DNA from: Halosolutus gelatinilyticus
Lineage (GTDB): Archaea; Halobacteriota; Halobacteria; Halobacteriales; Natrialbaceae
Length of the DNA stretch: 64,000 bases
Direction: 5' to 3'
Assembly (NCBI RefSeq): GCF_023028105.1
Contig: NZ_CP095491.1
Location: forward strand, 2,170,001-2,234,000
A program made the translations under genes and the position numbers. The notes below the pieces were generated by a model that did no database searches, was not told the DNA's origin, and saw only the letters and a program-made list of their open reading frames with translations. Positions 1 to 64,000 of the stretch are shown here, piece after piece; positions within the stretch are counted from its first letter, which is position 1, and every line of letters starts with the position of its first letter.

Positions 1-176
1 GTTTCAAGAATGGGTGCGTCGCGGCGCTGATCCGTAATAACGCGGGAGAACCGCTCGGTGCTATCAGCGGTTCCGGTCCCACGAACCGGTTTACCGACGG
101 CGTCCTCGGGAGAGAACCCTCTAAGACCGCGCTCAGCGCCGCGAACGTCATCGAAATGAATCTGACATACTCGTAG
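1..176 (+). CDS. IclR-family transcriptional regulator, C-terminal end (partial)
   Basis: The reading frame is open from the left edge (first full codon at base 3) to a TAG at 174-176, giving about 57 residues. The translation reads CVAALIRNNAGEPLGAISGS and ends NVIEMNLTYS. This matches the end of the effector-binding domain of haloarchaeal IclR regulators: a Cys-Val-Ala-Ala strand, a 'GEPLGAISVSGP' strand and a final amphipathic helix. IclR proteins are dimeric repressors or activators of catabolic genes; the DNA-binding part lies outside the window, so the target cannot be named. The assignment rests on the motif pattern alone. The gene converges on the SMC-related gene ending at 556. Confidence 0.75.
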   Translation, partial: FKNGCVAALIRNNAGEPLGAISGSGPTNRFTDGVLGREPSKTALSAANVIEMNLTYS

Positions 177-555
177 GAGTCCGGCACAACCGGACACTCG
201 CCTTCGGCCGTCTCTGGCTACTCTCTTCCGTTCGACGATAAGTATCGTTCACCGATCGGTTCTGTTACACGCGTATGGTTGTAACACGTTCCGCGATACA
301 TGGTCTGCTCGAGCCGCTAAATCCGGCGCTGCCGGACGCGCTACCGATCGGATAGGGATGTCGCACGGTTGCTGCCGGTCTGCGTCTGACGCCGTGTCGA
401 ACTACTGATGTATGATCTACCGATCGCCCGAGAGCCGACGATTCTCGCCGTGGTTCACCGAAGTCGGTGTCTAGCGTTCTCTCGTCTGGTACGGTATTCG
501 TCTCCGCTACCGACGGGCGGTAAAACGGTCTTTCGACGAAACGGCCGCGTCGCGA
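177..555. other. Intergenic region between IclR and SMC-related genes
   Basis: There is no convincing gene here. A plus-strand ORF that could start at 408 is Arg/Ser-rich and runs antisense into the neighbouring gene, so it is left out. The only structure seen is the palindrome-containing motif at 264-285. Confidence 0.6.
264..285. promoter_or_regulatory. Palindromic motif shared with the rdfA promoter
   Basis: GTTACA at 264-269 and TGTAAC at 280-285 are perfect inverted arms around a 10-base centre. The 22 bases from 265 match 3292-3313 upstream of rdfA at 19 positions (TTACACG, GTATG and TTGTAA are shared). This copy has no obvious gene start next to it, so whether it is an operator or a small dispersed element is open. 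Confidence 0.45.
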
Positions 556-2520
556 TCAGATCTCCGAAACCACGTCGTGGCTCCCCGCGAGCGCCTGCGC
601 GTCCTCCTCGAGCAGCGCCACGACGAGGTAGGGCGCGTACTCCTCGAAGTACTCGACGAGTGTGGCGATCCGTTCGGAGTCGATCGCCTCCAGCGAGTCC
701 AGAAGCATGAACGGAACCGTCTCGTAGACGTCGTGGACGAGGTAGCCCGCGAGGGCGAACACGAGGCCCGTTACCTCGCGTTCACTCTCGCTCAGGTGAT
801 CGATCGAGTCCTCGTAGGCCGCTCCATCGGCGGTGCTGCGAACGATCTTGAGTTCGAAGGAGGACTTCGAGACGGTTCGGCGACCCTCGCGGACATCCCT
901 GGTCGTCCGGTCGATCCAGATCCGCTCTAGGTTCTCGTAGCCGAGGATCTCGAGGAGGTTCTCCATGTGTTCGTTGAACGCGTCGACCGCGTCCGCCTCG
1001 ATCCGGTCGATGCGGGTCCGCAGCTCCGTCAGCTGCTCGGTGACGTCCTCGCGTCGCCGCTTGAGGGTTTCGCGCTCGTCGAGTTCGTCCTCGATCGAGT
1101 CGATCTGGGCCTCGATCTCCTCGCGTTCGCGCTCCTTGCGCTCCAGTTTGAACTCGAGCTGATTGACCTCCTTGTGCTGTTCGAGGACGTCGCCGTAGTC
1201 CTCGGTTTCGAGCTCGTTGATCGTTTCCTCGAGCTCGTCGATCTCGTCGGTCAGCGCCTCGCGATCCTCGATCAGCTCGTCGATCCGATCGCGCCGGCGT
1301 TCGATCTCGTCGTCGATCGAGTCGAGGCGGCGGTTCGCCTGCCGGTACGCCGTGCGGTTCTCCTCGATTTCGGACAGCGCCGTCCGCTTGTCGTCGAGTT
1401 CGTCGCTCAGCCCGGACCGCTCCTCGAGGCGCTCCTGTCGGGCCGTCTGCAACTGCTCGATCGTCGTTTCGATCTGCTCGCGCGCGACCGTCGAACCGCA
1501 GGTCCAGCACGTGATCGACTCCGATTCCGCGTCGGCGAGCAACTGATCGGTCACGGGGCCGTCGCCAGTCGCTCCCGCGTCGTCGAGGAACGTCGTCGAC
1601 TCCTCGAGGAGCTGTTCGTTGAACTGGATGGTGCTTTGCAGCTGCGAGATCTCCTCGTTGAGGTCCGCCTTCTCGGCTTGCAGGGTCTCGATCGCCGCCT
1701 CGAGTTTCCCGCGGTCGACATCGTCGCCCGAGGAGAGGGAGTCGAGTCGGTCCTCGACGTCGTCGCGTTCGCTCTCGAGGGCGTCGATGCTCTCGCGCTC
1801 GGTCTCGATGCGGTCCCGGACGCGTTCGAGTTCGGACCGGGTCTCGCGCAGTTCGGCGAGTTTGTCCTCGAGTTCGGACTGCTCCTCCCGGCGATCCTCG
1901 ACGTCGACGTTCGTCTCCTCCAGGTCGTCCTGGGCGGCTTCGAGTTCCGACCGGAGGTCCTCGATTTCGCCGCCGATCCGCGTTCGTTTCGCCTCCAGAT
2001 CGGGCAGGCGCCCTTCGAGTTCGTCCAGTTCCGCGAGCCGATCGGCGAGATCTTCCTTCTGCCGTTTGTACTGTTCGATTTCGGCTTTGATCGCGGCCGT
2101 GTCGACCGGGCGCATGATCAGTTCTTGCAGGTCGTCGCCCCGCGCCACCGCCCGACGCGCCTCGTTGGATTCGAGCAGGAACGCGAACAGGTCCGCGAGT
2201 TCCGGATCGTCGAGGTAGGGGTCGCCGTCGCTGGCGATCGTGCCGTTGCGCCGACTGAGCGTCCGTCGATACGTTTCGTCGCCGAAATCGAGCGTCGCCG
2301 CTCCCTCCTCGGCGTCGGCTTTGAGGCTCACTCGATCGCTGCCGAGCGCGGCCATGATCCCCTGTAGCAGCGAGGTTCGGTTCGTCGCGTTCCGTCCGGA
2401 GAGGACGGTGATACCCTGCTCAAACGACACCTCGGTTTCGTCGATTCCACCGATATTGGTGACGGAGAGCGTCGCTTGGTCCGGCATCGATCGTGCTTCC
2501 GATTCCAAGTTAGGTCCCAT
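556..2520 (-). CDS. Archaea-specific SMC-related coiled-coil ATPase (RdfA partner type)
   Basis: 654 residues with an SMC/Rad50-like plan: an N-terminal nucleotide-binding lobe, a long Glu/Arg-rich coiled coil (about residues 140-520) broken by a CxxC hook (ITCWTCG, about residue 338), and a C-terminal lobe. The P-loop is unusual: GRNATNRTS at about 42-50 has Arg where Walker A normally has Lys. The Walker-B-like FMLLDSLEAID (about 605) has Ser where the catalytic Glu is expected, and the signature is LSESE. In other haloarchaea genes of this family lie downstream of rdfA, as here (84-base gap, same strand). TATTTA (complement of 2543-2548) is about 26 bases before 2520, which favours this start over the Met at 2487. 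DNA or chromosome handling is inferred from the family; cell-shape linkage comes from the neighbour. Confidence 0.8.
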   Translation of the reverse strand: MGPNLESEARSMPDQATLSVTNIGGIDETEVSFEQGITVLSGRNATNRTSLLQGIMAALGSDRVSLKADAEEGAATLDFGDETYRRTLSRRNGTIASDGDPYLDDPELADLFAFLLESNEARRAVARGDDLQELIMRPVDTAAIKAEIEQYKRQKEDLADRLAELDELEGRLPDLEAKRTRIGGEIEDLRSELEAAQDDLEETNVDVEDRREEQSELEDKLAELRETRSELERVRDRIETERESIDALESERDDVEDRLDSLSSGDDVDRGKLEAAIETLQAEKADLNEEISQLQSTIQFNEQLLEESTTFLDDAGATGDGPVTDQLLADAESESITCWTCGSTVAREQIETTIEQLQTARQERLEERSGLSDELDDKRTALSEIEENRTAYRQANRRLDSIDDEIERRRDRIDELIEDREALTDEIDELEETINELETEDYGDVLEQHKEVNQLEFKLERKEREREEIEAQIDSIEDELDERETLKRRREDVTEQLTELRTRIDRIEADAVDAFNEHMENLLEILGYENLERIWIDRTTRDVREGRRTVSKSSFELKIVRSTADGAAYEDSIDHLSESEREVTGLVFALAGYLVHDVYETVPFMLLDSLEAIDSERIATLVEYFEEYAPYLVVALLEEDAQALAGSHDVVSEI

Positions 2521-2604
2521 ACACTGTGTTTGTAACTCCCAGTAAATAGGTATTGTTACTTTCTGTGGCAGGGGTGTTACCTTCGAGACCGCTCGTTCGA
2601 TCGG

Positions 2605-3240
2605 CTAGTATTCGCGAGAACAGTCGCAGCCCCGCTCTTCGAGGAGGTCTCGGACCGTATACTGCTGCTGGCACTCCGTACAGGTCACCGTCACCGAGAC
2701 CAGCACGTCGAACTCGTTGATGTCGATCACGTCGTTGCGGTCGAGTTGCGCGATCGTGTCCTCCGTGACCGCCGCGGTTCGGTTCTGCAGCGCGCCCAGT
2801 TTCTCCTCGCTCCGATCGAGCCGTTCCTCGTCGTCCGGCTCCTCGAGGGACGCGTCGAGACAGTTCGTCAGGTGATTGTAGACGGTCTGGTGGGAGATAA
2901 AATCCGACTCGACGTCGTCGATCGGAACGCCGTCGCGCTCGAGTTCATTCCGAGTCTGGATTCGCGTCCCGCTGGTGACGTCGTCGTCAGTGAGGAGCCG
3001 GTACGTGTTCTCGACTTCGCCGTCCCTGACGGCCACGCCGGCGTCTTCGAGGGCGGCCTCGAGGACTCGCTGGTTCACGTGCGTCGCGAGTTCGCGCGTG
3101 CTGTACTGCTCTTCGCCGGTTCCGGTCCAGTACGCGACGAGGTCGTCGTCGAGCCCCGAAAGGCCGTACTTCGTCGCGACCCTGCCGGCTTTACAGCCGC
3201 ACGAGTCGTCCAATTCTCTGGGAGAGGTGGATTCAGTCAC
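2605..3240 (-). CDS. rdfA: Rod-determining factor RdfA
   Basis: 211 residues, acidic. It opens with a Cys-x-Cys (DDSCGCKAGRVATKYGL), which is followed by helical DNA-binding-like segments, and ends with a zinc-ribbon-like TCTECQQQYTVRDLLEERGC. This is the pattern of the haloarchaeal RdfA family, which is named for a role in forming rod-shaped cells in Haloferax. The Cys pairs could bind zinc. The gene is the first of a two-gene unit with the SMC-related gene. A T-rich box A (complement of 3265-3270) lies about 27 bases before the ATG, suggesting a leaderless transcript, and the shared motif at 3292-3313 sits in an activator-like position at about -52 to -73. The biochemical function is unknown. 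Confidence 0.8.
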   Translation of the reverse strand: MTESTSPRELDDSCGCKAGRVATKYGLSGLDDDLVAYWTGTGEEQYSTRELATHVNQRVLEAALEDAGVAVRDGEVENTYRLLTDDDVTSGTRIQTRNELERDGVPIDDVESDFISHQTVYNHLTNCLDASLEEPDDEERLDRSEEKLGALQNRTAAVTEDTIAQLDRNDVIDINEFDVLVSVTVTCTECQQQYTVRDLLEERGCDCSREY

Positions 3241-3264
3241 TACCGCTAGTTGGGCGCCGACTCC

Positions 3265-3313
3265 AAAAAACGTTCTGGATCGTGCGGGCGTTTACACGGG
3301 TATGTTTGTAAGA
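3265..3313 (-). promoter_or_regulatory. rdfA promoter with upstream motif
   Basis: A run of six A on the plus strand (3265-3270) gives a T-rich box A centred 27 bases from the rdfA ATG. Further upstream, 3292-3313 repeats the 22-base motif also found at 265-286, with 19 positions matching. Confidence 0.5.
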
Positions 3314-3839
3314 AACACGGTCCGATCGGCGATCGTTTTCCGCTCGTTTCGACGCCAGTAGCTGCACCGAATCAGATGATAATAACAACTACATATTTTC
3401 GAATCCACCAGATAATAGTCACGTTTCGAAAATCCAAATTTCGAGTGCTCGAACGAGCAAATCCGGCAGCGACGTCCGATCGCCGTCCCTGGTCGAATGA
3501 GATCCATCGTTCATCGGAGGGTGGGAACCAGTCCGGTGAGCACTGTGAAACGGAACCGTCACGGCTATTTGTCCGGAGCTGGCGTTTGAACACGGCGATC
3601 GGAAGTTCGACGGTTAATCGAATACGACCGAATCAGTAGCCGTAATTCGGATGCTCGTTCGACGGCGGTTTCCACCGCCGGGACGTTCAGGGAAATTCGA
3701 TACGGGCGCCGAACCGAAGATTCTGAGTACATGACGGATTCTAGTACGTATATTAAAAAATATGAAAACGATCGGTGTCCCGCGGCCCGACGAACTGCCG
3801 ACCGGGCGTTCTCGTCTCTCCGTTGAAACGGGGCTCGAG
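3314..3839. other. Long intergenic region, partly A/T-rich
   Basis: About 525 bases separate rdfA from the DUF3006 gene. Bases about 3375-3450 are clearly richer in A/T than the surroundings. ORFs here (for example 3372-3593 minus and 3614-3946 minus) lack family resemblance and overlap one another, so no gene is called. Confidence 0.5.
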
Positions 3840-3845
3840 TTTATC
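3840..3845 (+). promoter_or_regulatory. Box A of the DUF3006 gene
   Basis: TTTATC is centred about 27 bases before the ATG at 3870, which is the spacing of a leaderless haloarchaeal promoter. It decides the start in favour of 3870 over the ATG at 3762. Confidence 0.6.
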
Positions 3846-3869
3846 AGTGATGGCGCGGCCAGCGGGGGT

Positions 3870-4232
3870 ATGGCAGCGAACAACCTACTGTCGCGACGAC
3901 GCGTCGTTCGAACGGTCGGATCGCTCGCCGGCGCGACGGTCATCACTTCGATCGACGCGAGCGCTCGCTCCCGCGTCGACGACGAACCGACTGACGCGGA
4001 TCAGTACGTCGCGGTCGTCGATCGGATCGTCGACGACAGACACGTCGTCCTCCTCCTGGAGGAGGATGGCGAGGTCGTCGATCAACACGTCGAACCGGCG
4101 TCCGAGATGGACGACGTCGAAGAGGGTGATATCCTCTGTGTCGTCATCAAAGACGACGACCTGCTCGCGTACCAACACCTTTCGGAGCGGCCGGGCGACT
4201 CCGCAGACCCCGACTCGAGCGTCCCACCCTGA
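3870..4232 (+). CDS. DUF3006 domain protein with twin-arginine-like N-terminus
   Basis: 120 residues from the ATG at 3870, a start supported by the box A at 3840. The N-terminus (LSRRRVVRTVGSLAGATVI) has consecutive Args followed by a short hydrophobic stretch, as in Tat signals. No lipobox Cys is seen. The mature part (YVAVVDRIVDDRHVVLLLEE, then EVVDQHVEPASE and VEEGDILCVVI) is the DUF3006 fold: a short acidic beta-rich domain found in archaea and Firmicutes with no known activity. The C-terminus is a polar Pro/Asp/Ser tail. It converges on the TraB-domain gene. Export is inferred from the signal only. Confidence 0.7.
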   Translation: MAANNLLSRRRVVRTVGSLAGATVITSIDASARSRVDDEPTDADQYVAVVDRIVDDRHVVLLLEEDGEVVDQHVEPASEMDDVEEGDILCVVIKDDDLLAYQHLSERPGDSADPDSSVPP

Positions 4233-4277
4233 CGGTTCGACCACACGCTTCCGACGCCGATCCGGCCAGCCCGCGGC

Positions 4278-5030
4278 TCAATCGATCGGAATCCGCGTCA
4301 CCGCTCGGCTGGGGGTTCTGATCGGTACGGCCGGCGTTCGATCGGGGACCCCCTCGTCGAGGTCGGAGAGGGCGCGCCGAATCCCGTTGTGGTGTCCCGC
4401 ACCGATCACCGCGACGACGTCGTACCCGTCCGCGCGCAGCCGGCGGAGGCGAGCCGCCATCGATCGATCCCGCCGATCGATCAGCACCTCCGCGACTTCG
4501 GGGAGCAATTGCCGTAGCTGGTCGATCACCGGCTGGACATCGTCGCCGTCGGTGACCTCCGAGAACGGGGTCGTCATCACCTCGAACTGCCTAGCGTAGT
4601 CCGCCGGTCCCCTCGTCTGGGCCCGGATCAGCAGCTTCGGTAGCGTCTCCAGTCCGACGCGTCGAGAGAGCGCCTCGAGGGTGTCCGGTATCGGATCGTC
4701 GATGAGCGCGACGTCGAGGTCCAGTTCGGCGGCGGTCTCGATCGCCGTCTCCATGTCGGTTTTCGTCGGGTCGAGGCCGTACAGACGCACGACCGTCCGC
4801 TGGAGCGCCTGAAGCGTCGCGTACGCGGCCGCGGTCGGCGGCGGAAGTTCTCGGGCGAGGTCGAACGGAGACCCCCGCTGCTCCCGATCGAGCCGTTCGA
4901 AGCGACGCTCGTCGAGTTCGACGGCCACGAGATCGGGGTCGACGTCGCGGATGGTCTCGCGGACGCGGCGGCGGTGGGTCGGCGAGAAGTGGACGCTCGG
5001 GACGAACGTGATCGAGCCGGTGTCGGTCAT
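4278..5030 (-). CDS. TraB/PrgY domain protein
   Basis: 250 residues. The N-terminal SITFVPSVHFSPTHRRRV, then VDPDLVAVELDERRFERL, and the C-terminal DGYDVVAVIGAGHHNGIRRAL are the recurring blocks of the TraB family (His near the first strand, 'D.VAVELD.RR', and the late 'V.V.GAGH..GI' block). Relatives are the enterococcal pheromone shutdown protein TraB/PrgY and the peptidase-like TIKI/GumN group. Many archaeal members have extra C-terminal membrane helices; this one has none, so it is a short soluble form, and its substrate is unknown. It is transcribed divergently from the DUF2243 gene, with about 160 bases between them. Confidence 0.8.
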   Translation of the reverse strand: MTDTGSITFVPSVHFSPTHRRRVRETIRDVDPDLVAVELDERRFERLDREQRGSPFDLARELPPPTAAAYATLQALQRTVVRLYGLDPTKTDMETAIETAAELDLDVALIDDPIPDTLEALSRRVGLETLPKLLIRAQTRGPADYARQFEVMTTPFSEVTDGDDVQPVIDQLRQLLPEVAEVLIDRRDRSMAARLRRLRADGYDVVAVIGAGHHNGIRRALSDLDEGVPDRTPAVPIRTPSRAVTRIPID

Positions 5031-5192
5031 TCGATCGGTTCTCCGACGGCCACGACCATGAAGCTACCAGCCGTCGATCGCGGGCGGCGACTCGCGTTCG
5101 GCCGAACGCGGGCGTTGTGGCCGATCGCGCGTCCGTCGACCGCTTGCAACTGACAGCCGCATCCGCTTTTGGTTCGGCCGCGAGGCGTTCGT

Positions 5193-5735
5193 ATGGCAAC
5201 AGAAGACGAGACGTGGCTCGGGCTCCGCGAGGACGCGAAACCGCTCGTGATCGCCGGGATCGTACTCGGAATCGGCCTAGGCGGCTTTTTCGACGGCATC
5301 GTCCTCCACCAGCTCCTACAGTGGCATCACATGCTGTCGGCGCAGACCGAGCCGACGACCGTCGCGAACCTGCGATTGAACGTGCTCGCCGACGGTCTCT
5401 TCCACGCCGCAACCTACCTCTGTACGATCGCCGGCATCGCGTTGCTCGTTCGCGCGTGGCGCCGACCGGCGGTCCCCAAGTCGGGGCGGGCGCTCCTCGG
5501 ATCGGTGATCATGGGTTGGGGCGCGTTCAACCTCGTCGAGGGGCTCGTGAACCACCAGCTCCTCGGCATTCACCACGTCTGGCCGGCCGGCCCCGGAAGC
5601 GTTCTCCTCTGGGACGTCGCATTTTTGCTGTCGGGGGTCCTGTTCCTCCTCGGCGGCTACGCCGTCGTTCGAACCGGCGAGGCGGTCAGGCCCGAGCCGA
5701 GAGACGATCGCCCGACGGACGAACAGCCGACCTGA
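5193..5735 (+). CDS. DUF2243 membrane protein
   Basis: 180 residues with four predicted membrane segments. The first (VIAGIVLGIGLGGFFDGIVL) runs into HQLLQWHHM, a His-rich turn diagnostic of DUF2243, and a second His-rich turn, NHQLLGIHHVW, comes before the last helices. The conserved His suggest metal or heme binding in the membrane, but no function is established. The ATG at 5193 (MATEDETW) is preferred over the in-frame upstream ATG at 5169, because a T-rich CTTTTGG lies about 26 bases upstream. It is followed by an oppositely transcribed membrane-protein gene. Confidence 0.8.
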   Translation: MATEDETWLGLREDAKPLVIAGIVLGIGLGGFFDGIVLHQLLQWHHMLSAQTEPTTVANLRLNVLADGLFHAATYLCTIAGIALLVRAWRRPAVPKSGRALLGSVIMGWGAFNLVEGLVNHQLLGIHHVWPAGPGSVLLWDVAFLLSGVLFLLGGYAVVRTGEAVRPEPRDDRPTDEQPT

Positions 5736-5827
5736 GCGCGAGCGAGCACCCTCCGGATCGGCGGCCATCGTCGCTCGCGCGATCGGACGCCCGATCGCGA
5801 ACGGAGCACCCGTCGGATCGGATGCCC

Positions 5828-6394
5828 TCATTCGCGGGAACGTCGTTCGGACGAGACGAAGTTTTCGAGGACCCGATCGCCGAACGCGAGGACGAGCAGC
5901 GCGCCGACGAGATTGAAGACGAGGTCGAGGGCGGTGTCGGTTTTTCCGTAGGAAACGAGCAACGGCTCGAATCCGAGGCGGTTCGCCGCGGCGTGAATCG
6001 CGTACTCGACGAGTTCCCAGAGGATTCCGACGCAGCTCACGACGGCGATAACTCGCGGCCGCGGATTTCGATCGCGGCGGCGAGCGCTCGCGAAGACGAG
6101 TCCGCCGAGGAGCGTCGCCGAATGCGCGTGCGTAACGTGGTCCCACCACCAGACGTCGTCGTACGGGCCGAGCATCCCGGCGGCGTGCGTTATCATCGCC
6201 GCTTCGACGTACACGCGCTGCCACGGGCGGAACTCGACGCCGTACCGGCGTTCGACGACGGCGGGACAGTACGTGGCGACGAACGCGAGCAGCGCGTTCG
6301 CAATCGCACCCGGGTTCCGCCGGCGGCAACCGGCGACGAACACCGCGAGGAGCCCGAGCCTGATTCCGCGTTCGGCGTCACGTGATATCGACAT
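5828..6394 (-). CDS. YjdF/DUF2238-like membrane protein
   Basis: 188 residues from the ATG at 6394 (MSISRDAERG). The upstream extension to 6478 is Arg-rich and shadows the opposite strand. Five hydrophobic segments are visible, with WWWDHVTHAHSATLLGG in the middle and VGILWELVEYAIHAAANRLG near the end. The latter matches the 'WE..E' helix typical of the YjdF (DUF2238) family of small integral membrane proteins. KTDTALDLVFNLVGALL follows, also characteristic. The function is unknown. It is divergent from the YdjM-like gene at 6544, with the intergenic sequence shared. Confidence 0.7.
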   Translation of the reverse strand: MSISRDAERGIRLGLLAVFVAGCRRRNPGAIANALLAFVATYCPAVVERRYGVEFRPWQRVYVEAAMITHAAGMLGPYDDVWWWDHVTHAHSATLLGGLVFASARRRDRNPRPRVIAVVSCVGILWELVEYAIHAAANRLGFEPLLVSYGKTDTALDLVFNLVGALLVLAFGDRVLENFVSSERRSRE

Positions 6395-6543
6395 CGATAC
6401 GATCTCTGTCACCCGTCTCGGGCAAAAAGATGCCCGATACCGGCGCCTCTCGCCGCCCTGCTCGAGGCGACGTCGCATCCTCCCGAACCGGCCGTCGAGC
6501 GCGGGAAACGACTATGCGTTTCCGTCGCTTACGCCGGGTCACG

Positions 6544-7149
6544 ATGATGGCGACGACGCACGCGCTCTGGGGCATGACGCTCGCACTCCCCGTTCTCGCG
6601 ATCGCCCCGGAACTCGCACCGGCCGCGTTCGCGGCCGGGTTCGTCGGCGGGCTGGCGCCCGACCTGGACCTCTACGCCGGCCACCGGAAGACGTTTCACT
6701 ACCCGATCTACGCGTCGATCGCGGCGCTCCCGGCGCTCGCACTCGCGGTCGTCGTCCCGTCGGCGGCGCCAGTGGCGATCGCGGTCGCGCTCGCCGCAGC
6801 GGCGCTGCACGCCGTCTCCGACGCCTTCGGCGGCGGGCTCGAGCTACGGCCCTGGCGGGGGACGTCCGATCAGGCGGTCTACAGTCACTTTCACGACCGG
6901 TGGCTCCCGCCTCGCCGCTGGGTCCGCTACGACGGCGCGCCGGAGGACCTGCTGCTCGCGAGCCTCGCAGCGGCGCCGCTGGTCGCGATCGGCCCCGAAT
7001 CGGTCGCCGCCGGTGCGATCGCGCTCGTCGCCGCGTCGACCGTCTACGCCGCCCTGCGCAAACCCCTCGCCGGCGTCGCCGAGCGTCTCGCCGGATCGAT
7101 TCCAGCGTCGCTGGTCCCCTACGTTCCCGTTCGCTACCGGCGAGAGTGA
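6544..7149 (+). CDS. YdjM-type membrane-bound metal-dependent hydrolase
   Basis: 201 residues from the second in-frame Met cluster (MMATTHALWGMTLALPVLAI). The His after the start, GGLAPDLDLYAGHRKTFHY with its DLD and HRKTFHY, and the later HAVSDAFGG form the metal-ligand pattern of the YdjM (DUF457) family, which lies between several membrane helices. The C-terminal half carries HDRWLPPRRWVRYDGAPEDL and two further helices. Activity is unproven for the family. Starts at 6514 (MRFRRLRR) or further upstream are possible, but no box A supports them. Confidence 0.7.
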   Translation: MMATTHALWGMTLALPVLAIAPELAPAAFAAGFVGGLAPDLDLYAGHRKTFHYPIYASIAALPALALAVVVPSAAPVAIAVALAAAALHAVSDAFGGGLELRPWRGTSDQAVYSHFHDRWLPPRRWVRYDGAPEDLLLASLAAAPLVAIGPESVAAGAIALVAASTVYAALRKPLAGVAERLAGSIPASLVPYVPVRYRRE

Positions 7150-7313
7150 CGCGCCCTCGGAGCACCCGCCGGTAGCGGCCGAACCGTCCCGGCGATCACC
7201 GAGATTTGCCGTGAATCGCCCGAACGTAGATCAGCCCCGCGGCTGGGCCTCGAAACAGCGGGTGTCACCTCGAACGTGAACCGCCTGCAGTCAGTCTTGC
7301 GGGGCTCGGATCT

Positions 7314-9065
7314 TCACGGTAAGAGATACTGGTCGGTCACGTCCTCGAGCGAGACTATCCCCTCCGGAACGCGATACGCGGCCACGACGGAACGATCGGC
7401 GTCCGATGTGTTGACCGTCTTGTCGACGGCGTAGCCGATATACGTACACGCGTCTCGCGAGAATTCGACCACCGAATACCCCCAGTGGTGGCCGTCGAAG
7501 AACTCGATATGCGGATTCATCGCCGGCACCAGCCGCGACAGCAGCGGTTCGGTGAGCGTTCGCCGCCAGCCGCGGGTCAGGTGCAGGGCCTCCGCGACGT
7601 TGAGCGAGGTCACGGCGGGCGTCATGAACTCGACGCCGATTCGCTCGCCTTGTGCGACGCCTTCCCCGCCCGTAATTCGCCCGGGATACGACGACTGCGA
7701 GTAGGCGGCGATATAACAGTGCATGTCGCCGGTCAGGGTCACGAAATTGTCGACGTCGGCCTCCGCGATCGTTTCGGTGATTTGCATCCGTTCTCTGGTG
7801 TACCCGTCCCAGCCCCCCTGGACCGGATAGAGCGACAGCGGTCCGGAGCCGACGCGGAGCGGAACGGTCAGGACCTCGTCGGCCCACACCGTCCACGTCG
7901 TCTCCGATTCGATGATCGTGTCGATGAGCCATTCGCGTTGGTCGTCGCCGAGCATCGTCCGCCCGGGTGGTTCGCGGTGCGGGCCGACGTTATCCGCCGT
8001 CGGGATCGCTTCGCGCGGCGGATCGCGGAACAGGCGTTCGTCGGTCATCACGAGCGTCACGAGGTCCCCGAATTCGAACTCGCGCCAGAGCTGGAACCGG
8101 TCTTGGAGGTTGTCGCCGCGCGGATCGTAGTGCACGCGGGCGGGCATGTACTCCCACCAGGCGTGCATCGCGTCGGCGACGAGATCGGTCATGAACGCGG
8201 GGTCATCGCCCTGGGGGTGGTCACCTGCAGGCGCATCCCGCCGTTTGTCCCAGTACAGATCGTTGACCATCTCGTGATCGTCCCACCCGGCGATCATCGT
8301 GTGCGCCTCTAACGCTTCCTGGAGGAATCGGTCGCTTCGATACGTGCGATACAGGTACCGGTAGTCTTCGAGCCCCCAGACTCGACCGTTTCCGCTGGGC
8401 AACTCCTTCTCGCGACCGGGGTAGTCGTACGAGCCGAGGCCCTTGAAGTGGCCGTCGCTGGACTCGTAGATGAAGTCGCCGACGTGGACGAGGAAGTCGA
8501 CGTCCTCGCGGGCGACGTAATGATACGCGGGATAGTAGCCGTTGCAATAGTTCTGGCAGGCGAGCACTGCGAACCGCATGGCCTCGGGGGAGGCGTCGGA
8601 CGCGGGAAGCGTCTGGCACCGCCCGATTCGCGAGGCCGTGTCGCGGTAGTAGAACCGGTAGTGGTACTCGCGGTCCGAGTCGAGATGTCCGTCGAGATCG
8701 ACTTTAATCGTGTAGTCGTGGGCCCGGATTTGTTCGGCGTCGGTAACCACGCCCTCGTAGACGACGTCGTCGAAGTCAGGATCGTGGGCCACTCGCACGG
8801 CTAAGGGCTCGTCCGGATCGAAGACGACGGGTGCGAGTCGCGTCCAGAGGATTACGCCGGACGGAGTCGGCCCGCCGCTAGCTATCGACTGGGGAAACAC
8901 CGCATCCGGGTCCGCGTCGCGATCGTACTCGAACCGTCCGGTATCGGCGTCTGGCTCGGTCGCGATCGCGAGATCGTGCGAGTCGAGCTCGGAGAGGAGT
9001 TCGGCGTGATCGTCTGCACCTCGTAACGGCTCGTCGCGCCCGCCCAGATCGATGTCGCCCGCCAT
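7314..9065 (-). CDS. PhoD-family alkaline phosphatase/phosphodiesterase
   Basis: 583 residues. The N-terminal third is the Fn3-like PhoD_N domain (DAVFPQSIASGGPTPSGVIL, LWTRLAP). The catalytic metallophosphatase part follows, with VLACQNYCNGYYPAY, DFLVHVGDFIYES, IAGWDDHEMVNDLYW and LTGDMHCY, which carry the usual Asp, Asn, Cys and His metal ligands. PhoD enzymes hydrolyse phosphate mono- and diesters, normally outside the cell after Tat export. Here the start at 9065, backed by TACAAT (complement of 9091-9096) about 28 bases upstream, gives no signal peptide, so this copy may act in the cytoplasm or use another route. Confidence 0.85.
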   Translation of the reverse strand: MAGDIDLGGRDEPLRGADDHAELLSELDSHDLAIATEPDADTGRFEYDRDADPDAVFPQSIASGGPTPSGVILWTRLAPVVFDPDEPLAVRVAHDPDFDDVVYEGVVTDAEQIRAHDYTIKVDLDGHLDSDREYHYRFYYRDTASRIGRCQTLPASDASPEAMRFAVLACQNYCNGYYPAYHYVAREDVDFLVHVGDFIYESSDGHFKGLGSYDYPGREKELPSGNGRVWGLEDYRYLYRTYRSDRFLQEALEAHTMIAGWDDHEMVNDLYWDKRRDAPAGDHPQGDDPAFMTDLVADAMHAWWEYMPARVHYDPRGDNLQDRFQLWREFEFGDLVTLVMTDERLFRDPPREAIPTADNVGPHREPPGRTMLGDDQREWLIDTIIESETTWTVWADEVLTVPLRVGSGPLSLYPVQGGWDGYTRERMQITETIAEADVDNFVTLTGDMHCYIAAYSQSSYPGRITGGEGVAQGERIGVEFMTPAVTSLNVAEALHLTRGWRRTLTEPLLSRLVPAMNPHIEFFDGHHWGYSVVEFSRDACTYIGYAVDKTVNTSDADRSVVAAYRVPEGIVSLEDVTDQYLLP

Positions 9066-9261
9066 ATAGCCTCAGTTGGTGAAGTGCGAGATTGTAGGTT
9101 TATGGGTACGCGGTCGCACTCACCGATCGTTTCAGGACGGAGAACTAACAGGTGGCAGGTGGAGAGTCGGGGTCCGTATTCGATCGGCTATCTGCGATCC
9201 GCCCACGTGGTTCCCTCGTAGCAACACATTCACGCGGCTCGCGATACTGCTTGCCGCAGGA
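9066..9261. other. Intergenic region upstream of PhoD
   Basis: The region holds the PhoD promoter at its left side and no credible gene. Short ORFs here are Arg/Ser-rich and cross the tRNA-like sequence to the right. Confidence 0.5.
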
Positions 9262-9401
9262 AGTGGGCCAACTCGGATTTGAACCACCTGAAGACGGTCT
9301 CACTTGCTTCGCTCGTGAGCATGCGTCTTCCGTACTCCAAATCCGAGTTGGATACACGTTTGACGCTCACGGCTCACTCCGTTCGCGTTGTTCGCGTCAA
9401 A
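9262..9401 (-). repeat. tRNA-Ile 3'-end mimic and double-hairpin module
   Basis: Read on the plus strand. A copy of the tRNA-Ile 3' end (9261-9285) is identical over 25 bases to 9401-9425. A hairpin follows with arms GAAGACG (9290-9296) and CGTCTTC (9324-9330) and an inner CTCAC/GTGAG stem. Next comes an inverted copy of the tRNA end (CAAATCCGAGTTGG, 9338-9351), then a second perfect hairpin TTTGACGC (9359-9366)/GCGTCAAA (9394-9401) touching the tRNA. In transcription terms the module lies immediately 3' of the tRNA. The same order of parts occurs next to tRNA-Gly at 33278-33384. Confidence 0.7.
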
Positions 9402-9403
9402 AG

Positions 9404-9477
9404 TGGGCCAACTCGGATTTGAACCGAGAGCCTCCACCTTATCAGAGTGGCGCTCAACCTGATTGAGCTATTGGCCC
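9404..9477 (-). tRNA. tRNA-Ile (anticodon GAT)
   Basis: 74 bases without encoded CCA. The acceptor stem is GGGCCAA/TTGGCCC with discriminator A. The D stem is GCTC/GAGC, the anticodon stem is CCACT/GGTGG with loop CTGATAA (anticodon GAT), and the T arm is CTCGG-TTCAAAT-CCGAG. All stems close. It decodes AUC/AUU. Confidence 0.95.
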
Positions 9478-9545
9478 GCGTCCGCATTACTCCGTTGTGT
9501 GGTGGGATGTTTAAGCGTTTCTTTCTTTAGGCCCCGTGAGAATCG

Positions 9546-10163
9546 CTACCGAGCGTAGGGGTCGCCGTCGGATTCGTCCGTCGAGTCGTCCCGATCGTCG
9601 CCGAAGTCGATCGTGTACGAGCCTTCGTCGTCGTCGACGGTGTAGTCGTCTTTGCTCAAGTCGTACGTGCCGCCGTCGGGCGATTCGGGCCCTCCACCCG
9701 CCGAATTCTCGGCACCGGGACCGCCGGCGGCGCCTTGGTCGGGGAAGCCGAACGTCCAGACCGTGCCGCTTGCGAGGCCGCTGGTCTTTTTGTTCGCGTA
9801 CGGGACGATCACGTAGCGTTTGAGCGCCATGCGGATCGGGATCCGGGTTACGGGGAGCACCAGCAAGAATCCGAGCAGGTCCGTCACCAGGCCGGGCGTG
9901 AGCAGGAACGCTCCGGCGGCGATGAGCAGCCCGCCGTCTAAGAGTTCGTTCGCCGGCGGTTTCCCGGCGGCCAGCGATCGCTGCATCTTCCGGATCGTCC
10001 GCCGACCTTCGGCGCGGACCAGCAACATCCCGACGAGTCCCGTCAGGACGACGAGCAGGACCATCCCGACCCAGCCGATGTAGGTCGTCTGGCTGACGAC
10101 GACTGCCAGGATCACTGCGTCGAGAAAGGGGATGAGCAACAGCGCGAAGATCCACCGGAGCAT
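9546..10163 (-). CDS. FxsA-family membrane protein
   Basis: 205 residues. The N-terminal 110 residues are the FxsA domain, with several membrane segments (IFALLLIPFLDAVILAVVV, TYIGWVGMVLLVVLTGLVGM, GGLLIAAGAFLLTPGLVTDL) and the family blocks 'LLIP..' and 'LLDG.L...AG..LL.PG..TD..G'. The C-terminal 80 residues are a disordered Gly/Asp/Ser-rich tail (TYDLSKDDYTVDDDEGSY) usual for haloarchaeal members. FxsA was named as an E. coli suppressor of phage T7 exclusion; its role in archaea is unknown. It is divergent from the thioredoxin-domain gene at 10284. Confidence 0.85.
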   Translation of the reverse strand: MLRWIFALLLIPFLDAVILAVVVSQTTYIGWVGMVLLVVLTGLVGMLLVRAEGRRTIRKMQRSLAAGKPPANELLDGGLLIAAGAFLLTPGLVTDLLGFLLVLPVTRIPIRMALKRYVIVPYANKKTSGLASGTVWTFGFPDQGAAGGPGAENSAGGGPESPDGGTYDLSKDDYTVDDDEGSYTIDFGDDRDDSTDESDGDPYAR

Positions 10164-10283
10164 GCTCCGATATTGCCGCCGAAGGGTGAAAACCCTTTAC
10201 TCTCGATGCGTGGGCGGCGCGTTCCTCGCGCGAGCACGAGAATCGAACGAAGGGCTTACGCCCGCGACTCGCGACGATCTGAT

Positions 10284-11948
10284 ATGGAGGATCCGACACG
10301 CGTCGAGTGGCGCGAGTGGGGCCAGGCGGCCTTCGACGAGGCCGAGGACGCCGACGCGCCCGTCCTGCTCTCGCTCACTGCGACGTGGTGCGACCACTGC
10401 CACGAGATGGACGCGGAGACGTACGCCGAGCCCAGAATCGCGGCGAACGTCAACGACGGTTTTGTTCCGATCCGCGTCGACGCCGATCGGCGACCGCGCG
10501 TGCGCGATCGGTACAATATGGGCGGCTTTCCGTCGACGGTCTTTCTCTCCCCCGACGGGAATGTCCTGACCGGCGCGGGCTCCCTCGGGCCGGACGGCAT
10601 GCGACAGGTGCTGGACAGCGTCCGAACCATGTGGCAGACGAAAGGGAGCGGCGCCGCACGCGTCCCGAGGGCGCTCCGCGAAGACGATCCGCCGGCGGGC
10701 GACCTCACGCGCGACGTCGAGTCGGCGATGCTCGGTCAGCTGACCGAAACCTACGACGAGGTCGCCGGCGGATGGGGGACCGGCCCGAAGTTTCCCCTGC
10801 CCGACGCCCTCGAGTTCGCGCTCAAGCGCGATCGGGAGATGGCGCTGCGCTCGTTCGACGCCGTCAGCGCGAATCTATTGGACGAGTACGACGGCGGTTT
10901 CTACCGGTTCGCGAGCGATCGAGACTGGTCGGGACTCCAACACGAGAAGCTGCTCGACTCCAACGGCTCGCTCGTCCGCGCGTTCGCGAACGCGTACCTG
11001 CACACCGGCGCGGACGAGTATCGCAAGCCGGCCGAGCGCACCGTCGACTACCTCACCACGACGCTGTGGAACGACGAGGCCGACGCGTTCGCGAACAGCC
11101 AGGCTCCGGGCGAAACCGACGCCCACAGCCTCGACGCGACCGATCGCGCGGTCGCCGATGACCCGCCGGTCGACGCGGGTGTCTTCGCCGGACCGAACGG
11201 GCTCGCGATCGAGGGACTGTGCACGTACTACGCCTACACCGACGACGACCGGGCTCGCCGGTACGCCGAGCGAGCGCTCTCGACGCTCCGGATGGACTTG
11301 CTCCGCGACGGCGTCGCGGTCCACGTGCGCGACGAGTACGGCGAGCGGGACGCGACCGAGGCCGCGGACGACGAGCCGACCTGTCTACTTGCGAACCAGG
11401 CGCGGGTCCTCGCCGCGCTGACGACGGCGGCCAGCACGATCGATTCGGCCGCCGTCGACGACGCCCGCGCGGTCGCGGACGCGACGATCGATCGCCTCCG
11501 CGACGGGGACTCGTTCGTCGACGGTCCGGCCGCCGGCGTCGGACTCTGCGATCGCCCGTTGCGCCCGCTCGATTCCAACGTCGCGTTCGCCGACGGGTTG
11601 CTCGAACTCGCCGCCCTCACGGGTGAAGATCGGTATCGAGCGCACGCGCGGGAAACGCTCGAGGCGTTCGCCGGCGCCAGCGATCGGTTCGGCGTCCAGA
11701 TCGCCCGTTACGGGACGGCCGTCGCCCGACTCCTCGACGGACCGCTCGTCGTTCGGGTCGCCGACGAACCAGGCTCCGAGCTCCACCGCGCCGCGTTGCG
11801 GCTCGCGGATCACGAGAAGGTCGTCGTGCCGAACGCGACGGACGACCTCGAGGCGGGGACGGCCAGGGTCGACCGAGGGGACCGGAGCTCGGAATCGGCC
11901 GAAACTCCGGAGCAGTTGAGCGATCGAATCCGGGCCGTGCTCGAGTGA
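10284..11948 (+). CDS. DUF255 thioredoxin-domain protein (YyaL/SSP411 family)
   Basis: 554 residues. The first about 120 residues form a thioredoxin fold (DAPVLLSLTATWCDHCHEMD) with active-site CDHC, followed by NMGGFPSTVFLSPDG holding the cis-Pro region. The rest (GGWGTGPKFPLPDALEFAL, YDGGFYRFASDRDW, HEKLLDSNGSLVRAFANAY) is the alpha/alpha-barrel-like repeat part shared with YyaL and human SPATA20, a fold related to N-acylglucosamine epimerases. Family members are often around 700 residues, so this is a shorter form. The ATG at 10284 (MEDPTRVEW) is chosen because GCTTAC lies about 27 bases upstream; the N-terminal extension from 10173 is basic and overlaps the FxsA promoter. The substrate is unknown. 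Confidence 0.8.
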   Translation: MEDPTRVEWREWGQAAFDEAEDADAPVLLSLTATWCDHCHEMDAETYAEPRIAANVNDGFVPIRVDADRRPRVRDRYNMGGFPSTVFLSPDGNVLTGAGSLGPDGMRQVLDSVRTMWQTKGSGAARVPRALREDDPPAGDLTRDVESAMLGQLTETYDEVAGGWGTGPKFPLPDALEFALKRDREMALRSFDAVSANLLDEYDGGFYRFASDRDWSGLQHEKLLDSNGSLVRAFANAYLHTGADEYRKPAERTVDYLTTTLWNDEADAFANSQAPGETDAHSLDATDRAVADDPPVDAGVFAGPNGLAIEGLCTYYAYTDDDRARRYAERALSTLRMDLLRDGVAVHVRDEYGERDATEAADDEPTCLLANQARVLAALTTAASTIDSAAVDDARAVADATIDRLRDGDSFVDGPAAGVGLCDRPLRPLDSNVAFADGLLELAALTGEDRYRAHARETLEAFAGASDRFGVQIARYGTAVARLLDGPLVVRVADEPGSELHRAALRLADHEKVVVPNATDDLEAGTARVDRGDRSSESAETPEQLSDRIRAVLE

Positions 11949-11999
11949 CGCTCGGGTCTGAGGCGCCCGAGATCGATCGAACATCAAACCACCACAGCG

Positions 12000-12005
12000 T
12001 TTATG
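12000..12005 (+). promoter_or_regulatory. Box A of the TrmB gene
   Basis: TTTATG is centred about 28 bases before the ATG at 12031, fitting a leaderless transcript. Confidence 0.6.
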
Positions 12006-12030
12006 TTCTTTCGATCAGTTTCCCCTTCAT

Positions 12031-12834
12031 ATGGCCAGTCTCAGGGACCTCGGGCTGTCGGAGTACGAGGCTCGAGCGTATCGAGCACTGCTGAACACCG
12101 GGCCGACCACCGCGAAGGAACTCTCGCGCGCGAGCGACGTCCCGATGGGCCGGATCTACGACGTGCTCAACAGCATCGAACAGTACAATCTGGTGCGCAG
12201 TCAGACGGCGAGTCGCCCGAAGAAGTACGTCGCGGTCGAACCCGCGACCGCGCTCGATCGCCTGCTCGACGACAAGAAACAGGAACTCGAAGCGAAAGCC
12301 GACCAGTACGAGTCGATCGTCGACGATCTCGCTGACGAACTCGACGCGGCCGAACCGGTCGAAGAGCAGTTCTGGACCGCCGCCGTCGGCCCCGAGGAAA
12401 CGCTCGACCTCCTCCTGGAGCGACTCGCGGCCGCCGATCGGCACATCGTCATCGTCGCCGCGGACCCGGTCCCGCAGATGGACACCCGGACGCTCGGCGA
12501 CGACGTTCTCGTCCAGCTCGAAGACGCCCTCGATCGGGACGTTTTGGTCGACATCCTGATGACCTCGGACCTGATGGGCGCGCTCTCGGAGAACGTCGGC
12601 CGGCGGTATCGCCAGACGCTCCAAGCCCGCGACGACTTCGACGTCCGGATCAGCGACGAGGTGACGGGAACGTTCAACATCATCGATAACGTCGAGGTTT
12701 GCATCCAAGTCCCGAACCCGCTCTCGTCGAGCGAGGCGTTCGGCATGATCGATCTGAAGGATCCCGAGTTCGCCGCCGACGTCCACGACGAGTTCGCACC
12801 ACACTGGCGGCAGGCCGACCCGCTCGAGTTCTGA
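12031..12834 (+). CDS. TrmB-family transcriptional regulator
   Basis: 267 residues. The N-terminal winged helix (LGLSEYEARAYRALLNTGPT, then AKELSRASDVPMGRIYDVLN) is the TrmB DNA-binding domain. A short coiled coil follows (DDKKQELEAKADQYESIVDD), then an effector domain with a late Glu-rich end (FAPHWRQADPLEF). In haloarchaea TrmB-type regulators control sugar metabolism, gluconeogenesis and transport, but many paralogues exist and this one cannot be assigned. No transport genes adjoin it, so it probably acts in trans. Confidence 0.85.
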   Translation: MASLRDLGLSEYEARAYRALLNTGPTTAKELSRASDVPMGRIYDVLNSIEQYNLVRSQTASRPKKYVAVEPATALDRLLDDKKQELEAKADQYESIVDDLADELDAAEPVEEQFWTAAVGPEETLDLLLERLAAADRHIVIVAADPVPQMDTRTLGDDVLVQLEDALDRDVLVDILMTSDLMGALSENVGRRYRQTLQARDDFDVRISDEVTGTFNIIDNVEVCIQVPNPLSSSEAFGMIDLKDPEFAADVHDEFAPHWRQADPLEF

Positions 12835-12975
12835 TTCGCCTCTCCCCGTCGAAGCGGACTCGTCGGTCTCGAACGCCGGTTGCGAGACACCAGTCGAAGA
12901 CTGACTGTTCGAGAAGTAATCGAATCGTTCTGATAACTGGGCGATACTATATCGACACGAGTGGTATCGTTCGGC

Positions 12976-13401
12976 ATGAGCCGACACGTTCTCGTTCCGA
13001 TCGACCGTTCGGAGCAGTCGAGAAACGCCCTCGATTACGCCCTGCGCGAGTATCCCGACGATCGGATCACCGTTCTCCACGTAATTCAGTTCGATAGAAC
13101 CTCGACGTACAACGACAGCGGGTTCCCGTACACCGACGAGTACGTAGAGCGGGTGCGCGAGAAGGGCAGAGAGATTCTCGATGCCGCGCGCGAGACCGCA
13201 GCGGAACGCGGCGTCGAAGTAACCGTCGAACTCGCGCGAGGACGGCCGGCACGCACGATCACCGCGTACGCCGAGGATAACGACCTCGATCACATCGTGG
13301 TCGGAAGTCACGGCCGGTCCGGCCCGAGTCGCGTCCTCCTCGGGAGCGTCGCCGAGACGGTGACGAGACGCTCGCCGGTTCCGGTAACGACCGTCCGATA
13401 A
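12976..13401 (+). CDS. Universal stress protein (UspA family)
   Basis: 141 residues from the ATG at 12976 (MSRHVLVPID). ACTATAT at 12946-12952 is centred about 27 bases upstream, making this start better than the one at 12961. The Usp fold is complete: the opening 'VLVPID.S..S..AL..A' block with ATP-contacting Asp, then LDHIVVGSHGRSGPSRVLLG, the G-2x-G-9x-G(S/T) ATP-binding signature, and the closing SPVPVTTVR. It is probably an ATP-binding Usp acting as a cytoplasmic dimer. It stands alone and converges on mptA. Confidence 0.85.
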   Translation: MSRHVLVPIDRSEQSRNALDYALREYPDDRITVLHVIQFDRTSTYNDSGFPYTDEYVERVREKGREILDAARETAAERGVEVTVELARGRPARTITAYAEDNDLDHIVVGSHGRSGPSRVLLGSVAETVTRRSPVPVTTVR

Positions 13402-13478
13402 CCGGGTGCGCGGAGCGGCGACGGTCGGCCGCTCGACTGCGGCTCCGGATACGTGCCGAATCGCCGCTCGCGTCGCGC

Positions 13479-14411
13479 TCAGTGGTCGCCGTTGACTTCC
13501 TCGCGCAGCGTCGCGAGTTCGACGACGCGCTCGGCGTGGGCGTTGTGCTGGTGGATCGACTCGTCGTTGGACTGTTTCATCGTGATCACCGCGTCGTCGG
13601 GCAGGTGATCGAACTCGTCGACGACGCCCTCGGCCATCGATCGGACGCAGTCCTCGACGAACTTCGCGTCCGCGTGGGCGGCGTAGGTCATGTGGTCCTC
13701 GTCCGGACGCTTCGCGAGGTTGTAGATCCGGGCGCTCATCGAGTCGCGGGCGATGTCGATGACGTCGTTGAGGTCGACGTCCGGGTCGCCGTTCGATTCG
13801 ACGGTCAGCGTCGCGTGGCCGCGCTGGGAGTGACCCGGCTGCGGTACTTCGTCGAGGAACTGGGTGATCGTCTCCTCTTCGACGCCTAAGTCTTCGAGGG
13901 TCTGTTTCGCCCGCGCGGCGGACATCCCCTGCGAGCACGGGCAGACGGTCATTCCGGTGACCGTGGCGCCGATCTCCTCGCGGGTCCCTTCCTCCGTGGC
14001 CGCCGCGGCCGCCACGATGTCGACGGTGTGCTGGGTTTCGCGATCGCTCTCGGGCGTCCGCTCGCGGCGCATGAACTCGGCCTCCATCGAGACCTCAGCG
14101 CGCGTGGTGTAGTCGTGTTTCTCGAGGAGCCGCTCGGCGGCGGCGCCACAGACCTCCTCGACGCGGTAGGCCTCGTCGCGGGTGGCGTCCTCCAGAATCT
14201 CGTCGATCACTTCCATGTTGCGGCTCATGTCCGCGCCCTTGCGCCACGCGGGGAGGTCGACGAAGACCTCGAACTCGGCGGTGAGGACGATCGGGCGCTT
14301 GTCCTCGCGGGCGATCTTGACGAGCTTCTCGACGCCGGTGACACCGACCTGGCTGAGGCCGACGGTGACCTCGGGTGACGTTGCCTGCACGTCCGGCAGC
14401 TGCTGAGTCAT
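13479..14411 (-). CDS. mptA: GTP cyclohydrolase MptA (FolE2 type)
   Basis: 310 residues from the ATG at 14411 ([10 protein letters not shown]). This enzyme catalyses the first step of tetrahydropterin synthesis in archaea, opening GTP to a cyclic dihydroneopterin phosphate with Fe(II) or another metal. The family features are visible: [17 protein letters not shown] at the start, [15 protein letters not shown], the metal-binding Cys region [33 protein letters not shown] and the C-terminal [11 protein letters not shown]. The length is normal. An upstream in-frame Met at 14420 is possible. The gene sits upstream of four copies of the dispersed promoter-like repeat, which read away from it. Confidence 0.92.
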
Positions 14412-14596
14412 TGCTCGCATTCGGGGTAGCACGCGATTATGGCTTTCGGAACGCACAATTTCCGATTCCGGACGCGCCTCGAGACGTCGCAGCCGTCCCG
14501 TTCCCGTCGTTCGCCCCGAGCCCTTTGTTCTCGAGGGACGCCCGGATACCGACCGCTCGAGCGGACTCGAGGGATCGATCCGGACGCCTGCGATTC

Positions 14597-14635
14597 TTTA
14601 AGTGGTTCTGGTCACAAGGTGAAGCTATGACGGGA
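14597..14635 (+). repeat. Promoter-like repeat, copy 1
   Basis: TTTAAG (14597-14602) opens a conserved block running through TTCTGGTCACAAGGTGAAG to ACGGGA at 14630-14635. An ATG at 14627 lies 30 bases after the start of TTTAAG, the leaderless spacing. It opens a 13-codon frame (MTGDRRFCRVLFR) that ends with TAA at 14666-14668. TCAC-AAG-GTGA in the centre is an inverted repeat. Confidence 0.75.
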
Positions 14636-14717
14636 GATCGTCGGTTCTGCCGTGTCCTATTCCGGTAATCAGTCGTCACTCTATCGCAGTGCCATCGTTC
14701 TGCGCTCCCCGATCCCA

Positions 14718-14756
14718 TTTAAGTGCCTCTGGTCACAAGGTGAAGATACGACGGGA
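14718..14756 (+). repeat. Promoter-like repeat, copy 2
   Basis: TTTAAG at 14718-14723 is followed by the same block (TCTGGTCACAAGGTGAAG, then GACGGGA). The base that would make the ATG is changed, giving ACG. It starts 121 bases after copy 1. Confidence 0.75.
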
Positions 14757-14842
14757 AGTCAGGTTCTCTCGCGGTTGTTCTGTACGGACGGATGAGCGTC
14801 GGGTGCTGTTTCAACTATCGTCCCCAGTCGATCGCTCGACGC

Positions 14843-14881
14843 TTTACGAGATTCTGCTCACAAGGTGGAGATTCGAGGGGA
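14843..14881 (+). repeat. Promoter-like repeat, copy 3 (diverged)
   Basis: TTTACG at 14843-14848, then TTCTGCTCACAAGGTGGAG and GAGGGGA. The order and spacing match the other copies with several substitutions. It lies 125 bases after copy 2. Confidence 0.65.
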
Positions 14882-14942
14882 GAACAGTTCGTTTTCGGGT
14901 GGACTACTCTCATAGCGGCGCGTCCGTCGGATTCGTTCGTCC

Positions 14943-14981
14943 TTTACGTGCTTCTGATTACAAGGTGGAGCTATGACGGGA
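14943..14981 (+). repeat. Promoter-like repeat, copy 4 (diverged)
   Basis: TTTACG at 14943-14948, then CTTCTGATTACAAGGTGGAG, and an ATG followed by ACGGGA as in copy 1. It lies 100 bases after copy 3 and about 90 bases before the end of the convergent ABC transporter gene. Confidence 0.65.
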
Positions 14982-15067
14982 AGCCGGATTCTACCGCGTT
15001 CTATCGTACTCGAGTCGCAACACTCGGCAATAACCGCTGTCGCGCTACGAACGAACGGACTGGGCGA

Positions 15068-16981
15068 TCAGCGACTCGAGCCGGCCCCGACCTCGCCGAC
15101 CTGTACCCGCCAGAGGTCGGCGTAGGCGCCGTCGCGCTCGAGAAGTTCGTCGTGCGTCCCGCGTTCGGCGATTTCGCCGTCGTCGAGGACGAGGATGCGG
15201 TCTGCGTTCCGGACCGTCGACAGCCGGTGGGCGACGACGAACGTCGTCCGATCGGCGGTGATCCGCTCGAGGCTGCGCTGGATGAGCACCTCCGTGCGGT
15301 TGTCGACGTGGCTGGTCGCCTCGTCGAAGACGAACATCGACGGCTCCGTCAGCAGGACACGAGCGATGGCGATCCGCTGACGCTGGCCGCCCGAGAGTCG
15401 CACGCCGCGTTGGCCGACCTCCGTGTCGTAGCCGTCCTCGAGATCGACGATGAACTCGTGCGCGGCGGCCTCGCGCGCGGCGGCCTCGATCGCCTCGTCG
15501 GAGACGTGGCGGTTGGCGGCCTCTGTATCGTCGTCCGTCGCTCGGTCTGTAGCCTCACCAACCCCGTACGCGATATTTTCTCGCACCGTTCCCGCGAACA
15601 GGAACGGATCCTGTCGGACGTAGCCGATCGACTCGCGCAGCGATGTACGGGAACACTCCCGGAGGTCGCGACCGTCGACCGTGATCCGCCCCTCGTCGGG
15701 ATCGTAGTACGCCATCAGGAGCTTCAGCAACGTTGATTTTCCCGTACCGGTCCGGCCGACGAGCCCGATCGTCTCGCCCGGTTCGACGTCCAACGAGACG
15801 TTCTCGAGCACCGGTTCGTCGGCCTCGTCGTACGCAAAGGTGACGTCCTCGTAGCGCACTTCGCCGCGGGGGTCCTCGAGCGCGACGTCGCCGTCCTCGC
15901 GCGGCGGATCCATTCGCTGGAGCCCGAGAACGCGCTTGGCGGCGGCTTTCCCGCTCTTGTATAGGCCGGTCACCCAGGCCGCAAAGCGCATCGGCTGGGC
16001 GAGTTGCTGGGTGTAGTAGAGAAACGGGATCAGTTCGCCGGCGGTGATCGTCCCCGTGAGGAACCAGAACCGTCCCTCGACGACCCACTCGGTGCCGACG
16101 AACAGCGTTAGAACGAAGGCGACGCCGGCGAGCAGGCGCATCGACGGTTGGTGGAGGACGCCCACGAGGTGGGCGTGCCACGACGCCTCGCGCTGGGCGT
16201 CCGAGGCGACTTCGACGCGATCGGTCTCGTACCGCTCGCCGCCGAACGCCTTGACCGTCTCGACGCCGCCGACGTTGGTCTCGAGCAGGGCGTTGAGGAC
16301 GCCGGTCTCCTCGCGGACCTCGTCGTTGCGGCGTTCGTGCTGGCGACTGAACCAGACGTTGACCGCGGCGAGAGCGGGTGCGACCGCCAGCGAGATCAGC
16401 GCCAGCCGCCAATTCAGGATCGCCATGTACAGCACGGAACTTCCGAATATCGTCGCGGCGAGGAGCGCGAGGTTCGGTCCGTGCGTGAGACACTCCTCGA
16501 GGGAGTTGACGTCGTTATTGAGGACGCTCATCACCTCGCCGGTCCGTTGGTCGTCGAAAAACCCGGCGTCCAGCCGCTGGACGGCGTCGTAGGCGGCCAC
16601 CCGAATGCGGTGCTGGGTTCGCTGGGCGAACAGGAACATGGCCCACAGGGAGAAGATCCCCAGGGACATGTCGATCACCTTCAGGCTCGCCAGCAGCGCC
16701 GCCGTGAACAGGAGCTGACCCGTCGGATCGCCGGGAATCCAGCCGTCGGGGATCAGCCACAGCGCGTACGGTTCGTCGTTGAACATCGCGTCGAACGCCA
16801 GTCCGACGATCAGCATGTCGACGTTGGACAGCAGCTGTGCGCCGACCGAGGCGGCGCTTCCCAAACCGAGCCATCGGAGGTTTCCGCGACCGCGCTCGCG
16901 GAGCAGATACAGTAGGGGCCACCGTTCGTCGGCCGCGGCCGCGATCTCACCCTCCCCGCCATCTTCGCCGTCGCGACTCAT
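15068..16981 (-). CDS. ABC exporter half-transporter B (TMD-NBD)
   Basis: 637 residues: an ABC type-1 exporter membrane domain (about residues 40-350, with FFDDQRTGEVMSVLNNDVNS in the intracellular coupling region) fused to an ATPase domain. The ATPase has Walker A GRTGTGKST at about 405, the Q-loop region IGYVRQDPFLFAGTVRENIA, the signature LSGGQRQRIAIAR, Walker B MFVFDEATSHVD with its Glu, and the H-loop VVAHRLST. A halophile-type acidic insertion (EATDRATDDDTEAANRH) follows the Q-loop segment. Its first four bases overlap the end of the upstream half-transporter gene, so the pair is translated together and probably forms a heterodimer exporting lipids or drugs. The substrate is unknown. 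Confidence 0.88.
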   Translation of the reverse strand: MSRDGEDGGEGEIAAAADERWPLLYLLRERGRGNLRWLGLGSAASVGAQLLSNVDMLIVGLAFDAMFNDEPYALWLIPDGWIPGDPTGQLLFTAALLASLKVIDMSLGIFSLWAMFLFAQRTQHRIRVAAYDAVQRLDAGFFDDQRTGEVMSVLNNDVNSLEECLTHGPNLALLAATIFGSSVLYMAILNWRLALISLAVAPALAAVNVWFSRQHERRNDEVREETGVLNALLETNVGGVETVKAFGGERYETDRVEVASDAQREASWHAHLVGVLHQPSMRLLAGVAFVLTLFVGTEWVVEGRFWFLTGTITAGELIPFLYYTQQLAQPMRFAAWVTGLYKSGKAAAKRVLGLQRMDPPREDGDVALEDPRGEVRYEDVTFAYDEADEPVLENVSLDVEPGETIGLVGRTGTGKSTLLKLLMAYYDPDEGRITVDGRDLRECSRTSLRESIGYVRQDPFLFAGTVRENIAYGVGEATDRATDDDTEAANRHVSDEAIEAAAREAAAHEFIVDLEDGYDTEVGQRGVRLSGGQRQRIAIARVLLTEPSMFVFDEATSHVDNRTEVLIQRSLERITADRTTFVVAHRLSTVRNADRILVLDDGEIAERGTHDELLERDGAYADLWRVQVGEVGAGSSR

Positions 16982-19017
16982 CGCGACACCCTCTCCCCGG
17001 GAACGGGTTCGGCGGCGCTCGCCTCGCCGCGGGCGCGCGCTCGCTCGAGGAAGGCCTCGGACACCGCCTCGGTGTCTCCAACCTGAATCCGCCAGAGGTC
17101 GGCGTAGAGGCCGTCTCGCTCGAGCAGCTCCTCGTGGGTGCCGCGCTCGACGATCTCGCCGTCGTCAACGACGAGGATCAGCTCGGCGTTTCGCACCGTC
17201 GAGAGCCGGTGAGCGACGGCGATCGTCGTCCGCTCGCCGGCCGTCGCGTCGAGGCTCTCTTGGATCCGACGCTCGGTCTCGTTGTCGACGTGACTGGTCG
17301 CCTCGTCCAGCACCAGGACCGCGGGATCTTTGAGGATCGCCCGGGCGATGGCGATCCGCTGGCGCTGGCCGCCGGAGAGGCTCTCGCCGCGCTCGCCAAC
17401 CTGGGTGTCGTAGCCGTCCTCGAGGTCGGTGACGAACTCGTGGGCGCCAGCGAGCTTCGCGGCCGCGACGACGTCCTCGTGGTCGATGTCGGGAACGTCG
17501 GGGCTGACGGAGCGCTCGTCCTCGCCGGTCCCGTTGGCTCGGTTTGTGGCGGTGCGCGCCTCGCGGGTCGTGCCTCCCCGCTCGCCGTTCGAGGCGCTAC
17601 GCGCCTCGCGAACCCCGTAGGCGATGTTCTCTCGAACCGTCCCGTAGAAGAGGAACGGATCCTGGGAGACGTAGCCGAGGTGGGTCCGAAGGCTGTGCCG
17701 GGAGACCGTCGAGGCGTCGGTGCCGTCGATCCGGACCGCACCGCGATCGGGCTCGTAGAACCGGAACAGGAGTTTCGTCAGCGTCGACTTGCCCGCGCCC
17801 GTGGGCCCGACGACACCGACGAGCGATCCCGGCTTGGCCGTGAAACTGACGTCCGTCAGCGTCGGTTCGTCGGCGCCATCGTAGGTGAACGAGACGTCGT
17901 CGTACTCGACACGACCCTCGGGGACGGACAGCTCCCGGCCCTCGTTTCGGTCGGGGCGGTCGCCCTCGAGCACCGAGACGATCCGCTTGCTCGAAGCCAG
18001 TGCGTCCTCGTAGCTGTCGAGCACGTCCATCATGAGCTGCCGGATCGGCTGGTAGAACGACTTGCTGTACAGCAGGAACGTCAGGAGCGCGCCCTCGGTC
18101 AGCGAGCCGCCGATCCGCGACGGCGTTCCCTGGAGGACCAGGTGCGAACCGAACGCGAACAACCCGATGAAGGCGAACGAGACGGTCGTCCAGCTCGCGT
18201 AGCTGAAGAGGAGTCGCAGCCGGATCACCGACCAGTTGCGGTCGCGGTACTCCCCGGACGCGTCCTCGAGTGCCTCGCGTTCCTCGTCCTCGCGCGCGAA
18301 GGCCTTGACCGTCTCGATGCCCTCGATGCCGTCCTCGAGTCGCGAATTCACCCGGCCGACGCTCTCCCGGACCCGCTCGTAGCGGGGCTCGACGCGGGTC
18401 ATGTACCCCCGACAGAGACCGATCAGCAGGAGGGGCATGATCGCCAGCAGGGCCGCCAGCGGCGCGTCGATCGTCAGCATGAACGCGAAGGCGACCAGCA
18501 CCTGCATCGAGAGCCGAATACCCTGGTAGACGTTGTTCCCGAACCCGTTTAGGTTGGAGACGTCGTTGTTCAGGACGCTCATAACGTCGCCCGTCTGGTG
18601 GCCGTCGAAGAATGACAGTTCGTGGTCGACGACCGACTCGAAGGTGTCGACCCGGATCTCGTGGAGCGTCCGGAGCCGCGCCGTCCCCTCGAGTCGGCCG
18701 GCCAGCCAGCTCAGGACGCCGTCGACGACGTAGGCGACCGCCAGCAGGCCGATGGTGAATCGGACCTGTCCCATCGTCGTCTCCGGGATCCAGGACCCGG
18801 GTACGAACGGGATCGCGTAAGGGGCGTCCTGCAGGAGGATCGCGTCCAGCGCCACGCCGATCACGAGCGCCGGCAGTCGCTGTGGGATCTGTGCGAGTAG
18901 CGTCCCGACGGCGGCGATCCCGTACCGAACCGCGTGGGGACGAGCGTAGCGCCGGAGCAGCAGCCACAGCGGATTGTCGACGCGCTCGGGCGGTACGAAT
19001 TCGGCAGGTTCCGACAC
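16978..19017 (-). CDS. ABC exporter half-transporter A (TMD-NBD)
   Basis: 679 residues, first gene of the pair. The membrane domain has FFDGHQTGDVMSVLNNDVSN in the same coupling position as its partner. The ATPase has Walker A GPTGAGKST (about residue 401), LGYVSQDPFLFYGTVRENIA, an unusually long polar insertion of about 45 residues after the Q-loop (rich in Ala, Arg, Thr and Glu), the signature LSGGQRQRIAIAR, Walker B VLVLDEATSHVD and H-loop VAHRLST. Both subunits keep the catalytic Glu, so both ATP sites look competent, unlike the one degenerate site seen in some heterodimeric exporters. The C-terminus ends EPVPGERVSR, overlapping the partner's start. Confidence 0.88.
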   Translation of the reverse strand: MSEPAEFVPPERVDNPLWLLLRRYARPHAVRYGIAAVGTLLAQIPQRLPALVIGVALDAILLQDAPYAIPFVPGSWIPETTMGQVRFTIGLLAVAYVVDGVLSWLAGRLEGTARLRTLHEIRVDTFESVVDHELSFFDGHQTGDVMSVLNNDVSNLNGFGNNVYQGIRLSMQVLVAFAFMLTIDAPLAALLAIMPLLLIGLCRGYMTRVEPRYERVRESVGRVNSRLEDGIEGIETVKAFAREDEEREALEDASGEYRDRNWSVIRLRLLFSYASWTTVSFAFIGLFAFGSHLVLQGTPSRIGGSLTEGALLTFLLYSKSFYQPIRQLMMDVLDSYEDALASSKRIVSVLEGDRPDRNEGRELSVPEGRVEYDDVSFTYDGADEPTLTDVSFTAKPGSLVGVVGPTGAGKSTLTKLLFRFYEPDRGAVRIDGTDASTVSRHSLRTHLGYVSQDPFLFYGTVRENIAYGVREARSASNGERGGTTREARTATNRANGTGEDERSVSPDVPDIDHEDVVAAAKLAGAHEFVTDLEDGYDTQVGERGESLSGGQRQRIAIARAILKDPAVLVLDEATSHVDNETERRIQESLDATAGERTTIAVAHRLSTVRNAELILVVDDGEIVERGTHEELLERDGLYADLWRIQVGDTEAVSEAFLERARARGEASAAEPVPGERVSR

Positions 19018-19331
19018 GCGTTACCCACCACGCTCGGCGTCGGTCGATCCCGAACGGGAGGACCGGAACGGTTCGTCCGACGTCGCCGAGCGGAAATGCA
19101 ACCGCGAGACCGACGACTGGGAGCCCTGATAGAACATATCACTACGTGGTCATCCGGTATCAATTATTCTAACGGTGGTGTGCCTCTCGATGACAGGGAT
19201 GCTGTCCGGTACGCGGACCGATTCGTTCTTTAAGTGGTTCTGGTCACAAGATGGTGCTATGACGGGAGATCCTCGCCGCTCGTTTCGTACCCGCTAGTCA
19301 CTTTGCCGTTCCACCCGATCTATTCCTGACG
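19018..19331. other. Intergenic region between ABC exporter and nucleotidyltransferase
   Basis: About 310 bases between divergent genes. Apart from copy 5 of the promoter-like repeat (19229-19267) no gene or structured element is seen. Confidence 0.5.
19229..19267 (+). repeat. Promoter-like repeat, copy 5
   Basis: TTTAAG at 19229-19234, GGTTCTGGTCACAAG, a small change (ATGGTG for GTGAAG), and an ATG at 19259 followed by ACGGGA. The ATG opens a 12-codon frame, MTGDPRRSFRTR, ending in TAG at 19295-19297, similar in start and length to copy 1. It lies 71 bases before the nucleotidyltransferase gene. Confidence 0.75.
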
Positions 19332-20252
19332 ATGACATCCGTTCCGGAGCGCGTCTACGAGAGGGTCGACGACCACCTCACGGACCTCGAAGCAGCCCAC
19401 GACAGTTCCGTCGTTCTGGCGGTCGCCCGCGGCAGCCACGCCTGGGGTGCAGCGAGCCCCGAGAGCGATTACGATGTGGGATTCGTCTACGTTCCCGATG
19501 ATCTCCGGCAGTACGCGCACCTCGAGAGCCCCTCCGAAACGATCGTCGACAGCCGCAACGACGTCGAGTTACAGGGGTGGGACGTCCGCACGTTCGCGCG
19601 CCTGCTCGCGGAGTCCAACGACGGAGCGATCGACCTGCTCCGAAGCCCGATCCGCTACCGCACCGCGTACGATCCCGCGGCCCTCGCCACGTACGTCGAG
19701 CGTTCGTACAACCCGATGGACCTCTACCACGCGTGGCGCGGCATCGCGACGAATAACTACCGGAAGTACGTCTCGCACCACCTGGTGCGCAGCGACGACG
19801 AACTGTTCCCGATCGTCGAGGCCGACGCGGACGGATACGTCGTCGGTCTCGACGACGGAACGACGACGATCGATCGGGACGACGAGCGATTCGCGGAAAC
19901 CCGGACCGAGCCGACGGTCAAGCGCAACCTCACGATCTGTCGGGCGGCGATGTCCGCCCGCTACCTGAAGGCGACCGGCGAGCGCGGGGAGCACGACCTG
20001 CCGGCGATCGCGTTCGATCGCTTCCTCGACAAGCAGGCGCCGGCGGTCTTCGAGGCGGAGCGCATCGATCGCGCGCGGGACCTGCTCGGTCGGAAACGAC
20101 GCGGCGAGGGAGCGGCCTCGATCGACGACGCCGTCGGTCCCGCGTTCGCCCGCCCGCTGAGAGAGATCGATCCCGCGATTCACGCGCGGGACGGCCCCGA
20201 TCCCGGTCGGCTGGACGAGTTCGTCGACGACCTGATCGACGCGGTTCGGTGA
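19332..20252 (+). CDS. Nucleotidyltransferase-domain protein (COG3541 type)
   Basis: 306 residues. VVLAVARGSHAWGAASPESD, followed by YDVGFVYV, is the pol-beta-type nucleotidyltransferase signature: GS, then the D-x-D metal pair. The rest (VELQGWDVRTFARLLAESND, EVLRSPI-like and YNPMDLYHAWRGIATNNYRK) follows the COG3541 group, whose members are about 250-310 residues and of unknown substrate. The ATG at 19332 (MTSVPERVYE) is used. The gene is flanked in direct orientation by copies 5 and 6 of the promoter-like repeat, which could let it be lost or moved by recombination. Confidence 0.8.
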   Translation: MTSVPERVYERVDDHLTDLEAAHDSSVVLAVARGSHAWGAASPESDYDVGFVYVPDDLRQYAHLESPSETIVDSRNDVELQGWDVRTFARLLAESNDGAIDLLRSPIRYRTAYDPAALATYVERSYNPMDLYHAWRGIATNNYRKYVSHHLVRSDDELFPIVEADADGYVVGLDDGTTTIDRDDERFAETRTEPTVKRNLTICRAAMSARYLKATGERGEHDLPAIAFDRFLDKQAPAVFEAERIDRARDLLGRKRRGEGAASIDDAVGPAFARPLREIDPAIHARDGPDPGRLDEFVDDLIDAVR

Positions 20253-20276
20253 GCGGGGGTCGGCGCCGATCGTCCA

Positions 20277-20315
20277 TTTAAGTGCTTCTGGTCACAAGGT
20301 GAAGATACGACGGGA
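20277..20315 (+). repeat. Promoter-like repeat, copy 6
   Basis: TTTAAG at 20277-20282, then TGCTTCTGGTCACAAGGTG and ACGGGA at 20310-20315. As in copy 2, ACG stands where the ATG would be. It begins 25 bases after the nucleotidyltransferase stop codon. Confidence 0.75.
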
Positions 20316-20416
20316 AACCGCCGATTCTCGAAACTTCTCGAAATTCTCGTTCCCCGTAGTCGCGACGCCGTCCGATTCATATCAATCGCGAGACGCTGTT
20401 CGAACCGGATGACCAT

Positions 20417-20422
20417 TTTTAT
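20417..20422 (+). promoter_or_regulatory. Box A of the small lipoprotein gene
   Basis: TTTTAT is centred about 28 bases before the ATG at 20447, matching leaderless initiation of the 46-residue ORF and not of the larger ORF. Confidence 0.55.
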
Positions 20423-20446
20423 GCGATCGCGTGAGAGTCTGGGGCT

Positions 20447-20587
20447 ATGGACAGTTCAGAGCTGCGACGGCGAGACGTCCTCTGTGCGGTGTCGGGCGGT
20501 TGCGTGACGCTCGCCGGGTGTTCGGGCGTCGCGTCCGCCCGATCCGGGTACGGAACGGCGTACGGCTACGGCTACGGAACGGACTGA
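20447..20587 (+). CDS. Small Tat-type lipoprotein with Gly-Tyr tail
   Basis: 46 residues. The N-terminus (MDSSELRRRDVLCAVSGG) has a twin-arginine motif, a short hydrophobic core, and the lipobox LAGC at about residues 22-25, so it should be exported folded and lipidated. The mature part is only about 22 residues and ends in a Gly-Tyr repeat (YGTAYGYGYGTD). It has its own box A. The TGA at 20585-20587 is followed after two bases by the ATG of the beta-helix gene, so the two are probably translationally coupled. The function is unknown. A less likely alternative is a frameshift that cut the signal peptide off the larger protein. Confidence 0.65.
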   Translation: MDSSELRRRDVLCAVSGGCVTLAGCSGVASARSGYGTAYGYGYGTD

Positions 20588-20589
20588 TC

Positions 20590-22122
20590 ATGGGCGATCG
20601 AACGCCGCGGCTCGGACTGGGGACGTACGACCCGGGCGAGGAGTGGGACCACACCGACACGGTCGAGGCCGTCGACGAACACGCGATCGTTCGCGGTCCG
20701 ATCGCCGACCGTCCGGCGGACGGCGAGTACGACGACGAACTCTACCACGCGACCGATCAGGGGATCACCTGGCGCTGGGACGCCTCGAGCGAGGACTGGA
20801 CGTACTTCGGCGGGCGGGGGTGTGCCGACCGGCCGGTGCCGGGAACGAGTCACTTCGAGTCCGCGCGGTTCGACTCGGCGAGCATCGAGGTCGCACGTAG
20901 CGTCCACGCACGCACCGAAGAGACGCCCGTGTGGAACGTCGAAGCGCACGGGATCGAGGGCGACGGTGCCACCGAGGTCGGGCAGGCCGTCCACGACCTT
21001 CTGGGGAGGGTGGCCGAGTCCGGTGGCGGGATCGTGTACTTCCCGCCCGGTCGGTATCTCCTCGAACGGACGCCGCTGGTGGGTGACGATACGATCCTCC
21101 TGGGCGCGGGTCGCTCGACCGTCTTCGAAGGGCCGCGTCCCGACGACGAGGAAGGACGGGCGCTCATCTCCAATAGCGGGTACGACGCGACCGGATACGA
21201 CGGCGCGTCGAACTGGGGAATCTGCAACGTCCGAATAGACTCGCCGAAGTCGAACGGGATCGTGCCCGCCCACGCGGAAAACGTCCGGTTGGAGCGCGTG
21301 TACGGCGACGCGATCTACTTTCACCACATCGACGTCGTCTCGTCCAAGAACGTCACGGTGGACGGCTACTGGGCGACTCGCGGCGGGGAGGCGGGCTCGG
21401 ACGCGCCGCTGCAGTTCGACACGCAAGCGTCTGGACTCTCACGGAACGGCGTATGGGACGGCCGCGAAGAGACGCTGGTCGCGGACGACGATACCCCGTG
21501 CAGAAACTGTTCCCTCCACAACTTCGAGATCGACCCGGAGAACGATCCGGACCACGGCGTTCACATCCACCGCGACGGTCACGAGTCGATCCGCATCGCG
21601 AACGGGTACGTCACGGGCTGTCAGCACTCGGCGATCAGGGCCGATACCGGCGATCTGGTCGCCGATCTGACGATCGATCGCGTCTCCTGCATCGAAAACG
21701 CGAGGGGGATTTCGCTGGGACACGTCGAGAGCGGACGCCGGGAGTTGACGATCGACGACGTCACGATCAGGACCGACGACGAGGGGGTGGCGTCCGGATC
21801 GGGGCTGTACGCGAGCGGCTTCGACGGCGCCGTCGTCTCGAACGTCACCGTCGACGGCGCGTTTACGAACGCGATCATCTTCGACGATATGGACGACCTG
21901 AAGCTGACCGGCGTGACGGCGACGGGAGCGGACGACCAGGCGTTTCGCTTCCGGGAAAACGTCGACGCGACGCTCACGACCGCCCGCGCGGCGAAGTGCG
22001 GTAGCGCGGGTATCTACTCGGGGCCGGGCAGTAGCGTCGCCTACGGCGGCGTGACGTTCGACGACGTCGGAACCGAGGTCGTAGTCGACGGCGAGATTCG
22101 GGAGTGGCGATCGTCGTCGTGA
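20590..22122 (+). CDS. Right-handed parallel beta-helix protein (pectate-lyase-like fold)
   Basis: 510 residues from the ATG at 20590. After a domain with YDDELYHATDQGITWRWD, the typical opening of glycosyl-hydrolase-28/pectate-lyase-3-like folds appears: VWNVEAHGIEGDGATEVGQA, then GGGIVYFPPGRYLL. From about residue 200 on, repeated rungs follow (ENVRLERVYGDAIYFHHIDV, SKNVTVDGYWATRG, VSNVTVDGAFTNAIIFDDM). The fold usually binds or cleaves acidic polysaccharides. No catalytic residues could be assigned, and no signal peptide is present in this ORF, although the small lipoprotein directly before it has one. Its role could be at the cell surface only if export is supplied in trans. Confidence 0.75.
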   Translation: MGDRTPRLGLGTYDPGEEWDHTDTVEAVDEHAIVRGPIADRPADGEYDDELYHATDQGITWRWDASSEDWTYFGGRGCADRPVPGTSHFESARFDSASIEVARSVHARTEETPVWNVEAHGIEGDGATEVGQAVHDLLGRVAESGGGIVYFPPGRYLLERTPLVGDDTILLGAGRSTVFEGPRPDDEEGRALISNSGYDATGYDGASNWGICNVRIDSPKSNGIVPAHAENVRLERVYGDAIYFHHIDVVSSKNVTVDGYWATRGGEAGSDAPLQFDTQASGLSRNGVWDGREETLVADDDTPCRNCSLHNFEIDPENDPDHGVHIHRDGHESIRIANGYVTGCQHSAIRADTGDLVADLTIDRVSCIENARGISLGHVESGRRELTIDDVTIRTDDEGVASGSGLYASGFDGAVVSNVTVDGAFTNAIIFDDMDDLKLTGVTATGADDQAFRFRENVDATLTTARAAKCGSAGIYSGPGSSVAYGGVTFDDVGTEVVVDGEIREWRSSS

Positions 22123-22216
22123 CCCGAAGACGTGTCACACGGATTGTCAATCATCGGTATCAGTCCGCCGAAACGAGCGAGCCTTTTTCCGTCTCCCTGT
22201 CCGAGCGGAATACGAG

Positions 22217-22948
22217 ATGCAATACGACGGTATCGACCCCGGACGAGGCGGTGCGCAAGCGGCGGTCGTCGACGAGGAGTCCGATCGCCGGCTCGAGACG
22301 CGCCCCGGGTCCGGGTCGCTCTCGCGGGCGGACGTCCAGCGGGACTCGACCGTCCGCCGGTGGGGCGTCGTTACGCCGAGCGCGACCGTCATCGGCCGAC
22401 CGGAGTCGCCCGACGCGGATCTCTCGGAGAGCATCCGTCGACTCCACGACGAGCAACACGGCGCCACGCCGGGGTACAGCGAGCGCGCGCACCACCTCGA
22501 TCGACTGCGAACCACGCAGGCGTTGTGTAACGCGCTCGACCTGACGCCGTGGCAGCGGGACCTCGCGCTGGGCGTGATGGACGAGATCGACCTCACCGAG
22601 TTCGGCAGCCAACGCGCCATCCCGAAGGTCGCGCTGGTGGTGATCCGCCACGTCGTCGACGTCGATCGCCAGCGGTACTTCGGTCTGGACGACATCGACG
22701 CGCAGGCCCTCTCGGCCGATCGGATGGACGACCTGTTCGGCCAGTACCGCGCCCACGACATCACCGACGATCCGACGTTCGAACGACTGGCGTCCCGGTA
22801 CGGCCTCGACACGACGAGTCTGAACCGGCTGCGCCGCGTCCTAAAGTCCCAGCTCGACGACGAGCTCCCGGCCTACGGTCGCAACCCGCACCGGGATCCG
22901 AACCTCCCGGAGAATACGGGCACCGCCAGTCGGGAGAGCGCCGACTGA
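22217..22948 (+). CDS. DNA-directed RNA polymerase subunit epsilon (haloarchaeal)
   Basis: 243 residues. The conserved core, VRRWGVVTPSATVIGRPESP, LSESIRRLHDEQHGATPGYS and LTPWQRDLALGVMDEIDLTE, is that of the protein annotated as RNA polymerase subunit epsilon in haloarchaea. The repeated helical part with SQRAIPKVALVVIRHVVDVD resembles cyclin-like transcription-factor folds. The N-terminal about 45 residues are acidic and disordered. The gene is monocistronic, with a T-rich CTTTTT about 31 bases before the ATG. The role in the polymerase is by family name only; the subunit is not well characterised. Confidence 0.8.
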   Translation: MQYDGIDPGRGGAQAAVVDEESDRRLETRPGSGSLSRADVQRDSTVRRWGVVTPSATVIGRPESPDADLSESIRRLHDEQHGATPGYSERAHHLDRLRTTQALCNALDLTPWQRDLALGVMDEIDLTEFGSQRAIPKVALVVIRHVVDVDRQRYFGLDDIDAQALSADRMDDLFGQYRAHDITDDPTFERLASRYGLDTTSLNRLRRVLKSQLDDELPAYGRNPHRDPNLPENTGTASRESAD

Positions 22949-23041
22949 TACTGCGGTCGGATCCCGGCCCGCATCGTCCGGACGATTCGGCGTGACTGCC
23001 GGTTGCTATCCGCTTTTCAATCGCGAGTCCCTACTGCGCCC

Positions 23042-23692
23042 ATGAGCGACACCGACGCCGCGACGTCGACGACCGGGACCGATCGGCTCACCCTCTACGC
23101 CGACTACGTCTGCCCGTTCTGTTACCTCGGGAAGCGCTCCCTCGAACAGTACCGCGAGACGCGGGACGAACCGCTCGCGGTCGAGTGGCACCCGTTCGAC
23201 CTCCGCAGCGGTAAGCGCAATCCGGACGGTTCGATCGATCACGACGCCGAGGACGGCAAGGATGACGAGTACTTCGCCCAGGCGCGGGAGAACGTCCGCC
23301 GCCTGCGGGAGGAGTACGGGGTCGAGATGGCGCAGGAACTGGCGATCGAGGTCGATTCGCTGAACGCCCAGCTGGCCTCTTGGTACGTGCAGGGCGCCTA
23401 TCCGGAGCGGTGGGCCGACTTCGACGCGGCGATCTACGAGGCGCTCTGGCAGGACGGCCGCGACATCGGCGACGTCGCCGTGTTGACGGACCTCGCCGAG
23501 AAAACGGGGCTGCCGGCCGACGAGATCCGCGACGCGGTCGACGACGACGGACTCCAAGCGGAACTCGACGAGCAGTTCGCCGAGGCGCGACAGCAACGAA
23601 TTACGGGCGTCCCCACGTTCGTCTCCGACGGGCACGCCGCCCGCGGCGCGGTGCCGCCGGCGCACCTCGAGCGGCTGATCGACGGAGCGTAG
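23042..23692 (+). CDS. DsbA-family (FrnE-like) oxidoreductase
   Basis: 216 residues from the ATG at 23042 (MSDTDAATST). LTLYADYVCPFCYLGKRSLE carries the thioredoxin-fold CPFC active site. The helical insertion and the late QQRITGVPTFVSDGHAARGA with the cis-Pro (GVPTF) are as in FrnE and 2-hydroxychromene-2-carboxylate isomerase-like proteins. FrnE-type proteins act on cytoplasmic thiols and are linked to oxidative stress in some bacteria. No signal peptide is present, so a cytoplasmic role is likely. It converges on the NAD kinase gene, 19 bases away. Confidence 0.88.
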   Translation: MSDTDAATSTTGTDRLTLYADYVCPFCYLGKRSLEQYRETRDEPLAVEWHPFDLRSGKRNPDGSIDHDAEDGKDDEYFAQARENVRRLREEYGVEMAQELAIEVDSLNAQLASWYVQGAYPERWADFDAAIYEALWQDGRDIGDVAVLTDLAEKTGLPADEIRDAVDDDGLQAELDEQFAEARQQRITGVPTFVSDGHAARGAVPPAHLERLIDGA

Positions 23693-23711
23693 GTCCGATC
23701 GGCGTCTCGAA

Positions 23712-24572
23712 CTACTCGAGTTTTTCCAGCCCGTCGAAGAAGTTCACCTGCGGCCCGACGAGCGTGACGGGATCGGCCGCGAGTTCGACCGAGACGGTCG
23801 CGGGCGGCGACAGCCGTTTCCGGTTTCGGCCGTCGCTGATCGCGTAGGCGGTGTCGGCTCCGGTGACCGCCAGCGTGACGTCCGTGTCGGGATCGACGAC
23901 CAGCGACGGCATCGGCTCGCCCGCGGCCATCTGCGTGATCACGAGCGCTCTCGCCGTCGGGTGGACGAGCGGTCCGCCCTCGCTCAGGTTGTAGGCGGTC
24001 GAGCCCGTCGGGGTCGCCACGAGGACGCCGTCGGCGTGGCTCTCGGCGTAGTGTTCGCCGTCGACCAGGATTTCGATCGTCGCGCCGCCGCCGTGGCCCC
24101 GTCGGGGCCCGTGAACGACGATCTCGTTGAGCGCGGGTTCGAGCGTCCAGCCGTCGCCGCTCGCTTCGAGGCGATCGAGTTCGCGGCGGTCGAGTGCCTC
24201 CTCGTCGCGAAGATCGGCGACGACGTCGGGGACGACGTCGATCGCGTCGTCGGGCGAGACGGCGTTGAGAAAGCCGACCTCGCCGAGGTTGACTCCGAGA
24301 ATCGGCGTGCTCCCGACCTCGCGGGCGACGAACAGTAACGTCCCGTCGCCGCCGATACTCACCACGAGGTCGCGACCCGCCATCGCGCCGACGGGGACCG
24401 CGATTCCGCGTCCGGCCCCGCCTCCGTTCTCGCCGCTCTCGATCGCGTGCCCCGTCTCCTCGTCGACGACGATATCGACGTCCGCTCGTTCGAGCGCCTC
24501 GACGAGATTCGCGGCGAGTGTCTGTGCCCGCTCGTTGTCGCGCTGTGCGACCAGTCCGACCTCGGCGTCCAT
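23712..24572 (-). CDS. nadK: NAD kinase (ATP-NAD kinase)
   Basis: 286 residues from the ATG at 24572 (MDAEVGLVAQ). It phosphorylates NAD to NADP. The GGDGT motif lies in DLVVSIGGDGTLLFVAREVG, the substrate-binding NLGEVGFLN follows, and ATPTGSTAYNLSEGGPLVHP is the second conserved block. An acidic Gly-rich loop (ESGENGGGAGRGIAVPVG) is inserted before GGDGT. The length and motif order are normal. The eight upstream residues to 24596 are not needed. It is divergent from the KaiC-like gene. Confidence 0.92.
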   Translation of the reverse strand: MDAEVGLVAQRDNERAQTLAANLVEALERADVDIVVDEETGHAIESGENGGGAGRGIAVPVGAMAGRDLVVSIGGDGTLLFVAREVGSTPILGVNLGEVGFLNAVSPDDAIDVVPDVVADLRDEEALDRRELDRLEASGDGWTLEPALNEIVVHGPRRGHGGGATIEILVDGEHYAESHADGVLVATPTGSTAYNLSEGGPLVHPTARALVITQMAAGEPMPSLVVDPDTDVTLAVTGADTAYAISDGRNRKRLSPPATVSVELAADPVTLVGPQVNFFDGLEKLE

Positions 24573-24902
24573 CGTCGGCGCATACCCGCCCCGCACTCAA
24601 AAAAGCCCCCTTCGCGGTCGGCCGTGGGTGGATTTCTCCGACGGCGCGGCAGAATCGATCGCGGTGCGCCTGCGGCTAACGGATCCCTCACTACGGTAGC
24701 CGACCGTCCGGCCGACGGCAACAACATTAATCTGGGTGGGATGTGAGGGCGTACGTGAACTCTCTCGCGACGATTCCGTCGCGGCCTCTGCATGGAGTAC
24801 GTTTCCCCGAGTCCGACTCGCGATCCGCCGCTTACAGTCGTGCGAGCGCGCGGGACCGGCGCCGTCGTCCGCTCGAGCACCGGCCGCGGTCGCGCGGCAT
24901 CG

Positions 24903-24912
24903 GGAGGTGATC
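24903..24912 (+). promoter_or_regulatory. Full-length Shine-Dalgarno sequence of the KaiC-like gene
   Basis: GGAGGTGATC is a complete complement of the 16S rRNA 3' end. Its GGAGG core ends 8 bases before a GTG at 24916. This decides the start, since most neighbours are leaderless. Confidence 0.75.
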
Positions 24913-24915
24913 GTC

Positions 24916-25947
24916 GTGGGTGAGGACGATACCGGCGACGGGGACGACTGGTTCGAGCGCGCGCTCAGGAACGACGCGACGATCGACGATCGAGCCGACG
25001 ACCGACCGGACGCGTCGATGGCGGAGTTCGAGGCCGACCCGGAGTCGGTGCTGGCGGACGCGTCGGCCGCGTTCGACGGCGAGACGGGAACCGACGACGG
25101 CGACGGCTCGCTGTTCGACGAGGATTTCGGCTCAGCGTTGCAGGGCGCGCCGTCTCTCGGCGGCGTCGACGGACCGGAGGGATTCTCCGACGTCGACTTC
25201 GAATTGCCGGGCGGCGACCAACCCGACTTCGACGAGGAGGTCGGCTCGAAGCTGCCGCGGATCGACCTCGGGATCGACGGCCTCGATCGAATGATCCAGG
25301 GCGGCGTTCCGGAGCGATCGCTGATGGTCGCGATGGGAAGCGCCGGCACGGGCAAGACCACGTTCGGCCTCCAGTTTCTCAACCGCGGGCTCGAAAACGG
25401 CGAGAGCGCGGTGTTCATCACTTTAGAGGAGACCCGCCGGCGCGTGCTCAACAGCGCGACCGAGAAGGGATACGCGTTCGACGAGTACGAGGCCGAGGGC
25501 ACTCTCGCCGTCGTCGACGTCGACCCGGTCGAGATGGCGACCGGCCTCGCGTCGATCCGCACCGAACTGCCGGCACTCGTCAGGGAGTTCGGCGCCTCGC
25601 GACTCGTCCTCGACTCGGTGTCGTTGCTCGAGATGATGTACGACGACCGGGCGAAACGCCGCAACGAACTCTATGACTTCACGAAGGGCCTCAAGGAGGC
25701 CGGCGTCACGGCGCTGCTGACCAGCGAGGCGTCCGAGGAGTCGCCGTACGTCTCGCGGTACGGCATCGTCGAGTACCTCACCGACGCCGTCTTCGTTCTC
25801 CAGTACGTCCGGCCGGACGACTTCCGGGAGACGCGGCTGGCCGTCGAGATCCAGAAGATCCGCGACGCGAACCACTCTCGGGAGAAAAAGCCCTACGAGA
25901 TCACGGGCGAGGGCATCTCGGTCTATCAGCACGCGAACCTGTTCTGA
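24916..25947 (+). CDS. RAD55/KaiC-family ATPase
   Basis: 343 residues from a GTG at 24916, chosen because of the Shine-Dalgarno at 24903; the upstream frame is basic and unlike the rest. The first about 120 residues are acidic and variable. The single KaiC domain follows: LPRIDLGIDGLDRMIQGGVP, Walker A MGSAGTGKTTFG (about residue 143), the catalytic Glu pair in FITLEETRRR, Walker B SRLVLDSVSLL, and the closing YEITGEGISVYQ. Single-domain KaiC/RadA-like proteins are abundant in haloarchaea and associated with signal transduction and motility. The partner is unknown. It has a separate promoter from the amphi-Trp gene. Confidence 0.85.
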   Translation: MGEDDTGDGDDWFERALRNDATIDDRADDRPDASMAEFEADPESVLADASAAFDGETGTDDGDGSLFDEDFGSALQGAPSLGGVDGPEGFSDVDFELPGGDQPDFDEEVGSKLPRIDLGIDGLDRMIQGGVPERSLMVAMGSAGTGKTTFGLQFLNRGLENGESAVFITLEETRRRVLNSATEKGYAFDEYEAEGTLAVVDVDPVEMATGLASIRTELPALVREFGASRLVLDSVSLLEMMYDDRAKRRNELYDFTKGLKEAGVTALLTSEASEESPYVSRYGIVEYLTDAVFVLQYVRPDDFRETRLAVEIQKIRDANHSREKKPYEITGEGISVYQHANLF

Positions 25948-26076
25948 TCGACGATCCCTCGGCTCCCGCGTTCGTCGTCCGTAGGTGACAGTTTCACCCC
26001 GCCGCGTCCGGTAACGCGGCGTTGGTGTCGTGTTCAAGCCCCATACTTTTGCGGGCAGCGTCGTCAATGAACCCGT

Positions 26077-26316
26077 ATGGCCGAACGGACGACAGCCGAC
26101 GAGACGATGACGCGATCGGAACTCGCATCGTACCTCGCGAGTCTCGGCGACGAGTTCGAGCGGGGCGGCGAGGACATCAACGTCGCCGTCGGAAACAAGA
26201 CCGTCGACCTCGCTCCGCCGGAGAGCATCAACGTCTCGGTCGATGTCGTGGAGCGATCGTCGATGCTGCGGGGGAACCGGGAGACGATCACCATCGAACT
26301 GAACTGGAAGCCCTGA
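26077..26316 (+). CDS. Amphi-Trp domain protein
   Basis: 79 residues. It has MTRSELASYLASLGDEFERG, a short beta-rich middle (INVAVGNKTVDLAPPESINV), and a closing strand TITIELNWKP that contains the Trp the family is named after. Amphi-Trp proteins are small, often encoded beside chaperone or membrane genes, and lack a known activity. The stop is six bases before the next ATG, so this and the membrane-protein gene are one transcription unit. Confidence 0.85.
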   Translation: MAERTTADETMTRSELASYLASLGDEFERGGEDINVAVGNKTVDLAPPESINVSVDVVERSSMLRGNRETITIELNWKP

Positions 26317-26322
26317 TCCGAT

Positions 26323-26685
26323 ATGGCACTCCTAGATTCCGCCGTCGTCTTCGTCCTGAGCCTCCTCATCGGTACGATCGCGATCTTAGCCGGCGTCCGA
26401 CTCATCCTGGACACCGACGCCGGCGTCGCGAACGCCGCGCTGACGGCGCTCATCGGCGCGATCGTCTGGGCCGTGGTGAGCTACTTCGTCGGCTGGATTC
26501 CGCTGTTGGGAATCCTGCTGATGCTGCTCGCCTGGATCGGCGTCATCAACTGGCGCTACCCCGGCGGCTGGGGGACCGCGGCCGCGATCGGGTTCGTCGC
26601 GTGGATCGTCGCCATCGCGATCGCCTATGCGCTCGCGATGGTCGGCATCGTCGCGCCGGAGGCGATCGGCATTCCCGGGGTCTGA
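26323..26685 (+). CDS. Small membrane protein, unknown family
   Basis: 120 residues, almost entirely hydrophobic. Four membrane segments are seen: AVVFVLSLLIGTIAILAGVR, NAALTALIGAIVWAVVSYFV, IPLLGILLMLLAWIGVINW and AAAIGFVAWIVAIAIAYALA. No catalytic motif or known family is recognised. It follows the amphi-Trp gene by six bases and is likely co-transcribed, so the two may work together at the membrane. The downstream 280 bases to the flippase-like gene hold no credible gene. Confidence 0.7.
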   Translation: MALLDSAVVFVLSLLIGTIAILAGVRLILDTDAGVANAALTALIGAIVWAVVSYFVGWIPLLGILLMLLAWIGVINWRYPGGWGTAAAIGFVAWIVAIAIAYALAMVGIVAPEAIGIPGV

Positions 26686-26964
26686 GGCCCGAGGCGATCG
26701 AACGCCGATTCGTCAGTGCTCCGGGTCGCCGATTCGCTGATTCGATTCTGTCCCCGGCGCGATCGAGGGACGCCGGCTTCGATCGCCGCTATCGTCGCCG
26801 TGTGCGATCGACGGGAACTGGCGGACGATCTTGGCGCAGTCGTCTCGCGGATCGTCGCGAGCGCGTAATAGGCTTCACGGTCGGCCTCCGTAACCGAAGT
26901 GACGGTAGCGCAGGGTCGTATCGTCCCAGTCCAGTATTTTGTCCTCGTGGGTAGAACAACGAAT

Positions 26965-28005
26965 ATGACTGCCGCTGGCGTCCGGGTGACGACCATTGCG
27001 ATCGGTTTCATCATCGCTGTCGGGTTGGTACTGGTCGTATTCTCTGCCGTCGGATTCCGGAGCACGCTCGCGGCGATATCGAGCGCAAGCAGACTCGTCA
27101 TCGCCGCGATCTTCGTTGCAGTAACCCTCTGGGCGTGCGCGTGGGCGTATACGTTCTCGATCGTGCTGGGAATTCTCGATATCGAACACGGACCGGTGGA
27201 CGCCGTTCTCATGTTCGGGAACGTTCTCTTCGCGAATAGCGTCGCCCCATCGACGTACCTCGGGGGCGAACCGATCGCGGCGTTTTTGCTCGCTCGTCAT
27301 TCGGACAGCGACTACGAAACCAGCTTCGCGACGGTTTCGAGCGTCGATCTACTGAATTATGCCCCGATGGTGCCACTGGCCGGCGTCGGCGCCCTCTATT
27401 TCACCGCGACGGCCGCCCTCGGACGACGGCTCGAACTCGTACTTCTGGCCGGGTTCGCAGCGATCGCCACGGTCATCGTCGGTATCGCGTACGGGTGGCG
27501 GCATCGACGACAGGCCGTGGCGGCCACGGCTGGAATTCTCGGCGGCATTTCGACCCGGATGAGCGCGATCGTTCCCGGTATTCACGCGGTCTCACCACCA
27601 ACGTTACATCGGCGTCTCGCGCTGTTCGTCGACGAAGTCGAGCGGGTAGCCGTCGACCGGCGTAACCTCCGACGTGCGCTCATCTTCTCGACCGTCGGAT
27701 GGGTGTGGCTCTCGCTTGCACTTTGGCTCGCGGTATACGCCGTCGGTCGAACTGTCCCGCCGGAAGTCGCCCTGTTCATCGTCCCGCTCGGTGCGATAAC
27801 GAACATCCTCCCGCTGCCGGGGGGACTCGGAAGCGTCGAGTCGGTGCTCATCCTACTGCTCGTCGCTACCGCAGGCGTTCCGGCGGCGACCGCGGCGGCG
27901 GCGACGCTGCTCTACCGAATTGCTACGTACTGGCTTCCCCTTCTCTTCGGAATCGGGACGGTCGCTATTTCACATTTCACGTTCCGAACTGAAATCTCCC
28001 GGTGA
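26965..28005 (+). CDS. Flippase-like membrane protein (UPF0104/LPG synthase TM family)
   Basis: 346 residues from the ATG at 26965 (MTAAGVRVTT), with TATTTTG at 26935-26941 about 27 bases upstream. Seven or eight membrane segments are visible. FANSVAPSTYLGGEPIAAFL, with its 'G.EP..A..L' block, and LPLPGGLGSVESVLILLLVA are the two hallmarks of the lysylphosphatidylglycerol-synthase transmembrane (UPF0104) family. In archaea these lie beside glycosylation and lipid genes and are presumed to flip lipid-linked molecules; there is no glycosyltransferase partner here. It converges on the APC permease gene. Confidence 0.82.
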   Translation: MTAAGVRVTTIAIGFIIAVGLVLVVFSAVGFRSTLAAISSASRLVIAAIFVAVTLWACAWAYTFSIVLGILDIEHGPVDAVLMFGNVLFANSVAPSTYLGGEPIAAFLLARHSDSDYETSFATVSSVDLLNYAPMVPLAGVGALYFTATAALGRRLELVLLAGFAAIATVIVGIAYGWRHRRQAVAATAGILGGISTRMSAIVPGIHAVSPPTLHRRLALFVDEVERVAVDRRNLRRALIFSTVGWVWLSLALWLAVYAVGRTVPPEVALFIVPLGAITNILPLPGGLGSVESVLILLLVATAGVPAATAAAATLLYRIATYWLPLLFGIGTVAISHFTFRTEISR

Positions 28006-28045
28006 GCCGTTCGAGTTTTACCGGAATACTCCCCGACAAGACCAG

Positions 28046-29359
28046 TTACCACGATTTTATCTGACGCTCGACTCCCTCCACGTCGGTGACGATCGGCTTC
28101 CGTTCGAAGTAGAGCAACTCGATACCAACGACTACAACGCTGAGCGCGATTACGGTCACGAAAACGGTCGGTTCGCTCGTGTACAGATAATACAGCAATC
28201 CGACGATGGTTGCGATCGCGCCGAGACAACCGACGGCCGGCAGTACCGCCGTCAACGGGGAGGTCCGTTCGCGGAACGCGAGCAGGCTAAAGCCGCCGAA
28301 AATCGTCACGAACGAGAGCGACGCGAACGAGCTGATCGCGTTTAAACTCCCGAACACGCTGAACAACGCGGTGAGCGCGCCGAGGATGAGCAGCGGGCGA
28401 ACCGGTTCGTCTGTCCCTCCCTGAAACCGGGTCGGAAGGAGATCGTCTGCCACCAGCATTCGCGAGAGGCGCGACGAACTGAACAGCGTCGCGTTGAGCG
28501 CGCTCGCGGTCGAGAAGAGCGCGGCGATCGAGATCAAGAGAAACCCGATCGCGCCGAAGACGGGTTCCGCGGCGACCGCGAGCGTGGTCTCCGATTGCTG
28601 TTGGATGGTCCCGGCGTCCACGAGGTTCGTCGTCACGACGGCCACGAGGACGTATATTGCAGTGACGCTGACGATCGACGCGTAAATCGCCGTTCGGATC
28701 GTCTTTTTCGGATTCTCTATGCTCTCCTGGTCGAACAACAGGAGTTCCCACCCTTCGAACGCGACGAAGCCGATCGCCGCCGCTAGTAGCGTCTCCCCGT
28801 GGAAATTCGACAGCCCGGAGTGTATCGCCCCGTGGCGAAACCCGTAATAAAGCCCGCCGACGCCGAATCCGAGCAAAATTAGCACCTTGAGTCCGACGAG
28901 AACGTCTTCGGTGCGCCCCGACGCGTGAGCGCCGGCGATATTGAGTCCGACGAACGTACCGACGGCCAGCAGGCTGATGAGCGGCCGAAGCGGAATCCCG
29001 AACACGGTGTGGATTCCGACGAGTTCGACGAAGTAACTGCCGAATGCGAAGGCGTACAGGGACATCGTCCCGACGTATCCGATGATAAACGTCCAGCCGA
29101 TCATCCCCGCGAGCGTCGTCCGCCCGGTGAACGCTTCGACGTACGCGATCGGATTCAGCTGCCCCTCCGCCTGCGCATTCAGCCGAAGCGCGGAGTACCC
29201 GGCGCAGAACGCGATCACCCCCGACACGACAAACGCCAACCAGGTGGTTCGTCCTGCTCGCGCTGCAACGACCCCGAGGACGGCGAAAATTCCGCCCCCG
29301 ACCATCCCCCCGACTGCCATCGCGATCGATTCGGGTAACGAAATTTTCGAAGTCCCCAT
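28046..29359 (-). CDS. APC-family amino acid permease
   Basis: 437 residues from the ATG at 29359 (MGTSKISLPE). Twelve membrane segments are visible. The first carries the substrate-site glycine motif SIAMAVGGMVGGGIFAVLGV, the counterpart of 'G.GIG.GIF' in APC permeases. Helix 6 and its loop (AAIGFVAFEGWELLLFDQES, then IENPKKTIRTAIY) match the amino acid/polyamine/cation family ('F.AF.G.E....E...NP.R..P'). It is presumably a proton- or sodium-coupled amino acid importer; the substrate is not predictable. It is a single gene with no binding protein nearby. Confidence 0.85.
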   Translation of the reverse strand: MGTSKISLPESIAMAVGGMVGGGIFAVLGVVAARAGRTTWLAFVVSGVIAFCAGYSALRLNAQAEGQLNPIAYVEAFTGRTTLAGMIGWTFIIGYVGTMSLYAFAFGSYFVELVGIHTVFGIPLRPLISLLAVGTFVGLNIAGAHASGRTEDVLVGLKVLILLGFGVGGLYYGFRHGAIHSGLSNFHGETLLAAAIGFVAFEGWELLLFDQESIENPKKTIRTAIYASIVSVTAIYVLVAVVTTNLVDAGTIQQQSETTLAVAAEPVFGAIGFLLISIAALFSTASALNATLFSSSRLSRMLVADDLLPTRFQGGTDEPVRPLLILGALTALFSVFGSLNAISSFASLSFVTIFGGFSLLAFRERTSPLTAVLPAVGCLGAIATIVGLLYYLYTSEPTVFVTVIALSVVVVGIELLYFERKPIVTDVEGVERQIKSW

Positions 29360-29533
29360 ATCAATAACGGGTAGCACGCGAAAGGATAAACAACGGCAGG
29401 GTGGTCATTAACATCTCATTCGTTTCACAGTCGTGAGGAACTACCATCGACGTCGCTCGCTACTCGTCACTACGTCCTTCAAAACCGATAGTTGCTCGAT
29501 TCTCAGGACCGCCGACTGGCCGCATTCGAAATA

Positions 29534-30880
29534 TCAATTCGAAGTCGCGGCAAGCTCGAACGTGTAGAGTCCGGTGAACACGTCGCTTGCGACGACGAGG
29601 TCTCGGTCGGCAGTATACGCTGCCTTCCACGCCATCGGCGGGTCCCCAAATCGCGCAACGGTGTCGTTCGGTGTGACCTCGCTCGCGCCATCGCCGGTCG
29701 GATACCGATCGATCGACTGTGGATCAGTCGGGTCAGTGATATCGTACAGCACAACCCCTTCGTGCCAGTCGGCGCTGATGAGGAGTGTCGCATCCCCCCA
29801 CGGGACGACGGTGAAATGGTGGCCGGTCCAATCAAACCGGCTGGCCCAATTATCCTCCATCCGACGAGCGTTCGGTGAGACGGTAAACCCGATCGGGATG
29901 GGATTTTCGAGCGATCCATCCTGCCACCCGATATCGAAGATGTGTTTGCCGCCCGGGGTCCCCGTCAGACGTTCGTCTCCGACGACGAGCAACTCGCGCC
30001 GCGGATCGAAGTAGCTGCGATGGGCGCTCCCAAACGCCTCTTCGCCGACATCCGCTTGGCTGTATGATTTTTGCTCCGTATAGTCGAAGCGCCCGATTTC
30101 GACCGGCTCTCGCGGATTACTCGCGTCATAGATGATGATTCCGACGAACTGTCCGCCCTGAAACGACACACAGAGCAGCTCCCGTTCTGGGTCGACCTCG
30201 ATGTGATGACAGGCGCCTTGTGGACCGTACTGGCCGACGTTACGTGGGACTGCCGGGTCGCTGGTGTCATAGACGTCGAATCCGTCCGTTTCGAATCCGT
30301 AGTTCACGGAGTAGAGAACCGACTCGGTCGGATGAGGGGTCACGTTATGCGACTTTCCCTCGGAGACGGTCCCGATGACCGTCGGCTCTCGGGGCGTCCC
30401 GGTATCGAAGCCGTAGTCGACGATCTCGAAGTTGCCGGACCAGCCGTTCTCTATCGCTCGATGGTACAGTCCGTTCCGATGGTCGAACTTGACGTCTATG
30501 TTCGGTGCATCGTCTTCGTTCCCGTGGTAATGTGCCTGGTTTGGGTCGTTCGGATCGTCGAGATCAACGAGATAGCTGCCATTTACGCCCCATTTGGTCC
30601 CGACGACGGCGTAGCGGCCGTCGGCTCGAACATCCGTGTCCGAATAGCCGCCGCTGGGCGGTGACTGTCCCGAAAGATACGTTTGGCCCAGCTTCCGCAG
30701 AGATAACTGGTTGGGGTCGGCCCGCTCTTTCTCGGTAGGCGTTTCTCCCTCGGTAGGCGTTTCTTCCTCGCTACTCTTATCTTTCAAGCCGGAACATCCA
30801 GCGAGAATCGTTCCTGCGAGGACAGTGGCGGAACACTCGAGTACTCGCCGACGGGTCGGTGGATTGCCTAGGGGAACCAC
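29534..30880 (-). CDS. Tat lipoprotein with LVIVD-type beta-propeller
   Basis: 448 residues. The signal NPPTRRRVLECSATVLAG, followed by TILAGCSG, has a twin-arginine motif and a lipobox Cys at about 29, so it is exported folded and anchored in the membrane. A Thr/Glu-rich linker (EETPTEGETPTEKE) follows. The body has repeated blades such as SVLYSVNYGFETDGFDVYDT, GGQFVGIIIYDASNPREPVE and EGVVLYDITDPTDPQSIDRY, the LVIVD repeat pattern of a beta-propeller. Ligand or enzyme activity is unknown. The upstream region is A/T-rich compared with most of the window. Confidence 0.82.
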   Translation of the reverse strand: MVPLGNPPTRRRVLECSATVLAGTILAGCSGLKDKSSEEETPTEGETPTEKERADPNQLSLRKLGQTYLSGQSPPSGGYSDTDVRADGRYAVVGTKWGVNGSYLVDLDDPNDPNQAHYHGNEDDAPNIDVKFDHRNGLYHRAIENGWSGNFEIVDYGFDTGTPREPTVIGTVSEGKSHNVTPHPTESVLYSVNYGFETDGFDVYDTSDPAVPRNVGQYGPQGACHHIEVDPERELLCVSFQGGQFVGIIIYDASNPREPVEIGRFDYTEQKSYSQADVGEEAFGSAHRSYFDPRRELLVVGDERLTGTPGGKHIFDIGWQDGSLENPIPIGFTVSPNARRMEDNWASRFDWTGHHFTVVPWGDATLLISADWHEGVVLYDITDPTDPQSIDRYPTGDGASEVTPNDTVARFGDPPMAWKAAYTADRDLVVASDVFTGLYTFELAATSN

Positions 30881-31170
30881 AGTACTTGAGAAATCAGACT
30901 TACTGCCTTTGTTACGCAGATTCTACAAATTCCCCGGACTTTAGCATGTGTTTATTATTAAGCCAAATAGATCAGTTGTGTATCTCTCATCAATAACGAA
31001 TTATATATTGATACAATACAGTCATTTATGGCACTAGAACGCGCGCACCTATCTAGCCTGAAACGTTTTATAATCGCATGGCTGCGGAGCGATACCATCC
31101 GAGTATCTACGTTGTGAGCTTTTTGGACATGGTTGGGTCTCATGCAGAAACCCGTAGAGAGAGTGTGGAG
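30881..31170. other. A/T-rich intergenic region
   Basis: About 30940-31040 is markedly A/T-rich (for example TTTATTATTAAGCC and AATTATATATTG), unlike most of the window. No gene could be supported; this may be foreign or decayed DNA. Confidence 0.5.
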
Positions 31171-31280
31171 TGCGCCGGCTGGGAGGTGGGTCCGATGGCG
31201 AGACGGCCGCGCTCACTTCGTTCGCACGCTGTGACTCGCGTGATGCAGCTCCGTCCGAGGCGCAGTTATGACTCACCTTT
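31171..31280 (-). repeat. Degenerate tRNA-mimic module without a tRNA
   Basis: 31171-31200 matches the tRNA-Gly-like segment at 33279-33308 at about 23 of 30 positions. 31239-31277 matches 33331-33368 at about 32 of 39 positions with one gap, including GGCGCAGTT-TGACTCAC. The parts are in the same order and orientation as the module beside tRNA-Gly, but no tRNA follows. Confidence 0.55.
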
Positions 31281-31542
31281 CTCGTTCGCTTCTCGCTGCG
31301 GGGTGGGTTCGGTCAGCGCACATACGTCGGGACGAGTCTCGGAAAAGGCTACCGAAGCGATCCCTGATTCTCCTGAGCGCGCTGACGACATACGTCACGA
31401 ACGGAGTCCTCGTGGCATCCGAATCGATCCCGGACGGCAGGTGACGCGCGTCGCCGTAAACCCTGCATATGATACTGATACTGATCAGCGTTCCACCGGC
31501 GAGGGGCCTACGGAATAAGTTCTCCAGCGCTCTCACCTCTTG

Positions 31543-31560
31543 TTTTAGGCTTGCCTAAAA
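31543..31560. promoter_or_regulatory. Iron-box palindrome 1 (DtxR/IdeR type)
   Basis: TTTTAGGCTTGCCTAAAA is a perfect 8+2+8 palindrome of the TTAGGC/GCCTAA type bound by DtxR-family iron repressors (Idr/SirR in haloarchaea). It lies just upstream of the TATA element. Confidence 0.75.
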
Positions 31561-31568
31561 TCCGAAAG

Positions 31569-31574
31569 TAATAT
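31569..31574 (+). promoter_or_regulatory. Box A between the two iron boxes
   Basis: TAATAT is centred about 28 bases before the ATG at 31600. The iron boxes flank it on both sides. Confidence 0.55.
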
Positions 31575-31579
31575 GTGTA

Positions 31580-31595
31580 TTTAGGCGAGCCTAAA
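31580..31595. promoter_or_regulatory. Iron-box palindrome 2 (DtxR/IdeR type)
   Basis: TTTAGGCGAGCCTAAA is a perfect 7+2+7 palindrome ending four bases before the ATG. It covers the expected transcription start, a position suited to repression when iron is plentiful. Confidence 0.75.
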
Positions 31596-31599
31596 ATAC

Positions 31600-32772
31600 A
31601 TGCCAGAAGACCCGAGGACCCGGAACGGACGGACACGGAGAGACACACTCAAGTACGGAAGTACGCTCGTTGGCGGAACGATACTCGCCGGATGCGTGAG
31701 CGGTACGGGGCAAGGGGACACGAACGAAGACGAGGGCGTGAATGCGTCACCAGAGAGCGAGTCGTACTCGGTGTCAATGGAACCGGTAGGAGAGGTCGAG
31801 TTCGACCGGATTCCCGAACGGTGGGTCGCATACGACGGCGGATACGCCGATATGGCCGTTGCACTCGGCCAGGCAGACGGGATCACCGGCATCGGCCACG
31901 CCCCCCGGTACTACACCTACGTCTACGACGAACTGCCCGGTGTAACCGTAGATCGCGAACAGATCGAGGCATATCCCGAAGTCCGGACGAAAGAGGAATT
32001 CTACGAACTCGACAACGACGTTCATCTGTACGATCCTCAGGTGCTCATCAACTGGTTCGACTGGAACGACGAGGACATCGACGAGATCGCCTCGAACGTC
32101 GCGCCATTTATCGGGAACTTGATCTTCCGACGCTCGGATGGATGGCACGACTACCGCTACTACACACTGTACGAGGCCTTCGAGAAGATCGCCGAAGTGT
32201 TTCAGCAACAGGAGCGCTACGAGGCGTTTGAGGAACTCCACAGCGAATTCATCGCGTCGATCCAAACCCGACTTCCACCGGCCGAGGAGCGTCCGCGAGT
32301 ACTGCTCACGTACAACGGAAATGAGGAGCCAGAGACGTTCTCACCGTATCGACTCATCGATAACGGAACGAGCAAAAAACAGTGGCTCGACCTCGGCGTC
32401 GAGGACGAACTCGCGGGGACGGGCGTCGAGAACCTCAGCACGGCGAACCGAGGGAAATTGGACTACGAGAATCTCCTCGAGGTCGATCCCAACGTGATTC
32501 TCATACGCGGTCACGACCGGAAATCCCCGGCAGAGTTCCGCGACACGGTTCTCGCGTATATGCAAGACCACCCCGTCGGGAGCGAATTGACCGCCGTCCA
32601 GAACGGGCGCGTCTACCGTGGCGGCTATCTCAACCAGGGGCCGATTCACAACCTGTTTCTCACTGAACGAGCCGCGAAGCAGATGTACCCCGAGGAGTTC
32701 GGCGACGTGACGGACGATACGGAACTGTTCGACCGCCAGCGAGTCGCAGATATCGTCACGGGAGAGTTCTAA
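31600..32772 (+). CDS. Iron-siderophore ABC transporter substrate-binding lipoprotein
   Basis: 390 residues. The signal NGRTRRDTLKYGSTLVGGTI, then LAGCVSG, is a Tat-type lipoprotein signal. The body follows the FecB/FhuD-like two-lobed binding fold: PERWVAYDGGYADMAVALGQ, then ADGITGIG, and near the end LLEVDPNVILIRGHDRKSPA. It binds ferric siderophore or heme outside the cell. No permease or ATPase gene lies next to it, so the importer must be elsewhere or was lost. Control by iron is supported by the two palindromes at 31543 and 31580. It sits between two tRNA-like modules, a setting typical of an inserted element. Confidence 0.85.
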   Translation: MPEDPRTRNGRTRRDTLKYGSTLVGGTILAGCVSGTGQGDTNEDEGVNASPESESYSVSMEPVGEVEFDRIPERWVAYDGGYADMAVALGQADGITGIGHAPRYYTYVYDELPGVTVDREQIEAYPEVRTKEEFYELDNDVHLYDPQVLINWFDWNDEDIDEIASNVAPFIGNLIFRRSDGWHDYRYYTLYEAFEKIAEVFQQQERYEAFEELHSEFIASIQTRLPPAEERPRVLLTYNGNEEPETFSPYRLIDNGTSKKQWLDLGVEDELAGTGVENLSTANRGKLDYENLLEVDPNVILIRGHDRKSPAEFRDTVLAYMQDHPVGSELTAVQNGRVYRGGYLNQGPIHNLFLTERAAKQMYPEEFGDVTDDTELFDRQRVADIVTGEF

Positions 32773-32800
32773 TATATCCCGGTCGACGGTACGGGGTGTC

Positions 32801-32985
32801 GTGATTGTCGGCGGCGGTATCGAAGGTCCCTCCATCGTGATTTTCACCGCCCGCCACGGACCGGATACGATCGTCATCGATGCTGGTGGGTCGATCCTTC
32901 GCCGGAATGCCCACCTCGAAACCTTCCCCGGCTTTCCTGCTGGCATCACCGCCGGACAGCTGATCGATCTCTTGGGCAGGTCGAT
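32801..32985 (+). pseudogene. N-terminal fragment of a FAD/NAD(P)-dependent oxidoreductase
   Basis: The frame reads VIVGGGIEGPSIVIFTARHG, then DTIVIDAGGSILRRNAHLET and FPGFPAGITAGQLIDLL. This is the N-terminal dinucleotide-binding (GxGxxG-like) part of a thioredoxin-reductase-like flavoprotein. The resemblance stops at about 32985 and the frame soon ends at 33070, so about four fifths of the gene is missing. The start is also unclear, with only a GTG at 32801. It meets an integrase fragment from the other strand at the break point. Confidence 0.6.
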
Positions 32986-32994
32986 CGTTTCGGA

Positions 32995-33125
32995 TCTATT
33001 CCATTGGATAGCATCCAGTCGACGAGCTTCCGCCGATGCTCTCGGTAGGTGCTTCGCTCCCCGGAATTGAGGCGTTTGGCTGACGGTTCGGGTACGAGGG
33101 TGATTTCCTCGAGTTCTTCACTCAT
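32995..33125 (-). pseudogene. N-terminal fragment of a haloarchaeal tyrosine integrase
   Basis: An ATG on the minus strand at 33125 opens MSEELEEITLVPEPSAKRLN, followed by STYREHRRKLVDWMLSNGID and PKRS. The 'YR.HR..L..W....GKDP' helix is the SAM-like N-terminal region of haloarchaeal site-specific integrases. The frame stops about 15 codons later without the catalytic domain. The fragment lies about 150 bases from the tRNA-Gly-like copy, as an integrase of a tRNA-targeted element would. The assignment is from motif memory and is moderately sure. Confidence 0.5.
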
Positions 33126-33277
33126 GGATCGATCGATCGCGTGCTGTCTACGTGAAAAACCCGGAAACCACGACCTGCGTCTCGGCCAGCTTCGCGTACG
33201 CCTGATTTATGGGTCGCTGGCTCACTGCACCGGGATGGTCTTCGCTCAAACCGACGCTACCGATACGGAGAACGGTG

Positions 33278-33384
33278 ATGCGTCGGCCGGGAGTTGAACC
33301 CGACGGCAAGATCGAACGTCGTGAGATCTTGCGTGATTCAATTCCCGCCGGGCGCAGTTGTGACTCACGGTCGTTCGTCACAAC
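33278..33384 (-). repeat. tRNA-Gly 3'-end mimic and double-hairpin module
   Basis: Read on the plus strand. A copy of the tRNA-Gly end (33278-33301) has 22 of 24 bases equal to 33385-33408. A perfect hairpin GCAAGATC (33306-33313)/GATCTTGC (33325-33332) follows, then an inverted copy of the tRNA end (33337-33356, 18 of 20 bases). A second perfect hairpin GTTGTGAC (33357-33364)/GTCACAAC (33377-33384) abuts the tRNA. The order of parts is identical to the module beside tRNA-Ile. Confidence 0.7.
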
Positions 33385-33385
33385 A

Positions 33386-33456
33386 TGCGCCGGCCGGGAA
33401 TTGAACCCGGGCTATGAGCTTGGGAAGCTCATGTCCTACCACTAGACCACCGGCGC
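33386..33456 (-). tRNA. tRNA-Gly (anticodon CCC)
   Basis: 71 bases, no encoded CCA. The acceptor stem is GCGCCGG/CCGGCGC with discriminator A. The D arm has TAGTGGTAGGA, the anticodon stem is TGAGC/GCTCA with loop TTCCCAA (anticodon CCC), and the T arm is CCGGG-TTCAATT-CCCGG. It decodes GGG. Confidence 0.95.
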
Positions 33457-33706
33457 TTGTTCACTGCGTTCGCGCTGGGGATCGCGATTCCGATCGAATC
33501 GCTGACCACCAACGCTCGTTCACGGTGTCCATCTCGAACGCAAGAGATGAGTCGTATTAAATGGAACGGACTGCAGGCTGAAGCGCACACCGAACTGCCA
33601 CCATCCGCCCCGAGCGATCGCGATCGTCGTCGCCCGAAACCGATCGCTCGTCCACTTTTCTCGCGCGAAGCGTGCCTATTAGGTCGTCCGCTTCCTAGTC
33701 GCGACC
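33457..33706. other. Intergenic region between tRNA-Gly and nadE
   Basis: No gene is supported. CCTATTAGG at 33675-33683 lies about 28 bases before nadE and may be its box A. Confidence 0.45.
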
Positions 33707-34501
33707 ATGATCGATCTTCAATTCTCGGAGGAGGAACTGGAACGACGACGCGACCACATCACCGCGTTCATCCGCGATCGGGTCGGGTCGGCCGGAGCGG
33801 ACGGCGCCGTCCTCGGTCTCTCGGGCGGGATCGACAGCACGCTCACGGCGTACCTCGCCGTCGATGCCCTCGGCGCCGAGACCGTCCGCGGACTCGTCCT
33901 TCCCGGCGAGGTCAGCGGCGCGAGCAACATGAGCGACGCCGAACGGGTCGCCCAAGAACTCGGGATCGGCTACGACGTCATCGAGATCAATCCGATCGTC
34001 GACTCGCTGCTCGCGGCCTATCCCGAAGCCGAGGGCGATCGCGAGGCCGTCGGGAACGCCCGCGCTCGCGTCCGCGCGGTCCTGAACTATCTCGTCGCCA
34101 ACCACGAGGGTCGGCTCGTCCTCGGGACGGGCAACCGCAGCGAGGCGGCCGTCGGCTACTTCACGAAATACGGCGACGGCGCCGTCGACTGTCACCCGAT
34201 CGGCAACCTCTACAAGGGGCAGGTCCGCCAGCTCGCCCGCCACGTCGGCGTCCCCGAGGAACTCGCGGCCAAGACCGCCACGGCGGAGCTGTGGGCCGAC
34301 CAGACCGACGAGGAGGAGTTGGGGATCAGCTACGAGACGCTCGACTCGATCCTCGCGGCGCACGTCGACGGGCCACTGTCAGTCGCCGCGACTAGCCGAC
34401 TGCTCGACGTCGACGAGGAGACCGTCGAACGGGTCCGCGGGATGTACGATCGCAGCGAACACAAGCGGAACGTACCGCCGGCCCCCGACCCGCTCCCCTG
34501 A
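33707..34501 (+). CDS. nadE: NAD+ synthase, ammonia-dependent
   Basis: 264 residues. It amidates nicotinic acid adenine dinucleotide to NAD using ATP and ammonia, the last step of NAD synthesis. The PP-loop GAVLGLSGGIDSTLTAYLAV (SGGIDST at about 39-45) is intact, and LGTGNRSEAAVGYFTKYGDG, followed by VDCHPIGNLYKGQVRQLA, are the deamido-NAD-binding blocks. There is no glutaminase domain, so the enzyme uses free ammonia, usual for short archaeal NadE. It is monocistronic. The NAD kinase in this window (23712-24572) uses its product. Confidence 0.93.
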   Translation: MIDLQFSEEELERRRDHITAFIRDRVGSAGADGAVLGLSGGIDSTLTAYLAVDALGAETVRGLVLPGEVSGASNMSDAERVAQELGIGYDVIEINPIVDSLLAAYPEAEGDREAVGNARARVRAVLNYLVANHEGRLVLGTGNRSEAAVGYFTKYGDGAVDCHPIGNLYKGQVRQLARHVGVPEELAAKTATAELWADQTDEEELGISYETLDSILAAHVDGPLSVAATSRLLDVDEETVERVRGMYDRSEHKRNVPPAPDPLP

Positions 34502-34648
34502 TCGCCCTCGATGCGGTGCGCCTGGCTCGGCAGTGTTCCCACGTGATCCTCTTTCGTGGTGCTCTCAACCGTCCTAGTATCGAGGAGGTGTGATTCGAAT
34601 CCGACCACCCGTCTCGAGCGTACCGTCGTGGACGGCAGGAGCGACGAT

Positions 34649-35182
34649 TCAGTCCTCGCGCCACTCGTCTTCGAGGAGGCCGTACCAGTAGACGTCCCGA
34701 TACTCGCCGTCGATGAACTCGGCGTCCCGAAGGACGCCCTCCCGGCAGAAGCCGACGCTCTCGAGGAGTCGCCGCGAGGGCTCGTTGAACTCGAACACGC
34801 GCGCGTCGACCCGGTGGAGTCGGAGCTGCTGAAACGCGTACTCGACGGTGAGCCTCGTGGCCTCGGTGCCGTACCCCCGGCCGTGGTGCTCGGGCGCGAC
34901 CCAGTAGCCGAGCTCGGCGTTTCCGGTCTCCTGGTCGATGTCGCGGAGTCCGATCGTCCCGACCGGCGTCTCGTCGACGGCGATCAGGAGGTGGACACCG
35001 TCGTCCCCGCAGACGACGTCCTCGTAGAACTCCCGCTCCTGATCGGCGTTGATCGGTCTTGATCCGCCGATCGGGCGCCAGACGGCCGGATCGTTGACCT
35101 GCATCTGGAGGAACTCGAGATCCTCCTCTTCGATCGTTCGGAGCGCCACCTCGTCGCTGCCCAAAAAAACGGGTCCTGGCAT
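34649..35182 (-). CDS. GNAT-family N-acetyltransferase (RimJ/RimL type)
   Basis: 177 residues from the ATG at 35182 (MPGPVFLGSD). The acetyl-CoA-binding loop is in GNAELGYWVAPEHHGRGYGT ('Q/R-x-x-G-x-G/A' as HGRGYG), followed by EATRLTVEYAFQQLRLHRVD. The closing VFEFNEPSRRLLESVGFCRE, followed by GVLRDAEFIDGEYRDVYWYG, is the RimJ/RimL-like end, where the enzymes acetylate protein N-termini or small amines. The substrate is unknown. It converges on nadE, and its upstream region is shared with nothing. Confidence 0.85.
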   Translation of the reverse strand: MPGPVFLGSDEVALRTIEEEDLEFLQMQVNDPAVWRPIGGSRPINADQEREFYEDVVCGDDGVHLLIAVDETPVGTIGLRDIDQETGNAELGYWVAPEHHGRGYGTEATRLTVEYAFQQLRLHRVDARVFEFNEPSRRLLESVGFCREGVLRDAEFIDGEYRDVYWYGLLEDEWRED

Positions 35183-35361
35183 GACTGTACGCTCCAACGC
35201 GACGGAGAAGAATCATTCGGCGGTGTGATACCAAGTCGCAATCGAACTCGCACGCCGGACGCCCGGTCGATGAGGCTCCGGCGTCGTCGATCGGTCTCGA
35301 ACGTCCGCTTTCGATCGTCCCGACGCCGACATCGCAGTTTCCGACCGTTCCGGGCCCGTAC

Positions 35362-36072
35362 TCACTCGAGGACGGCGTCGACGTCGTCGGCGTGGGCGTC
35401 CACGAGTTCGCCGAACGCTTCGGCCTCGCGTCGCTCCTGTGCGGCCCGATCGCGATCGTCCCGGAGCCGCCGCTTCAGCGCCGCGATCGCGTCGTGGGCG
35501 TTTCCGGCGATCTCCTCGGCGACCGATCGCGGGTCGTCCTCGATCCGCGAGATGAGGCCCATTCGGCGGGCCTCCTCGGCGTCGACGACTCGACCCGAGA
35601 GCGCGAATTCGAGGGCGTCCCCTTCGCCGATCACCCGCGGCAGGCGGACGGTCCCGCCCCACGCGCCGAACAGGCCGAACGTGACGCCGGGCTCGCCGTA
35701 CGTCGAGTCCGGCGTGCCGACGCGCACGTCGCAGGCGAGCGCGAGCTCGAGGCCGCCGCCGCGGGCCGGCCCGTCGATCCCCGCGACGACGATCGCCGGG
35801 GACTCCTCGATCGTCCGTGCCACGCGCTGGCCCAGTCGGGCGAACGCCTCGGCCGCGTCGCGATCGCCGTCGAGGTCGCCGACGGCCGCGAGATCGGCGC
35901 CCGCACAGAACGCCGGACCCCGCCCCTCGAGATAGATCACCGCTTCGTTGGCGTCGCCGATCGCCTCCTCGAGCGCTTCGAGCCCCGCGGCGGTCAGCGC
36001 GTTGCGAGCGGCCGGCCGATCGAGGGTGACCGTTCGGATCGATCGACGTTCGTCGACGGCGACAGTTATCAT
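35362..36072 (-). CDS. Enoyl-CoA hydratase/isomerase-family protein
   Basis: 236 residues with the crotonase fold. The first oxyanion-hole block, LEGRGPAFCAGADLAAVGDL, and the second, VAGIDGPARGGGLELALACD, are both clear, and the Glu of GGGLELA corresponds to one catalytic Glu. The second usual Glu (in 'QPEI') is replaced: here the block is YGEPGVTFGLFGAWGG, so hydratase chemistry may be altered and isomerase, thioesterase or other crotonase activity is possible. Length is slightly short (usually about 255). It is divergent from the 262-residue unknown gene. No other beta-oxidation gene is adjacent. Confidence 0.82.
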   Translation of the reverse strand: MITVAVDERRSIRTVTLDRPAARNALTAAGLEALEEAIGDANEAVIYLEGRGPAFCAGADLAAVGDLDGDRDAAEAFARLGQRVARTIEESPAIVVAGIDGPARGGGLELALACDVRVGTPDSTYGEPGVTFGLFGAWGGTVRLPRVIGEGDALEFALSGRVVDAEEARRMGLISRIEDDPRSVAEEIAGNAHDAIAALKRRLRDDRDRAAQERREAEAFGELVDAHADDVDAVLE

Positions 36073-36133
36073 GCGCTACGCTACTCGGCCGTTTCCAAAG
36101 GTCTTTGCGTGCTCCGTCGTAACCCCCCCAGTA

Positions 36134-36922
36134 ATGGATCAGGCCGACAGCTGTCGGCGTGCGGCCGCCGAAGCCGTCGCGGACGTCGAACCGCCGCGGT
36201 TGCACGACCGGATCGAAACGATTCTCGACGGCGCGTCGATGCTTCCCGGCGTTCTCACCCTCGAAAGCGCCGCCGCGGTCGTGTCCGAGACGACCGCCGG
36301 ACTCGAGCACGGCGCCGAACGCGCCGGTGGGGATACTCGACGCGCGGACGACCCGAGCGCCACCGACGCGATCGTCACGCACGCCGCCGGCGTCCAGCTC
36401 ATCTACGAAGGGCTTCGACTGACCCGGTCGCTCTCGCACGACGAACCCTGGACCGGAACGGACGACGACGCCGAGGAAGGGGATCTGGCCATCCTCGCGG
36501 CCGACATCCTCGTCGCTCGCGGTTTCTACCTTCTCGCCCGCACCGACGCCGCCGGCAAGGCCGTCCGGACCGTCCAGGCCTTCGGCCGCGATCAGACCCG
36601 ACGCGATCGCGCCGCACGGGCGCCGCACGAGCGGTCCGCCGCGACCGACGGCACCCCCGATCGGGAGTGCGTCGGCGCCGATCCCGCCTCGATCGACGCG
36701 AACCTGGAACGCGACGTGCTCGAACTCGCCGTCCTCGCCGGCGCCGTCGCCGTCGGCGAGACGCCCACGACGCGGCTGCTCGCGATCGCCGACGACCTCG
36801 CGGCGACCGTTGGCCCGTCCTTTCCCCCGGCCGAGAAGTGTCTCGCCCGCGTCGACTCTCGCCCCGACCGATCGCTCGAGGAGACGCCGACCGATCGGGC
36901 GACGTCGGCGACCGATCCCTGA
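36134..36922 (+). CDS. Conserved haloarchaeal-type protein of unknown function
   Basis: 262 residues from the ATG at 36134 (MDQADSCRRA). It is mostly helical and acidic. The region LAILAADILVARGFYLLART, followed by DAAGKAVRTVQAFGRDQT, resembles the helical core of polyprenyl-synthetase-like proteins, but the aspartate-rich DDxxD motifs of an active prenyltransferase are missing, so this is a weak fold guess and not a function. The first 110 residues have further helices with no motif. The start is supported by a T-rich GTCTTTGCG about 27 bases upstream. It is followed by the tRNA-Thr gene. Confidence 0.6.
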   Translation: MDQADSCRRAAAEAVADVEPPRLHDRIETILDGASMLPGVLTLESAAAVVSETTAGLEHGAERAGGDTRRADDPSATDAIVTHAAGVQLIYEGLRLTRSLSHDEPWTGTDDDAEEGDLAILAADILVARGFYLLARTDAAGKAVRTVQAFGRDQTRRDRAARAPHERSAATDGTPDRECVGADPASIDANLERDVLELAVLAGAVAVGETPTTRLLAIADDLAATVGPSFPPAEKCLARVDSRPDRSLEETPTDRATSATDP

Positions 36923-36985
36923 GCGGCGGACTCGGCGGCGATCGGTGTGGTACGGCGCGTCACTCCCGGTCGCTTTCATCACATA

Positions 36986-36991
36986 TTTATA
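36986..36991 (+). promoter_or_regulatory. Box A of tRNA-Thr
   Basis: TTTATA in CATATTTATAGAG, 58 bases before the tRNA 5' end, leaving about 30 bases of leader after the expected start. Confidence 0.6.
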
Positions 36992-37043
36992 GAGCACCGC
37001 AGTAGGATCGAGTGCAGAGTACGAGGGTGTACGCGCCCGACGT

Positions 37044-37115
37044 GCCTGGGTAGCTTAGCGGTAAAGCGCGTCCTTGGTAAGGACGAGAGCCCGGGTTCAA
37101 ATCCCGGCCTAGGCT
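37044..37115 (+). tRNA. tRNA-Thr (anticodon GGT)
   Basis: 72 bases, no encoded CCA. The acceptor stem is GCCTGGG/CCTAGGC with discriminator T, the D arm has GCTTAGCGGTAAAGC, the anticodon stem is CGTCC/GGACG with loop TTGGTAA (anticodon GGT), and the T arm is CCGGG-TTCAAAT-CCCGG. It decodes ACC/ACU. No 3'-end-mimic module follows it, unlike the Ile and Gly genes. Confidence 0.95.
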
Positions 37116-37123
37116 CTTTCTGC

Positions 37124-37140
37124 CGTACACATCTTGTACG
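37124..37140 (+). terminator. Hairpin after tRNA-Thr
   Basis: CGTACA and TGTACG (6-base arms, loop CATCT) begin nine bases after the tRNA, followed by a T-containing stretch. It is probably a processing or termination hairpin. Confidence 0.4.
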
Positions 37141-37438
37141 CACACTTTGATGACTATCTTTATTGAAAATAATCCGCTCAAGATCCGCTTCTCTCGCTAA
37201 ACAGGGCATCCCTCGCCGCATGGCGATTCGATAAAGTGTTAGGACACACAAACTAATCCGCGGACGGCGGCGAGATATCCCCAACATTGACCGGGAGCGC
37301 ATCCTCTCAGGGACACACCTGATTTCGGCTCTGTTGAAATCCCATTCTTCAGATATAACAGGAGATGGAACAGACGGTAGGTGAAGGCTGCGTATTTATT
37401 TCCTAATATTCATTCTTCTGCGCTCATTACCAGCTGCT
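37141..37438. other. Intergenic region with a possible IS end
   Basis: No gene is supported over about 300 bases. GGCTCTGTTGAAATC at 37327-37341 looks like the terminal inverted repeat of haloarchaeal IS6-like elements. It was recognised from memory, has no partner repeat in sight, and is unproven. Confidence 0.4.
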
Positions 37439-37900
37439 ATGGACTGGACGACTCTGATAGCCACAGGGTTGTTTGTTCTCTCTTGGATGCTCCTGATCTA
37501 CCAATCATGGAAAGAAGAGTGGGGCGTGAGTCGGACGATAGGGATGGTGATTTTCCTCAGTGGGGCGACTAGTGGCGTATTTCTTGATGATTTTATCCCA
37601 TCTGAATCGTCTCTTCTTCCGTGGATAACTGGACACGTACCCGACCCGAGCGAGCGAGGCGATCGATCGCGGACGGCTAACACTTTGGACCCGCGAGAAG
37701 TTGCCCTACGGGCTCGCAATCTTCGACGAGCGCGTCGGGATCGGAGGATACGACGACGAGACGGGGCTGATGCAGGCGTTCGTCGATACGGACTCGCCCC
37801 TCGCCCGCGAGTGGGCCGAACGGGTCTACGCGTCGGTCAGGGCGGATTCTACGCCGCTCGACGGTCGGGCGGAGCAGTGAGAGCTGCGAACGGGCTCTAG
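37439..37900 (+). pseudogene. Chimeric ORF: truncated small membrane protein
   Basis: 153-codon frame. The first about 66 residues (MDWTTLIATGLFVLSWMLLI, then YQSWKEEWGVSRTIGMVIFL) look like a real two-helix membrane protein, and TAATATT at 37407-37413 is about 29 bases upstream. From about 37635 the frame turns Arg-rich because it crosses the remains of a different gene, which is read in another frame (see 37629-37880). The membrane protein is therefore cut short or fused to junk. The family is not recognised. Confidence 0.55.
37629..37880 (+). pseudogene. C-terminal fragment of a FilR1-domain HTH regulator
   Basis: In the frame ending at TGA 37878-37880 the translation reads RGRLTLWTREKLPYGLAIFD, then ERVGIGGYDDETGLMQAFVD and TDSPLAREWAERVYASVRAD. 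This is the end of haloarchaeal winged-helix regulators with the FilR1-like domain ('LPYGL.LFD.RVG..GYD..TG...VFVDTD...AREWAE'). The DNA-binding half and any start codon are missing; an in-frame stop at 37626 is just upstream. It overlaps the chimeric membrane ORF, so the two were joined by a deletion or insertion. Confidence 0.65.
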
Positions 37901-38135
37901 AACCCGCCTCGACCGGAACGGGAACGCCGGTAACCGCGACCGCGTTTTCGCGCCCTCGTGGGATCGACCACGTCAACGCGGTAGTCGGAACGCGACTGGT
38001 CTCCGTCGACGGTTCTACTGTCGATCCCGGCCGCTGCTAGTGTCGTCAACGGGGCCGATCGGGAGGCGGGTGCGGTTCACGGATCTGCCGCCGGATCACT
38101 CGTCGCCGTGGTCGCGCTCGCCTTCGGCGCGTTCG
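37881..38135. other. Intergenic region before the ABC-2 exporter genes
   Basis: No gene or structured element is recognised. Confidence 0.4.
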
Positions 38136-39059
38136 TCACCCGTTTCCGCTGATCGAGTGGATGTACGTGTAGTAGTTGAACAGATCCGTGTGCGACGGTT
38201 CGTCCGTGTCGATGAACGGCGTTCCCGATCGGTCCCGGAGCGCCGACTCGACGCGTTCGACGTCGACGTCGGTCGCGAGGAAGCCGCGGATCTCGTCCCC
38301 GCGGCGAAACAGCTCGTTTCCGACCAGGAGTTCCTCGGGCGGAACGGCGCCGCGGACTCGCAACACCGGCGGGAGTCGCTCGAAGAGGTCGTCGGGATGG
38401 CCGTTCGCGATGATGGTCCCGTCGCGCAGAAACGCGATTCGATCGGCGATCTGCGCGTCCAACGGCGCGTGGCTGGTGACGAGGATCGTCTTTTCGTCGG
38501 CGCGCATCTCCAGGAGGAGATCGTGAAGCTCTCGAATGGTCGCGAGATCGAGTTCGATCGTCGGCTCGTCGAGGACGTAGAACGGGACGTCGATCGTCAG
38601 CGTGATCGCGATCTCTATCTTCCGGCGCATCCCGCCCGAGTACTCCTCGACGGGGCGATCGATCTCGTCCGCGATTTCGAGCCGCTCGACGAGATCGCGC
38701 CACCGGTCCGTTCCGTTCGGGTGGAGGTCCTCGTAGAACCGGAGATTTTCCCTGCCGGAGAGTTCCGGATCGGCCATCGCTCCCTGAAACATGACGCTGA
38801 TCGAGGTCTGCGCCTCGACGGGGGACACCTCATCGAAGAGCCGAATCTCGCCGCCGCTCGGAAGCGCGCTTCCAGAGAGGCACGACAGGAGCACGGATTT
38901 GCCCGCGCCGTTCGGCCCCATCAAGAGCAGTATCTCGCCCTTCCCGATCGCGAGATCGATCCCGGTGAGGACGTCGTGGTTCCCGAACCGTTTCGTCACG
39001 TTGGACGCGTCGACGATCGACTTCGACTCCGTCGTTTCGTCTGCGGGTGTTGTCAGCAT
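38136..39059 (-). CDS. ABC-2 transporter ATP-binding protein
   Basis: 307 residues. Walker A is GPNGAGKS (about residues 48-55), followed by a short Q-loop region (SISVMFQGAMADPELSGREN). The signature is YSGGMRRKIEIA, Walker B is FYVLDEPTIELD, and the H-loop is LVTSHAPLDA. The 'YSGGM.RK' signature and the C-terminal about 80-residue extension are those of DrrA/NatA-type ATPases that power ABC-2 permeases exporting drugs, lipids or polysaccharide. It lies two bases after the permease gene, forming one operon. The Ile in place of the usual Gly/Ala-Leu before the D-loop (PTIELD) is a mild oddity. Confidence 0.88.
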   Translation of the reverse strand: MLTTPADETTESKSIVDASNVTKRFGNHDVLTGIDLAIGKGEILLLMGPNGAGKSVLLSCLSGSALPSGGEIRLFDEVSPVEAQTSISVMFQGAMADPELSGRENLRFYEDLHPNGTDRWRDLVERLEIADEIDRPVEEYSGGMRRKIEIAITLTIDVPFYVLDEPTIELDLATIRELHDLLLEMRADEKTILVTSHAPLDAQIADRIAFLRDGTIIANGHPDDLFERLPPVLRVRGAVPPEELLVGNELFRRGDEIRGFLATDVDVERVESALRDRSGTPFIDTDEPSHTDLFNYYTYIHSISGNG

Positions 39060-39061
39060 CG

Positions 39062-39886
39062 TTAGTCACGTCCGTAGGCGATTCGCCGCACGATCACTAC
39101 CGAGGCCGCCACGCCGGCGGCGGTGTAGCCGAGGAGAAGACCGACGTATTCGATCGAGTCGGGCGCTTCCGGCGGCGTCATCGACTCGAGGGTTTCGGTT
39201 CCGACCCAGTGGGCGATCTGCATCCGCGTTGCGAGCGAGTTCGGCAGGTAGTTGACCATCTCCGCGCCGTCGGCGAGCATCTCCGGCGACGAGCCGTTGA
39301 AGCCGGTAACGAAGTAGGCCATCAGCACCGTCACGATGGCGATCGTCGTCATCTGTTCGGGCTTCGTGACGGCGAGCGCGAGCACCATCGCGAGCGCCAT
39401 CGCGATCAGGCAGAACGACCCGAGCGTCAGCGCGAGGATCGCCACCGTCTCGATCGTCAGCGGGCCGAACGTCGCGCCGTGCGCGTACGCGACGAGGATC
39501 GTCACGAGGTACGACGCGACGCCGAGTACCGCGCCGGCGGTGAACCGGCCGGCGAGGTCGGCCGTCGGCGCGATCGGCATCGAACGGAGTTTTCGGTACC
39601 GCCTCCCCTCGAGGTCGCGGGCGAACGCGCCCGCGAAGACGGCGACGGTAACGGTGAAGGCGCCGAACAGCCCGTAGTTGATTCCGTTGACCGCCTTGAG
39701 CGGTCCGAGGTCGGTTCCGGACGGAACGTCGACGAAGAACTCGATCGTCAGGAAGTACCACAACACCGGCCACGCGACAGTGAGGAAGACGATCATCTTG
39801 TTGCGTCGCAGTTGCTGTAACTGGCGGCGCGCGAACGTCCGCGTCTGGGCTCCCCACGGTACGCTGGTTCGTGTCATCGTAGTCAT
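39062..39886 (-). CDS. ABC-2 type permease
   Basis: 274 residues from the ATG at 39886 (MTTMTRTSVPWG); Met at 39877 is an alternative. Six membrane segments are seen (MIVFLTVAWPVLWYFLTIEF, NYGLFGAFTVTVAVFAGAFA, AVLGVASYLVTILVAYAHGA, TVAILALTLGSFCLIAMALA, TTIAIVTVLMAYFVTGFNGS, and a last one near the C-terminus), with the family phrase DLEGRRYRKLRSMPIAPTAD between helices 2 and 3. It is the membrane partner of the ATPase encoded two bases downstream. The substrate is unknown. Confidence 0.88.
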   Translation of the reverse strand: MTTMTRTSVPWGAQTRTFARRQLQQLRRNKMIVFLTVAWPVLWYFLTIEFFVDVPSGTDLGPLKAVNGINYGLFGAFTVTVAVFAGAFARDLEGRRYRKLRSMPIAPTADLAGRFTAGAVLGVASYLVTILVAYAHGATFGPLTIETVAILALTLGSFCLIAMALAMVLALAVTKPEQMTTIAIVTVLMAYFVTGFNGSSPEMLADGAEMVNYLPNSLATRMQIAHWVGTETLESMTPPEAPDSIEYVGLLLGYTAAGVAASVVIVRRIAYGRD

Positions 39887-40091
39887 CGTAGTCTCTCGAA
39901 CGAACGGAAGAGCGAGACGAGGATAAGACGGACAGCACGATCGCCGGGACGGCGTTCGTGCGAAACGGTTATAAGGGACAGTAGCCGCACCGAAACCGAG
40001 CCTCGCCGGCAGCAATACGCGCCAATACGGTATCGTGCAGACGCGCTTAGAGCGCGCGTCGTCGTCGAACGAACAGCGGAACCATCCGGTA

Positions 40092-40508
40092 TTAGTCGCC
40101 GGTTCGCCACACTGCCCGACTCACCGCGCCGTCCGTTCGCGGCCACGATCGCTTCGTCGCGACGACCGCGAGCCAGAAGATGACGACGGCGACGACCGGG
40201 TGGATCGCCGCGGCCAGCGATCCGAACGCGTGGGCCGTCGCGTACTGCACGCTGATGAGGGCGAACAACCCGATGGGAAGCAGCCGCAACGGCCAGGGAA
40301 GCCGCCCCAGAAAGGCGACGAGCACCATGAGAATGGGACCGATCTCGAAGACGTGAATGAACGTCCTGTGAAGCCCCCAGTTCGTCGAATCGACGAAGAT
40401 CGCCATTCCCGCGATGTAGGTCTGGACGAGGACGCACGCGGCGAACAGTCCCGCCAGTGCGCAGTAGCCGTAGCGTCCCCACGACCGTTCGCGGTCGGAC
40501 GCCGTCAT
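40092..40508 (-). CDS. DUF6220-type four-helix membrane protein
   Basis: 138 residues from the ATG at 40508 (MTASDRERSWGR). Four membrane segments are seen: ALAGLFAACVLVQTYIAGMA, FIHVFEIGPILMVLVAFLGR, LRLLPIGLFALISVQYATAH and HPVVAVVIFWLAVVATKRSW, with His at helix ends (WGLHRTFIH, AIHPVV). This matches DUF6220, a small b-type-cytochrome-like family of unknown role. The start overlaps the stop of the 53-residue upstream ORF (ATGA), and GAGGTGATC, a strong Shine-Dalgarno, ends three bases before the ATG, so translation is probably coupled. Confidence 0.75.
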   Translation of the reverse strand: MTASDRERSWGRYGYCALAGLFAACVLVQTYIAGMAIFVDSTNWGLHRTFIHVFEIGPILMVLVAFLGRLPWPLRLLPIGLFALISVQYATAHAFGSLAAAIHPVVAVVIFWLAVVATKRSWPRTDGAVSRAVWRTGD

Positions 40509-40666
40509 CCGATCACCTCGGCTGCGATCGCGACGGCACCGTTCGTGCCCGCCCCGCGGTGCGGCTCGCGGCCGTACCGAACGCGGTTCTCCCGCACTGT
40601 ACTCACCGCACCCGGTGAAATTCGAGGGTCGGGCGTCGGTTCGTCGAGCGCTCGAGTCGGAACCAT
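40505..40666 (-). CDS. Possible small upstream ORF coupled to DUF6220 gene
   Basis: 53 residues (MVPTRALDEPTPDPRISPGA, then VSTVRENRVRYGREPHRGAG and a short tail ending AEVIG). It is not recognised. Support comes from context only: its TGA overlaps the DUF6220 ATG, and its last codons carry the Shine-Dalgarno for that gene. A T-rich TTATTT about 35 bases upstream may be its box A, slightly far for a leaderless start. It could be a leader ORF controlling the membrane protein, or coincidence. Confidence 0.35.
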   Translation of the reverse strand: MVPTRALDEPTPDPRISPGAVSTVRENRVRYGREPHRGAGTNGAVAIAAEVIG

Positions 40667-40906
40667 AGTCTTCGAGCGGATCGGTGGAACGGCGCGGAAA
40701 TAACCCGGATAGCACAGTTGCCGGAGCAGCGACCGTGCGCAAAGGTTTATACTGCTCCCACGGCGAAGCGACGTATGATCCGGGCGATGTCCCGATCTCA
40801 TCGCGGTTCACAGCCGTCGCGGCGCCCGCTCGCCGGGAGGCGCATTCGATGGGGAAGCGGATCGTAACGCGCGGGTAGCTATCTCACGGACGAAAACGTC
40901 GTACGC

Positions 40907-41659
40907 ATGTCTACGAAAAATTCCCCAGAGACGGAGCACCTCGGCGGACTCCTCGGCCGCTGGATCGGCGCTCCCACGAGAATGCAGACGTATCGGAACC
41001 TCCTGTACGTACTGTTGCTGTTCCCGCGGGGTGTTTTGTATTTCAACGTTCTCGTCGTCGGGTTCGCCACCGGGCTCGGACTCGTCGTCGTTCTCGTCGG
41101 AATTCCGATCGTCGCCGGCGTGCTCGCGGTCGCGACCGGGTTGGCCGCTCTCGAACGGACGCTCGCCCGCGTTTTATTGGACGTCGAGGTTCCGGTCGAT
41201 CGCGTTCCGGACGAACGAGGACTGTGGGGGAGCGTGAAACGGCTCGTAATCGATCTCCGAACGTGGAAGGCCGTCGCGTACCTCGTCAGCGTGTTCGCGT
41301 TCGGGACCGCAGCGTTCGGCGCGATCGCGTCGCTGATGGCGACGTCGTGGAGCTTTCTCACCGCGCCGCTGTACTACGAGGACGCGTCGGTCGTCGCATA
41401 CGGGCCGATTCCGCGCGGCGATTTCACGCTCGACATCCTGTTCGGCTGGGAGACGTTACTGGTCGGACTCCGAACGACGTTCCGGCTCGGTTCGTGGCGG
41501 ATAGAGACCCTTTCCGGTGCGCTGTTCGTCGCCTGTCTCGGGCTCGTCCTCCTGTTTTTCGTGACGTTGCCGCTCGTCAACGCGATCGCGTCGTTGTGGG
41601 GGCGGTACGCCCGGCTCATGCTCACCGTTCCGTGGTACTGGCGGCGGTCGGACGGCTAA
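40907..41659 (+). CDS. Putative sensor (PF13796-type) membrane protein
   Basis: 250 residues with four or more membrane segments. An N-terminal amphipathic part (GGLLGRWIGAPTRMQTYRNL) leads to LLYVLLLFPRGVLYFNVLVV, with 'LL..P.G...F...V' typical of the Sensor domain. This domain in bacteria and haloarchaea usually precedes a histidine kinase or HTH output; here it stands alone with no kinase or HTH. GFATGLGLVVVLVGIPIVAG and the late FVACLGLVLLFFVTLPLVNA are further helices. It sits next to, and in the same direction as, the catabolic cluster but ends before its operator. Confidence 0.75.
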   Translation: MSTKNSPETEHLGGLLGRWIGAPTRMQTYRNLLYVLLLFPRGVLYFNVLVVGFATGLGLVVVLVGIPIVAGVLAVATGLAALERTLARVLLDVEVPVDRVPDERGLWGSVKRLVIDLRTWKAVAYLVSVFAFGTAAFGAIASLMATSWSFLTAPLYYEDASVVAYGPIPRGDFTLDILFGWETLLVGLRTTFRLGSWRIETLSGALFVACLGLVLLFFVTLPLVNAIASLWGRYARLMLTVPWYWRRSDG

Positions 41660-41708
41660 CAACGGCCGAGCGGGATACGGCTCGCTCCATCGTCGCGACG
41701 GCGATGGT

Positions 41709-41724
41709 TTTACCACTTGGTAAA
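41709..41724. promoter_or_regulatory. Catabolic-cluster operator 1
   Basis: TTTACCACTTGGTAAA, a perfect 6-4-6 palindrome of the form TTTAC-N-N4-GGTAAA also seen at 43788 and 49420. It lies 82 bases before the CoA-transferase ATG. The gap is longer than at the other two sites; an untranslated leader may be present. Confidence 0.6.
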
Positions 41725-41806
41725 GGAATTGTGAGGTATGGGACAGTTGAGCCGTCCGACACAGCAAGCAGTCCGACTATCGAGTACGCGATACTGACGT
41801 AGAACC

Positions 41807-43027
41807 ATGCCACGAGACGGAAAAATACTGGACGGTCTAACGGTTCTGGATCTCTCCACGTTCGTCACCGGCGGATTTTGTTCCGCGATGCTCGCGAATC
41901 AGGGTGCGGACGTTATCAAGATCGAGCAGCCGGCGTACGGCGACGCGATTCGCCACTCGGGACCGCCGTTCGTCGACGGTGAATCGCCGTACTACTGGAC
42001 GGTAAATTACGGGAAGCGGAGCCTCGAACTCGATCTGAAAAATCCGCGAGCCACGGCGGCGCTGTACGATCTCGTCGAAGACGCGGACGTCTTCGTTCAG
42101 AACTTCCGGCCGGGGACCGCGGAGCGCCTCGGCGTCGATTACGAGTCCATCGCGGACCGCAACGAGGACATCATTTACCTCGCGGTCTCCGCGTTCGGAC
42201 AGACCGGCCCGTGGCGGGAGCGGTCCGGGTACGACTTGCTTATTCAGGGGCTGAGCGGGATCATGAGCGTCACGGGCGAGGAGGGCGGGCAGCCGGTAAA
42301 GGTCGGCCTCCCGGTGACGGATCTCGTCACCGCGATGTGGGGCGCGTTCGGCGTCGCGACGGCGCTGTACCGGAGGGAGCTGACCGGAGACGGCGAGTAC
42401 ATCGATCTCGGAATGCTGGAATCGGTGCTTCCGTGGCTCACCAAACAGGCCGGGCAGGTTTTCGCCGGGAACGAACCGAAACGGATGGGGACGAAGGATC
42501 CGGTGCTCGCGCCGTACCAGACGTTCGAGACCGCGGACGGCTACCTCAACGTCTGCATCCTCAACGAGAAGCTCTGGTGGGAGCTCTGCGAGGTGATCGA
42601 TCGCCCGGATCTGCCGGCCGACGACCGCTTCGAGACGAACGCCGACCGCGTCGACCACATCGCGGAGCTCGAAACGGAGCTCGAAAACACGCTCCGGACG
42701 AAGACGACCGACGAGTGGATCGAGATCATCGCCGAGGACGGCGGCGTTCCGGCGGGTCCCGTGTTCGACATCGAGGAGGCGCTGCACAACCCGCAGACCG
42801 ATGCTCGCGGTGCGGTGACCGAGATCGAACACCCGGAACTCGGCGACGTCCCCGTGATCGAACACCCGCTGAAGTTCGATCGCGCCCGGAGCGGGTTCGA
42901 GCGTGCGCCGCCGCTCCTCGGCGAACACAACCGCGAGGTGTTTCGGGAACTGGGGTACCCGGAGGCGAAACTCGACGAGATGGAAGCGGCCGGCGTCTTC
43001 GAAAGCGCACCCGACGAGGACGACTGA
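41807..43027 (+). CDS. CaiB/BaiF-family (class III) CoA transferase
   Basis: 406 residues. The family opening GLTVLDLSTFVTGGFCSAML, followed by ANQGADVIKIEQPAYGDAIR, has the 'G..VLDLS....GP..S..LA..GA.VIK.E' pattern, and ALYDLVEDADVFVQNFRPGT with 'F.PG...RLG..Y' follows. The catalytic Asp region is in GQPVKVGLPVTDLVTAMWGA (formyl-CoA transferase Asp169 equivalent). Class III enzymes move CoA between organic acids; here the likely substrates are products of the nearby hydrolases, but they are not identified. It opens the cluster and faces the TetR gene tail to tail. Confidence 0.88.
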   Translation: MPRDGKILDGLTVLDLSTFVTGGFCSAMLANQGADVIKIEQPAYGDAIRHSGPPFVDGESPYYWTVNYGKRSLELDLKNPRATAALYDLVEDADVFVQNFRPGTAERLGVDYESIADRNEDIIYLAVSAFGQTGPWRERSGYDLLIQGLSGIMSVTGEEGGQPVKVGLPVTDLVTAMWGAFGVATALYRRELTGDGEYIDLGMLESVLPWLTKQAGQVFAGNEPKRMGTKDPVLAPYQTFETADGYLNVCILNEKLWWELCEVIDRPDLPADDRFETNADRVDHIAELETELENTLRTKTTDEWIEIIAEDGGVPAGPVFDIEEALHNPQTDARGAVTEIEHPELGDVPVIEHPLKFDRARSGFERAPPLLGEHNREVFRELGYPEAKLDEMEAAGVFESAPDEDD

Positions 43028-43102
43028 CGGTTGCTGGTCGGGCGCCCCGGTCGCAAACCGCCGTTCGGCAGATCGAACGGAGATCCGAACCGACGAACCG
43101 CC

Positions 43103-43723
43103 TTACGTGTCTTCGTCGACGCACAGCGAGTCGAGGATAAACTCGTCGATCGCCCGGCGAGCTTCCTCGGGCGCGTCCTCGTGACCGAGTGAGATCCGCC
43201 GGCCGCGCGCGGCGTGGATCACGTCCGTAATGAGTTGCCCCATCCGCTTGGCGTCGACCTCTTCGAACAGCCCTCGTTCGATCCCGTCGTCGACGACCTC
43301 GACGATGCTCCCTCGGATCCGATCGTAGTGTTCGTTGAAAATGTCCCGGTGTTGCCCGTCGTTTTGCGCGTGCGTGTACAGTTCGTGGTACACTTTCATG
43401 CGATCCCAATGCGTGAACTCGCTGAATTCCGGACCGAACAGACACTGGTCGATTCGCGCGTCGAGTTCCGTCCGAGGGTCCGCGTCCGCGTCCACTTCGA
43501 CGCTTCCCTCGTACTGGTCGATGATATATTCTAAAAAGGACGACATCAGGTCGTACTTCCCGTCGAAGTGATAGTGAATAACCTGCCGGGTCAGTTCCAT
43601 CTCCTCTCCGATGTGACGCATCCTGAGATCCTTGTATCCGTGCTTGCTCAGCGCACGGAACGTGGCCTCCATGATCACCTCCCGCGTGTCTTTGGAGGAG
43701 ACTTTCCCGTCGGGTTCGCTCAT
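43103..43723 (-). CDS. TetR-family regulator of the catabolic cluster
   Basis: 206 residues from the ATG at 43723 (MSEPDGKVSSKD), a start supported by TTATAT (complement of 43747-43752) 26 bases upstream. The N-terminal HTH is clear: TREVIMEATFRALSKHGYKD, LRMRHIGEEMELTRQVIHYH, then FDGKYDLMSSFLEYII. The C-terminal part is helical and acidic, with a dimerisation/ligand domain of unknown effector. It is divergently transcribed from the amidohydrolase gene; the shared region contains the palindrome at 43788-43803. That the palindrome set is its operator is inferred from position and symmetry. Confidence 0.85.
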   Translation of the reverse strand: MSEPDGKVSSKDTREVIMEATFRALSKHGYKDLRMRHIGEEMELTRQVIHYHFDGKYDLMSSFLEYIIDQYEGSVEVDADADPRTELDARIDQCLFGPEFSEFTHWDRMKVYHELYTHAQNDGQHRDIFNEHYDRIRGSIVEVVDDGIERGLFEEVDAKRMGQLITDVIHAARGRRISLGHEDAPEEARRAIDEFILDSLCVDEDT

Positions 43724-43787
43724 ATCGACATTCCGTCTGAGAGCTATATAATTCGATTGCTCCCGTACCGCGTACCGTGCCGAAAGT

Positions 43788-43811
43788 TTACTGAGCGGTA
43801 AATTTTTACCC
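43788..43811. promoter_or_regulatory. Catabolic-cluster operator 2 with overlapping box A
   Basis: TTTACTGAGCGGTAAA (43788-43803) has the same TTTAC-N-N4-GGTAAA form as the other two sites. TTTTTA at 43804-43809 follows directly and is centred about 30 bases before the amidohydrolase ATG, so a bound protein would block the TATA element. A second, weaker half-site TTTACC begins at 43806. Confidence 0.65.
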
Positions 43812-43836
43812 TCTTGGTCAGACTGTTGTACTGCGC

Positions 43837-45192
43837 ATGTCACAGACACTCATACGGGGCGGGACGATCGTCTCCCTCGATCCGGAAATCGGGCAGGTAG
43901 ACGACGGGGACGTCATGATCGAAGGCGGCGAAATCGTCGAAATCGGTCGCGGCCTGACCGCGTCGAACGCCGAGGTCATCGACGCGGAGAGCCACATCGT
44001 CCTGCCGGGATTCGTCGACTCGCACATTCACCTCGCACAGACCCAAGTCAGGGGTATCGCCGGGGACTGGTCGCTCATGGGTGAATACTTCGATCACATG
44101 CTCGGCAATATCACCGGGCTCTACCAGCCCGAAGACATGTACCTCGGCGGCCTCTTCGGCGCGCTGGAGAAGCTCTATACGGGGACGACCACGGCCCTGG
44201 ACTGGTCGTATCCCAACTCGCTCGAACACGGCGAACGGGCCGTCGACGCGCTTCAGGATGCTGGATTGCGCGCGGTGTACACCTACGGCCCGCCGGGTGA
44301 CGACGCGGCGAAGTGGTGGTTCAACAGCGATGTCGGCCTCCCCCAACAGAACATCCGCGAGCTCTACACCGAGAAGATCCGCGACGACGACCTGCTCAAC
44401 CCGGCGCTCGGGCTTCGGGGGCCGGATTTCTGTACCGACGAGACAGCCCGCAACGACATGGAACTGGCGCGAGAGATGGGGGCGCTCGCGACCATTCACA
44501 TGGGTGCCGCGCTGTGGCCGTCGTCGGTCTACGGTGAGGACTACCAGGGCTTCGGCTGCATCCAGGACATGCTCGGGCCGGACGTCAACATCGCCCACGG
44601 CAACCACTTCTCGCAGGAGGACATCCAGCACGCGGTCGACGCCGGCGCGTCCTTCTCGTCGACACCGGAGGTCGAGATGCAGATGGGCCACGGCATCCCC
44701 GTCACGGGGAAGGTGCTCGAGGCCGGCGGGCGCCCGACCTGGGGCGTCGACGTTTGCTCGAACATCAGCAGCGATATGGGCAGCCAGATGCGGGTCGGCA
44801 TGCAGGTCCAGCGGATGTTCGACAACCAGGAGATCCTGGAGGGCAACGAGGAGGTCGCCGAGGTGAGCATCACCTGCCGTGACACCCTCGAGATGGCCAC
44901 CATCGAGGGCGCGAAGGCCCTCGGCATGGAGGACGAGATCGGGACGCTCACGCCCGGCAAGCGGGCCGACGTCATCATGCTGCGGGAGGACGACTTCCTG
45001 ACCGCGCCGTCGCACGACCCGATCCAGACCGTCGTCTTCCAGTCCGACCCCTCGCACATCGACACGGTGCTGGTCGACGGCGAGGTCGTCAAACGGGATG
45101 GCGAACTGCTGAACCCCCTCGTCGACGAGGAGTTCGACCGGTTCGTCCAGTCCGGGCGGCGGCTGATCGACGAGGCCGGTTTGGAGCTGTAA
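43837..45192 (+). CDS. Metal-dependent amidohydrolase/deaminase (TrzN/SsnA-like)
   Basis: 451 residues of the cyclic amidohydrolase superfamily (aminohydrolases acting on N-heterocycles such as melamine, atrazine, 8-oxoguanine and methylthioadenosine). The metal-binding HxH is in LPGFVDSHIHLAQTQ (about residue 59), then the His in TIHMGAALWP, HGNHFS, and the Asp in WGVDVCSNISSD. The C-terminal IGTLTPGKRADVIMLREDD is the usual end of the composite barrel. The exact substrate cannot be inferred. It lies under operator 2 and is followed by the FAH-family gene 94 bases on, in the same direction. Confidence 0.85.
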   Translation: MSQTLIRGGTIVSLDPEIGQVDDGDVMIEGGEIVEIGRGLTASNAEVIDAESHIVLPGFVDSHIHLAQTQVRGIAGDWSLMGEYFDHMLGNITGLYQPEDMYLGGLFGALEKLYTGTTTALDWSYPNSLEHGERAVDALQDAGLRAVYTYGPPGDDAAKWWFNSDVGLPQQNIRELYTEKIRDDDLLNPALGLRGPDFCTDETARNDMELAREMGALATIHMGAALWPSSVYGEDYQGFGCIQDMLGPDVNIAHGNHFSQEDIQHAVDAGASFSSTPEVEMQMGHGIPVTGKVLEAGGRPTWGVDVCSNISSDMGSQMRVGMQVQRMFDNQEILEGNEEVAEVSITCRDTLEMATIEGAKALGMEDEIGTLTPGKRADVIMLREDDFLTAPSHDPIQTVVFQSDPSHIDTVLVDGEVVKRDGELLNPLVDEEFDRFVQSGRRLIDEAGLEL

Positions 45193-45286
45193 CCGGGCGT
45201 ACCCGCCCGGCGAACGCGCGCGAGCCGAACGCGGCGGGTGGACCAACAGATATGAGCCGATACGTACCGAGCGGAGACACGTTAAT

Positions 45287-46174
45287 ATGAGACTCGGACA
45301 ATACAGCACGACGGACGGAGCACAGGACTGGGTCGGAGCGAAGACGGACGACCGGACGGTCGTCAACCTCGTCGAAGCCGGCGCCGCCGCCGGCGTCGAG
45401 ATTCCGCGCGAGAGCACCGACCTGCTGGCCGAGTGGGAGTGGCGGCGCAAGACCGAACTGGCCGTCGAGTACGCCGAGCAGACCGGGGTGGGCGTCCGGG
45501 ACGTCGACGACGTGGACCGACTCGCACCGATAACGGATCCGGAGAAGGTGGTGTGCGTCGGCCTCAATTACCGGGATCACGCCGAGGAAGGCGACAACCC
45601 CATTCCCGACGAGCCCGTGCTCTTCTCGAAGTTTCCTACGACGGTGACCGGTCCGGGGAGCACGATCACCTGGGATCCAGATCTCACGGAGAAGGTCGAT
45701 TACGAGGCGGAACTGGTCGTCGTGATCGGTCGCGAGACGCGGCGGGTCGATCGGGAGGACGCGTTCGATCACGTCGCCGGCTATCTGGTCGGCAACGACG
45801 TCTCCGCACGGGACCTCCAGCACGGCGACGGCCAGTGGGTTCGCGGGAAAAGCCTCGATACGTTCGCGCCGATCGGTCCGGAGCTCGTGACGACAGACGA
45901 GGTGGACGACCCCCACGACCTCGACATCTGGGCCGAGGTGAACGGGGAGCGCCTGCAGGAGTCGTCCACGTCGAGCCTGATCTTCGGCGTCGACGACCTG
46001 GTGTCGTTTTGCAGTCAGGCGTTTACGCTCAAGCCGGGCGATCTCATCTTTACCGGAACGCCCCCCGGAGTGGGCGTCTACCGGGAGCCGCCGGTGCTCC
46101 TCGACGATGGCGACAGCGTGACGATCGGGATCGATGGAATCGGCGAATTGACGAACGACTGTAGGTGCGGGTAA
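45287..46174 (+). CDS. Fumarylacetoacetate hydrolase-family protein
   Basis: 295 residues. The FAH C-terminal domain is complete: KVVCVGLNYRDHAEEGDNPI, then EPVLFSKFPTTVTGPGSTIT, VDYEAELVVVIGRETRRVDR (metal-binding E-x-E), GYLVGNDVSARDLQHGDGQW, LDTFAPIGPELVT and FTLKPGDLIFTGTPPGVGVY. The family hydrolyses or hydrates C-C bonds in beta-diketo or 2-keto-enol acids, or decarboxylates them. It most likely works on a ring-opened product of the cluster. The N-terminal about 65 residues are the small accessory domain. It is probably co-transcribed with the amidohydrolase. Confidence 0.88.
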   Translation: MRLGQYSTTDGAQDWVGAKTDDRTVVNLVEAGAAAGVEIPRESTDLLAEWEWRRKTELAVEYAEQTGVGVRDVDDVDRLAPITDPEKVVCVGLNYRDHAEEGDNPIPDEPVLFSKFPTTVTGPGSTITWDPDLTEKVDYEAELVVVIGRETRRVDREDAFDHVAGYLVGNDVSARDLQHGDGQWVRGKSLDTFAPIGPELVTTDEVDDPHDLDIWAEVNGERLQESSTSSLIFGVDDLVSFCSQAFTLKPGDLIFTGTPPGVGVYREPPVLLDDGDSVTIGIDGIGELTNDCRCG

Positions 46175-46500
46175 TCCCCTTCCCTGACGATACGTCGCTC
46201 GGGGCCGCCATCCCGGTCCCGAGTGGATGACGTCGCTGTCGAAGAACTGTGCGGATCTATTGCCGTCAGTTATGTTCTATAACTGGTGATTTGCCAGCCT
46301 CGTGCTGAATGCAGGACGCGTATTCATCGCGCCACTATTCGAGTAGACCGGCACTTCGAAGGGACAGAACGGCGATTCTCATCCGATCGGCTCGATAGTC
46401 CGGTTCAGACGAAACGGTTCCTCGCGGTATTTGGTACTATCCGGAGTAGGCCGTCGCGCTCGACGAACCGCTCTTCGCGGCGCCACACGCCATTGCTCGG
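46175..46500. other. Intergenic region between convergent genes
   Basis: About 325 bases between the FAH-family and symporter genes. A Ser/Arg-rich ORF at 46286 is not credible and nothing else is seen. Confidence 0.5.
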
Positions 46501-47997
46501 TCAATCATCCGTGGATGGCGCGTCGACATCGGTATCGCTCGCCAGCAGATCCCGTTGCGTTAACCGATTCATGTCACGCGTCGCCGCACGCCGGATCTCC
46601 TCAACTGTGAACGTCTCACTGCCGAACCGTGTGTAGCTGAGTACGGCGATCGTAATCAGTGCAGCGAGCGTTCCCGGGACCGCCGCTTCAACCGATCCCT
46701 CGCCGAAGAATTCGGGTTCCCCGAGGAGAAACCGCCAGATGACGAAGACCGTTCCGCCGACGAGAAAGCCGGGGAAGCCGGCTCGCCGATCGGTGTGCTG
46801 CCAGAATAACGCGAGCACGCCCGCGAATAACACCGACATGACGCCCATCCCGAGGTTGTCGATGACGACGATTTCGACGCCACTGAGCGCGATGACCGCA
46901 GCGCCGATCCCGAAGAGCAGAATCACCAGCCGCGTAACTCGCACGAGGTGCGTCTGAGAAACGTTCTCTACGCCTCCACGCCACGGGATGTAGATATCGT
47001 TTACGAAGGTGGTCGCCCCGGCGAGCAGCATCGAGTCGGCCCCGCTCATCACCGCTCCGACAGCAGCGGCCAGCAGAATCCCGCCGAGAACAGGATGCAT
47101 GGCGTTTTGCAGCGTCCAAGCGAACGCCATCGAGGAATCGACCCCGCCCCCCTGTGCATACGCGATCAGCCCCGCGGTAGCGGTCAGGATACCGTAGCCG
47201 CTGATGGCGAGACCGGAGAGAAAGACGCCCCGCTTGGCGGTGTCGGCGTCTTTCGCCGACCACGTCCGTTGGAGGAGGTGTTGCTGTGCGCCGGCGACGG
47301 TGATATACAGGAGGTACCACGTCCCGATCTGGATGAGTCCCACGCCAAACCAGTCGGTGTGCCCCGACGGGACGCCGTTTGTGACTGCGCTGACGCCGCC
47401 AGCGTTTGCGAGCGCAACCGGTATCGCGACAGCCATGCCGACGATGATGATGATCCCGTGGAGCGTATCCGCCCATGCGACCGAATTCATCCCGCCCCAG
47501 ACGGTGATGCCGACGAAGACGAAGGTGCTCATCCAGAACGCCACGTTAAGCGGGATCTCGGTGACCGTCGCGATGATGGTCGCCATGCCGATCGTCTGGC
47601 CCGCTGTCAACGCGATCTGTCCGATCACCGTGGCGATGGCCGCGAAGTATTTCGTAGACGATCCGAAGACACGCCCCAAGAGTTCCGGGACGCTGACGAC
47701 ATTGAACGCGTAGAGATAGCCGATTACCAGCGATATCGTGATCCAGGCGATCCCCTGGGTCATCGCGTACCACTGGGCGCTGATGCCGTCGAGGAACGCC
47801 TTCTGTGCGATTCCCATGGTGAGGCCCCCACCGACGAACGTGGCAAAATACGTCATCGTGAAGGGGATCAGACCGAGATTCTTACCCGCGAGCGTAAACT
47901 CGACGTAGCTCGCGTCCGCCCCTCGCCCGTACCACCAGGCGATCAAGATCGTGATCACGAAATAGGCGATCATCGCCGCGATTAGCGGATCGATCAT
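46501..47997 (-). CDS. Sodium:solute symporter (SSS family)
   Basis: 498 residues, 13 membrane segments. The family pattern is clear: IDPLIAAMIAYFVITILIAW with YGRGADASYVEFTLAGKNLG, LIPFTMTYFATFVGGGLTMG, YAFNVVSVPELLGRVFGSST, and AGAQQHLLQRTWSAKDADTA (the 'Q...R..AAK' block), with GAVMSGADSMLLAGATTFVN being the SSS sodium-site signature. It takes up an organic solute with sodium, presumably the substrate of the hydrolases next to it. A separate palindrome, TCGTATG-N4-CATACGA, sits at its start, unlike the TTTAC operators of its neighbours. Confidence 0.88.
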   Translation of the reverse strand: MIDPLIAAMIAYFVITILIAWWYGRGADASYVEFTLAGKNLGLIPFTMTYFATFVGGGLTMGIAQKAFLDGISAQWYAMTQGIAWITISLVIGYLYAFNVVSVPELLGRVFGSSTKYFAAIATVIGQIALTAGQTIGMATIIATVTEIPLNVAFWMSTFVFVGITVWGGMNSVAWADTLHGIIIIVGMAVAIPVALANAGGVSAVTNGVPSGHTDWFGVGLIQIGTWYLLYITVAGAQQHLLQRTWSAKDADTAKRGVFLSGLAISGYGILTATAGLIAYAQGGGVDSSMAFAWTLQNAMHPVLGGILLAAAVGAVMSGADSMLLAGATTFVNDIYIPWRGGVENVSQTHLVRVTRLVILLFGIGAAVIALSGVEIVVIDNLGMGVMSVLFAGVLALFWQHTDRRAGFPGFLVGGTVFVIWRFLLGEPEFFGEGSVEAAVPGTLAALITIAVLSYTRFGSETFTVEEIRRAATRDMNRLTQRDLLASDTDVDAPSTDD

Positions 47998-47999
47998 TC

Positions 48000-48017
48000 T
48001 CGTATGTACTCATACGA
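48000..48017. promoter_or_regulatory. Palindrome at the symporter start
   Basis: TCGTATGTACTCATACGA, a perfect 7-4-7 palindrome beginning three bases before the symporter ATG. A TATAAT element (complement of 48026-48031) lies about 31 bases upstream of the ATG, so a bound protein would cover the transcription start. Confidence 0.6.
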
Positions 48018-48330
48018 CAATGTGCATTATAGCATATGCAGCGTACTATGATACATCTCAAAGATGACTCAGGATACTTCTCGTTCCTGTGAAAGATAAT
48101 CTCGAAGTGATTGATATTACGAGATGCGAAGACTCCGCGCCCGTTTGATGAATCTAGCTGTCGTATTCGGTGCACCGTTTTCGGTAGATTACCCGACTTC
48201 TCGACAGATTATCGGCAGAACACAGGTCAGCATGACATCGAACTCCTCGGCACGGAAGCGACGAAGGTCCCAGGAGAGCGCCCCCGGGTGCGAACGAAGC
48301 CGTTTCCTGAGCGATTTATTTCCCGAACGC
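48018..48330. other. Intergenic region between symporter and TatD-like gene
   Basis: No gene is seen. The left part holds the symporter promoter and the right part is tail to the TatD-like gene. Confidence 0.45.
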
Positions 48331-49335
48331 TCATCTCGCGATGTCGAAGACGTCCCGAGGGTTTTCCCGTACGACCGTCCGGATCGCCTCCTCGTCGATC
48401 CCGTACCGATACAGTTCGAAGATGGCCCGTTTCAGCGCGAAGGGATCCGTCCGGAGGACGTTCGCGCAGTCGGTGTCGATCATGATCCGCTCCGGCCCGT
48501 ACTCGTCGATCGCGTCGGCGACGTCCGCGGCGGTAACGCCGATCAGCCACGAGTGGCCGATGGTGTAACTCAGGTAGCACTCCGTCTCCGCCATGAGGTA
48601 GTCGGTGTTGTTCGGATCTGCGTGCGAGGCGACGACACGTTCGTCGTCCAGATCCGCATCGCGCATCGCTTCGACGTCCAGCTTCACCGCTTCGAGGGCC
48701 GGATTCTCCGCGTCGATCACCGGCTCCTGGCTCAACTCCGCGTTCTTCTCGTATCCTGGAATCCCCATCCCCGGTCGGTACGTTCGACCCGAGTCGGTGG
48801 TCCGGTTCGGGGTATGCAGGATAACCGGCAGGTCGTGATCGTCCGCGAGTTCCATCTGCGCCTGCACGATCGCTCGCTGTTGGTCCACGTCCCAGGCGCT
48901 GACGTGCTGGGACGGCGTGACGCCGGTCTCGCCGATCGCCACGACCTCGTCAAGCGCGCAGTAGTCGTCCATCGCGTCGAGCAACTCGTCCGGGTTCTCG
49001 ATGCGAACGCCCGTATGGATACCGAGGCCGAGTTTGGCCTCGAAGAAGTGGTTGCGTTCGATCGCCGCGCGTCGGTTGATCGCGTCGTCCCAGAGGAAGC
49101 GGACGTCCGCCGCCCTGACCGGCTTGTACGGCGTCCAGTGGTAGCCGGAGGCGACCATCACCATCGCCTCACAGCCGGAGAGGGCGTACCGCTCTCGGTC
49201 GTCCCAGGAGAGCGTGTGGGCGTGATTGTGGACGTCGATCCAGGGTTGGTTGAGAAGCTCCGTCGGCGGGTCGAACGGTTCGTCGTCGAGGTACGCGGCG
49301 TCGGTCGGGCGCTTCGTTGGCGGTGTCGGTGTCAT
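48331..49335 (-). CDS. TatD-like metal-dependent hydrolase
   Basis: 334 residues, TIM-barrel amidohydrolase fold. QPWIDVHNHAHTLSWDD has the HxH, VVAIGETGVTPSQHVS the Glu, DLPVILHTPNRTTDSG and DERVVASHADPNNTDYLMAE the two later His, and ERIMIDTDCANVLRTDPFAL the Asp. The order of ligands is that of TatD and related hydrolases; the spacing between them is longer than in DNase-type TatD. It probably acts on a small amide or lactone in the catabolic cluster. It is divergent from the BNR-repeat gene, with operator 3 between them. Confidence 0.78.
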   Translation of the reverse strand: MTPTPPTKRPTDAAYLDDEPFDPPTELLNQPWIDVHNHAHTLSWDDRERYALSGCEAMVMVASGYHWTPYKPVRAADVRFLWDDAINRRAAIERNHFFEAKLGLGIHTGVRIENPDELLDAMDDYCALDEVVAIGETGVTPSQHVSAWDVDQQRAIVQAQMELADDHDLPVILHTPNRTTDSGRTYRPGMGIPGYEKNAELSQEPVIDAENPALEAVKLDVEAMRDADLDDERVVASHADPNNTDYLMAETECYLSYTIGHSWLIGVTAADVADAIDEYGPERIMIDTDCANVLRTDPFALKRAIFELYRYGIDEEAIRTVVRENPRDVFDIAR

Positions 49336-49419
49336 GGGTTCCGTCGGGTTTCACAGCAGCCACCGTGCTGGACGGTGCGCGGTACCGACTGCTCCGTAGT
49401 CGCCGGCGACACTTAGTGT

Positions 49420-49442
49420 TTTACAGCCTGGTAAACTTTATT
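49420..49442. promoter_or_regulatory. Catabolic-cluster operator 3 with box A
   Basis: TTTACAGCCTGGTAAA (49420-49435) has the same TTTAC-N-N4-GGTAAA form. TTTATT (49437-49442) starts two bases later and is centred about 27 bases before the ATG at 49467. This fixes the start of the BNR gene and places the operator directly against its TATA element. Confidence 0.65.
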
Positions 49443-49466
49443 ATGTGGCGAATTAACATGGAACAC

Positions 49467-50513
49467 ATGGCGCTGCTGATCGGCACGGACGACGGCCTCT
49501 ACCGGGTCGAAGACGTCCCGTTCGAACGAGACGAGGCGGAGCCCGTCCTCGATTGCGAGGTGGTGACGGCGGTTAGATCGTGGGACCACATTGACGGCGT
49601 GTTCGTCGCGTCGTCAACCGGCGCGTACCGATCGCGCGACGGGGGCGAGACGTGGGCGGACCTCGGCGTTCCGCTGGGAGACCGCTTCTGGCACGCCGGC
49701 GAGAGCGAGGTCTGGTCGATCCTGGCGATCGCCGACGGGGCGCTGTACGCCGGAACGAACGATCCGTACGTGTACCGCTCGGTCGACGACGGCGAGACGT
49801 GGACCGAACTCAAGGGATTCCGAGACCTTCCGTCTCGGGGGCACTGGGAGTCGCCCATCGATCCGCACTACGCGCGCTTGCGCGCCCTCGAAGCCGTTCC
49901 CGGCCGACCGGACCGATTGATCGCCGGCGTTGAAGCCGGCGGCATCCACCTGAGCGAGGACGGCGGCCGGACCTGGATCGATCGTCGGGAGACGATCGTC
50001 GACGACGTACACCAGGTTCTTCCGATCTCGGAGGACGTCTGGCTCGCGACGACCGGCTACCTCGATCACAACCTGGAGAATCTCGGCCTCGGGCACGCGG
50101 TCGGCGAGGGGGGCCTCTACCGAACGGTGGACGGCGGCGATTCCTGGAATCGGATCGACGACGGAAACGATTTCTCGTACATCAGGCGCGTGTTCGTCCA
50201 CGACGGGACCGTGTTTTTCTGCGGCGGGGAGGAGGCCCCGCCGGCGTGGGTGAACGACGACCACGAGGCGGCGCTGTTCGAGTCGACGAACTTCGGCCGC
50301 GACTTCGAGCGCGTTCCGTATCCCGGAGAGCCCCACGAGATCATCGAAACCTGGGACGTCTACGACGGCGACGTCATCTGCGGCTCCGGACTCTTCGACG
50401 TGCCGGACCAGCGCGACGACGTCGAAGGTCGGATCCTGCGCCGGGACGACGACGGCCAGTATCGGACGGTCGGGCGGATCGACGCGAACGTCAGTCGAAT
50501 CGAGTCGCTCTGA
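49467..50513 (+). CDS. BNR/WD40-repeat (sialidase-like propeller) protein
   Basis: 348 residues from the ATG at 49467 (MALLIGTDDGLYRVED). At least four Asp-box-type repeats are visible (GAYRSRDGGETWADLG, YVYRSVDDGETWTELK, GIHLSEDGGRTWIDRR, GLYRTVDGGDSWNRID), the 'S.DGG.TW' pattern of sialidase and Vps10-like beta-propellers. No sialidase catalytic residues are assigned, so it may be a binding or sensor protein. No signal peptide. It lies divergently next to the TatD-like gene and shares the operator set of the cluster. DoxX follows 66 bases downstream. Confidence 0.8.
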   Translation: MALLIGTDDGLYRVEDVPFERDEAEPVLDCEVVTAVRSWDHIDGVFVASSTGAYRSRDGGETWADLGVPLGDRFWHAGESEVWSILAIADGALYAGTNDPYVYRSVDDGETWTELKGFRDLPSRGHWESPIDPHYARLRALEAVPGRPDRLIAGVEAGGIHLSEDGGRTWIDRRETIVDDVHQVLPISEDVWLATTGYLDHNLENLGLGHAVGEGGLYRTVDGGDSWNRIDDGNDFSYIRRVFVHDGTVFFCGGEEAPPAWVNDDHEAALFESTNFGRDFERVPYPGEPHEIIETWDVYDGDVICGSGLFDVPDQRDDVEGRILRRDDDGQYRTVGRIDANVSRIESL

Positions 50514-50579
50514 TCACATGACCCCGGAATCGACGCACATCGCAACACTGCCCCGGCCGTTTCGACACGATTACACACC

Positions 50580-50975
50580 ATGAGTGACTCGACCTCGTCG
50601 AACGATCCCCCGTCCGCCCTCGGTCGAATACTGTACAGCGGAACGCTGGCGTATATGGCCATCGACGGATTCAAGAACAACGAGAAGCGCGTCGAGGTTG
50701 CTCGATCGAGCGGGGTCCCGGTCCCCGAACACCTCGTTCCCTTCGTCACTGGAATGCTTTTGGTGGCCAATTTGGGGATTCTGTTCTGGAAATACCCGCG
50801 AGCGTCTGCCGGTGCCCTCGTCGTGTTCTTCGTCGGGACGACGCCCGCCATCCACGATTTCTGGACGATGGACGGGAAAGAGCGACAGAGCAACAAGATC
50901 AACTTCTTGAAAAATATCGCGCTACTCGGAGGCGCGATTATGCTTCTCGACGAGGCGGCGGACCGGGGAGAGTAG
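50580..50975 (+). CDS. DoxX-family membrane protein
   Basis: 131 residues. Three or four membrane segments are seen: ILYSGTLAYMAIDGFKNNEK, LVPFVTGMLLVANLGILFWK, YPRASAGALVVFFVGTTPAI, and a last one at NIALLGGAIMLLDEAADRGE. 'VP....PF..G.....G......' and HDFWTMDGKERQSNKINFLK fit DoxX. In bacteria and archaea these are quinone-associated subunits or redox-stress proteins; the role here is unclear. It may be co-transcribed with the BNR-repeat gene. Confidence 0.78.
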   Translation: MSDSTSSNDPPSALGRILYSGTLAYMAIDGFKNNEKRVEVARSSGVPVPEHLVPFVTGMLLVANLGILFWKYPRASAGALVVFFVGTTPAIHDFWTMDGKERQSNKINFLKNIALLGGAIMLLDEAADRGE

Positions 50976-51217
50976 GGCCCCCTCTGGTTAGCGTCTCGGC
51001 CGGTAGCGCTTCCAGGTCCCGACTCCGACGGATGTCGATACTGGGAGGTTCGATTCCGGGCATGGGTGATCGCCATCGTTCTTCGGGTAGCCGAAGAGCG
51101 GGGCGTCTCGAACGAGGCCACCTACGTTCCGTCGGAGTAGTTCGAGGGCGCTCTTGTGCGACGGAGCCGCGACGAGTTCAATGACCGGTCGTCGCGGTCC
51201 TGTCCGCCGCGGAACCG
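50976..51217. other. Intergenic region with possible decayed coding sequence
   Basis: No gene can be named. A minus-strand frame reads ELVAAPSHKSALELLRRNVG and ends near 50988 with no start, which may be a fragment of a transposase or other gene. It is not recognised. Confidence 0.35.
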
Positions 51218-51680
51218 TCACGCGTCCCGACGCTCGTGTAACCGCACGCGAACGTTCTCTTTCGGCTGCAGGGTTGCGGCGGCCGTCACCTCGGGATTCG
51301 GATCGCTTAGCAGTTCGAACCGCCGAGAGAGCGTCGCGAGCACGAGTTTCATCTCGAGCGTGGCGAAGCGCATTCCGATGCAATGTCGCGGTCCGCCGCC
51401 GAACGGGAAGTAGGCGTATTCCGGCCGATCGGCCTCGCGATCGTCGGCCCAGCGGTCGGGCCGGAACGCGTCGGGATCGTCGTAGAACCGCTCGTCCGCG
51501 TGGAGGCGGAACTGCGGGAGGGCCAGGATCGTCCCTTCGGGAATCTGGTAACCGCCGACCACGGCGTCCTCGGTCGCTCGCCGAAACATGATGAACACCG
51601 GCGGGTACAGGCGCATCGCTTCCTTGATGACGCGTTCCGTGCACTCCAGCCGCGGGACGTGTTCGATCCCCGGTCGATCG
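51218..51680 (-). pseudogene. C-terminal fragment of a cytochrome P450
   Basis: About 150 codons of a P450 end. VPRLECTERVIKEAMRLYPP is the K-helix with its Glu-x-x-Arg (ERVIKEAMRL, E..R spacing). VVGGYQIPEGTILALPQFRL and FYDDPDAFRPDRWADD follow, and FPFGGGPRHCIGMRFA is the heme-thiolate loop with the axial Cys. The I-helix and everything N-terminal are missing: above about 51680 the frame no longer matches P450, and sequence from an unrelated regulator in the other direction begins. The heme site is intact, but no functional enzyme can be made. Confidence 0.8.
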
Positions 51681-51979
51681 CCATCCAAGACAGCATCCAG
51701 GACGTACTTGCGGACGTCGACGTGACGATCAACGAGATCGGCAGCTACGATCGCCACGGCGGGACGGACGCCGGCGCGCTCACGGATCGACAGCTGGTCG
51801 CGGTCGAGACGGCGCTGTCGATCGGCTACTACGCCGTCCCGCGGGAGGCCTCGCTCGCCGACGCGCTCGACTGCGCCGAGAGCACCGCTTCGGTCCTGCT
51901 CAGGCGAGCTGAGCGCGACCTGTTCGCTCGGGTGCTCGATCGGTACGACGGGGCGATCGGGCCGGTCGAAACGCCGTAG
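51680..51979 (+). pseudogene. C-terminal fragment of a bacterio-opsin-activator HTH regulator
   Basis: The frame reads RSIAIQDSIQDVLADVDVTI, then LTDRQLVAVETALSIGYYAV, PREASLADALDCAESTASVL and LRRAERDLFARVLDRYDGAI. This is the HTH_10 (bacterio-opsin activator, bat-type) C-terminal domain with its 'LT.RQ...L..A...GYY..PR......A...G.S..T....LRRAE' pattern. The receptor half is missing; the fragment begins where the P450 fragment on the other strand ends. Unlike the intact HTH protein at 58372, it has no start. Confidence 0.75.
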
Positions 51980-52062
51980 GGACGGAACGTGATCTGTGCA
52001 GCCAAGCCATCGAACGGATCGATAGCAAGGGTTACCCCGGTGCATCCCACATATAGGGATGA

Positions 52063-52551
52063 ATGGCTGACTCGTTCTGGTACCCGTCAGTCGAGGATAT
52101 TGTCGCTATCCACGACGACATCGTGTCGGAGTATTCCGACACGCATGCCGGCGTCAGGAACCGCGGAGATATCGAGTTCGCCCTGAACTACGTTGCTGAC
52201 GGTAGTTTTGGAACATCACCCGAGACGATCCACGAGAAAGCGTTTCACCTCCTTCGACTGCTGGTAGTGAACCACCCGTTCGTCGACGCGAACAAGCGCG
52301 CTGCACTCAACACGACCGTCGTGTTCTACTTCCTCAACGGATACCGTCTCGTGTACGACAACGAAATCAGGACGATCCTCAAGCGGTTCGGCACTGATCA
52401 GACGACCGTCGACGAAGCGGAAACCGTCACGTACCTTCGTTCCCACACCGAAGAAATCGACCTCGCGGGCGAGATCGAGCAGTGGCGTGACGACCTCATT
52501 CAGTACGGACTGAACGAACTGACCGGCGACTCGTCGGACCCGAACGATTAA
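52063..52551 (+). CDS. doc: Doc-type Fic toxin (death-on-curing family)
   Basis: 162 residues. The Fic core motif HPFVDANKRAALNTTVVFYF (H-x-F-x-[DE]-[AG]-N-[KG]-R) is present at about residue 70. Fic/Doc toxins modify targets by adding AMP or phosphate; Doc phosphorylates EF-Tu, and the deciding residue is the motif's K versus G (here K, as in Doc). A cognate Phd antitoxin normally lies upstream, but here the upstream DNA is a pseudogene remnant and no Phd-like ORF is seen. A 46-residue ORF 25 bases downstream is the only candidate partner. Confidence 0.82.
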   Translation: MADSFWYPSVEDIVAIHDDIVSEYSDTHAGVRNRGDIEFALNYVADGSFGTSPETIHEKAFHLLRLLVVNHPFVDANKRAALNTTVVFYFLNGYRLVYDNEIRTILKRFGTDQTTVDEAETVTYLRSHTEEIDLAGEIEQWRDDLIQYGLNELTGDSSDPND

Positions 52552-52576
52552 CCGCGCCCGAGACGATAACCCAAAC

Positions 52577-52717
52577 ATGGCGACGAAAGAAGGTGCAGAG
52601 TCCGGTTCTCCGCTCGATGAAGTGATGGAAGACATCCGACGAGAACTCGTCCAGCGGGTGGCGGCGGCCGATCGAAACGCGAATCGGGAAATCTACGACG
52701 CGCTCGAACACGAATAA
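52577..52717 (+). CDS. Small acidic protein downstream of doc (candidate antitoxin)
   Basis: 46 residues (MATKEGAESGSPLDEVMEDI, then RRELVQRVAAADRNANREIY and DALEHE), predicted to be mainly one helix with no DNA-binding motif. It is not recognised. The arrangement (25 bases after doc, same strand, no other gene) suggests co-transcription. A helix could plug the Fic active site in the way some Fic inhibitory helices do, but no '(S/T)xxxE(G/N)' inhibitory motif is present. It is left out of most ORF searches because of its size. Confidence 0.5.
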   Translation: MATKEGAESGSPLDEVMEDIRRELVQRVAAADRNANREIYDALEHE

Positions 52718-52955
52718 CGTGGCACGGCTCCGACTTCACGACTCGTTTCCGGTTTACCGAGTGCCGCCCCGATAACTGAACTACGTAAGTCGATCGACCG
52801 GTATGCACGTTCGACCGTTCAGTCGTGTCGCAGCGCTCGGTCGTTTTCTTCGAAACTATCTCCGCCCCGATAACCGTCGCGACCGTCGTCAGAACGGACG
52901 TACAGCGAGTGCGTGCTGAGGGTGTTTTTATGGCCGCGGCCACAGTAGTAGTCGT
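52718..52955. other. Intergenic region between doc unit and SDR pseudogene
   Basis: No gene is seen. TTTTTAT at 52924-52930 is about 29 bases before the SDR ATG and is probably its box A. Confidence 0.45.
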
Positions 52956-53659
52956 ATGGCTGACATGGGAGTCGCAATAGTGACGGCGGCGGGAAGCGGT
53001 ATCAGGGAAGCCTGCGCCCGGCGACTGGACGAGGACGGATATACGCCGGTTCTGCTGTCGTGGTCGGGGAGCGCCGTCGACGTCGCAAACGACCTCGGCG
53101 GAGACGGGTTCGAAGGATCAGTGACCGATCCCGACGACCTGGCAGTCCTCGTCGAGGCGACGTACGAGCGCTACGGTCGCATCGACGCGGTGGTGAACAA
53201 TACGGGCCACCCGCCGTCCGGCGACCTCCTCGGAATCTCCGACGAGGAATGGTACGAGGGGTTGGTCCTCGTTCTGTTGAATGCCGTCCGTACGGCGCGA
53301 CTCATCACACCCGTTATGGAGGACTAGAGCCGCGGATCGATCGTGAATATCTCCACGTTCTCGGCGTTCGAACCGTCGAGCGAGTTCCCCGTGTCGTCGG
53401 TGCTCCGGACCGGACTCGGGAGTTTCACCAAGCTCTACGCCGACCAGTACGCGGGGACGGAATCCGGATGAACACGATTCAGCCCGGATTCGTCGACAGT
53501 TACGACGTGGACGAGGAAACGAGGGAGCGAATTCCGATGGGACGACCGGCGCGAACCGAGGAGATCGCAGACGCCGTTGCGTACCTGCTTTCGCCCGCCT
53601 CGAGCTACATCACCGGGCAGAACATCCGCGTCGGCGGGAGGCTTAGAGCGTCCGTGTAG
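52956..53659 (+). pseudogene. Frameshifted short-chain dehydrogenase/reductase
   Basis: Three frames together make an SDR. Frame 1 (52956-53327): VAIVTAAGSGIREACARRLD (the TGxxxGIG-type dinucleotide site, altered) and IDAVVNNTGHPPSGDLLGIS (NNAG-type block), then a TAG. Frame 2 (from about 53342): VNISTFSAFEPSSEFPVSSV and LYADQYAG (catalytic Tyr region, altered). Frame 3 (from about 53455): GIRMNTIQPGFVDSYDVDEE, then ASSYITGQNIRVGG to the stop at 53657-53659. Two frameshifts near 53328 and 53455 inactivate it, unless they are sequencing errors. The promoter looks intact. Confidence 0.75.
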
Positions 53660-53722
53660 ACGCGGCGGGCGCGTCCGTCCCGATCGGGCGGATCGATCGG
53701 CGCAGGGAAGGGGCCGATCGTA

Positions 53723-54241
53723 TCAGGGGTGACGTTCCGTCTGGTTCTTCGAGTAAATACGCGGGAGCCAACGCGGGACTCGCTCACGATACCGTTCGTA
53801 CGCTTCGCCGTGCTTCTCGACGAGATGCGGTTCTTCGAAGCGGATGACCCGGTTGTGAAATCCGATCCAGCACCCGACGGCCCACCAGAGGATCGACAGC
53901 GATCGCCGCCGAAGGGCTTGTCCGAGGATAACTAACAGCACTCCGATATACATCGGGTTACGCGTATAGGAGTAGATTCCCCCGGTAACGAGCTCGTCGG
54001 GCTCGTCGGTTGGCGAGGGGGTGCCTTCACCTTCCGAACCGAATTGAAACGCCGTGTGAACGTATAAAAGAACGCCCGAAAAGAGAGAAAGATTTCCAAC
54101 GGTCGTTACAACTCCGGTGCTAATCGGGAGTCGTGGACGAGATTGGTGTCGCGCCAATAGTTGCGGAATTGCTACGGCGACTATTCCCGGCACGAGAACC
54201 GTGAATACTGCCGTCTTCAGGTAAACCCGTATCGAACCCAT
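53723..54241 (-). CDS. Isoprenylcysteine carboxylmethyltransferase-family membrane protein
   Basis: 172 residues from the ATG at 54241 (MGSIRVYLKT). Four membrane segments are seen, including VFTVLVPGIVAVAIPQLLAR, VTTVGNLSLFSGVLLYVHTA, NPMYIGVLLVILGQALRRRS and LSILWWAVGCWIGFHNRVIR. The block LVTGGIYSYTRNPMYIG, then EEPHLVEKHGEAYERYRERV, is the ICMT/PEMT (NnrU-like) signature with the AdoMet-binding His. It presumably methylates a small isoprenoid or lipid in the membrane; the substrate is unknown. The 17-base palindrome at 54253 overlaps its TATA region. Confidence 0.82.
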   Translation of the reverse strand: MGSIRVYLKTAVFTVLVPGIVAVAIPQLLARHQSRPRLPISTGVVTTVGNLSLFSGVLLYVHTAFQFGSEGEGTPSPTDEPDELVTGGIYSYTRNPMYIGVLLVILGQALRRRSLSILWWAVGCWIGFHNRVIRFEEPHLVEKHGEAYERYRERVPRWLPRIYSKNQTERHP

Positions 54242-54252
54242 GGGGCATAGAT

Positions 54253-54269
54253 TATGCCATAATGGCATA
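54253..54269. promoter_or_regulatory. Perfect palindrome over the methyltransferase promoter
   Basis: TATGCCATAATGGCATA (8-1-8). The complement TTATAT at 54266-54271 is centred about 27 bases before the ATG at 54241, so the operator overlaps box A. Confidence 0.6.
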
Positions 54270-54506
54270 TAACTTGCATTCGCTCAGGCCGCAGATCTCT
54301 CTGACGGCCAATTCGGGACCAAGCGGTATCGGTTCGCCGACTGTATCCTCTGTGTTCAGCACGCTGTCCGTGCCACGGATCAGTACAACCGACCACCAGC
54401 CCGGTACCCGCTCGCCGGAACAGTGGGCGCTACATTCTACTGGGAGACCGGCCGGATCGATCAGTACAGGTCAGGTACTTACCGGCAGCCGAATAATCGA
54501 ATTAGT
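54270..54506. other. Intergenic region before the DUF5680 gene
   Basis: The ORFs starting at 54262 and 54423 are not credible over this stretch; nothing else is seen. Confidence 0.4.
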
Positions 54507-54953
54507 ATGCATGATCTGTCGGATTTCGTTGCAAAAGCGCATAGAAACGGGTACGCTACGGCCCAACCAGACGCTGATGAGGAACAGCAAGGAACAGTCA
54601 TCACGTATGATCGTGACGACTGGACGTATCGAGATCACTACTACGGGTCTGAGGCTTTTCTCGGGAGTGAAATCGTCATCTTCGACGGACGGCCCGTTTG
54701 GGGAATGAGCTACTACGGCGATCTAATCTCCAAAAACGCAGATCGGACTACTGTATACTCGTTCCTCCGAGACGCTCTCAAACAAGCCACGTCCGATCGG
54801 CCCTACCGAGGGCCACCACTATTCGAATCCGCCGAACTGACCTATCGCAGCTCGGTCACCGGAGATATGCACCGATTTGAAGGGAACGAGCTGGTCGGAG
54901 ATGAGGAATCAACTATCTATCGCGGAACGTTCGTAGGCGGCCGTGTTGGATGA
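54507..54953 (+). CDS. DUF5680 domain protein
   Basis: 148 residues from the ATG at 54507 (MHDLSDFVAKAHRNGYATAQ). DWTYRDHYYGSEAFLGSEIV, then IFDGRPVWGMSYYGDLISKN, fits DUF5680 ('..Y.D.Y.G...F.G...V......P.W.M.Y.G'), a small soluble family of unknown function often found beside toxins or stress genes. The C-terminal half (LTYRSSVTGDMHRFEGNELV, then STIYRGTFVGGRVG) is beta-rich and completes the domain. The ORF that begins at 54423 has an unlikely N-terminal extension. Single gene; the context gives no role. Confidence 0.75.
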   Translation: MHDLSDFVAKAHRNGYATAQPDADEEQQGTVITYDRDDWTYRDHYYGSEAFLGSEIVIFDGRPVWGMSYYGDLISKNADRTTVYSFLRDALKQATSDRPYRGPPLFESAELTYRSSVTGDMHRFEGNELVGDEESTIYRGTFVGGRVG

Positions 54954-55231
54954 CGCTAGAGCCCGACACCCGCTCTCGGCGTCCATCCATCCGGCCCCGG
55001 TAGAACGTTGCTGCTCGATCCAGCAGGAGCGTCCGTTCGCACTCTCAATACTATCCGTGTGGGATGGCAGGCGTGATCGTGCCGACCGTACCGCAACGCC
55101 CGTGGCCGGGTTTGCGCTACGCGAGAAGCGTCCCTTGACGGTATCGCACTCGCAACTACATATGCCGCACTGAAACGCGTCCGCGATTCACCGAACGGTC
55201 ACGGAAGTACGAGGAGTCCGCTGTATATGCG
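54954..55231. other. Intergenic region
   Basis: No gene is supported between the DUF5680 and GYD genes to the left of the inverted repeat at 55232. Confidence 0.4.
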
Positions 55232-55297
55232 TCCCGTATTCAGCACCGCCCGATAAAACCACAAATAGCTGTCACGATCGCCGTGCTGAGTACGGGA
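55232..55297. repeat. 15-base inverted repeat (MITE-like or ncRNA hairpin)
   Basis: TCCCGTATTCAGCAC (55232-55246) and GTGCTGAGTACGGGA (55283-55297) pair at 14 of 15 positions around a 36-base loop. It could be a tiny mobile element end pair or a long hairpin RNA; no target-site duplication was found. Confidence 0.5.
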
Positions 55298-55416
55298 AGA
55301 GGATGGAACACGCGGATCGGAATCTCCCTTTCCGATCCCAAGAAATGGTAGGTGTCAGACATATCAGAGGGTGGTGCACCGGGTTTATCCTCTCTACCGT
55401 CGCCAGTTCATGTGCA
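55298..55416. other. Intergenic region before the GYD-domain gene
   Basis: Contains TTTATC at 55384-55389, about 31 bases before the GYD-protein ATG and probably its box A. Nothing else is seen. Confidence 0.45.
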
Positions 55417-55710
55417 ATGCCAACCTATATCACCCTCTGGAACTTCACCCCCGAGGGCGCTAAGACGGTGCGGGACAGCCCATCGAACGTCGACCCTGTC
55501 GCCGATCGGTTCCGCGAGTTGGGTGGCGAACTTCGCGAGTACTACCTGCTGATGGGACAGTACGACTCCGTCTCGATCTGCGATTTCCCGGACGATCAAA
55601 CTGCGGCGCAGGCGGTGTTAAGCGTACTGGAGGAAGGGAACGCGACCGCCGAGACGCTTCGCGGATTCACAGCCGAGGAGTTTGCCGAGATGGTCGACGA
55701 TATGGCTTGA
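55417..55710 (+). CDS. GYD domain protein
   Basis: 97 residues from the ATG at 55417 (MPTYITLWNF). It has the short alpha-beta fold of the family: ITLWNFTPEGAKTVRDSPSN, then ELREYYLLMGQYDSVSICDF, with 'GEYD.V.....D' as GQYDSVSICDF, and a C-terminal helix (RGFTAEEFAEMVDDMA). GYD proteins are small and dimeric; some haloarchaeal and cyanobacterial members are linked to redox or ring-cleavage chemistry, but none is established here. It is transcribed from its own box A. Confidence 0.8.
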   Translation: MPTYITLWNFTPEGAKTVRDSPSNVDPVADRFRELGGELREYYLLMGQYDSVSICDFPDDQTAAQAVLSVLEEGNATAETLRGFTAEEFAEMVDDMA

Positions 55711-56066
55711 GGGCGGTGCTCAACGCCATATGAGTTTCCCTCGATGGACGCCGATCCGTTCGTCACGGGTGCCGACCCGCTTCGGGGACTTCGAAAACCC
55801 GTTGGAGCGGAAGCCTACTTGGCAGCCACTCACGCAGTGCATTGCGTTTCTGCCCTCTCAGCGGTCAGTAAGCGGTCCTCTTTCGGGGTAATTCAACACT
55901 GGTTGGGCGAACCAACGTGAGCCCCGTCTGGAATACATCCTCTCCGTTCAGCGCGCTGTTTTTAACAGCGACCGGTAGTTCGATCGGGGTTACTGAGTAG
56001 AAGGCGCGTATCTCGAGTGTGAACGTGGCCAGAAGAGACGGCTCAGTCGGCGTCGGAGAATCTGCC
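55711..56066. other. Intergenic region between GYD and methyltransferase genes
   Basis: About 355 bases, no gene recognised. A minus-strand frame ending near 55865 continues from the methyltransferase region in another frame and is not credible. Confidence 0.45.
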
Positions 56067-56711
56067 TCAGGTGCGTGACCCACACCGAGCAACGACGAGT
56101 TCGACCGGAACGACGAGCGCCCACTCGATTTGCGTCTGGGTAGTCTCGAAACCGGCTTCGGCAAGGACGGCGCTGACATCGAGAGGTCGACTATCGACCA
56201 ACGTAGGAAACACGTCGTTGAGCCGCGTATAGAGTGGAGAAATGGTCTTGCTCGCTGTCGAGGGGCTGATGACACAGATTCGACCCCGTGGGATGAGCAC
56301 ACGGCGGATTTCGTCGAGCACAGTCGTCCGGTGATCGCCTTCGAACAGTTCGAGCGTGAAACTCGCGAGAACGACGTCAAAACTGTCGGTATCGAACGGC
56401 AACGTCAACGCATCGCCACAGACAACTGCGGACGGATCCTCGTCGTCAAGGCGATCCCGTGTGAGCCGGCACATCTGCTCTGCAACGTCGATCCCGACGA
56501 CTTGGCCGTCGGATCCAACGGCGTTCTGCAATGTGGCGACCCCACGGCCGGTCCCACAGCCGACGTCGAGAACGCGGTCCCCGGGAGACACGCCGAGGCG
56601 ATCGATTCCGCGTCGCCGAAGACGGCCCTGAAAGGGATCGACGAGGACGTCGTAGTACCGACTGAGCGCGTTATACCACGCTTTGCTGGAACGTGTCTGT
56701 TCCCGCGTCAC
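56067..56711 (-). CDS. Class I SAM-dependent methyltransferase
   Basis: 214 residues from a GTG at 56711 (MTREQTRSSKAWYNAL). Motif I is GDRVLDVGCGTGRGVATLQN. Motif II (the acidic end of strand 2) is QVVGIDVAEQMCRLTRDRLD, the third block is AVVCGDALTLPFDTDSFDVV, and ASFTLELFEGDHRTTVLDEI, then LIPRGRICVIS, complete the Rossmann core. The family (UbiE/arsenite methyltransferase-like group) methylates small molecules; the substrate is unknown. Its start overlaps the stop of a 58-residue membrane protein (GTGA), indicating translational coupling. Confidence 0.85.
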   Translation of the reverse strand: MTREQTRSSKAWYNALSRYYDVLVDPFQGRLRRRGIDRLGVSPGDRVLDVGCGTGRGVATLQNAVGSDGQVVGIDVAEQMCRLTRDRLDDEDPSAVVCGDALTLPFDTDSFDVVLASFTLELFEGDHRTTVLDEIRRVLIPRGRICVISPSTASKTISPLYTRLNDVFPTLVDSRPLDVSAVLAEAGFETTQTQIEWALVVPVELVVARCGSRT

Positions 56712-56884
56712 CGTCCCGAACGCTCTTTCGATCCGCTAGAGAACCTACGGAAGAGATAGACGAGACCGAGTAGTGTCCCCCCGATAATCAGTCCGCCCGC
56801 GAGCAGAATAAGCAGGATGAAGGCGGTGGGGATGGCGATGTTGGCGATCGGGAGCATCGTCACCGAGCGAGGACGCACAGTCAT
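56708..56884 (-). CDS. Small single-helix membrane protein upstream of methyltransferase
   Basis: 58 residues from the ATG at 56884 (MTVRPRSVTMLPIA), or 49 residues from the Met at 56857. One membrane segment (IAIPTAFILLILLAGGLIIG, then GTLLGLVYLF) is followed by a basic tail (RRFSSGSKERSGR), so it sits with its C-terminus inside. No family is recognised. The stop overlaps the GTG of the methyltransferase (GTGA), so the two are translated together and the protein may anchor the enzyme to the membrane; this is inference. Confidence 0.55.
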   Translation of the reverse strand: MTVRPRSVTMLPIANIAIPTAFILLILLAGGLIIGGTLLGLVYLFRRFSSGSKERSGR

Positions 56885-57263
56885 GGACATCGTACATAAA
56901 TTTATCCGAGCTGCATTTACATTTCGCTTGTTATTCGCTGGCTTTTGTGCATCCTCGGATAGGTAGTAGGCCGCGTTGCCCGAATCGTGAGCGAGTTCGT
57001 TTGAGTCGCCGTAATCTTTCACCCACAAGATCGGATATTGGCGGTGCCGATGGGATTGGCGCTCATTCGGTTGGGGTATCCGCTTTGGTCGGAGCGTGAG
57101 GGGGTTGCTATCAGGTTTTTCAGCAAGGGTTTCAACTCAATCGTCTTCCAGTATAGTGACCCTCTTCGCAAACTGCACCGGCGGTCGTCTGATCTCATCA
57201 CACCGATCGACGCTCCCTCAAAGAACGAGCGGCGATAACCGCGAGTGAACAGGCGTGGATAGT
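56885..57263. other. Intergenic region, lower GC
   Basis: About 380 bases; nothing recognised. A plus-strand ORF at 57038-57238 (66 codons, MAVPMGLALIRLGYPLW...) has an unclear composition and no Shine-Dalgarno or box A, so it is not called. Confidence 0.4.
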
Positions 57264-58283
57264 TCACCCTCCCGTTACGATCTGCTGTTGCCTCTTGGCT
57301 TGCGGGCTGGCCCACTCGTATCCGGAACCGGTATCCTCGACTGTCCCGTCCTCCACCCACGCCGGAACGATCGTCTCGAGTCCCTCTCGGTACGTGGGAT
57401 ACGCCGGTTCCCATCCCACGGTTTGGCGGAACCGGTCGGCAGTGGTAGGGAACGGCTTCGTGAGCACGTTCACCTGCTCCTGGCCGACGAAAAATCGCGC
57501 GAGCCATCCAGGTATTCGACGGGGCGTCGAGGCACCCAGTTTCGCCGCGAACGCGGTGAAGAAGTCGGCGACGGTCACTGGCTCGTCATCGACGACGTGG
57601 TAGAGCCCGGTCGCGTCCGCGTCGATCGCGGCGACGAACGCCGATGCCGCGTCGTCGGCGTGTAGCAGCGACAGTTCTGCATCTCGACGGCCCAGCGGGC
57701 CACCGCCGACGATCGGCAAGTCGCCGGCGAGGAGCTGTTCACCCATCTGGTGGGTGTGGCCGGCGTCCGGAGCGTAGAGGAAGCCCAGTCGCAGGATCGT
57801 GACGTCGAAGTTCTCTTCCGACGACGCATCCTCGAGGAGATCCTCGACGTCGGCCGCGGACTGCGTGGCTCGGTCCGGGTGACGGTCGGCGCTCTCGTCG
57901 AACGGCGAGCCGTCGGACTGGCGGGCGACCCAGACGACGCTCGGGACGAGGAACTGCTCGACGCTCTCGGCGGCGGCAGCCAGGAGGTTCCGCGTTCCCT
58001 CTACCCGGACCCGGTCGTTCAGTGCCCAGTCTTCGTCCGTCGGTTTGTCCTTCACCGGCAGCGCGGTCTGGGCGGCGACGACGATATCCGACCCAGCCAT
58101 CGCGGGGGCAAGCGTGTCGGGGTTGAGTACGTCGCCATATCGAGGCGTGCCGCCCCGCTCTTCGACGAGCGCTGCACCGTCGTCGTCCCGCACGAGTCCG
58201 ACTACTTCGTGTCCGCCATCGGCGAGCCGTTCGACCAACCGACGTCCGATGACGCCCGTTGCTCCAGCGATGAATATTCGCAT
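57264..58283 (-). CDS. NAD(P)-dependent epimerase/dehydratase-family protein
   Basis: 339 residues from the ATG at 58283 (MRIFIAGATGVIGRRL). The Rossmann GATGVIG dinucleotide site at the start, DIVVAAQTALPVKDKPTDED and EGTRNLLAAAAE are as in extended SDRs. The usual catalytic Tyr-x-x-x-Lys is not evident, so this is an atypical extended SDR (perhaps the NmrA-like/epimerase-related group with altered activity). The C-terminal part (RRIPGWLARFFVGQEQVNVL, then TVGWEPAYPTYREGLE) is the substrate lobe. It is divergent from the HTH gene at 58372; the 88-base gap holds both promoters, so the HTH protein may regulate it. Confidence 0.8.
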   Translation of the reverse strand: MRIFIAGATGVIGRRLVERLADGGHEVVGLVRDDDGAALVEERGGTPRYGDVLNPDTLAPAMAGSDIVVAAQTALPVKDKPTDEDWALNDRVRVEGTRNLLAAAAESVEQFLVPSVVWVARQSDGSPFDESADRHPDRATQSAADVEDLLEDASSEENFDVTILRLGFLYAPDAGHTHQMGEQLLAGDLPIVGGGPLGRRDAELSLLHADDAASAFVAAIDADATGLYHVVDDEPVTVADFFTAFAAKLGASTPRRIPGWLARFFVGQEQVNVLTKPFPTTADRFRQTVGWEPAYPTYREGLETIVPAWVEDGTVEDTGSGYEWASPQAKRQQQIVTGG

Positions 58284-58371
58284 GGTAACTAGAGGAAAGG
58301 TGCTCGGCGTCGAATCGTCGCTGCCGGAACCCTGCGGGAGGTTTAAGCCGTGGAGGCCGAAGCGGTACTCG

Positions 58372-59034
58372 ATGCGGCACGTCAGGTTGACCGTCACGCC
58401 GGCCGACGCCGGGGATGACCTCCCCGAGATGTATCGGGCGCTCTCGGCCGCCCCGTATCTCGACCGAGTGGTCGGCCTCCACTGGAACGTCTCGGGCGAT
58501 CGACTCGGGCTGATGATCTACGCCGAGGGCGACGTTGACGCGTTCCGCGAGGAGGTGCGAGCAGTTCCGAAAGTGCTGGAGTTCGAGATCGTCTCGGTCG
58601 GCGAAGGTGAATTCTACGCGTATCTTCGGAACGAGTTGAATGAGCTGTCTCATCGCCTCTTCAGCACATTCACGCGCGAAAGCTTGCTCGTCATGCCGCC
58701 GCTGATCTACGGTGGCGACGGCTCCGTAACGTTCTCAATAGTCGGCCCGGCCGGGGAAGTCCAAGCGGCTGTCCAGGGCGTTCCCGACGCCTTCGAGGTA
58801 ACGATAAGCGAGGTGGGCGGGATGGGTGCGACGCCAGGTCTCGTCGGAACGCTACTCTCTCCACGCCAGCGTGAAGCCGTCGAGGTCGCACTCGCGATCG
58901 GGTACTACGAGGTCCCTCGTCGGGGGGATTACGAAGCGATCGCCGAGCGGATGGGCTGTGCGCCCAGCACCGCGGCCGAACACCTGCGGAAAGCCGAGTC
59001 GAAGGTGCTTCGAGTGGCGTTTGCAAACGAGTGA
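58372..59034 (+). CDS. Bacterio-opsin-activator-type HTH regulator
   Basis: 220 residues from the ATG at 58372 (MRHVRLTVTP), with TTTAAG at 58342-58347 about 28 bases upstream. The N-terminal part (RLTVTPADAGDDLPEMYRAL, AAPYLDRVVGLHWNVSGDRL) is a bat-type ligand-sensing domain. The C-terminal HTH_10 domain is LLSPRQREAVEVALAIGYYE, VPRRGDYEAIAERMGCAPST, then AAEHLRKAESKVLRVAF. It probably senses a small molecule. It is divergent from the epimerase-family gene. It has the same overall plan as the fragment at 51680-51979. Confidence 0.85.
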   Translation: MRHVRLTVTPADAGDDLPEMYRALSAAPYLDRVVGLHWNVSGDRLGLMIYAEGDVDAFREEVRAVPKVLEFEIVSVGEGEFYAYLRNELNELSHRLFSTFTRESLLVMPPLIYGGDGSVTFSIVGPAGEVQAAVQGVPDAFEVTISEVGGMGATPGLVGTLLSPRQREAVEVALAIGYYEVPRRGDYEAIAERMGCAPSTAAEHLRKAESKVLRVAFANE

Positions 59035-59045
59035 TCCTCGACGCC

Positions 59046-59189
59046 ATGCACGCGTGTTGCGGCGCAGAGCGGTTCCCACCGTCGGACCGGGTCGAGGACT
59101 GCGAGATCTGCGGGAGCGATCACCGCGGCGAGTACAACTGTTCGCCGCCGGCCCACCGCGAGCCGTGTCCGGGAGCCGATCGGCAGTAA
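59046..59189 (+). CDS. Small Cys-rich (zinc-finger-like) protein
   Basis: 47 residues beginning 11 bases after the HTH gene stop: MHACCGAERFPPSDRVEDCE, then ICGSDHRGEYNCSPPAHREP and CPGADRQ. It contains six Cys, with CEICG as a clear C-x-x-C zinc knuckle, and several His. Small CxxC proteins of this size are common and functional in haloarchaea. Co-transcription with the HTH regulator is likely from the 11-base spacing. The start is an ATG, with no Shine-Dalgarno seen. The function is unknown. Confidence 0.55.
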   Translation: MHACCGAERFPPSDRVEDCEICGSDHRGEYNCSPPAHREPCPGADRQ

Positions 59190-59400
59190 CGCCCGTGAAA
59201 GTCCGCTGAACGCCCCGTTCATCTCAAACTACATCGCCGGGGGATAACTGGTCGGCAAGTCGGTGATTAAAATCGGAGAGGGACCGTGGTCACGTGGAGA
59301 TTCAGATATTTTACTCTATGACCTCCTGAGCTGCGAGCAGCCACCACAGTCATCGACTAGGCCCGACGCGTACCTGCTTGTTCCGCCACATTTGCAGTAG
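59190..59400. other. Intergenic region before the ncRNA candidate
   Basis: No gene is supported on either strand. Confidence 0.4.
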
Positions 59401-59406
59401 TTATAA
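59401..59406 (+). promoter_or_regulatory. Box A of the ncRNA candidate
   Basis: TTATAA, centred 28 bases before the first base of the outer stem at 59432. There is no start codon at the matching position, which favours a non-coding transcript. Confidence 0.55.
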
Positions 59407-59429
59407 GTAACGGTGCATCAACAATTAGA

Positions 59430-59511
59430 ACGGAAGCCACACCGACGGGCATGAGTGAAATGCCCCGGGTGCTGGTACACCCGAGACGTGGCTTCCACCC
59501 TCCAAGGGTTT
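59430..59511 (+). ncRNA. Candidate structured ncRNA (TnpB-associated right-end-like)
   Basis: An outer 9-base stem (GGAAGCCAC at 59432-59440, GTGGCTTCC at 59488-59496) encloses two hairpins: GGGCAT (59447-59452)/ATGCCC (59460-59465) and CGGGTG (59466-59471)/CACCCG (59478-59483). That is a three-way-junction shape. It is preceded by box A at the right distance and followed by CCCTCCAAGGG then TTT, a possible terminator. The stretch GGGCATGAGTGAAATGCCC resembles the sequence at the 3' end of haloarchaeal tnpB genes (which encodes SEMP), where the omega RNA lies. No tnpB is present. Whether it is a relic or a repurposed RNA is open. Confidence 0.5.
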
Positions 59512-60014
59512 GAAGCCATGATTCGGTTCATTCTACCGGGATATAAACGTCCCGCACGATCGACGTATCGCCACCAAGACGCACGATCGCCAGCCCCTGC
59601 GGCTGCGTCGTCTCGCCCGAGCTGTTCGACGGCGCCGGTCGCGAGTAGGCCGCCGATCGCGGGGACGACCCGTCGACGGCGCCGAGGCGATCGCGTCGGA
59701 TGGTGCCGCGCCATCCGTCCGCACAACATCCACAGCGCATCGACGTACTGTCGATCGATCGTCGCTATTCCGACTGTCCGGGATGCGGACGGGTTCGCGG
59801 CGGAACTCGGCGGGTTCCGCGAACGCGGCCGGCCCGTGGCACACCTCTAAGACGCGCCGGATCGTACCGGGAACGTGATGGTTGTGCAACAGCTTTGCCG
59901 AGTTCGGCGATCGACCGGGCGGCGTCGAACGGCGGACGGACCGCGAGCCGATCGCGGGCGTCGAGGGCGCTCCGACGAACCCCCTCGTCGCCGATCGAGG
60001 TGGCGGTGATCGAG
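59512..60014. other. Intergenic region before the methyltransferase gene
   Basis: About 500 bases. ORFs here are Arg-rich and overlap each other in several frames; none is supported. GATATAAAC at about 59538-59546 could be a second TATA element with no clear target. Confidence 0.4.
60005..60011 (+). promoter_or_regulatory. Shine-Dalgarno-like site of the methyltransferase gene
   Basis: GGTGATC, part of the 16S complement, ends three bases before the ATG at 60015, supporting that start over the in-frame upstream options. Confidence 0.45.
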
Positions 60015-60731
60015 ATGACGGCGGACACCACCGCGGCCGACGACGGACGCGATCCGGCGGCGCGTCGTCCCAAGTCGATCGAGGAGATCCGCGCGGTCTA
60101 CGCGGACTGCGCGGACTGGGCCGATCGATTCGACTGGCTCGATCGCCGGCTCACCGGCCGGTACCGCCGGGAACTGTTCGGCGACGCCGAGGGACGCGTC
60201 CTCGACGTGGCCTGCGGCACGGGGCCGAACTTCGAGTACCTGCCCGAGTCGGTCGACCTCGTCGGGATCGACATCAGCCCGGAGATGCTGTCGAAGGCCC
60301 GGACGCGGCTCGACGACCTGCCGATCGACGGCGCGCTCAGGGAGATGGACGCCCAGGACCTCGCGTTCGCGGACGACAGCTTCGACACCGTGATCTCGTC
60401 GCTGTCGACCTGCACGTTCCCCGATCCCGTGGCGGCGCTCCGGGAGATGGATCGCGTCTGTCGACCCGACGGGCGAATCCTCCTCCTCGAACACGGCCGG
60501 AGCGACGTCGGGCCGATCGCGCGATTCCAGGACTGGCGGGCCGACTCGCACTACGAGACCGCGGGCTGTCGGTGGAACCAGGAGCCGATCGAGAACGTGG
60601 TGCAGGCCGACGTGCCGATCGTCGAGGTCAGCAACCGGTTCCTGGGGATCGTCACGCTGATCGAGGCCCGGCCGTCGCGCGACTCGGTGGCCGACGCCGT
60701 CCGGGCGCACGTCCTCGACCGCGACGAGTGA
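60015..60731 (+). CDS. Class I SAM-dependent methyltransferase
   Basis: 238 residues from the ATG at 60015 (MTADTTAADDGRDP). Motif I is EGRVLDVACGTGPNFEYLPE; the SAM-adenine contact lies in VDLVGIDISPEMLSKARTRL, and LREMDAQDLAFADDSFDTVI and LREMDRVCRPDGRILLLEHG are the later blocks. It matches the UbiE-like/phosphatidylethanolamine-type group. In haloarchaea, members close to this one are annotated as menaquinone or lipid methyltransferases, but the substrate is not proven. It ends 55 bases before the convergent DNA methylase gene. Confidence 0.85.
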   Translation: MTADTTAADDGRDPAARRPKSIEEIRAVYADCADWADRFDWLDRRLTGRYRRELFGDAEGRVLDVACGTGPNFEYLPESVDLVGIDISPEMLSKARTRLDDLPIDGALREMDAQDLAFADDSFDTVISSLSTCTFPDPVAALREMDRVCRPDGRILLLEHGRSDVGPIARFQDWRADSHYETAGCRWNQEPIENVVQADVPIVEVSNRFLGIVTLIEARPSRDSVADAVRAHVLDRDE

Positions 60732-60785
60732 TCGCCGCCCGCTCTCGGGGCCGCCGAGCGGCGTCGACGCCGGGACGATCGCCGG

Positions 60786-63700
60786 TCACTTCAGGACGTC
60801 CCTGACGACGGCCAGTTCCCGCCGCTCGTGGAACCGATCGACGGCCCACTCGTCGACGACGGCGACGGTTTCCGCGATCGCCGTCCGGAGCTCGTCCTCG
60901 CGCGCCGGCGGATCGCCATCAGGGTTTCCGAACCACTCGGCGTGGAACTCCTCGAACAGGTCCCGAACGCGGTCTTCGCCGGGGCCGCGCCGATCGAGAT
61001 CGGTCGCCCACTCCTCGCGAACGTCCGCTTCGAGGTAACACGCCGCGACGAGCGCCTCTAGCGCCCGTCGAAGGCGCGCTGCCGCGGTTTCGAGCGGCAG
61101 TTCACGATTCTCGGCGTCGATCGAGTCCGGCGCTGCGGACTCGCCGTCATTCGCATCGAACGCGCGCTGTCTCGCGAGCGTCGTCGCCCACGCCAGCCGG
61201 GCGACGGCGGACTCGATCGCCGGGTTGGGGTCCGGAACCGGGATGTGGCGGGCGTACTGGCCGTCCATCACCCGCGCGGTCTCGGTCGTCTCCGAGAAGA
61301 TCGCCTTCTGGAGGTAAAACGACGCGAACGGGTGGTTGCAGGCGGCGTAGACGAACGCCCGCTCCGCGCCGTCGCTGTCGGTCAGCGGGACGTTCACCAG
61401 CTTCTCCGTCCCGACGAGGTCGCCGTTCGGATCGAGCCACGCGCGAAGCCGCGAGCCCCGGAGGACCTTCAGCATCACCCGCGGAACGGCGTACTCGTCG
61501 ACGGCGTCCGCGTAGTCGCTCAGATCCGCGTGCCAGACGTCCGTCAGGTGGTAGGGCCGAACCCAGGGCACCCGCTCGACGAACGGATCGTCTCCCGGGC
61601 CGAGCGTCGCCTTCGTCCGATCCGGCACGTAGAGCTGTCGCGTCGTCTCCGACGTCGACATGACGTCGCCCAGGCGCCGATCGGCGTCGACGATCCGATC
61701 CAGCACCGCGCGCTGGGCGTCCGTGATCGGGCTGAAGATGATCGTCCCGGCGTCCCGCATGTACCGCTGGGGGACCCGACCGAGGTGGATCGGCTCGTTG
61801 GCGACGACACCGGTCTCGCGCCGATCGCGGCTGCGGTGGATCGTCGGACCGATCGATCGGTCGCTCGGGGGGTCGCCGCCCTCGACGCGGTCCGCTCGCG
61901 GCCGCTCCGCCAGCGTTCCGACGATCGCGATCGTCTCGAAGTTCACGTCGACGAAGCCGAGGCCGACGTCGAAGACGTGCGCGAGCGTCGTCTCGGCGAG
62001 CAGTCGCGCCCGGACGTCGCGCCAGGTGGTGTAGAAGGCGACGCTCTTGGGGACGACGCAGGCGACGACGCCGTCCTCGCGGGCGAGTTCGAGCAGGCGC
62101 TCGACGAACCACTCGCAGGTGTCGTTCGCGCTCCGACACTCGTAGTCGTCCCCGCGCTTCAGGAGCGGTTCCGCCTCCGGCCCGACGGCCGCGCCGTACG
62201 GCGGATTCGAGACGACCACGTCGAAGCCGCCGCCCTCGCGGAACGGCCGCGGAAACTCCAGGGGCCAGTGACAGGCGTCGAGCCCGTCGGGCGCGAAATC
62301 GGTACCCGCGTACTCCCGCTCGACGAACAGCGACCACGCGCCGGGATCGTCGAAGCGATCGCACAGTCGATCGACGAGCGCGGCGAGCCGATCGCGATCG
62401 ATCGCGGACGACCCCTCGCGGGGGCGTTCGAGCCGCGCCTTGTACCGGTAGGTCGTGAATCCGTCCGCCTCCAGCGCCGATTCGAGGCCGTCCGGAATTC
62501 CCGACGGCACCTCGACGCAGAGCGCCCTCGGGTCGGAATCGCCGATCCGGAGCGCCGTCCACGCCTCGCGAGCCGCGTCGACGTCCGAACGCGCCGTTTC
62601 GGTGTCCGCGCGCGTCGTCCCGGCGTGGTCCTCGAACCGAAGCGGCTTCCCGGTCTCCCGATCGCGTCTGGTAGCGGCGTAGCGGTCGTCCAGCGTTCGA
62701 CGGCGGGTCGCGTAATCGGCCGTCTCCCTCGCGCTCTCGCCGTCGTCGTCGCCGGTTTCGATCCCGTCAACGGCGTCGGCGTCGACGAACCCGAACAGGC
62801 TGTTCCCTCGCCGGACGTTCCCGGCCGGCAGCGTCGGGATCGACGATCGCTCCGCGGCTGGCCCCTCGATCTCGATCGTCGTCGCGGCGAGCAACCAGAG
62901 CTGGAGCCGGCGCGTACAGCGGTCGACGGCGCGACCGCGGACGTCGACGCCGTACACGGTGAGGGCGACGATCTCGCGGCGGAGCGCCGCCGCGTCGGCG
63001 GTCGGCCGGCACATCGATCGCCACTCGAAGCAGACGTTCGCGACGGCGAGTGCGAACGCGCCGCCGCCGACCGCCGGATCGCACGCGGTCAGGTCGCGCA
63101 ACTTCCGATCGACGTACGCGAGGACGGCCTCGTCGGTCCCGTGGGTCTCGTAGAGCGCGTCGAACCCGTCGCGTCCGTCGGCCTCGATCGACGGGCGACG
63201 GCCGCTCGCCGGGCGGTACAGCTCGCCCCGCTCGAGCTCCGGCGGTGCCGTTCCCGCCGCGAGGTCGGCCTCGATCGCCTCGCGAAGCGCCTCCCAGAGC
63301 GCGCGCCGGGCGACGAAGTCCGCGATTCGCTCGCCGGTGTAGTAGGCCCCCACCGCCCCGTTGTCGGCCGCGCGTGGGTTCGATCGATCGCCGCGGTCTC
63401 CCCGCCGATCGGGCGGGTGACCCCCGTCGCGGGCGGTCGCGCCGACGAACCGCTCGCTGCAGTCGGCCAGTACCGCGGGCGTGACCGTCCCGCGGGAGCC
63501 GTCCGCCGCGTCCGCATCGGCGTCTGCGTTCCCCTCCCGGTCCCCGGGCGCGCCGGTCGCCGAGAGGCCGTCGAGACGCCAGTCGTAGGCGGCGAGCCGA
63601 TCGACCAACCCCTCCCAGTCGAATCCGTCGGCCACGATCGAGGGGCCATCTTCCGCGGTCCGATCGCGTCGATCCCCGCGGGTTCGCGATCGGTCGCTGT

Positions 63701-64000
63701 CGGCGGGGAGGATCGAGGGGACGTGCAGTCGAACGCCGTCGGCCAGGTCGAGCGCGTCGGGCATGTCGCCGTGCAGACGGTCGACGACGGTCGCGAGGGA
63801 CGCCCACACGTCGTCGCACTCCCGGGCGATCGCCGTGAAGAGCCGACGCGTCTCGACCGGAGCGAGGTCGCCCTCGTCGTCGATCGGGACGACGACGCCG
63901 CGTTCGACGAGGAGGTACAGAAACAGGAGCCGGTCGAGCGATCGCTGGGCCGCGCGCAGCCGTTCTCGGTTCGCGAGCGGCCGTCCGTCGGCGGCCGCGA
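60786..64000 (-). CDS. Eco57I-type DNA N6-adenine methylase (partial, 5' end outside window)
   Basis: At least 1,071 residues. The frame is open to the right edge, and beyond the GTG at 63809 it still reads a coherent segment (RLLFLYLLVERGVVVPIDDE, then LAPVETRRLFTAIARECDDV), so the true start is outside. SAM motif I is LTACDPAVGGGAFALAVANV, and the catalytic motif IV is FDVVVSNPPYGAAVG (N-P-P-Y). GAYYTGERIADFVARRALWE precedes it as in Eco57I/TaqI-type enzymes. The C-terminal part (SEFT-like target-recognition, with DGQYARHIPVPDPN) is the TaqI-C specificity domain. It may be the methylase of a type IIG or BREX/PglX-like system; no partner gene lies in the window. Confidence 0.85.
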   Translation of the reverse strand, partial: AAADGRPLANRERLRAAQRSLDRLLFLYLLVERGVVVPIDDEGDLAPVETRRLFTAIARECDDVWASLATVVDRLHGDMPDALDLADGVRLHVPSILPADSDRSRTRGDRRDRTAEDGPSIVADGFDWEGLVDRLAAYDWRLDGLSATGAPGDREGNADADADAADGSRGTVTPAVLADCSERFVGATARDGGHPPDRRGDRGDRSNPRAADNGAVGAYYTGERIADFVARRALWEALREAIEADLAAGTAPPELERGELYRPASGRRPSIEADGRDGFDALYETHGTDEAVLAYVDRKLRDLTACDPAVGGGAFALAVANVCFEWRSMCRPTADAAALRREIVALTVYGVDVRGRAVDRCTRRLQLWLLAATTIEIEGPAAERSSIPTLPAGNVRRGNSLFGFVDADAVDGIETGDDDGESARETADYATRRRTLDDRYAATRRDRETGKPLRFEDHAGTTRADTETARSDVDAAREAWTALRIGDSDPRALCVEVPSGIPDGLESALEADGFTTYRYKARLERPREGSSAIDRDRLAALVDRLCDRFDDPGAWSLFVEREYAGTDFAPDGLDACHWPLEFPRPFREGGGFDVVVSNPPYGAAVGPEAEPLLKRGDDYECRSANDTCEWFVERLLELAREDGVVACVVPKSVAFYTTWRDVRARLLAETTLAHVFDVGLGFVDVNFETIAIVGTLAERPRADRVEGGDPPSDRSIGPTIHRSRDRRETGVVANEPIHLGRVPQRYMRDAGTIIFSPITDAQRAVLDRIVDADRRLGDVMSTSETTRQLYVPDRTKATLGPGDDPFVERVPWVRPYHLTDVWHADLSDYADAVDEYAVPRVMLKVLRGSRLRAWLDPNGDLVGTEKLVNVPLTDSDGAERAFVYAACNHPFASFYLQKAIFSETTETARVMDGQYARHIPVPDPNPAIESAVARLAWATTLARQRAFDANDGESAAPDSIDAENRELPLETAAARLRRALEALVAACYLEADVREEWATDLDRRGPGEDRVRDLFEEFHAEWFGNPDGDPPAREDELRTAIAETVAVVDEWAVDRFHERRELAVVRDVLK

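Follow-up and report, generated by a model that had tools for sequence, protein, structure and literature searches.

Directly behind the tRNA-Gly(CCC) gene of Halosolutus gelatinilyticus, a short stretch without genes carries two hairpins and two copies, one inverted and one direct, of the 3' end of that same tRNA gene, which raises the question of what is located there: a structured RNA that is transcribed with the tRNA, the scar of an integrated element, a passive product of repeat recombination, or a cassette that is gained and lost behind tRNA genes. tRNA genes are classic docking sites of mobile DNA, and the reason for this is still debated. We have analysed the locus within a stretch of 64,000 nucleotides (contig NZ_CP095491.1, positions 2,170,001 to 2,234,000), which we refer to as "the window", and we have compared it with related loci.

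Conserved elements of the unit

The elements of the unit are listed in Table 1; on the strand of tRNA-Gly(CCC), i.e. towards falling coordinates, they follow each other in the order D1, HP1, I, HP2, D2. Both hairpins of the Gly unit are perfect over 8 bp (arms 33377-33384/33357-33364 in HP1 and 33325-33332/33306-33313 in HP2). When the 180 nt downstream of the tRNA were shuffled 2000 times, the best direct copy reached 17/24 and the best inverted copy 15/20; neither the 22/24 of the direct copy nor the 18/20 of the inverted copy was attained in any of them. The layout of this module that a preliminary description had given, with both hairpins and both copies, has been re-derived here.

Table 1. 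Features of the window that belong to, or accompany, the units behind tRNA genes.
Feature	Position	Strand	Remarks
tRNA-Gly(CCC), array host	33386-33456	-	ARAGORN and Rfam RF00005, 70.7 bits
D1, the copied sequence: last 24 nt of tRNA-Gly(CCC) (T-arm and 3' acceptor strand)	33386-33409	-	
HP1 of the Gly unit	33357-33384	-	core CGAAC-GACC-GTGAG, G.A/A.G pairs within the stem; class-wide motif
I, inverted copy of the tRNA-Gly(CCC) 3' end	33337-33356	+	18/20
HP2 of the Gly unit, GCAAGATC/GATCTTGC	33306-33332	-	aberrant; inner loop GTCGCAG..ACCGTC, otherwise usual, is absent
D2, direct copy of the tRNA-Gly(CCC) 3' end	33279-33302	-	22/24
Decayed 5' end of a tyrosine integrase gene (MSEELEEITLVPEPSAKRLN...)	32979-33125	-	homologue: intact integrase at the tRNA-Gly(TCC) unit, L070
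Decayed third unit	31182-31290	-	R1, 40 bits
tRNA-Ile(GAT), host of the second intact unit	9404-9477	-	ARAGORN and Rfam
Ile unit	about 9263-9403	-	HP1 ~9360-9402, I ~9337-9352, HP2 ~9290-9332, D2 9263-9284
Degenerate HP1-like remnant beyond the Ile D2	9137-9261	-	R1 23 bits, E = 0.003; usual array end

The module that had been noticed behind tRNA-Ile(GAT) is equally real, with an element order identical to that of the Gly module, and tRNA-Thr at 37044, named earlier for comparison, carries no module. At 13733-13812, a tRNA-Leu(GAG) is called by ARAGORN without support from Rfam, which is probably a false call.

The preliminary description had held that the Gly and Ile modules share architecture and not sequence, and this part of it has to be revised: the two are homologous. 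A covariance model built from such units, which we refer to as R1, scores the Gly unit, a member of its training set, with 65 bits and the Ile unit, located outside that set, with 64 bits, and the modules share sequence in the HP1 and HP2 cores. The units constitute one homologous family and do not merely share a layout. Across units, HP1 consists of a variable, compensating stem that flanks CGARC...GYGAG, while HP2 mostly consists of GTCGCAG...ACCGTC enclosing a terminal hairpin; both cores are kept across all isoacceptors and across the families of the haloarchaeal class. The inserts measure 55-190 nt and are gene-less, with a cassette of about 100 bp.

The structure covaries, as would be expected of a conserved cis-acting RNA: in 23 aligned units, 92% of the cells are paired, with 105 changes on both sides of a pair versus 36 in shuffled alignments and at most 19 in slid controls. 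Single-strand folding of four units yields z-scores of -4.4 to -6.5 and is strong both as DNA and as RNA; on nine unit-bearing loci, no Rfam family except tRNA attains its cut-off. A reading of HP1 as a kink-loop bound by L7Ae has been rejected, given that the pair inside the G.A pairs covaries between A-T (56) and G-C (52), i.e. as a Watson-Crick pair.

Almost without exception, HP1 and HP2 face the same way relative to the tRNA. In the stems, read in tRNA sense, G.T mismatches exceed A.C mismatches by 58:20 (p = 2e-5), and by 21:10 in a second set (p = 0.07); this excess is a weak indication in favour of the tRNA-sense strand and may be mutational, because nearly all of the G.T mismatches have the T on the 5' side. 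The terminal loop of HP2 is a GNA triloop in 204 of about 250 cases; the same frame yields one in 3/39 cases in the window and in 17% of cases far from tRNAs. GNA triloops form unusually stable DNA mini-hairpins, and for this reason folded single-stranded DNA is favoured, rather than proven, as the relevant molecule.

What the copies follow has been compared over a collection of 180 units from 36 isoacceptors. D2 has a mean identity of 95% to its own tRNA; the 12-mer of I that corresponds to the T-arm matches its own tRNA at 9.93 of 12 positions and other isoacceptors at 8.70 of 12 (p = 6e-29), and the acceptor half of I does not track its own tRNA (p = 0.21). As a general rule, I repeats the T-arm in inverted form over some 10-12 nt. 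That it copies the last 20 bases has been rejected as such a rule: the acceptor half goes untracked across the collection, so that Gly and Ile, with their long inverted copies, are exceptions. Among the cases in which D1 and D2 are not identical, I agrees with D1 40 times and with D2 25 times. Units at the same isoacceptor are more similar across genomes than units at other isoacceptors (0.684 vs 0.646). Near-identical units at different isoacceptors of one genome have not been found, so there is no sign of recent jumps between tRNAs; the idea of genome-specific bursts has also been discarded, the identity of units at different tRNAs within a genome being equal to that between genomes.

Distribution and anchoring at tRNA genes

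Of 61 haloarchaeal genomes, 55 give matches to R1, a single genome containing as many as 46 units, and the few genomes that have none include G044, G045 and G046; in a phylum sample of Halobacteriota, matches occur in 21/24 haloarchaea and in 0/124 other genomes. In four fully mapped genomes, 138 of the 161 units are located downstream of a same-strand tRNA, mostly beginning 0-8 nt past the tRNA end, and at least one unit is present at 16/45, 30/46, 25/41 and 25/44 of the tRNAs, in arrays of up to five units. In the genome of the window, 14-17 of approximately 45 tRNA genes have their last ~22 nt repeated in direct orientation, mostly at 79-124 nt downstream, and the inverted T-arm is usually situated between the tRNA end and the direct copy.

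The anchoring is also seen with a pattern that makes no use of tRNAs: HP2 alone, i.e. GAAGTCGCAGCG-N(10-36)-CGACCGTCTTC, searched over 84,980 species genomes, yields 102 matching stretches, and among the 80 of these 102 matches that were listed all but two are haloarchaeal. The fetched stretches hold 82 matches, six of which were set aside as too close to the end of a stretch; 63 of the 76 interpretable matches occur 41-276 nt behind a same-strand tRNA. Among the remaining ones, several are located behind a truncated tRNA end, and one Halorubrum group occupies a different locus: in L326, L333, L372, L373, L375, L385, L400 and L403 (mostly Halorubrum), the HP2 hairpin gagcacgGAAGTCGCAGCG..CGACCGTCTTCcggcggtgc stands at a conserved non-tRNA locus after gacgaggctggggaggtgtgaggctgcggt, possibly as another RNA or repeat family with the same hairpin. 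Two HP2-like hairpins ending in ..GCTTTTGATCG are likewise located away from tRNAs in the genome of the window (L112 and L113, G000:C1:3020643-3020771 and 3136412-3136504).

Turnover of the units and its possible causes

The stability of the units over time has been followed at 30 orthologous tRNA-Leu(TAA) loci from the genus of genome G040, where the upstream flanks of the pairs that were compared generally share about 80-98% identity. These loci carry no unit (one locus), one unit or two units. The empty locus L467 and the filled locus L461 are 82% identical further downstream, and the flanks of L471 (two units) and L482 (one unit) are collinear, at the same distance from the last D. Where the number of units is equal, their content may differ: L458, L459 and L460 have flanks that are 90-92% identical and units that are only 74-83% identical, the corresponding values for L474 and L481 are 90% and 60%, and whole cassettes differ between flanks of 88-92% identity. 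Four types of HP1 are found in numerous pairings with four types of HP2, and the breaks fall at the boundary of I and HP2 and at D. The orientation of HP2 is almost always constant, with the exception of L477 and L481, two of 37 units and from different species, where HP2 is inverted between I and D2; the matches to a pattern for inverted HP2 in a wider set proved to be false positives on inspection. Where the chromosome continues after the last D, it begins with the 5' half of an HP1 in 15/29 loci versus 0/145 control stretches, and in the tRNA-Leu arrays L432/L485, L435/L486 and L437/L472 the tRNA-distal unit is common and the proximal unit is different, which is a hint of polar addition.

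At tRNA-Gly(CCC), the orthologues that are located beside the same upstream gene (L041, L042, L044 and L046) carry no unit. Retention at orthologous genes, which would be expected of a conserved cis-acting RNA next to covarying structure, is therefore missing at Gly(CCC), and at Leu(TAA) the cassette is swapped; the conserved regulatory role that had been suggested is not supported, given this patchy presence at orthologous tRNAs and the exchange of cassettes while the flanks stay about 90% identical. We read the units as mobile or shuffling cassettes, because orthologues carry 0, 1 or 2 units, HP1 and HP2 recombine freely and HP2 is occasionally inverted; mobility in this sense of turnover is well supported.

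It is also relevant that some units adjoin integrative elements. At L070, a tRNA-Gly(TCC) locus from a different genus, an intact gene for a tyrosine integrase and a 2.8-kb element come after the unit. The element ends in a 43-nt tRNA repeat that extends as far as the anticodon loop, and behind this repeat there is another unit, almost identical to the first. The integrase has a match to Phage_integrase, and its closest relatives among phages are the integrases of the HSTV-2/HCTV type (~43% identity). At L071, too, a unit separates the tRNA from an integrase or element. In the window, the position equivalent to the L070 integrase is occupied by a decayed copy of the start of that gene (32979-33125), which places the Gly unit at the tRNA-proximal end of a decayed integrative element. 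The decayed unit at 31182-31290, which terminates in a Gly-tRNA-like sequence (31171-31194, 18/24), is probably the far end of the same degraded Gly element. Between these two ends, a 390-aa ORF at 31600-32772 resembles an iron-type ABC substrate-binding protein and is possibly cargo of the element.

The preliminary description had named nested integration as a way in which such copies might be explained; this is true of part of the Gly case, where the decayed integrase is located beside D2, and it does not extend to the family, since most units adjoin no integrase and the elements use the 43-nt repeat, which at prophage ends is already known from Haloquadratum (PMC3119063), whereas the D copies of the units stop at the T-arm (22-24 nt). 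The unit already stood behind the tRNA on the chromosome when the element arrived in L073 and L074.

The number of units per genome shows no correlation with the number of Phage_integrase genes (rho 0.07), and Y1_Tnp is absent from five module-bearing genomes (G000, G023, G040, G058 and G060), several of which are unit-rich; integrase dose and Y1 transposase have consequently been dropped as drivers. By blastn, phages gave no unit and plasmids gave one match, on a Natronorubrum plasmid; a scan of IMG/VR with the HP1 core gave 92 stretches, none of which is a unit by R1, and a related-locus search of genome contigs with the integrase gave no confirmed match. An excised form or a mobile carrier has not been seen in the phage, plasmid (apart from the one plasmid match) and viral-contig searches.

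The explanation that we prefer, and to which we assign about even chances, is that of a family of tRNA-anchored, gene-less cassettes that recombine at T-arm copies and are recognised as folded single strands. A cassette composed of HP1, I, HP2 and D would insert directly behind the tRNA gene; the tRNA would stay intact because D repeats its last ~22 nt, and the new D could act as the next site. Recombination between two D copies, in direct orientation, would gain or lose whole units, while recombination between D and I, in inverted orientation, would exchange or invert HP2. The recognised substrate would be the folded single strand in tRNA sense, by analogy with the attC sites of integrons, and the likeliest candidate for the enzyme would be a tyrosine recombinase encoded either by the host or by elements that integrate at tRNA genes. 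Unequal homologous recombination between D copies could also be the source of the gain and loss of units without a dedicated enzyme, and homologous recombination together with template switching could account for part of the rearrangement. The earlier argument that a shared architecture at unrelated tRNAs speaks for a mechanism is upheld, with a mobile or copying element as the best supported of the options it had offered. A more far-reaching version, in which a class-wide recombinase docks at T-arms in either orientation and constantly adds, removes and reshuffles gene-less, folded-strand hairpin cassettes at most tRNA genes, in the manner of an integron or shufflon, seems to us conceivable and rather doubtful.

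The units could alternatively act as RNA, i.e. as a structured 3' trailer transcribed with the tRNA, where I would pair with the T-arm (D1) or with D2 as a switch of folding or 3' processing, or from which an RttR-like small RNA would be released. Such a role agrees with the strong covariation on the tRNA-sense strand, with the fit of I to its own T-arm and its preference for D1 over D2, with the closer similarity of same-isoacceptor units across genomes, and with the annotation of rttR, in an equivalent position in E. coli, as a small RNA. We nevertheless hold it to be unlikely: the units are present at merely one third to two thirds of the tRNAs per genome and are patchy between orthologues, full cassettes are replaced between flanks of 88-92% identity, the copy number ranges from 0 to 5, HP2 is at times inverted, and the HP2 loops are GNA triloops instead of GNRA tetraloops.

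Even lower is the probability we give to the units being attachment-site ends of tRNA-targeting elements with HSTV-2-type integrases, left behind after excision or decay. Here, the position of the units in L070 and L071 and the decayed integrase next to the Gly unit are as expected, but the longer repeat at the far ends of the elements, the units of L073 and L074 that predate the element, the many units without an adjoining integrase and the independence of unit number from integrase number are not. Just as improbable, in our view, is an origin by repeats alone, in which the repeats would be created, homogenised and deleted by unequal recombination and by template switching during replication, at hairpins and at copies of the T-arm, with no recombinase and no function involved. 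The quasi-palindromic layout, the agreement of I with the local T-arm, the gain and loss at direct repeats and the inversions within short inverted repeats are all in line with such an origin, and Haloquadratum provides documented examples of deletions mediated by repeats, with a 22-bp partial duplication of a tRNA among them (PMC3119063); a purely passive process would, however, not preserve HP1 and HP2 cores throughout the class, a near-constant HP2 orientation and an enrichment of GNA loops.

Comparison with known systems

The cassettes resemble several known systems in part. Like integron arrays, they grow from a fixed site, have repeated sites between cassettes that are imperfect palindromes of one strand, and are combinatorial in content, a likeness that concerns the layout only; unlike them, they are gene-less, their fixed site is the end of a tRNA, and no integron integrase accompanies the array, as only some units adjoin an integrase, of the HSTV-2-like kind. 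With the shufflon of R64, operated by Rci, they have in common short segments that are bounded by copies of a single site in both orientations and are shuffled, and possibly also the inversion of segments, but the haloarchaeal segments are non-coding, an Rci-type enzyme has not been identified, and inversion is rare (2/37 units). As in the attL/attR sites of archaeal tRNA elements (HSTV-2, SNJ2 and others), the tRNA is made whole again by a copy of its 3' end, and an integrase gene sometimes adjoins; the copies of the units, however, are about 100 bp apart, measure 22-24 nt and not 43 nt, are joined by an inverted copy and two hairpins, and enclose no cargo, i.e. they are not repeats that flank an element with integrase or cargo. 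Haloarchaeal MITEs and PATEs are also short, non-coding, palindrome-bearing mobile repeats, whereas the units have a fixed target, the tRNA 3' end, with a duplicated tRNA end of 22 nt, and need no resident Y1 transposase; PATEs derived from IS200/IS605 are mobilised by Y1 without target duplication, in contrast to the D copies that flank the insert here. Terminal inverted repeats of the MITE type are not evident in the alignment of the units.

The closest look-alike is the tyrT/rttR locus of E. coli K-12 (L428), where tandem repeats directly behind the tRNA contain direct copies AATCCTTCCCCCACC... of its 3' end, with hairpins between them and a 10-nt stretch, GGGGAAGGAT, that is located between the copies and is complementary to part of the copy. 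It differs in being a single tRNA locus, with a repeat spacing of ~178 nt and 15/21 nt copied by direct alignment. R1 has no match in L428 at E <= 1, i.e. homology of the unit is undetected there, and the inverted stretch is not significant on a 15-mer test. In the same region (NC_000913, 1285900-1288500), both the tyrT-tyrV spacer and the rttR repeats include a complement of the tRNA end that is copied (in the repeats, GGGGAAGGAT/ATCCTTCCCC), and this complement could close a hairpin; we have found no earlier mention of this feature.

In the open literature, which was searched with subscription journals outside its scope, we have found no description of the units, only of the 22/43-nt prophage tRNA repeats; the class-wide, fast-shuffling family of tRNA-anchored structured cassettes is to that extent new. 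Its meaning lies in one third to two thirds of the tRNA genes of the mapped genomes carrying cassettes of fast turnover between stable flanks, which offers hundreds of natural replicates for finding the enzyme and the folded substrate, and in a link to the never-explained tyrT repeats of E. coli. Annotation is also affected, through false partial tRNAs and misread attachment sites, and the units are a potential marker for strain typing; if they were RNA, few of the tRNA-linked RNA elements known from archaea would be as widespread.

Some further arrangements were noticed at tRNA ends. In L065 (2023-2380; G019:C1:1401023-1401396), three copies of tRNA-Gly(CCC) occur with a spacing of ~143 nt, the second and third being 5'-altered hybrids with a hairpin within the first part. 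Directly behind tRNA-Met(CAT) of the genome of the window (L006, G000:C1:1885639 onwards), the sequence GGTTCAAATCCAAGGGGCGGCG resembles the 3' end of another tRNA. Lastly, L081, L086, L087, L033 and L079 contain a second type of tRNA-end repeat, in which no more than the last ~14 nt of the tRNA come after hairpin stretches CTCCCTGCGGTCGTTTGCCG....
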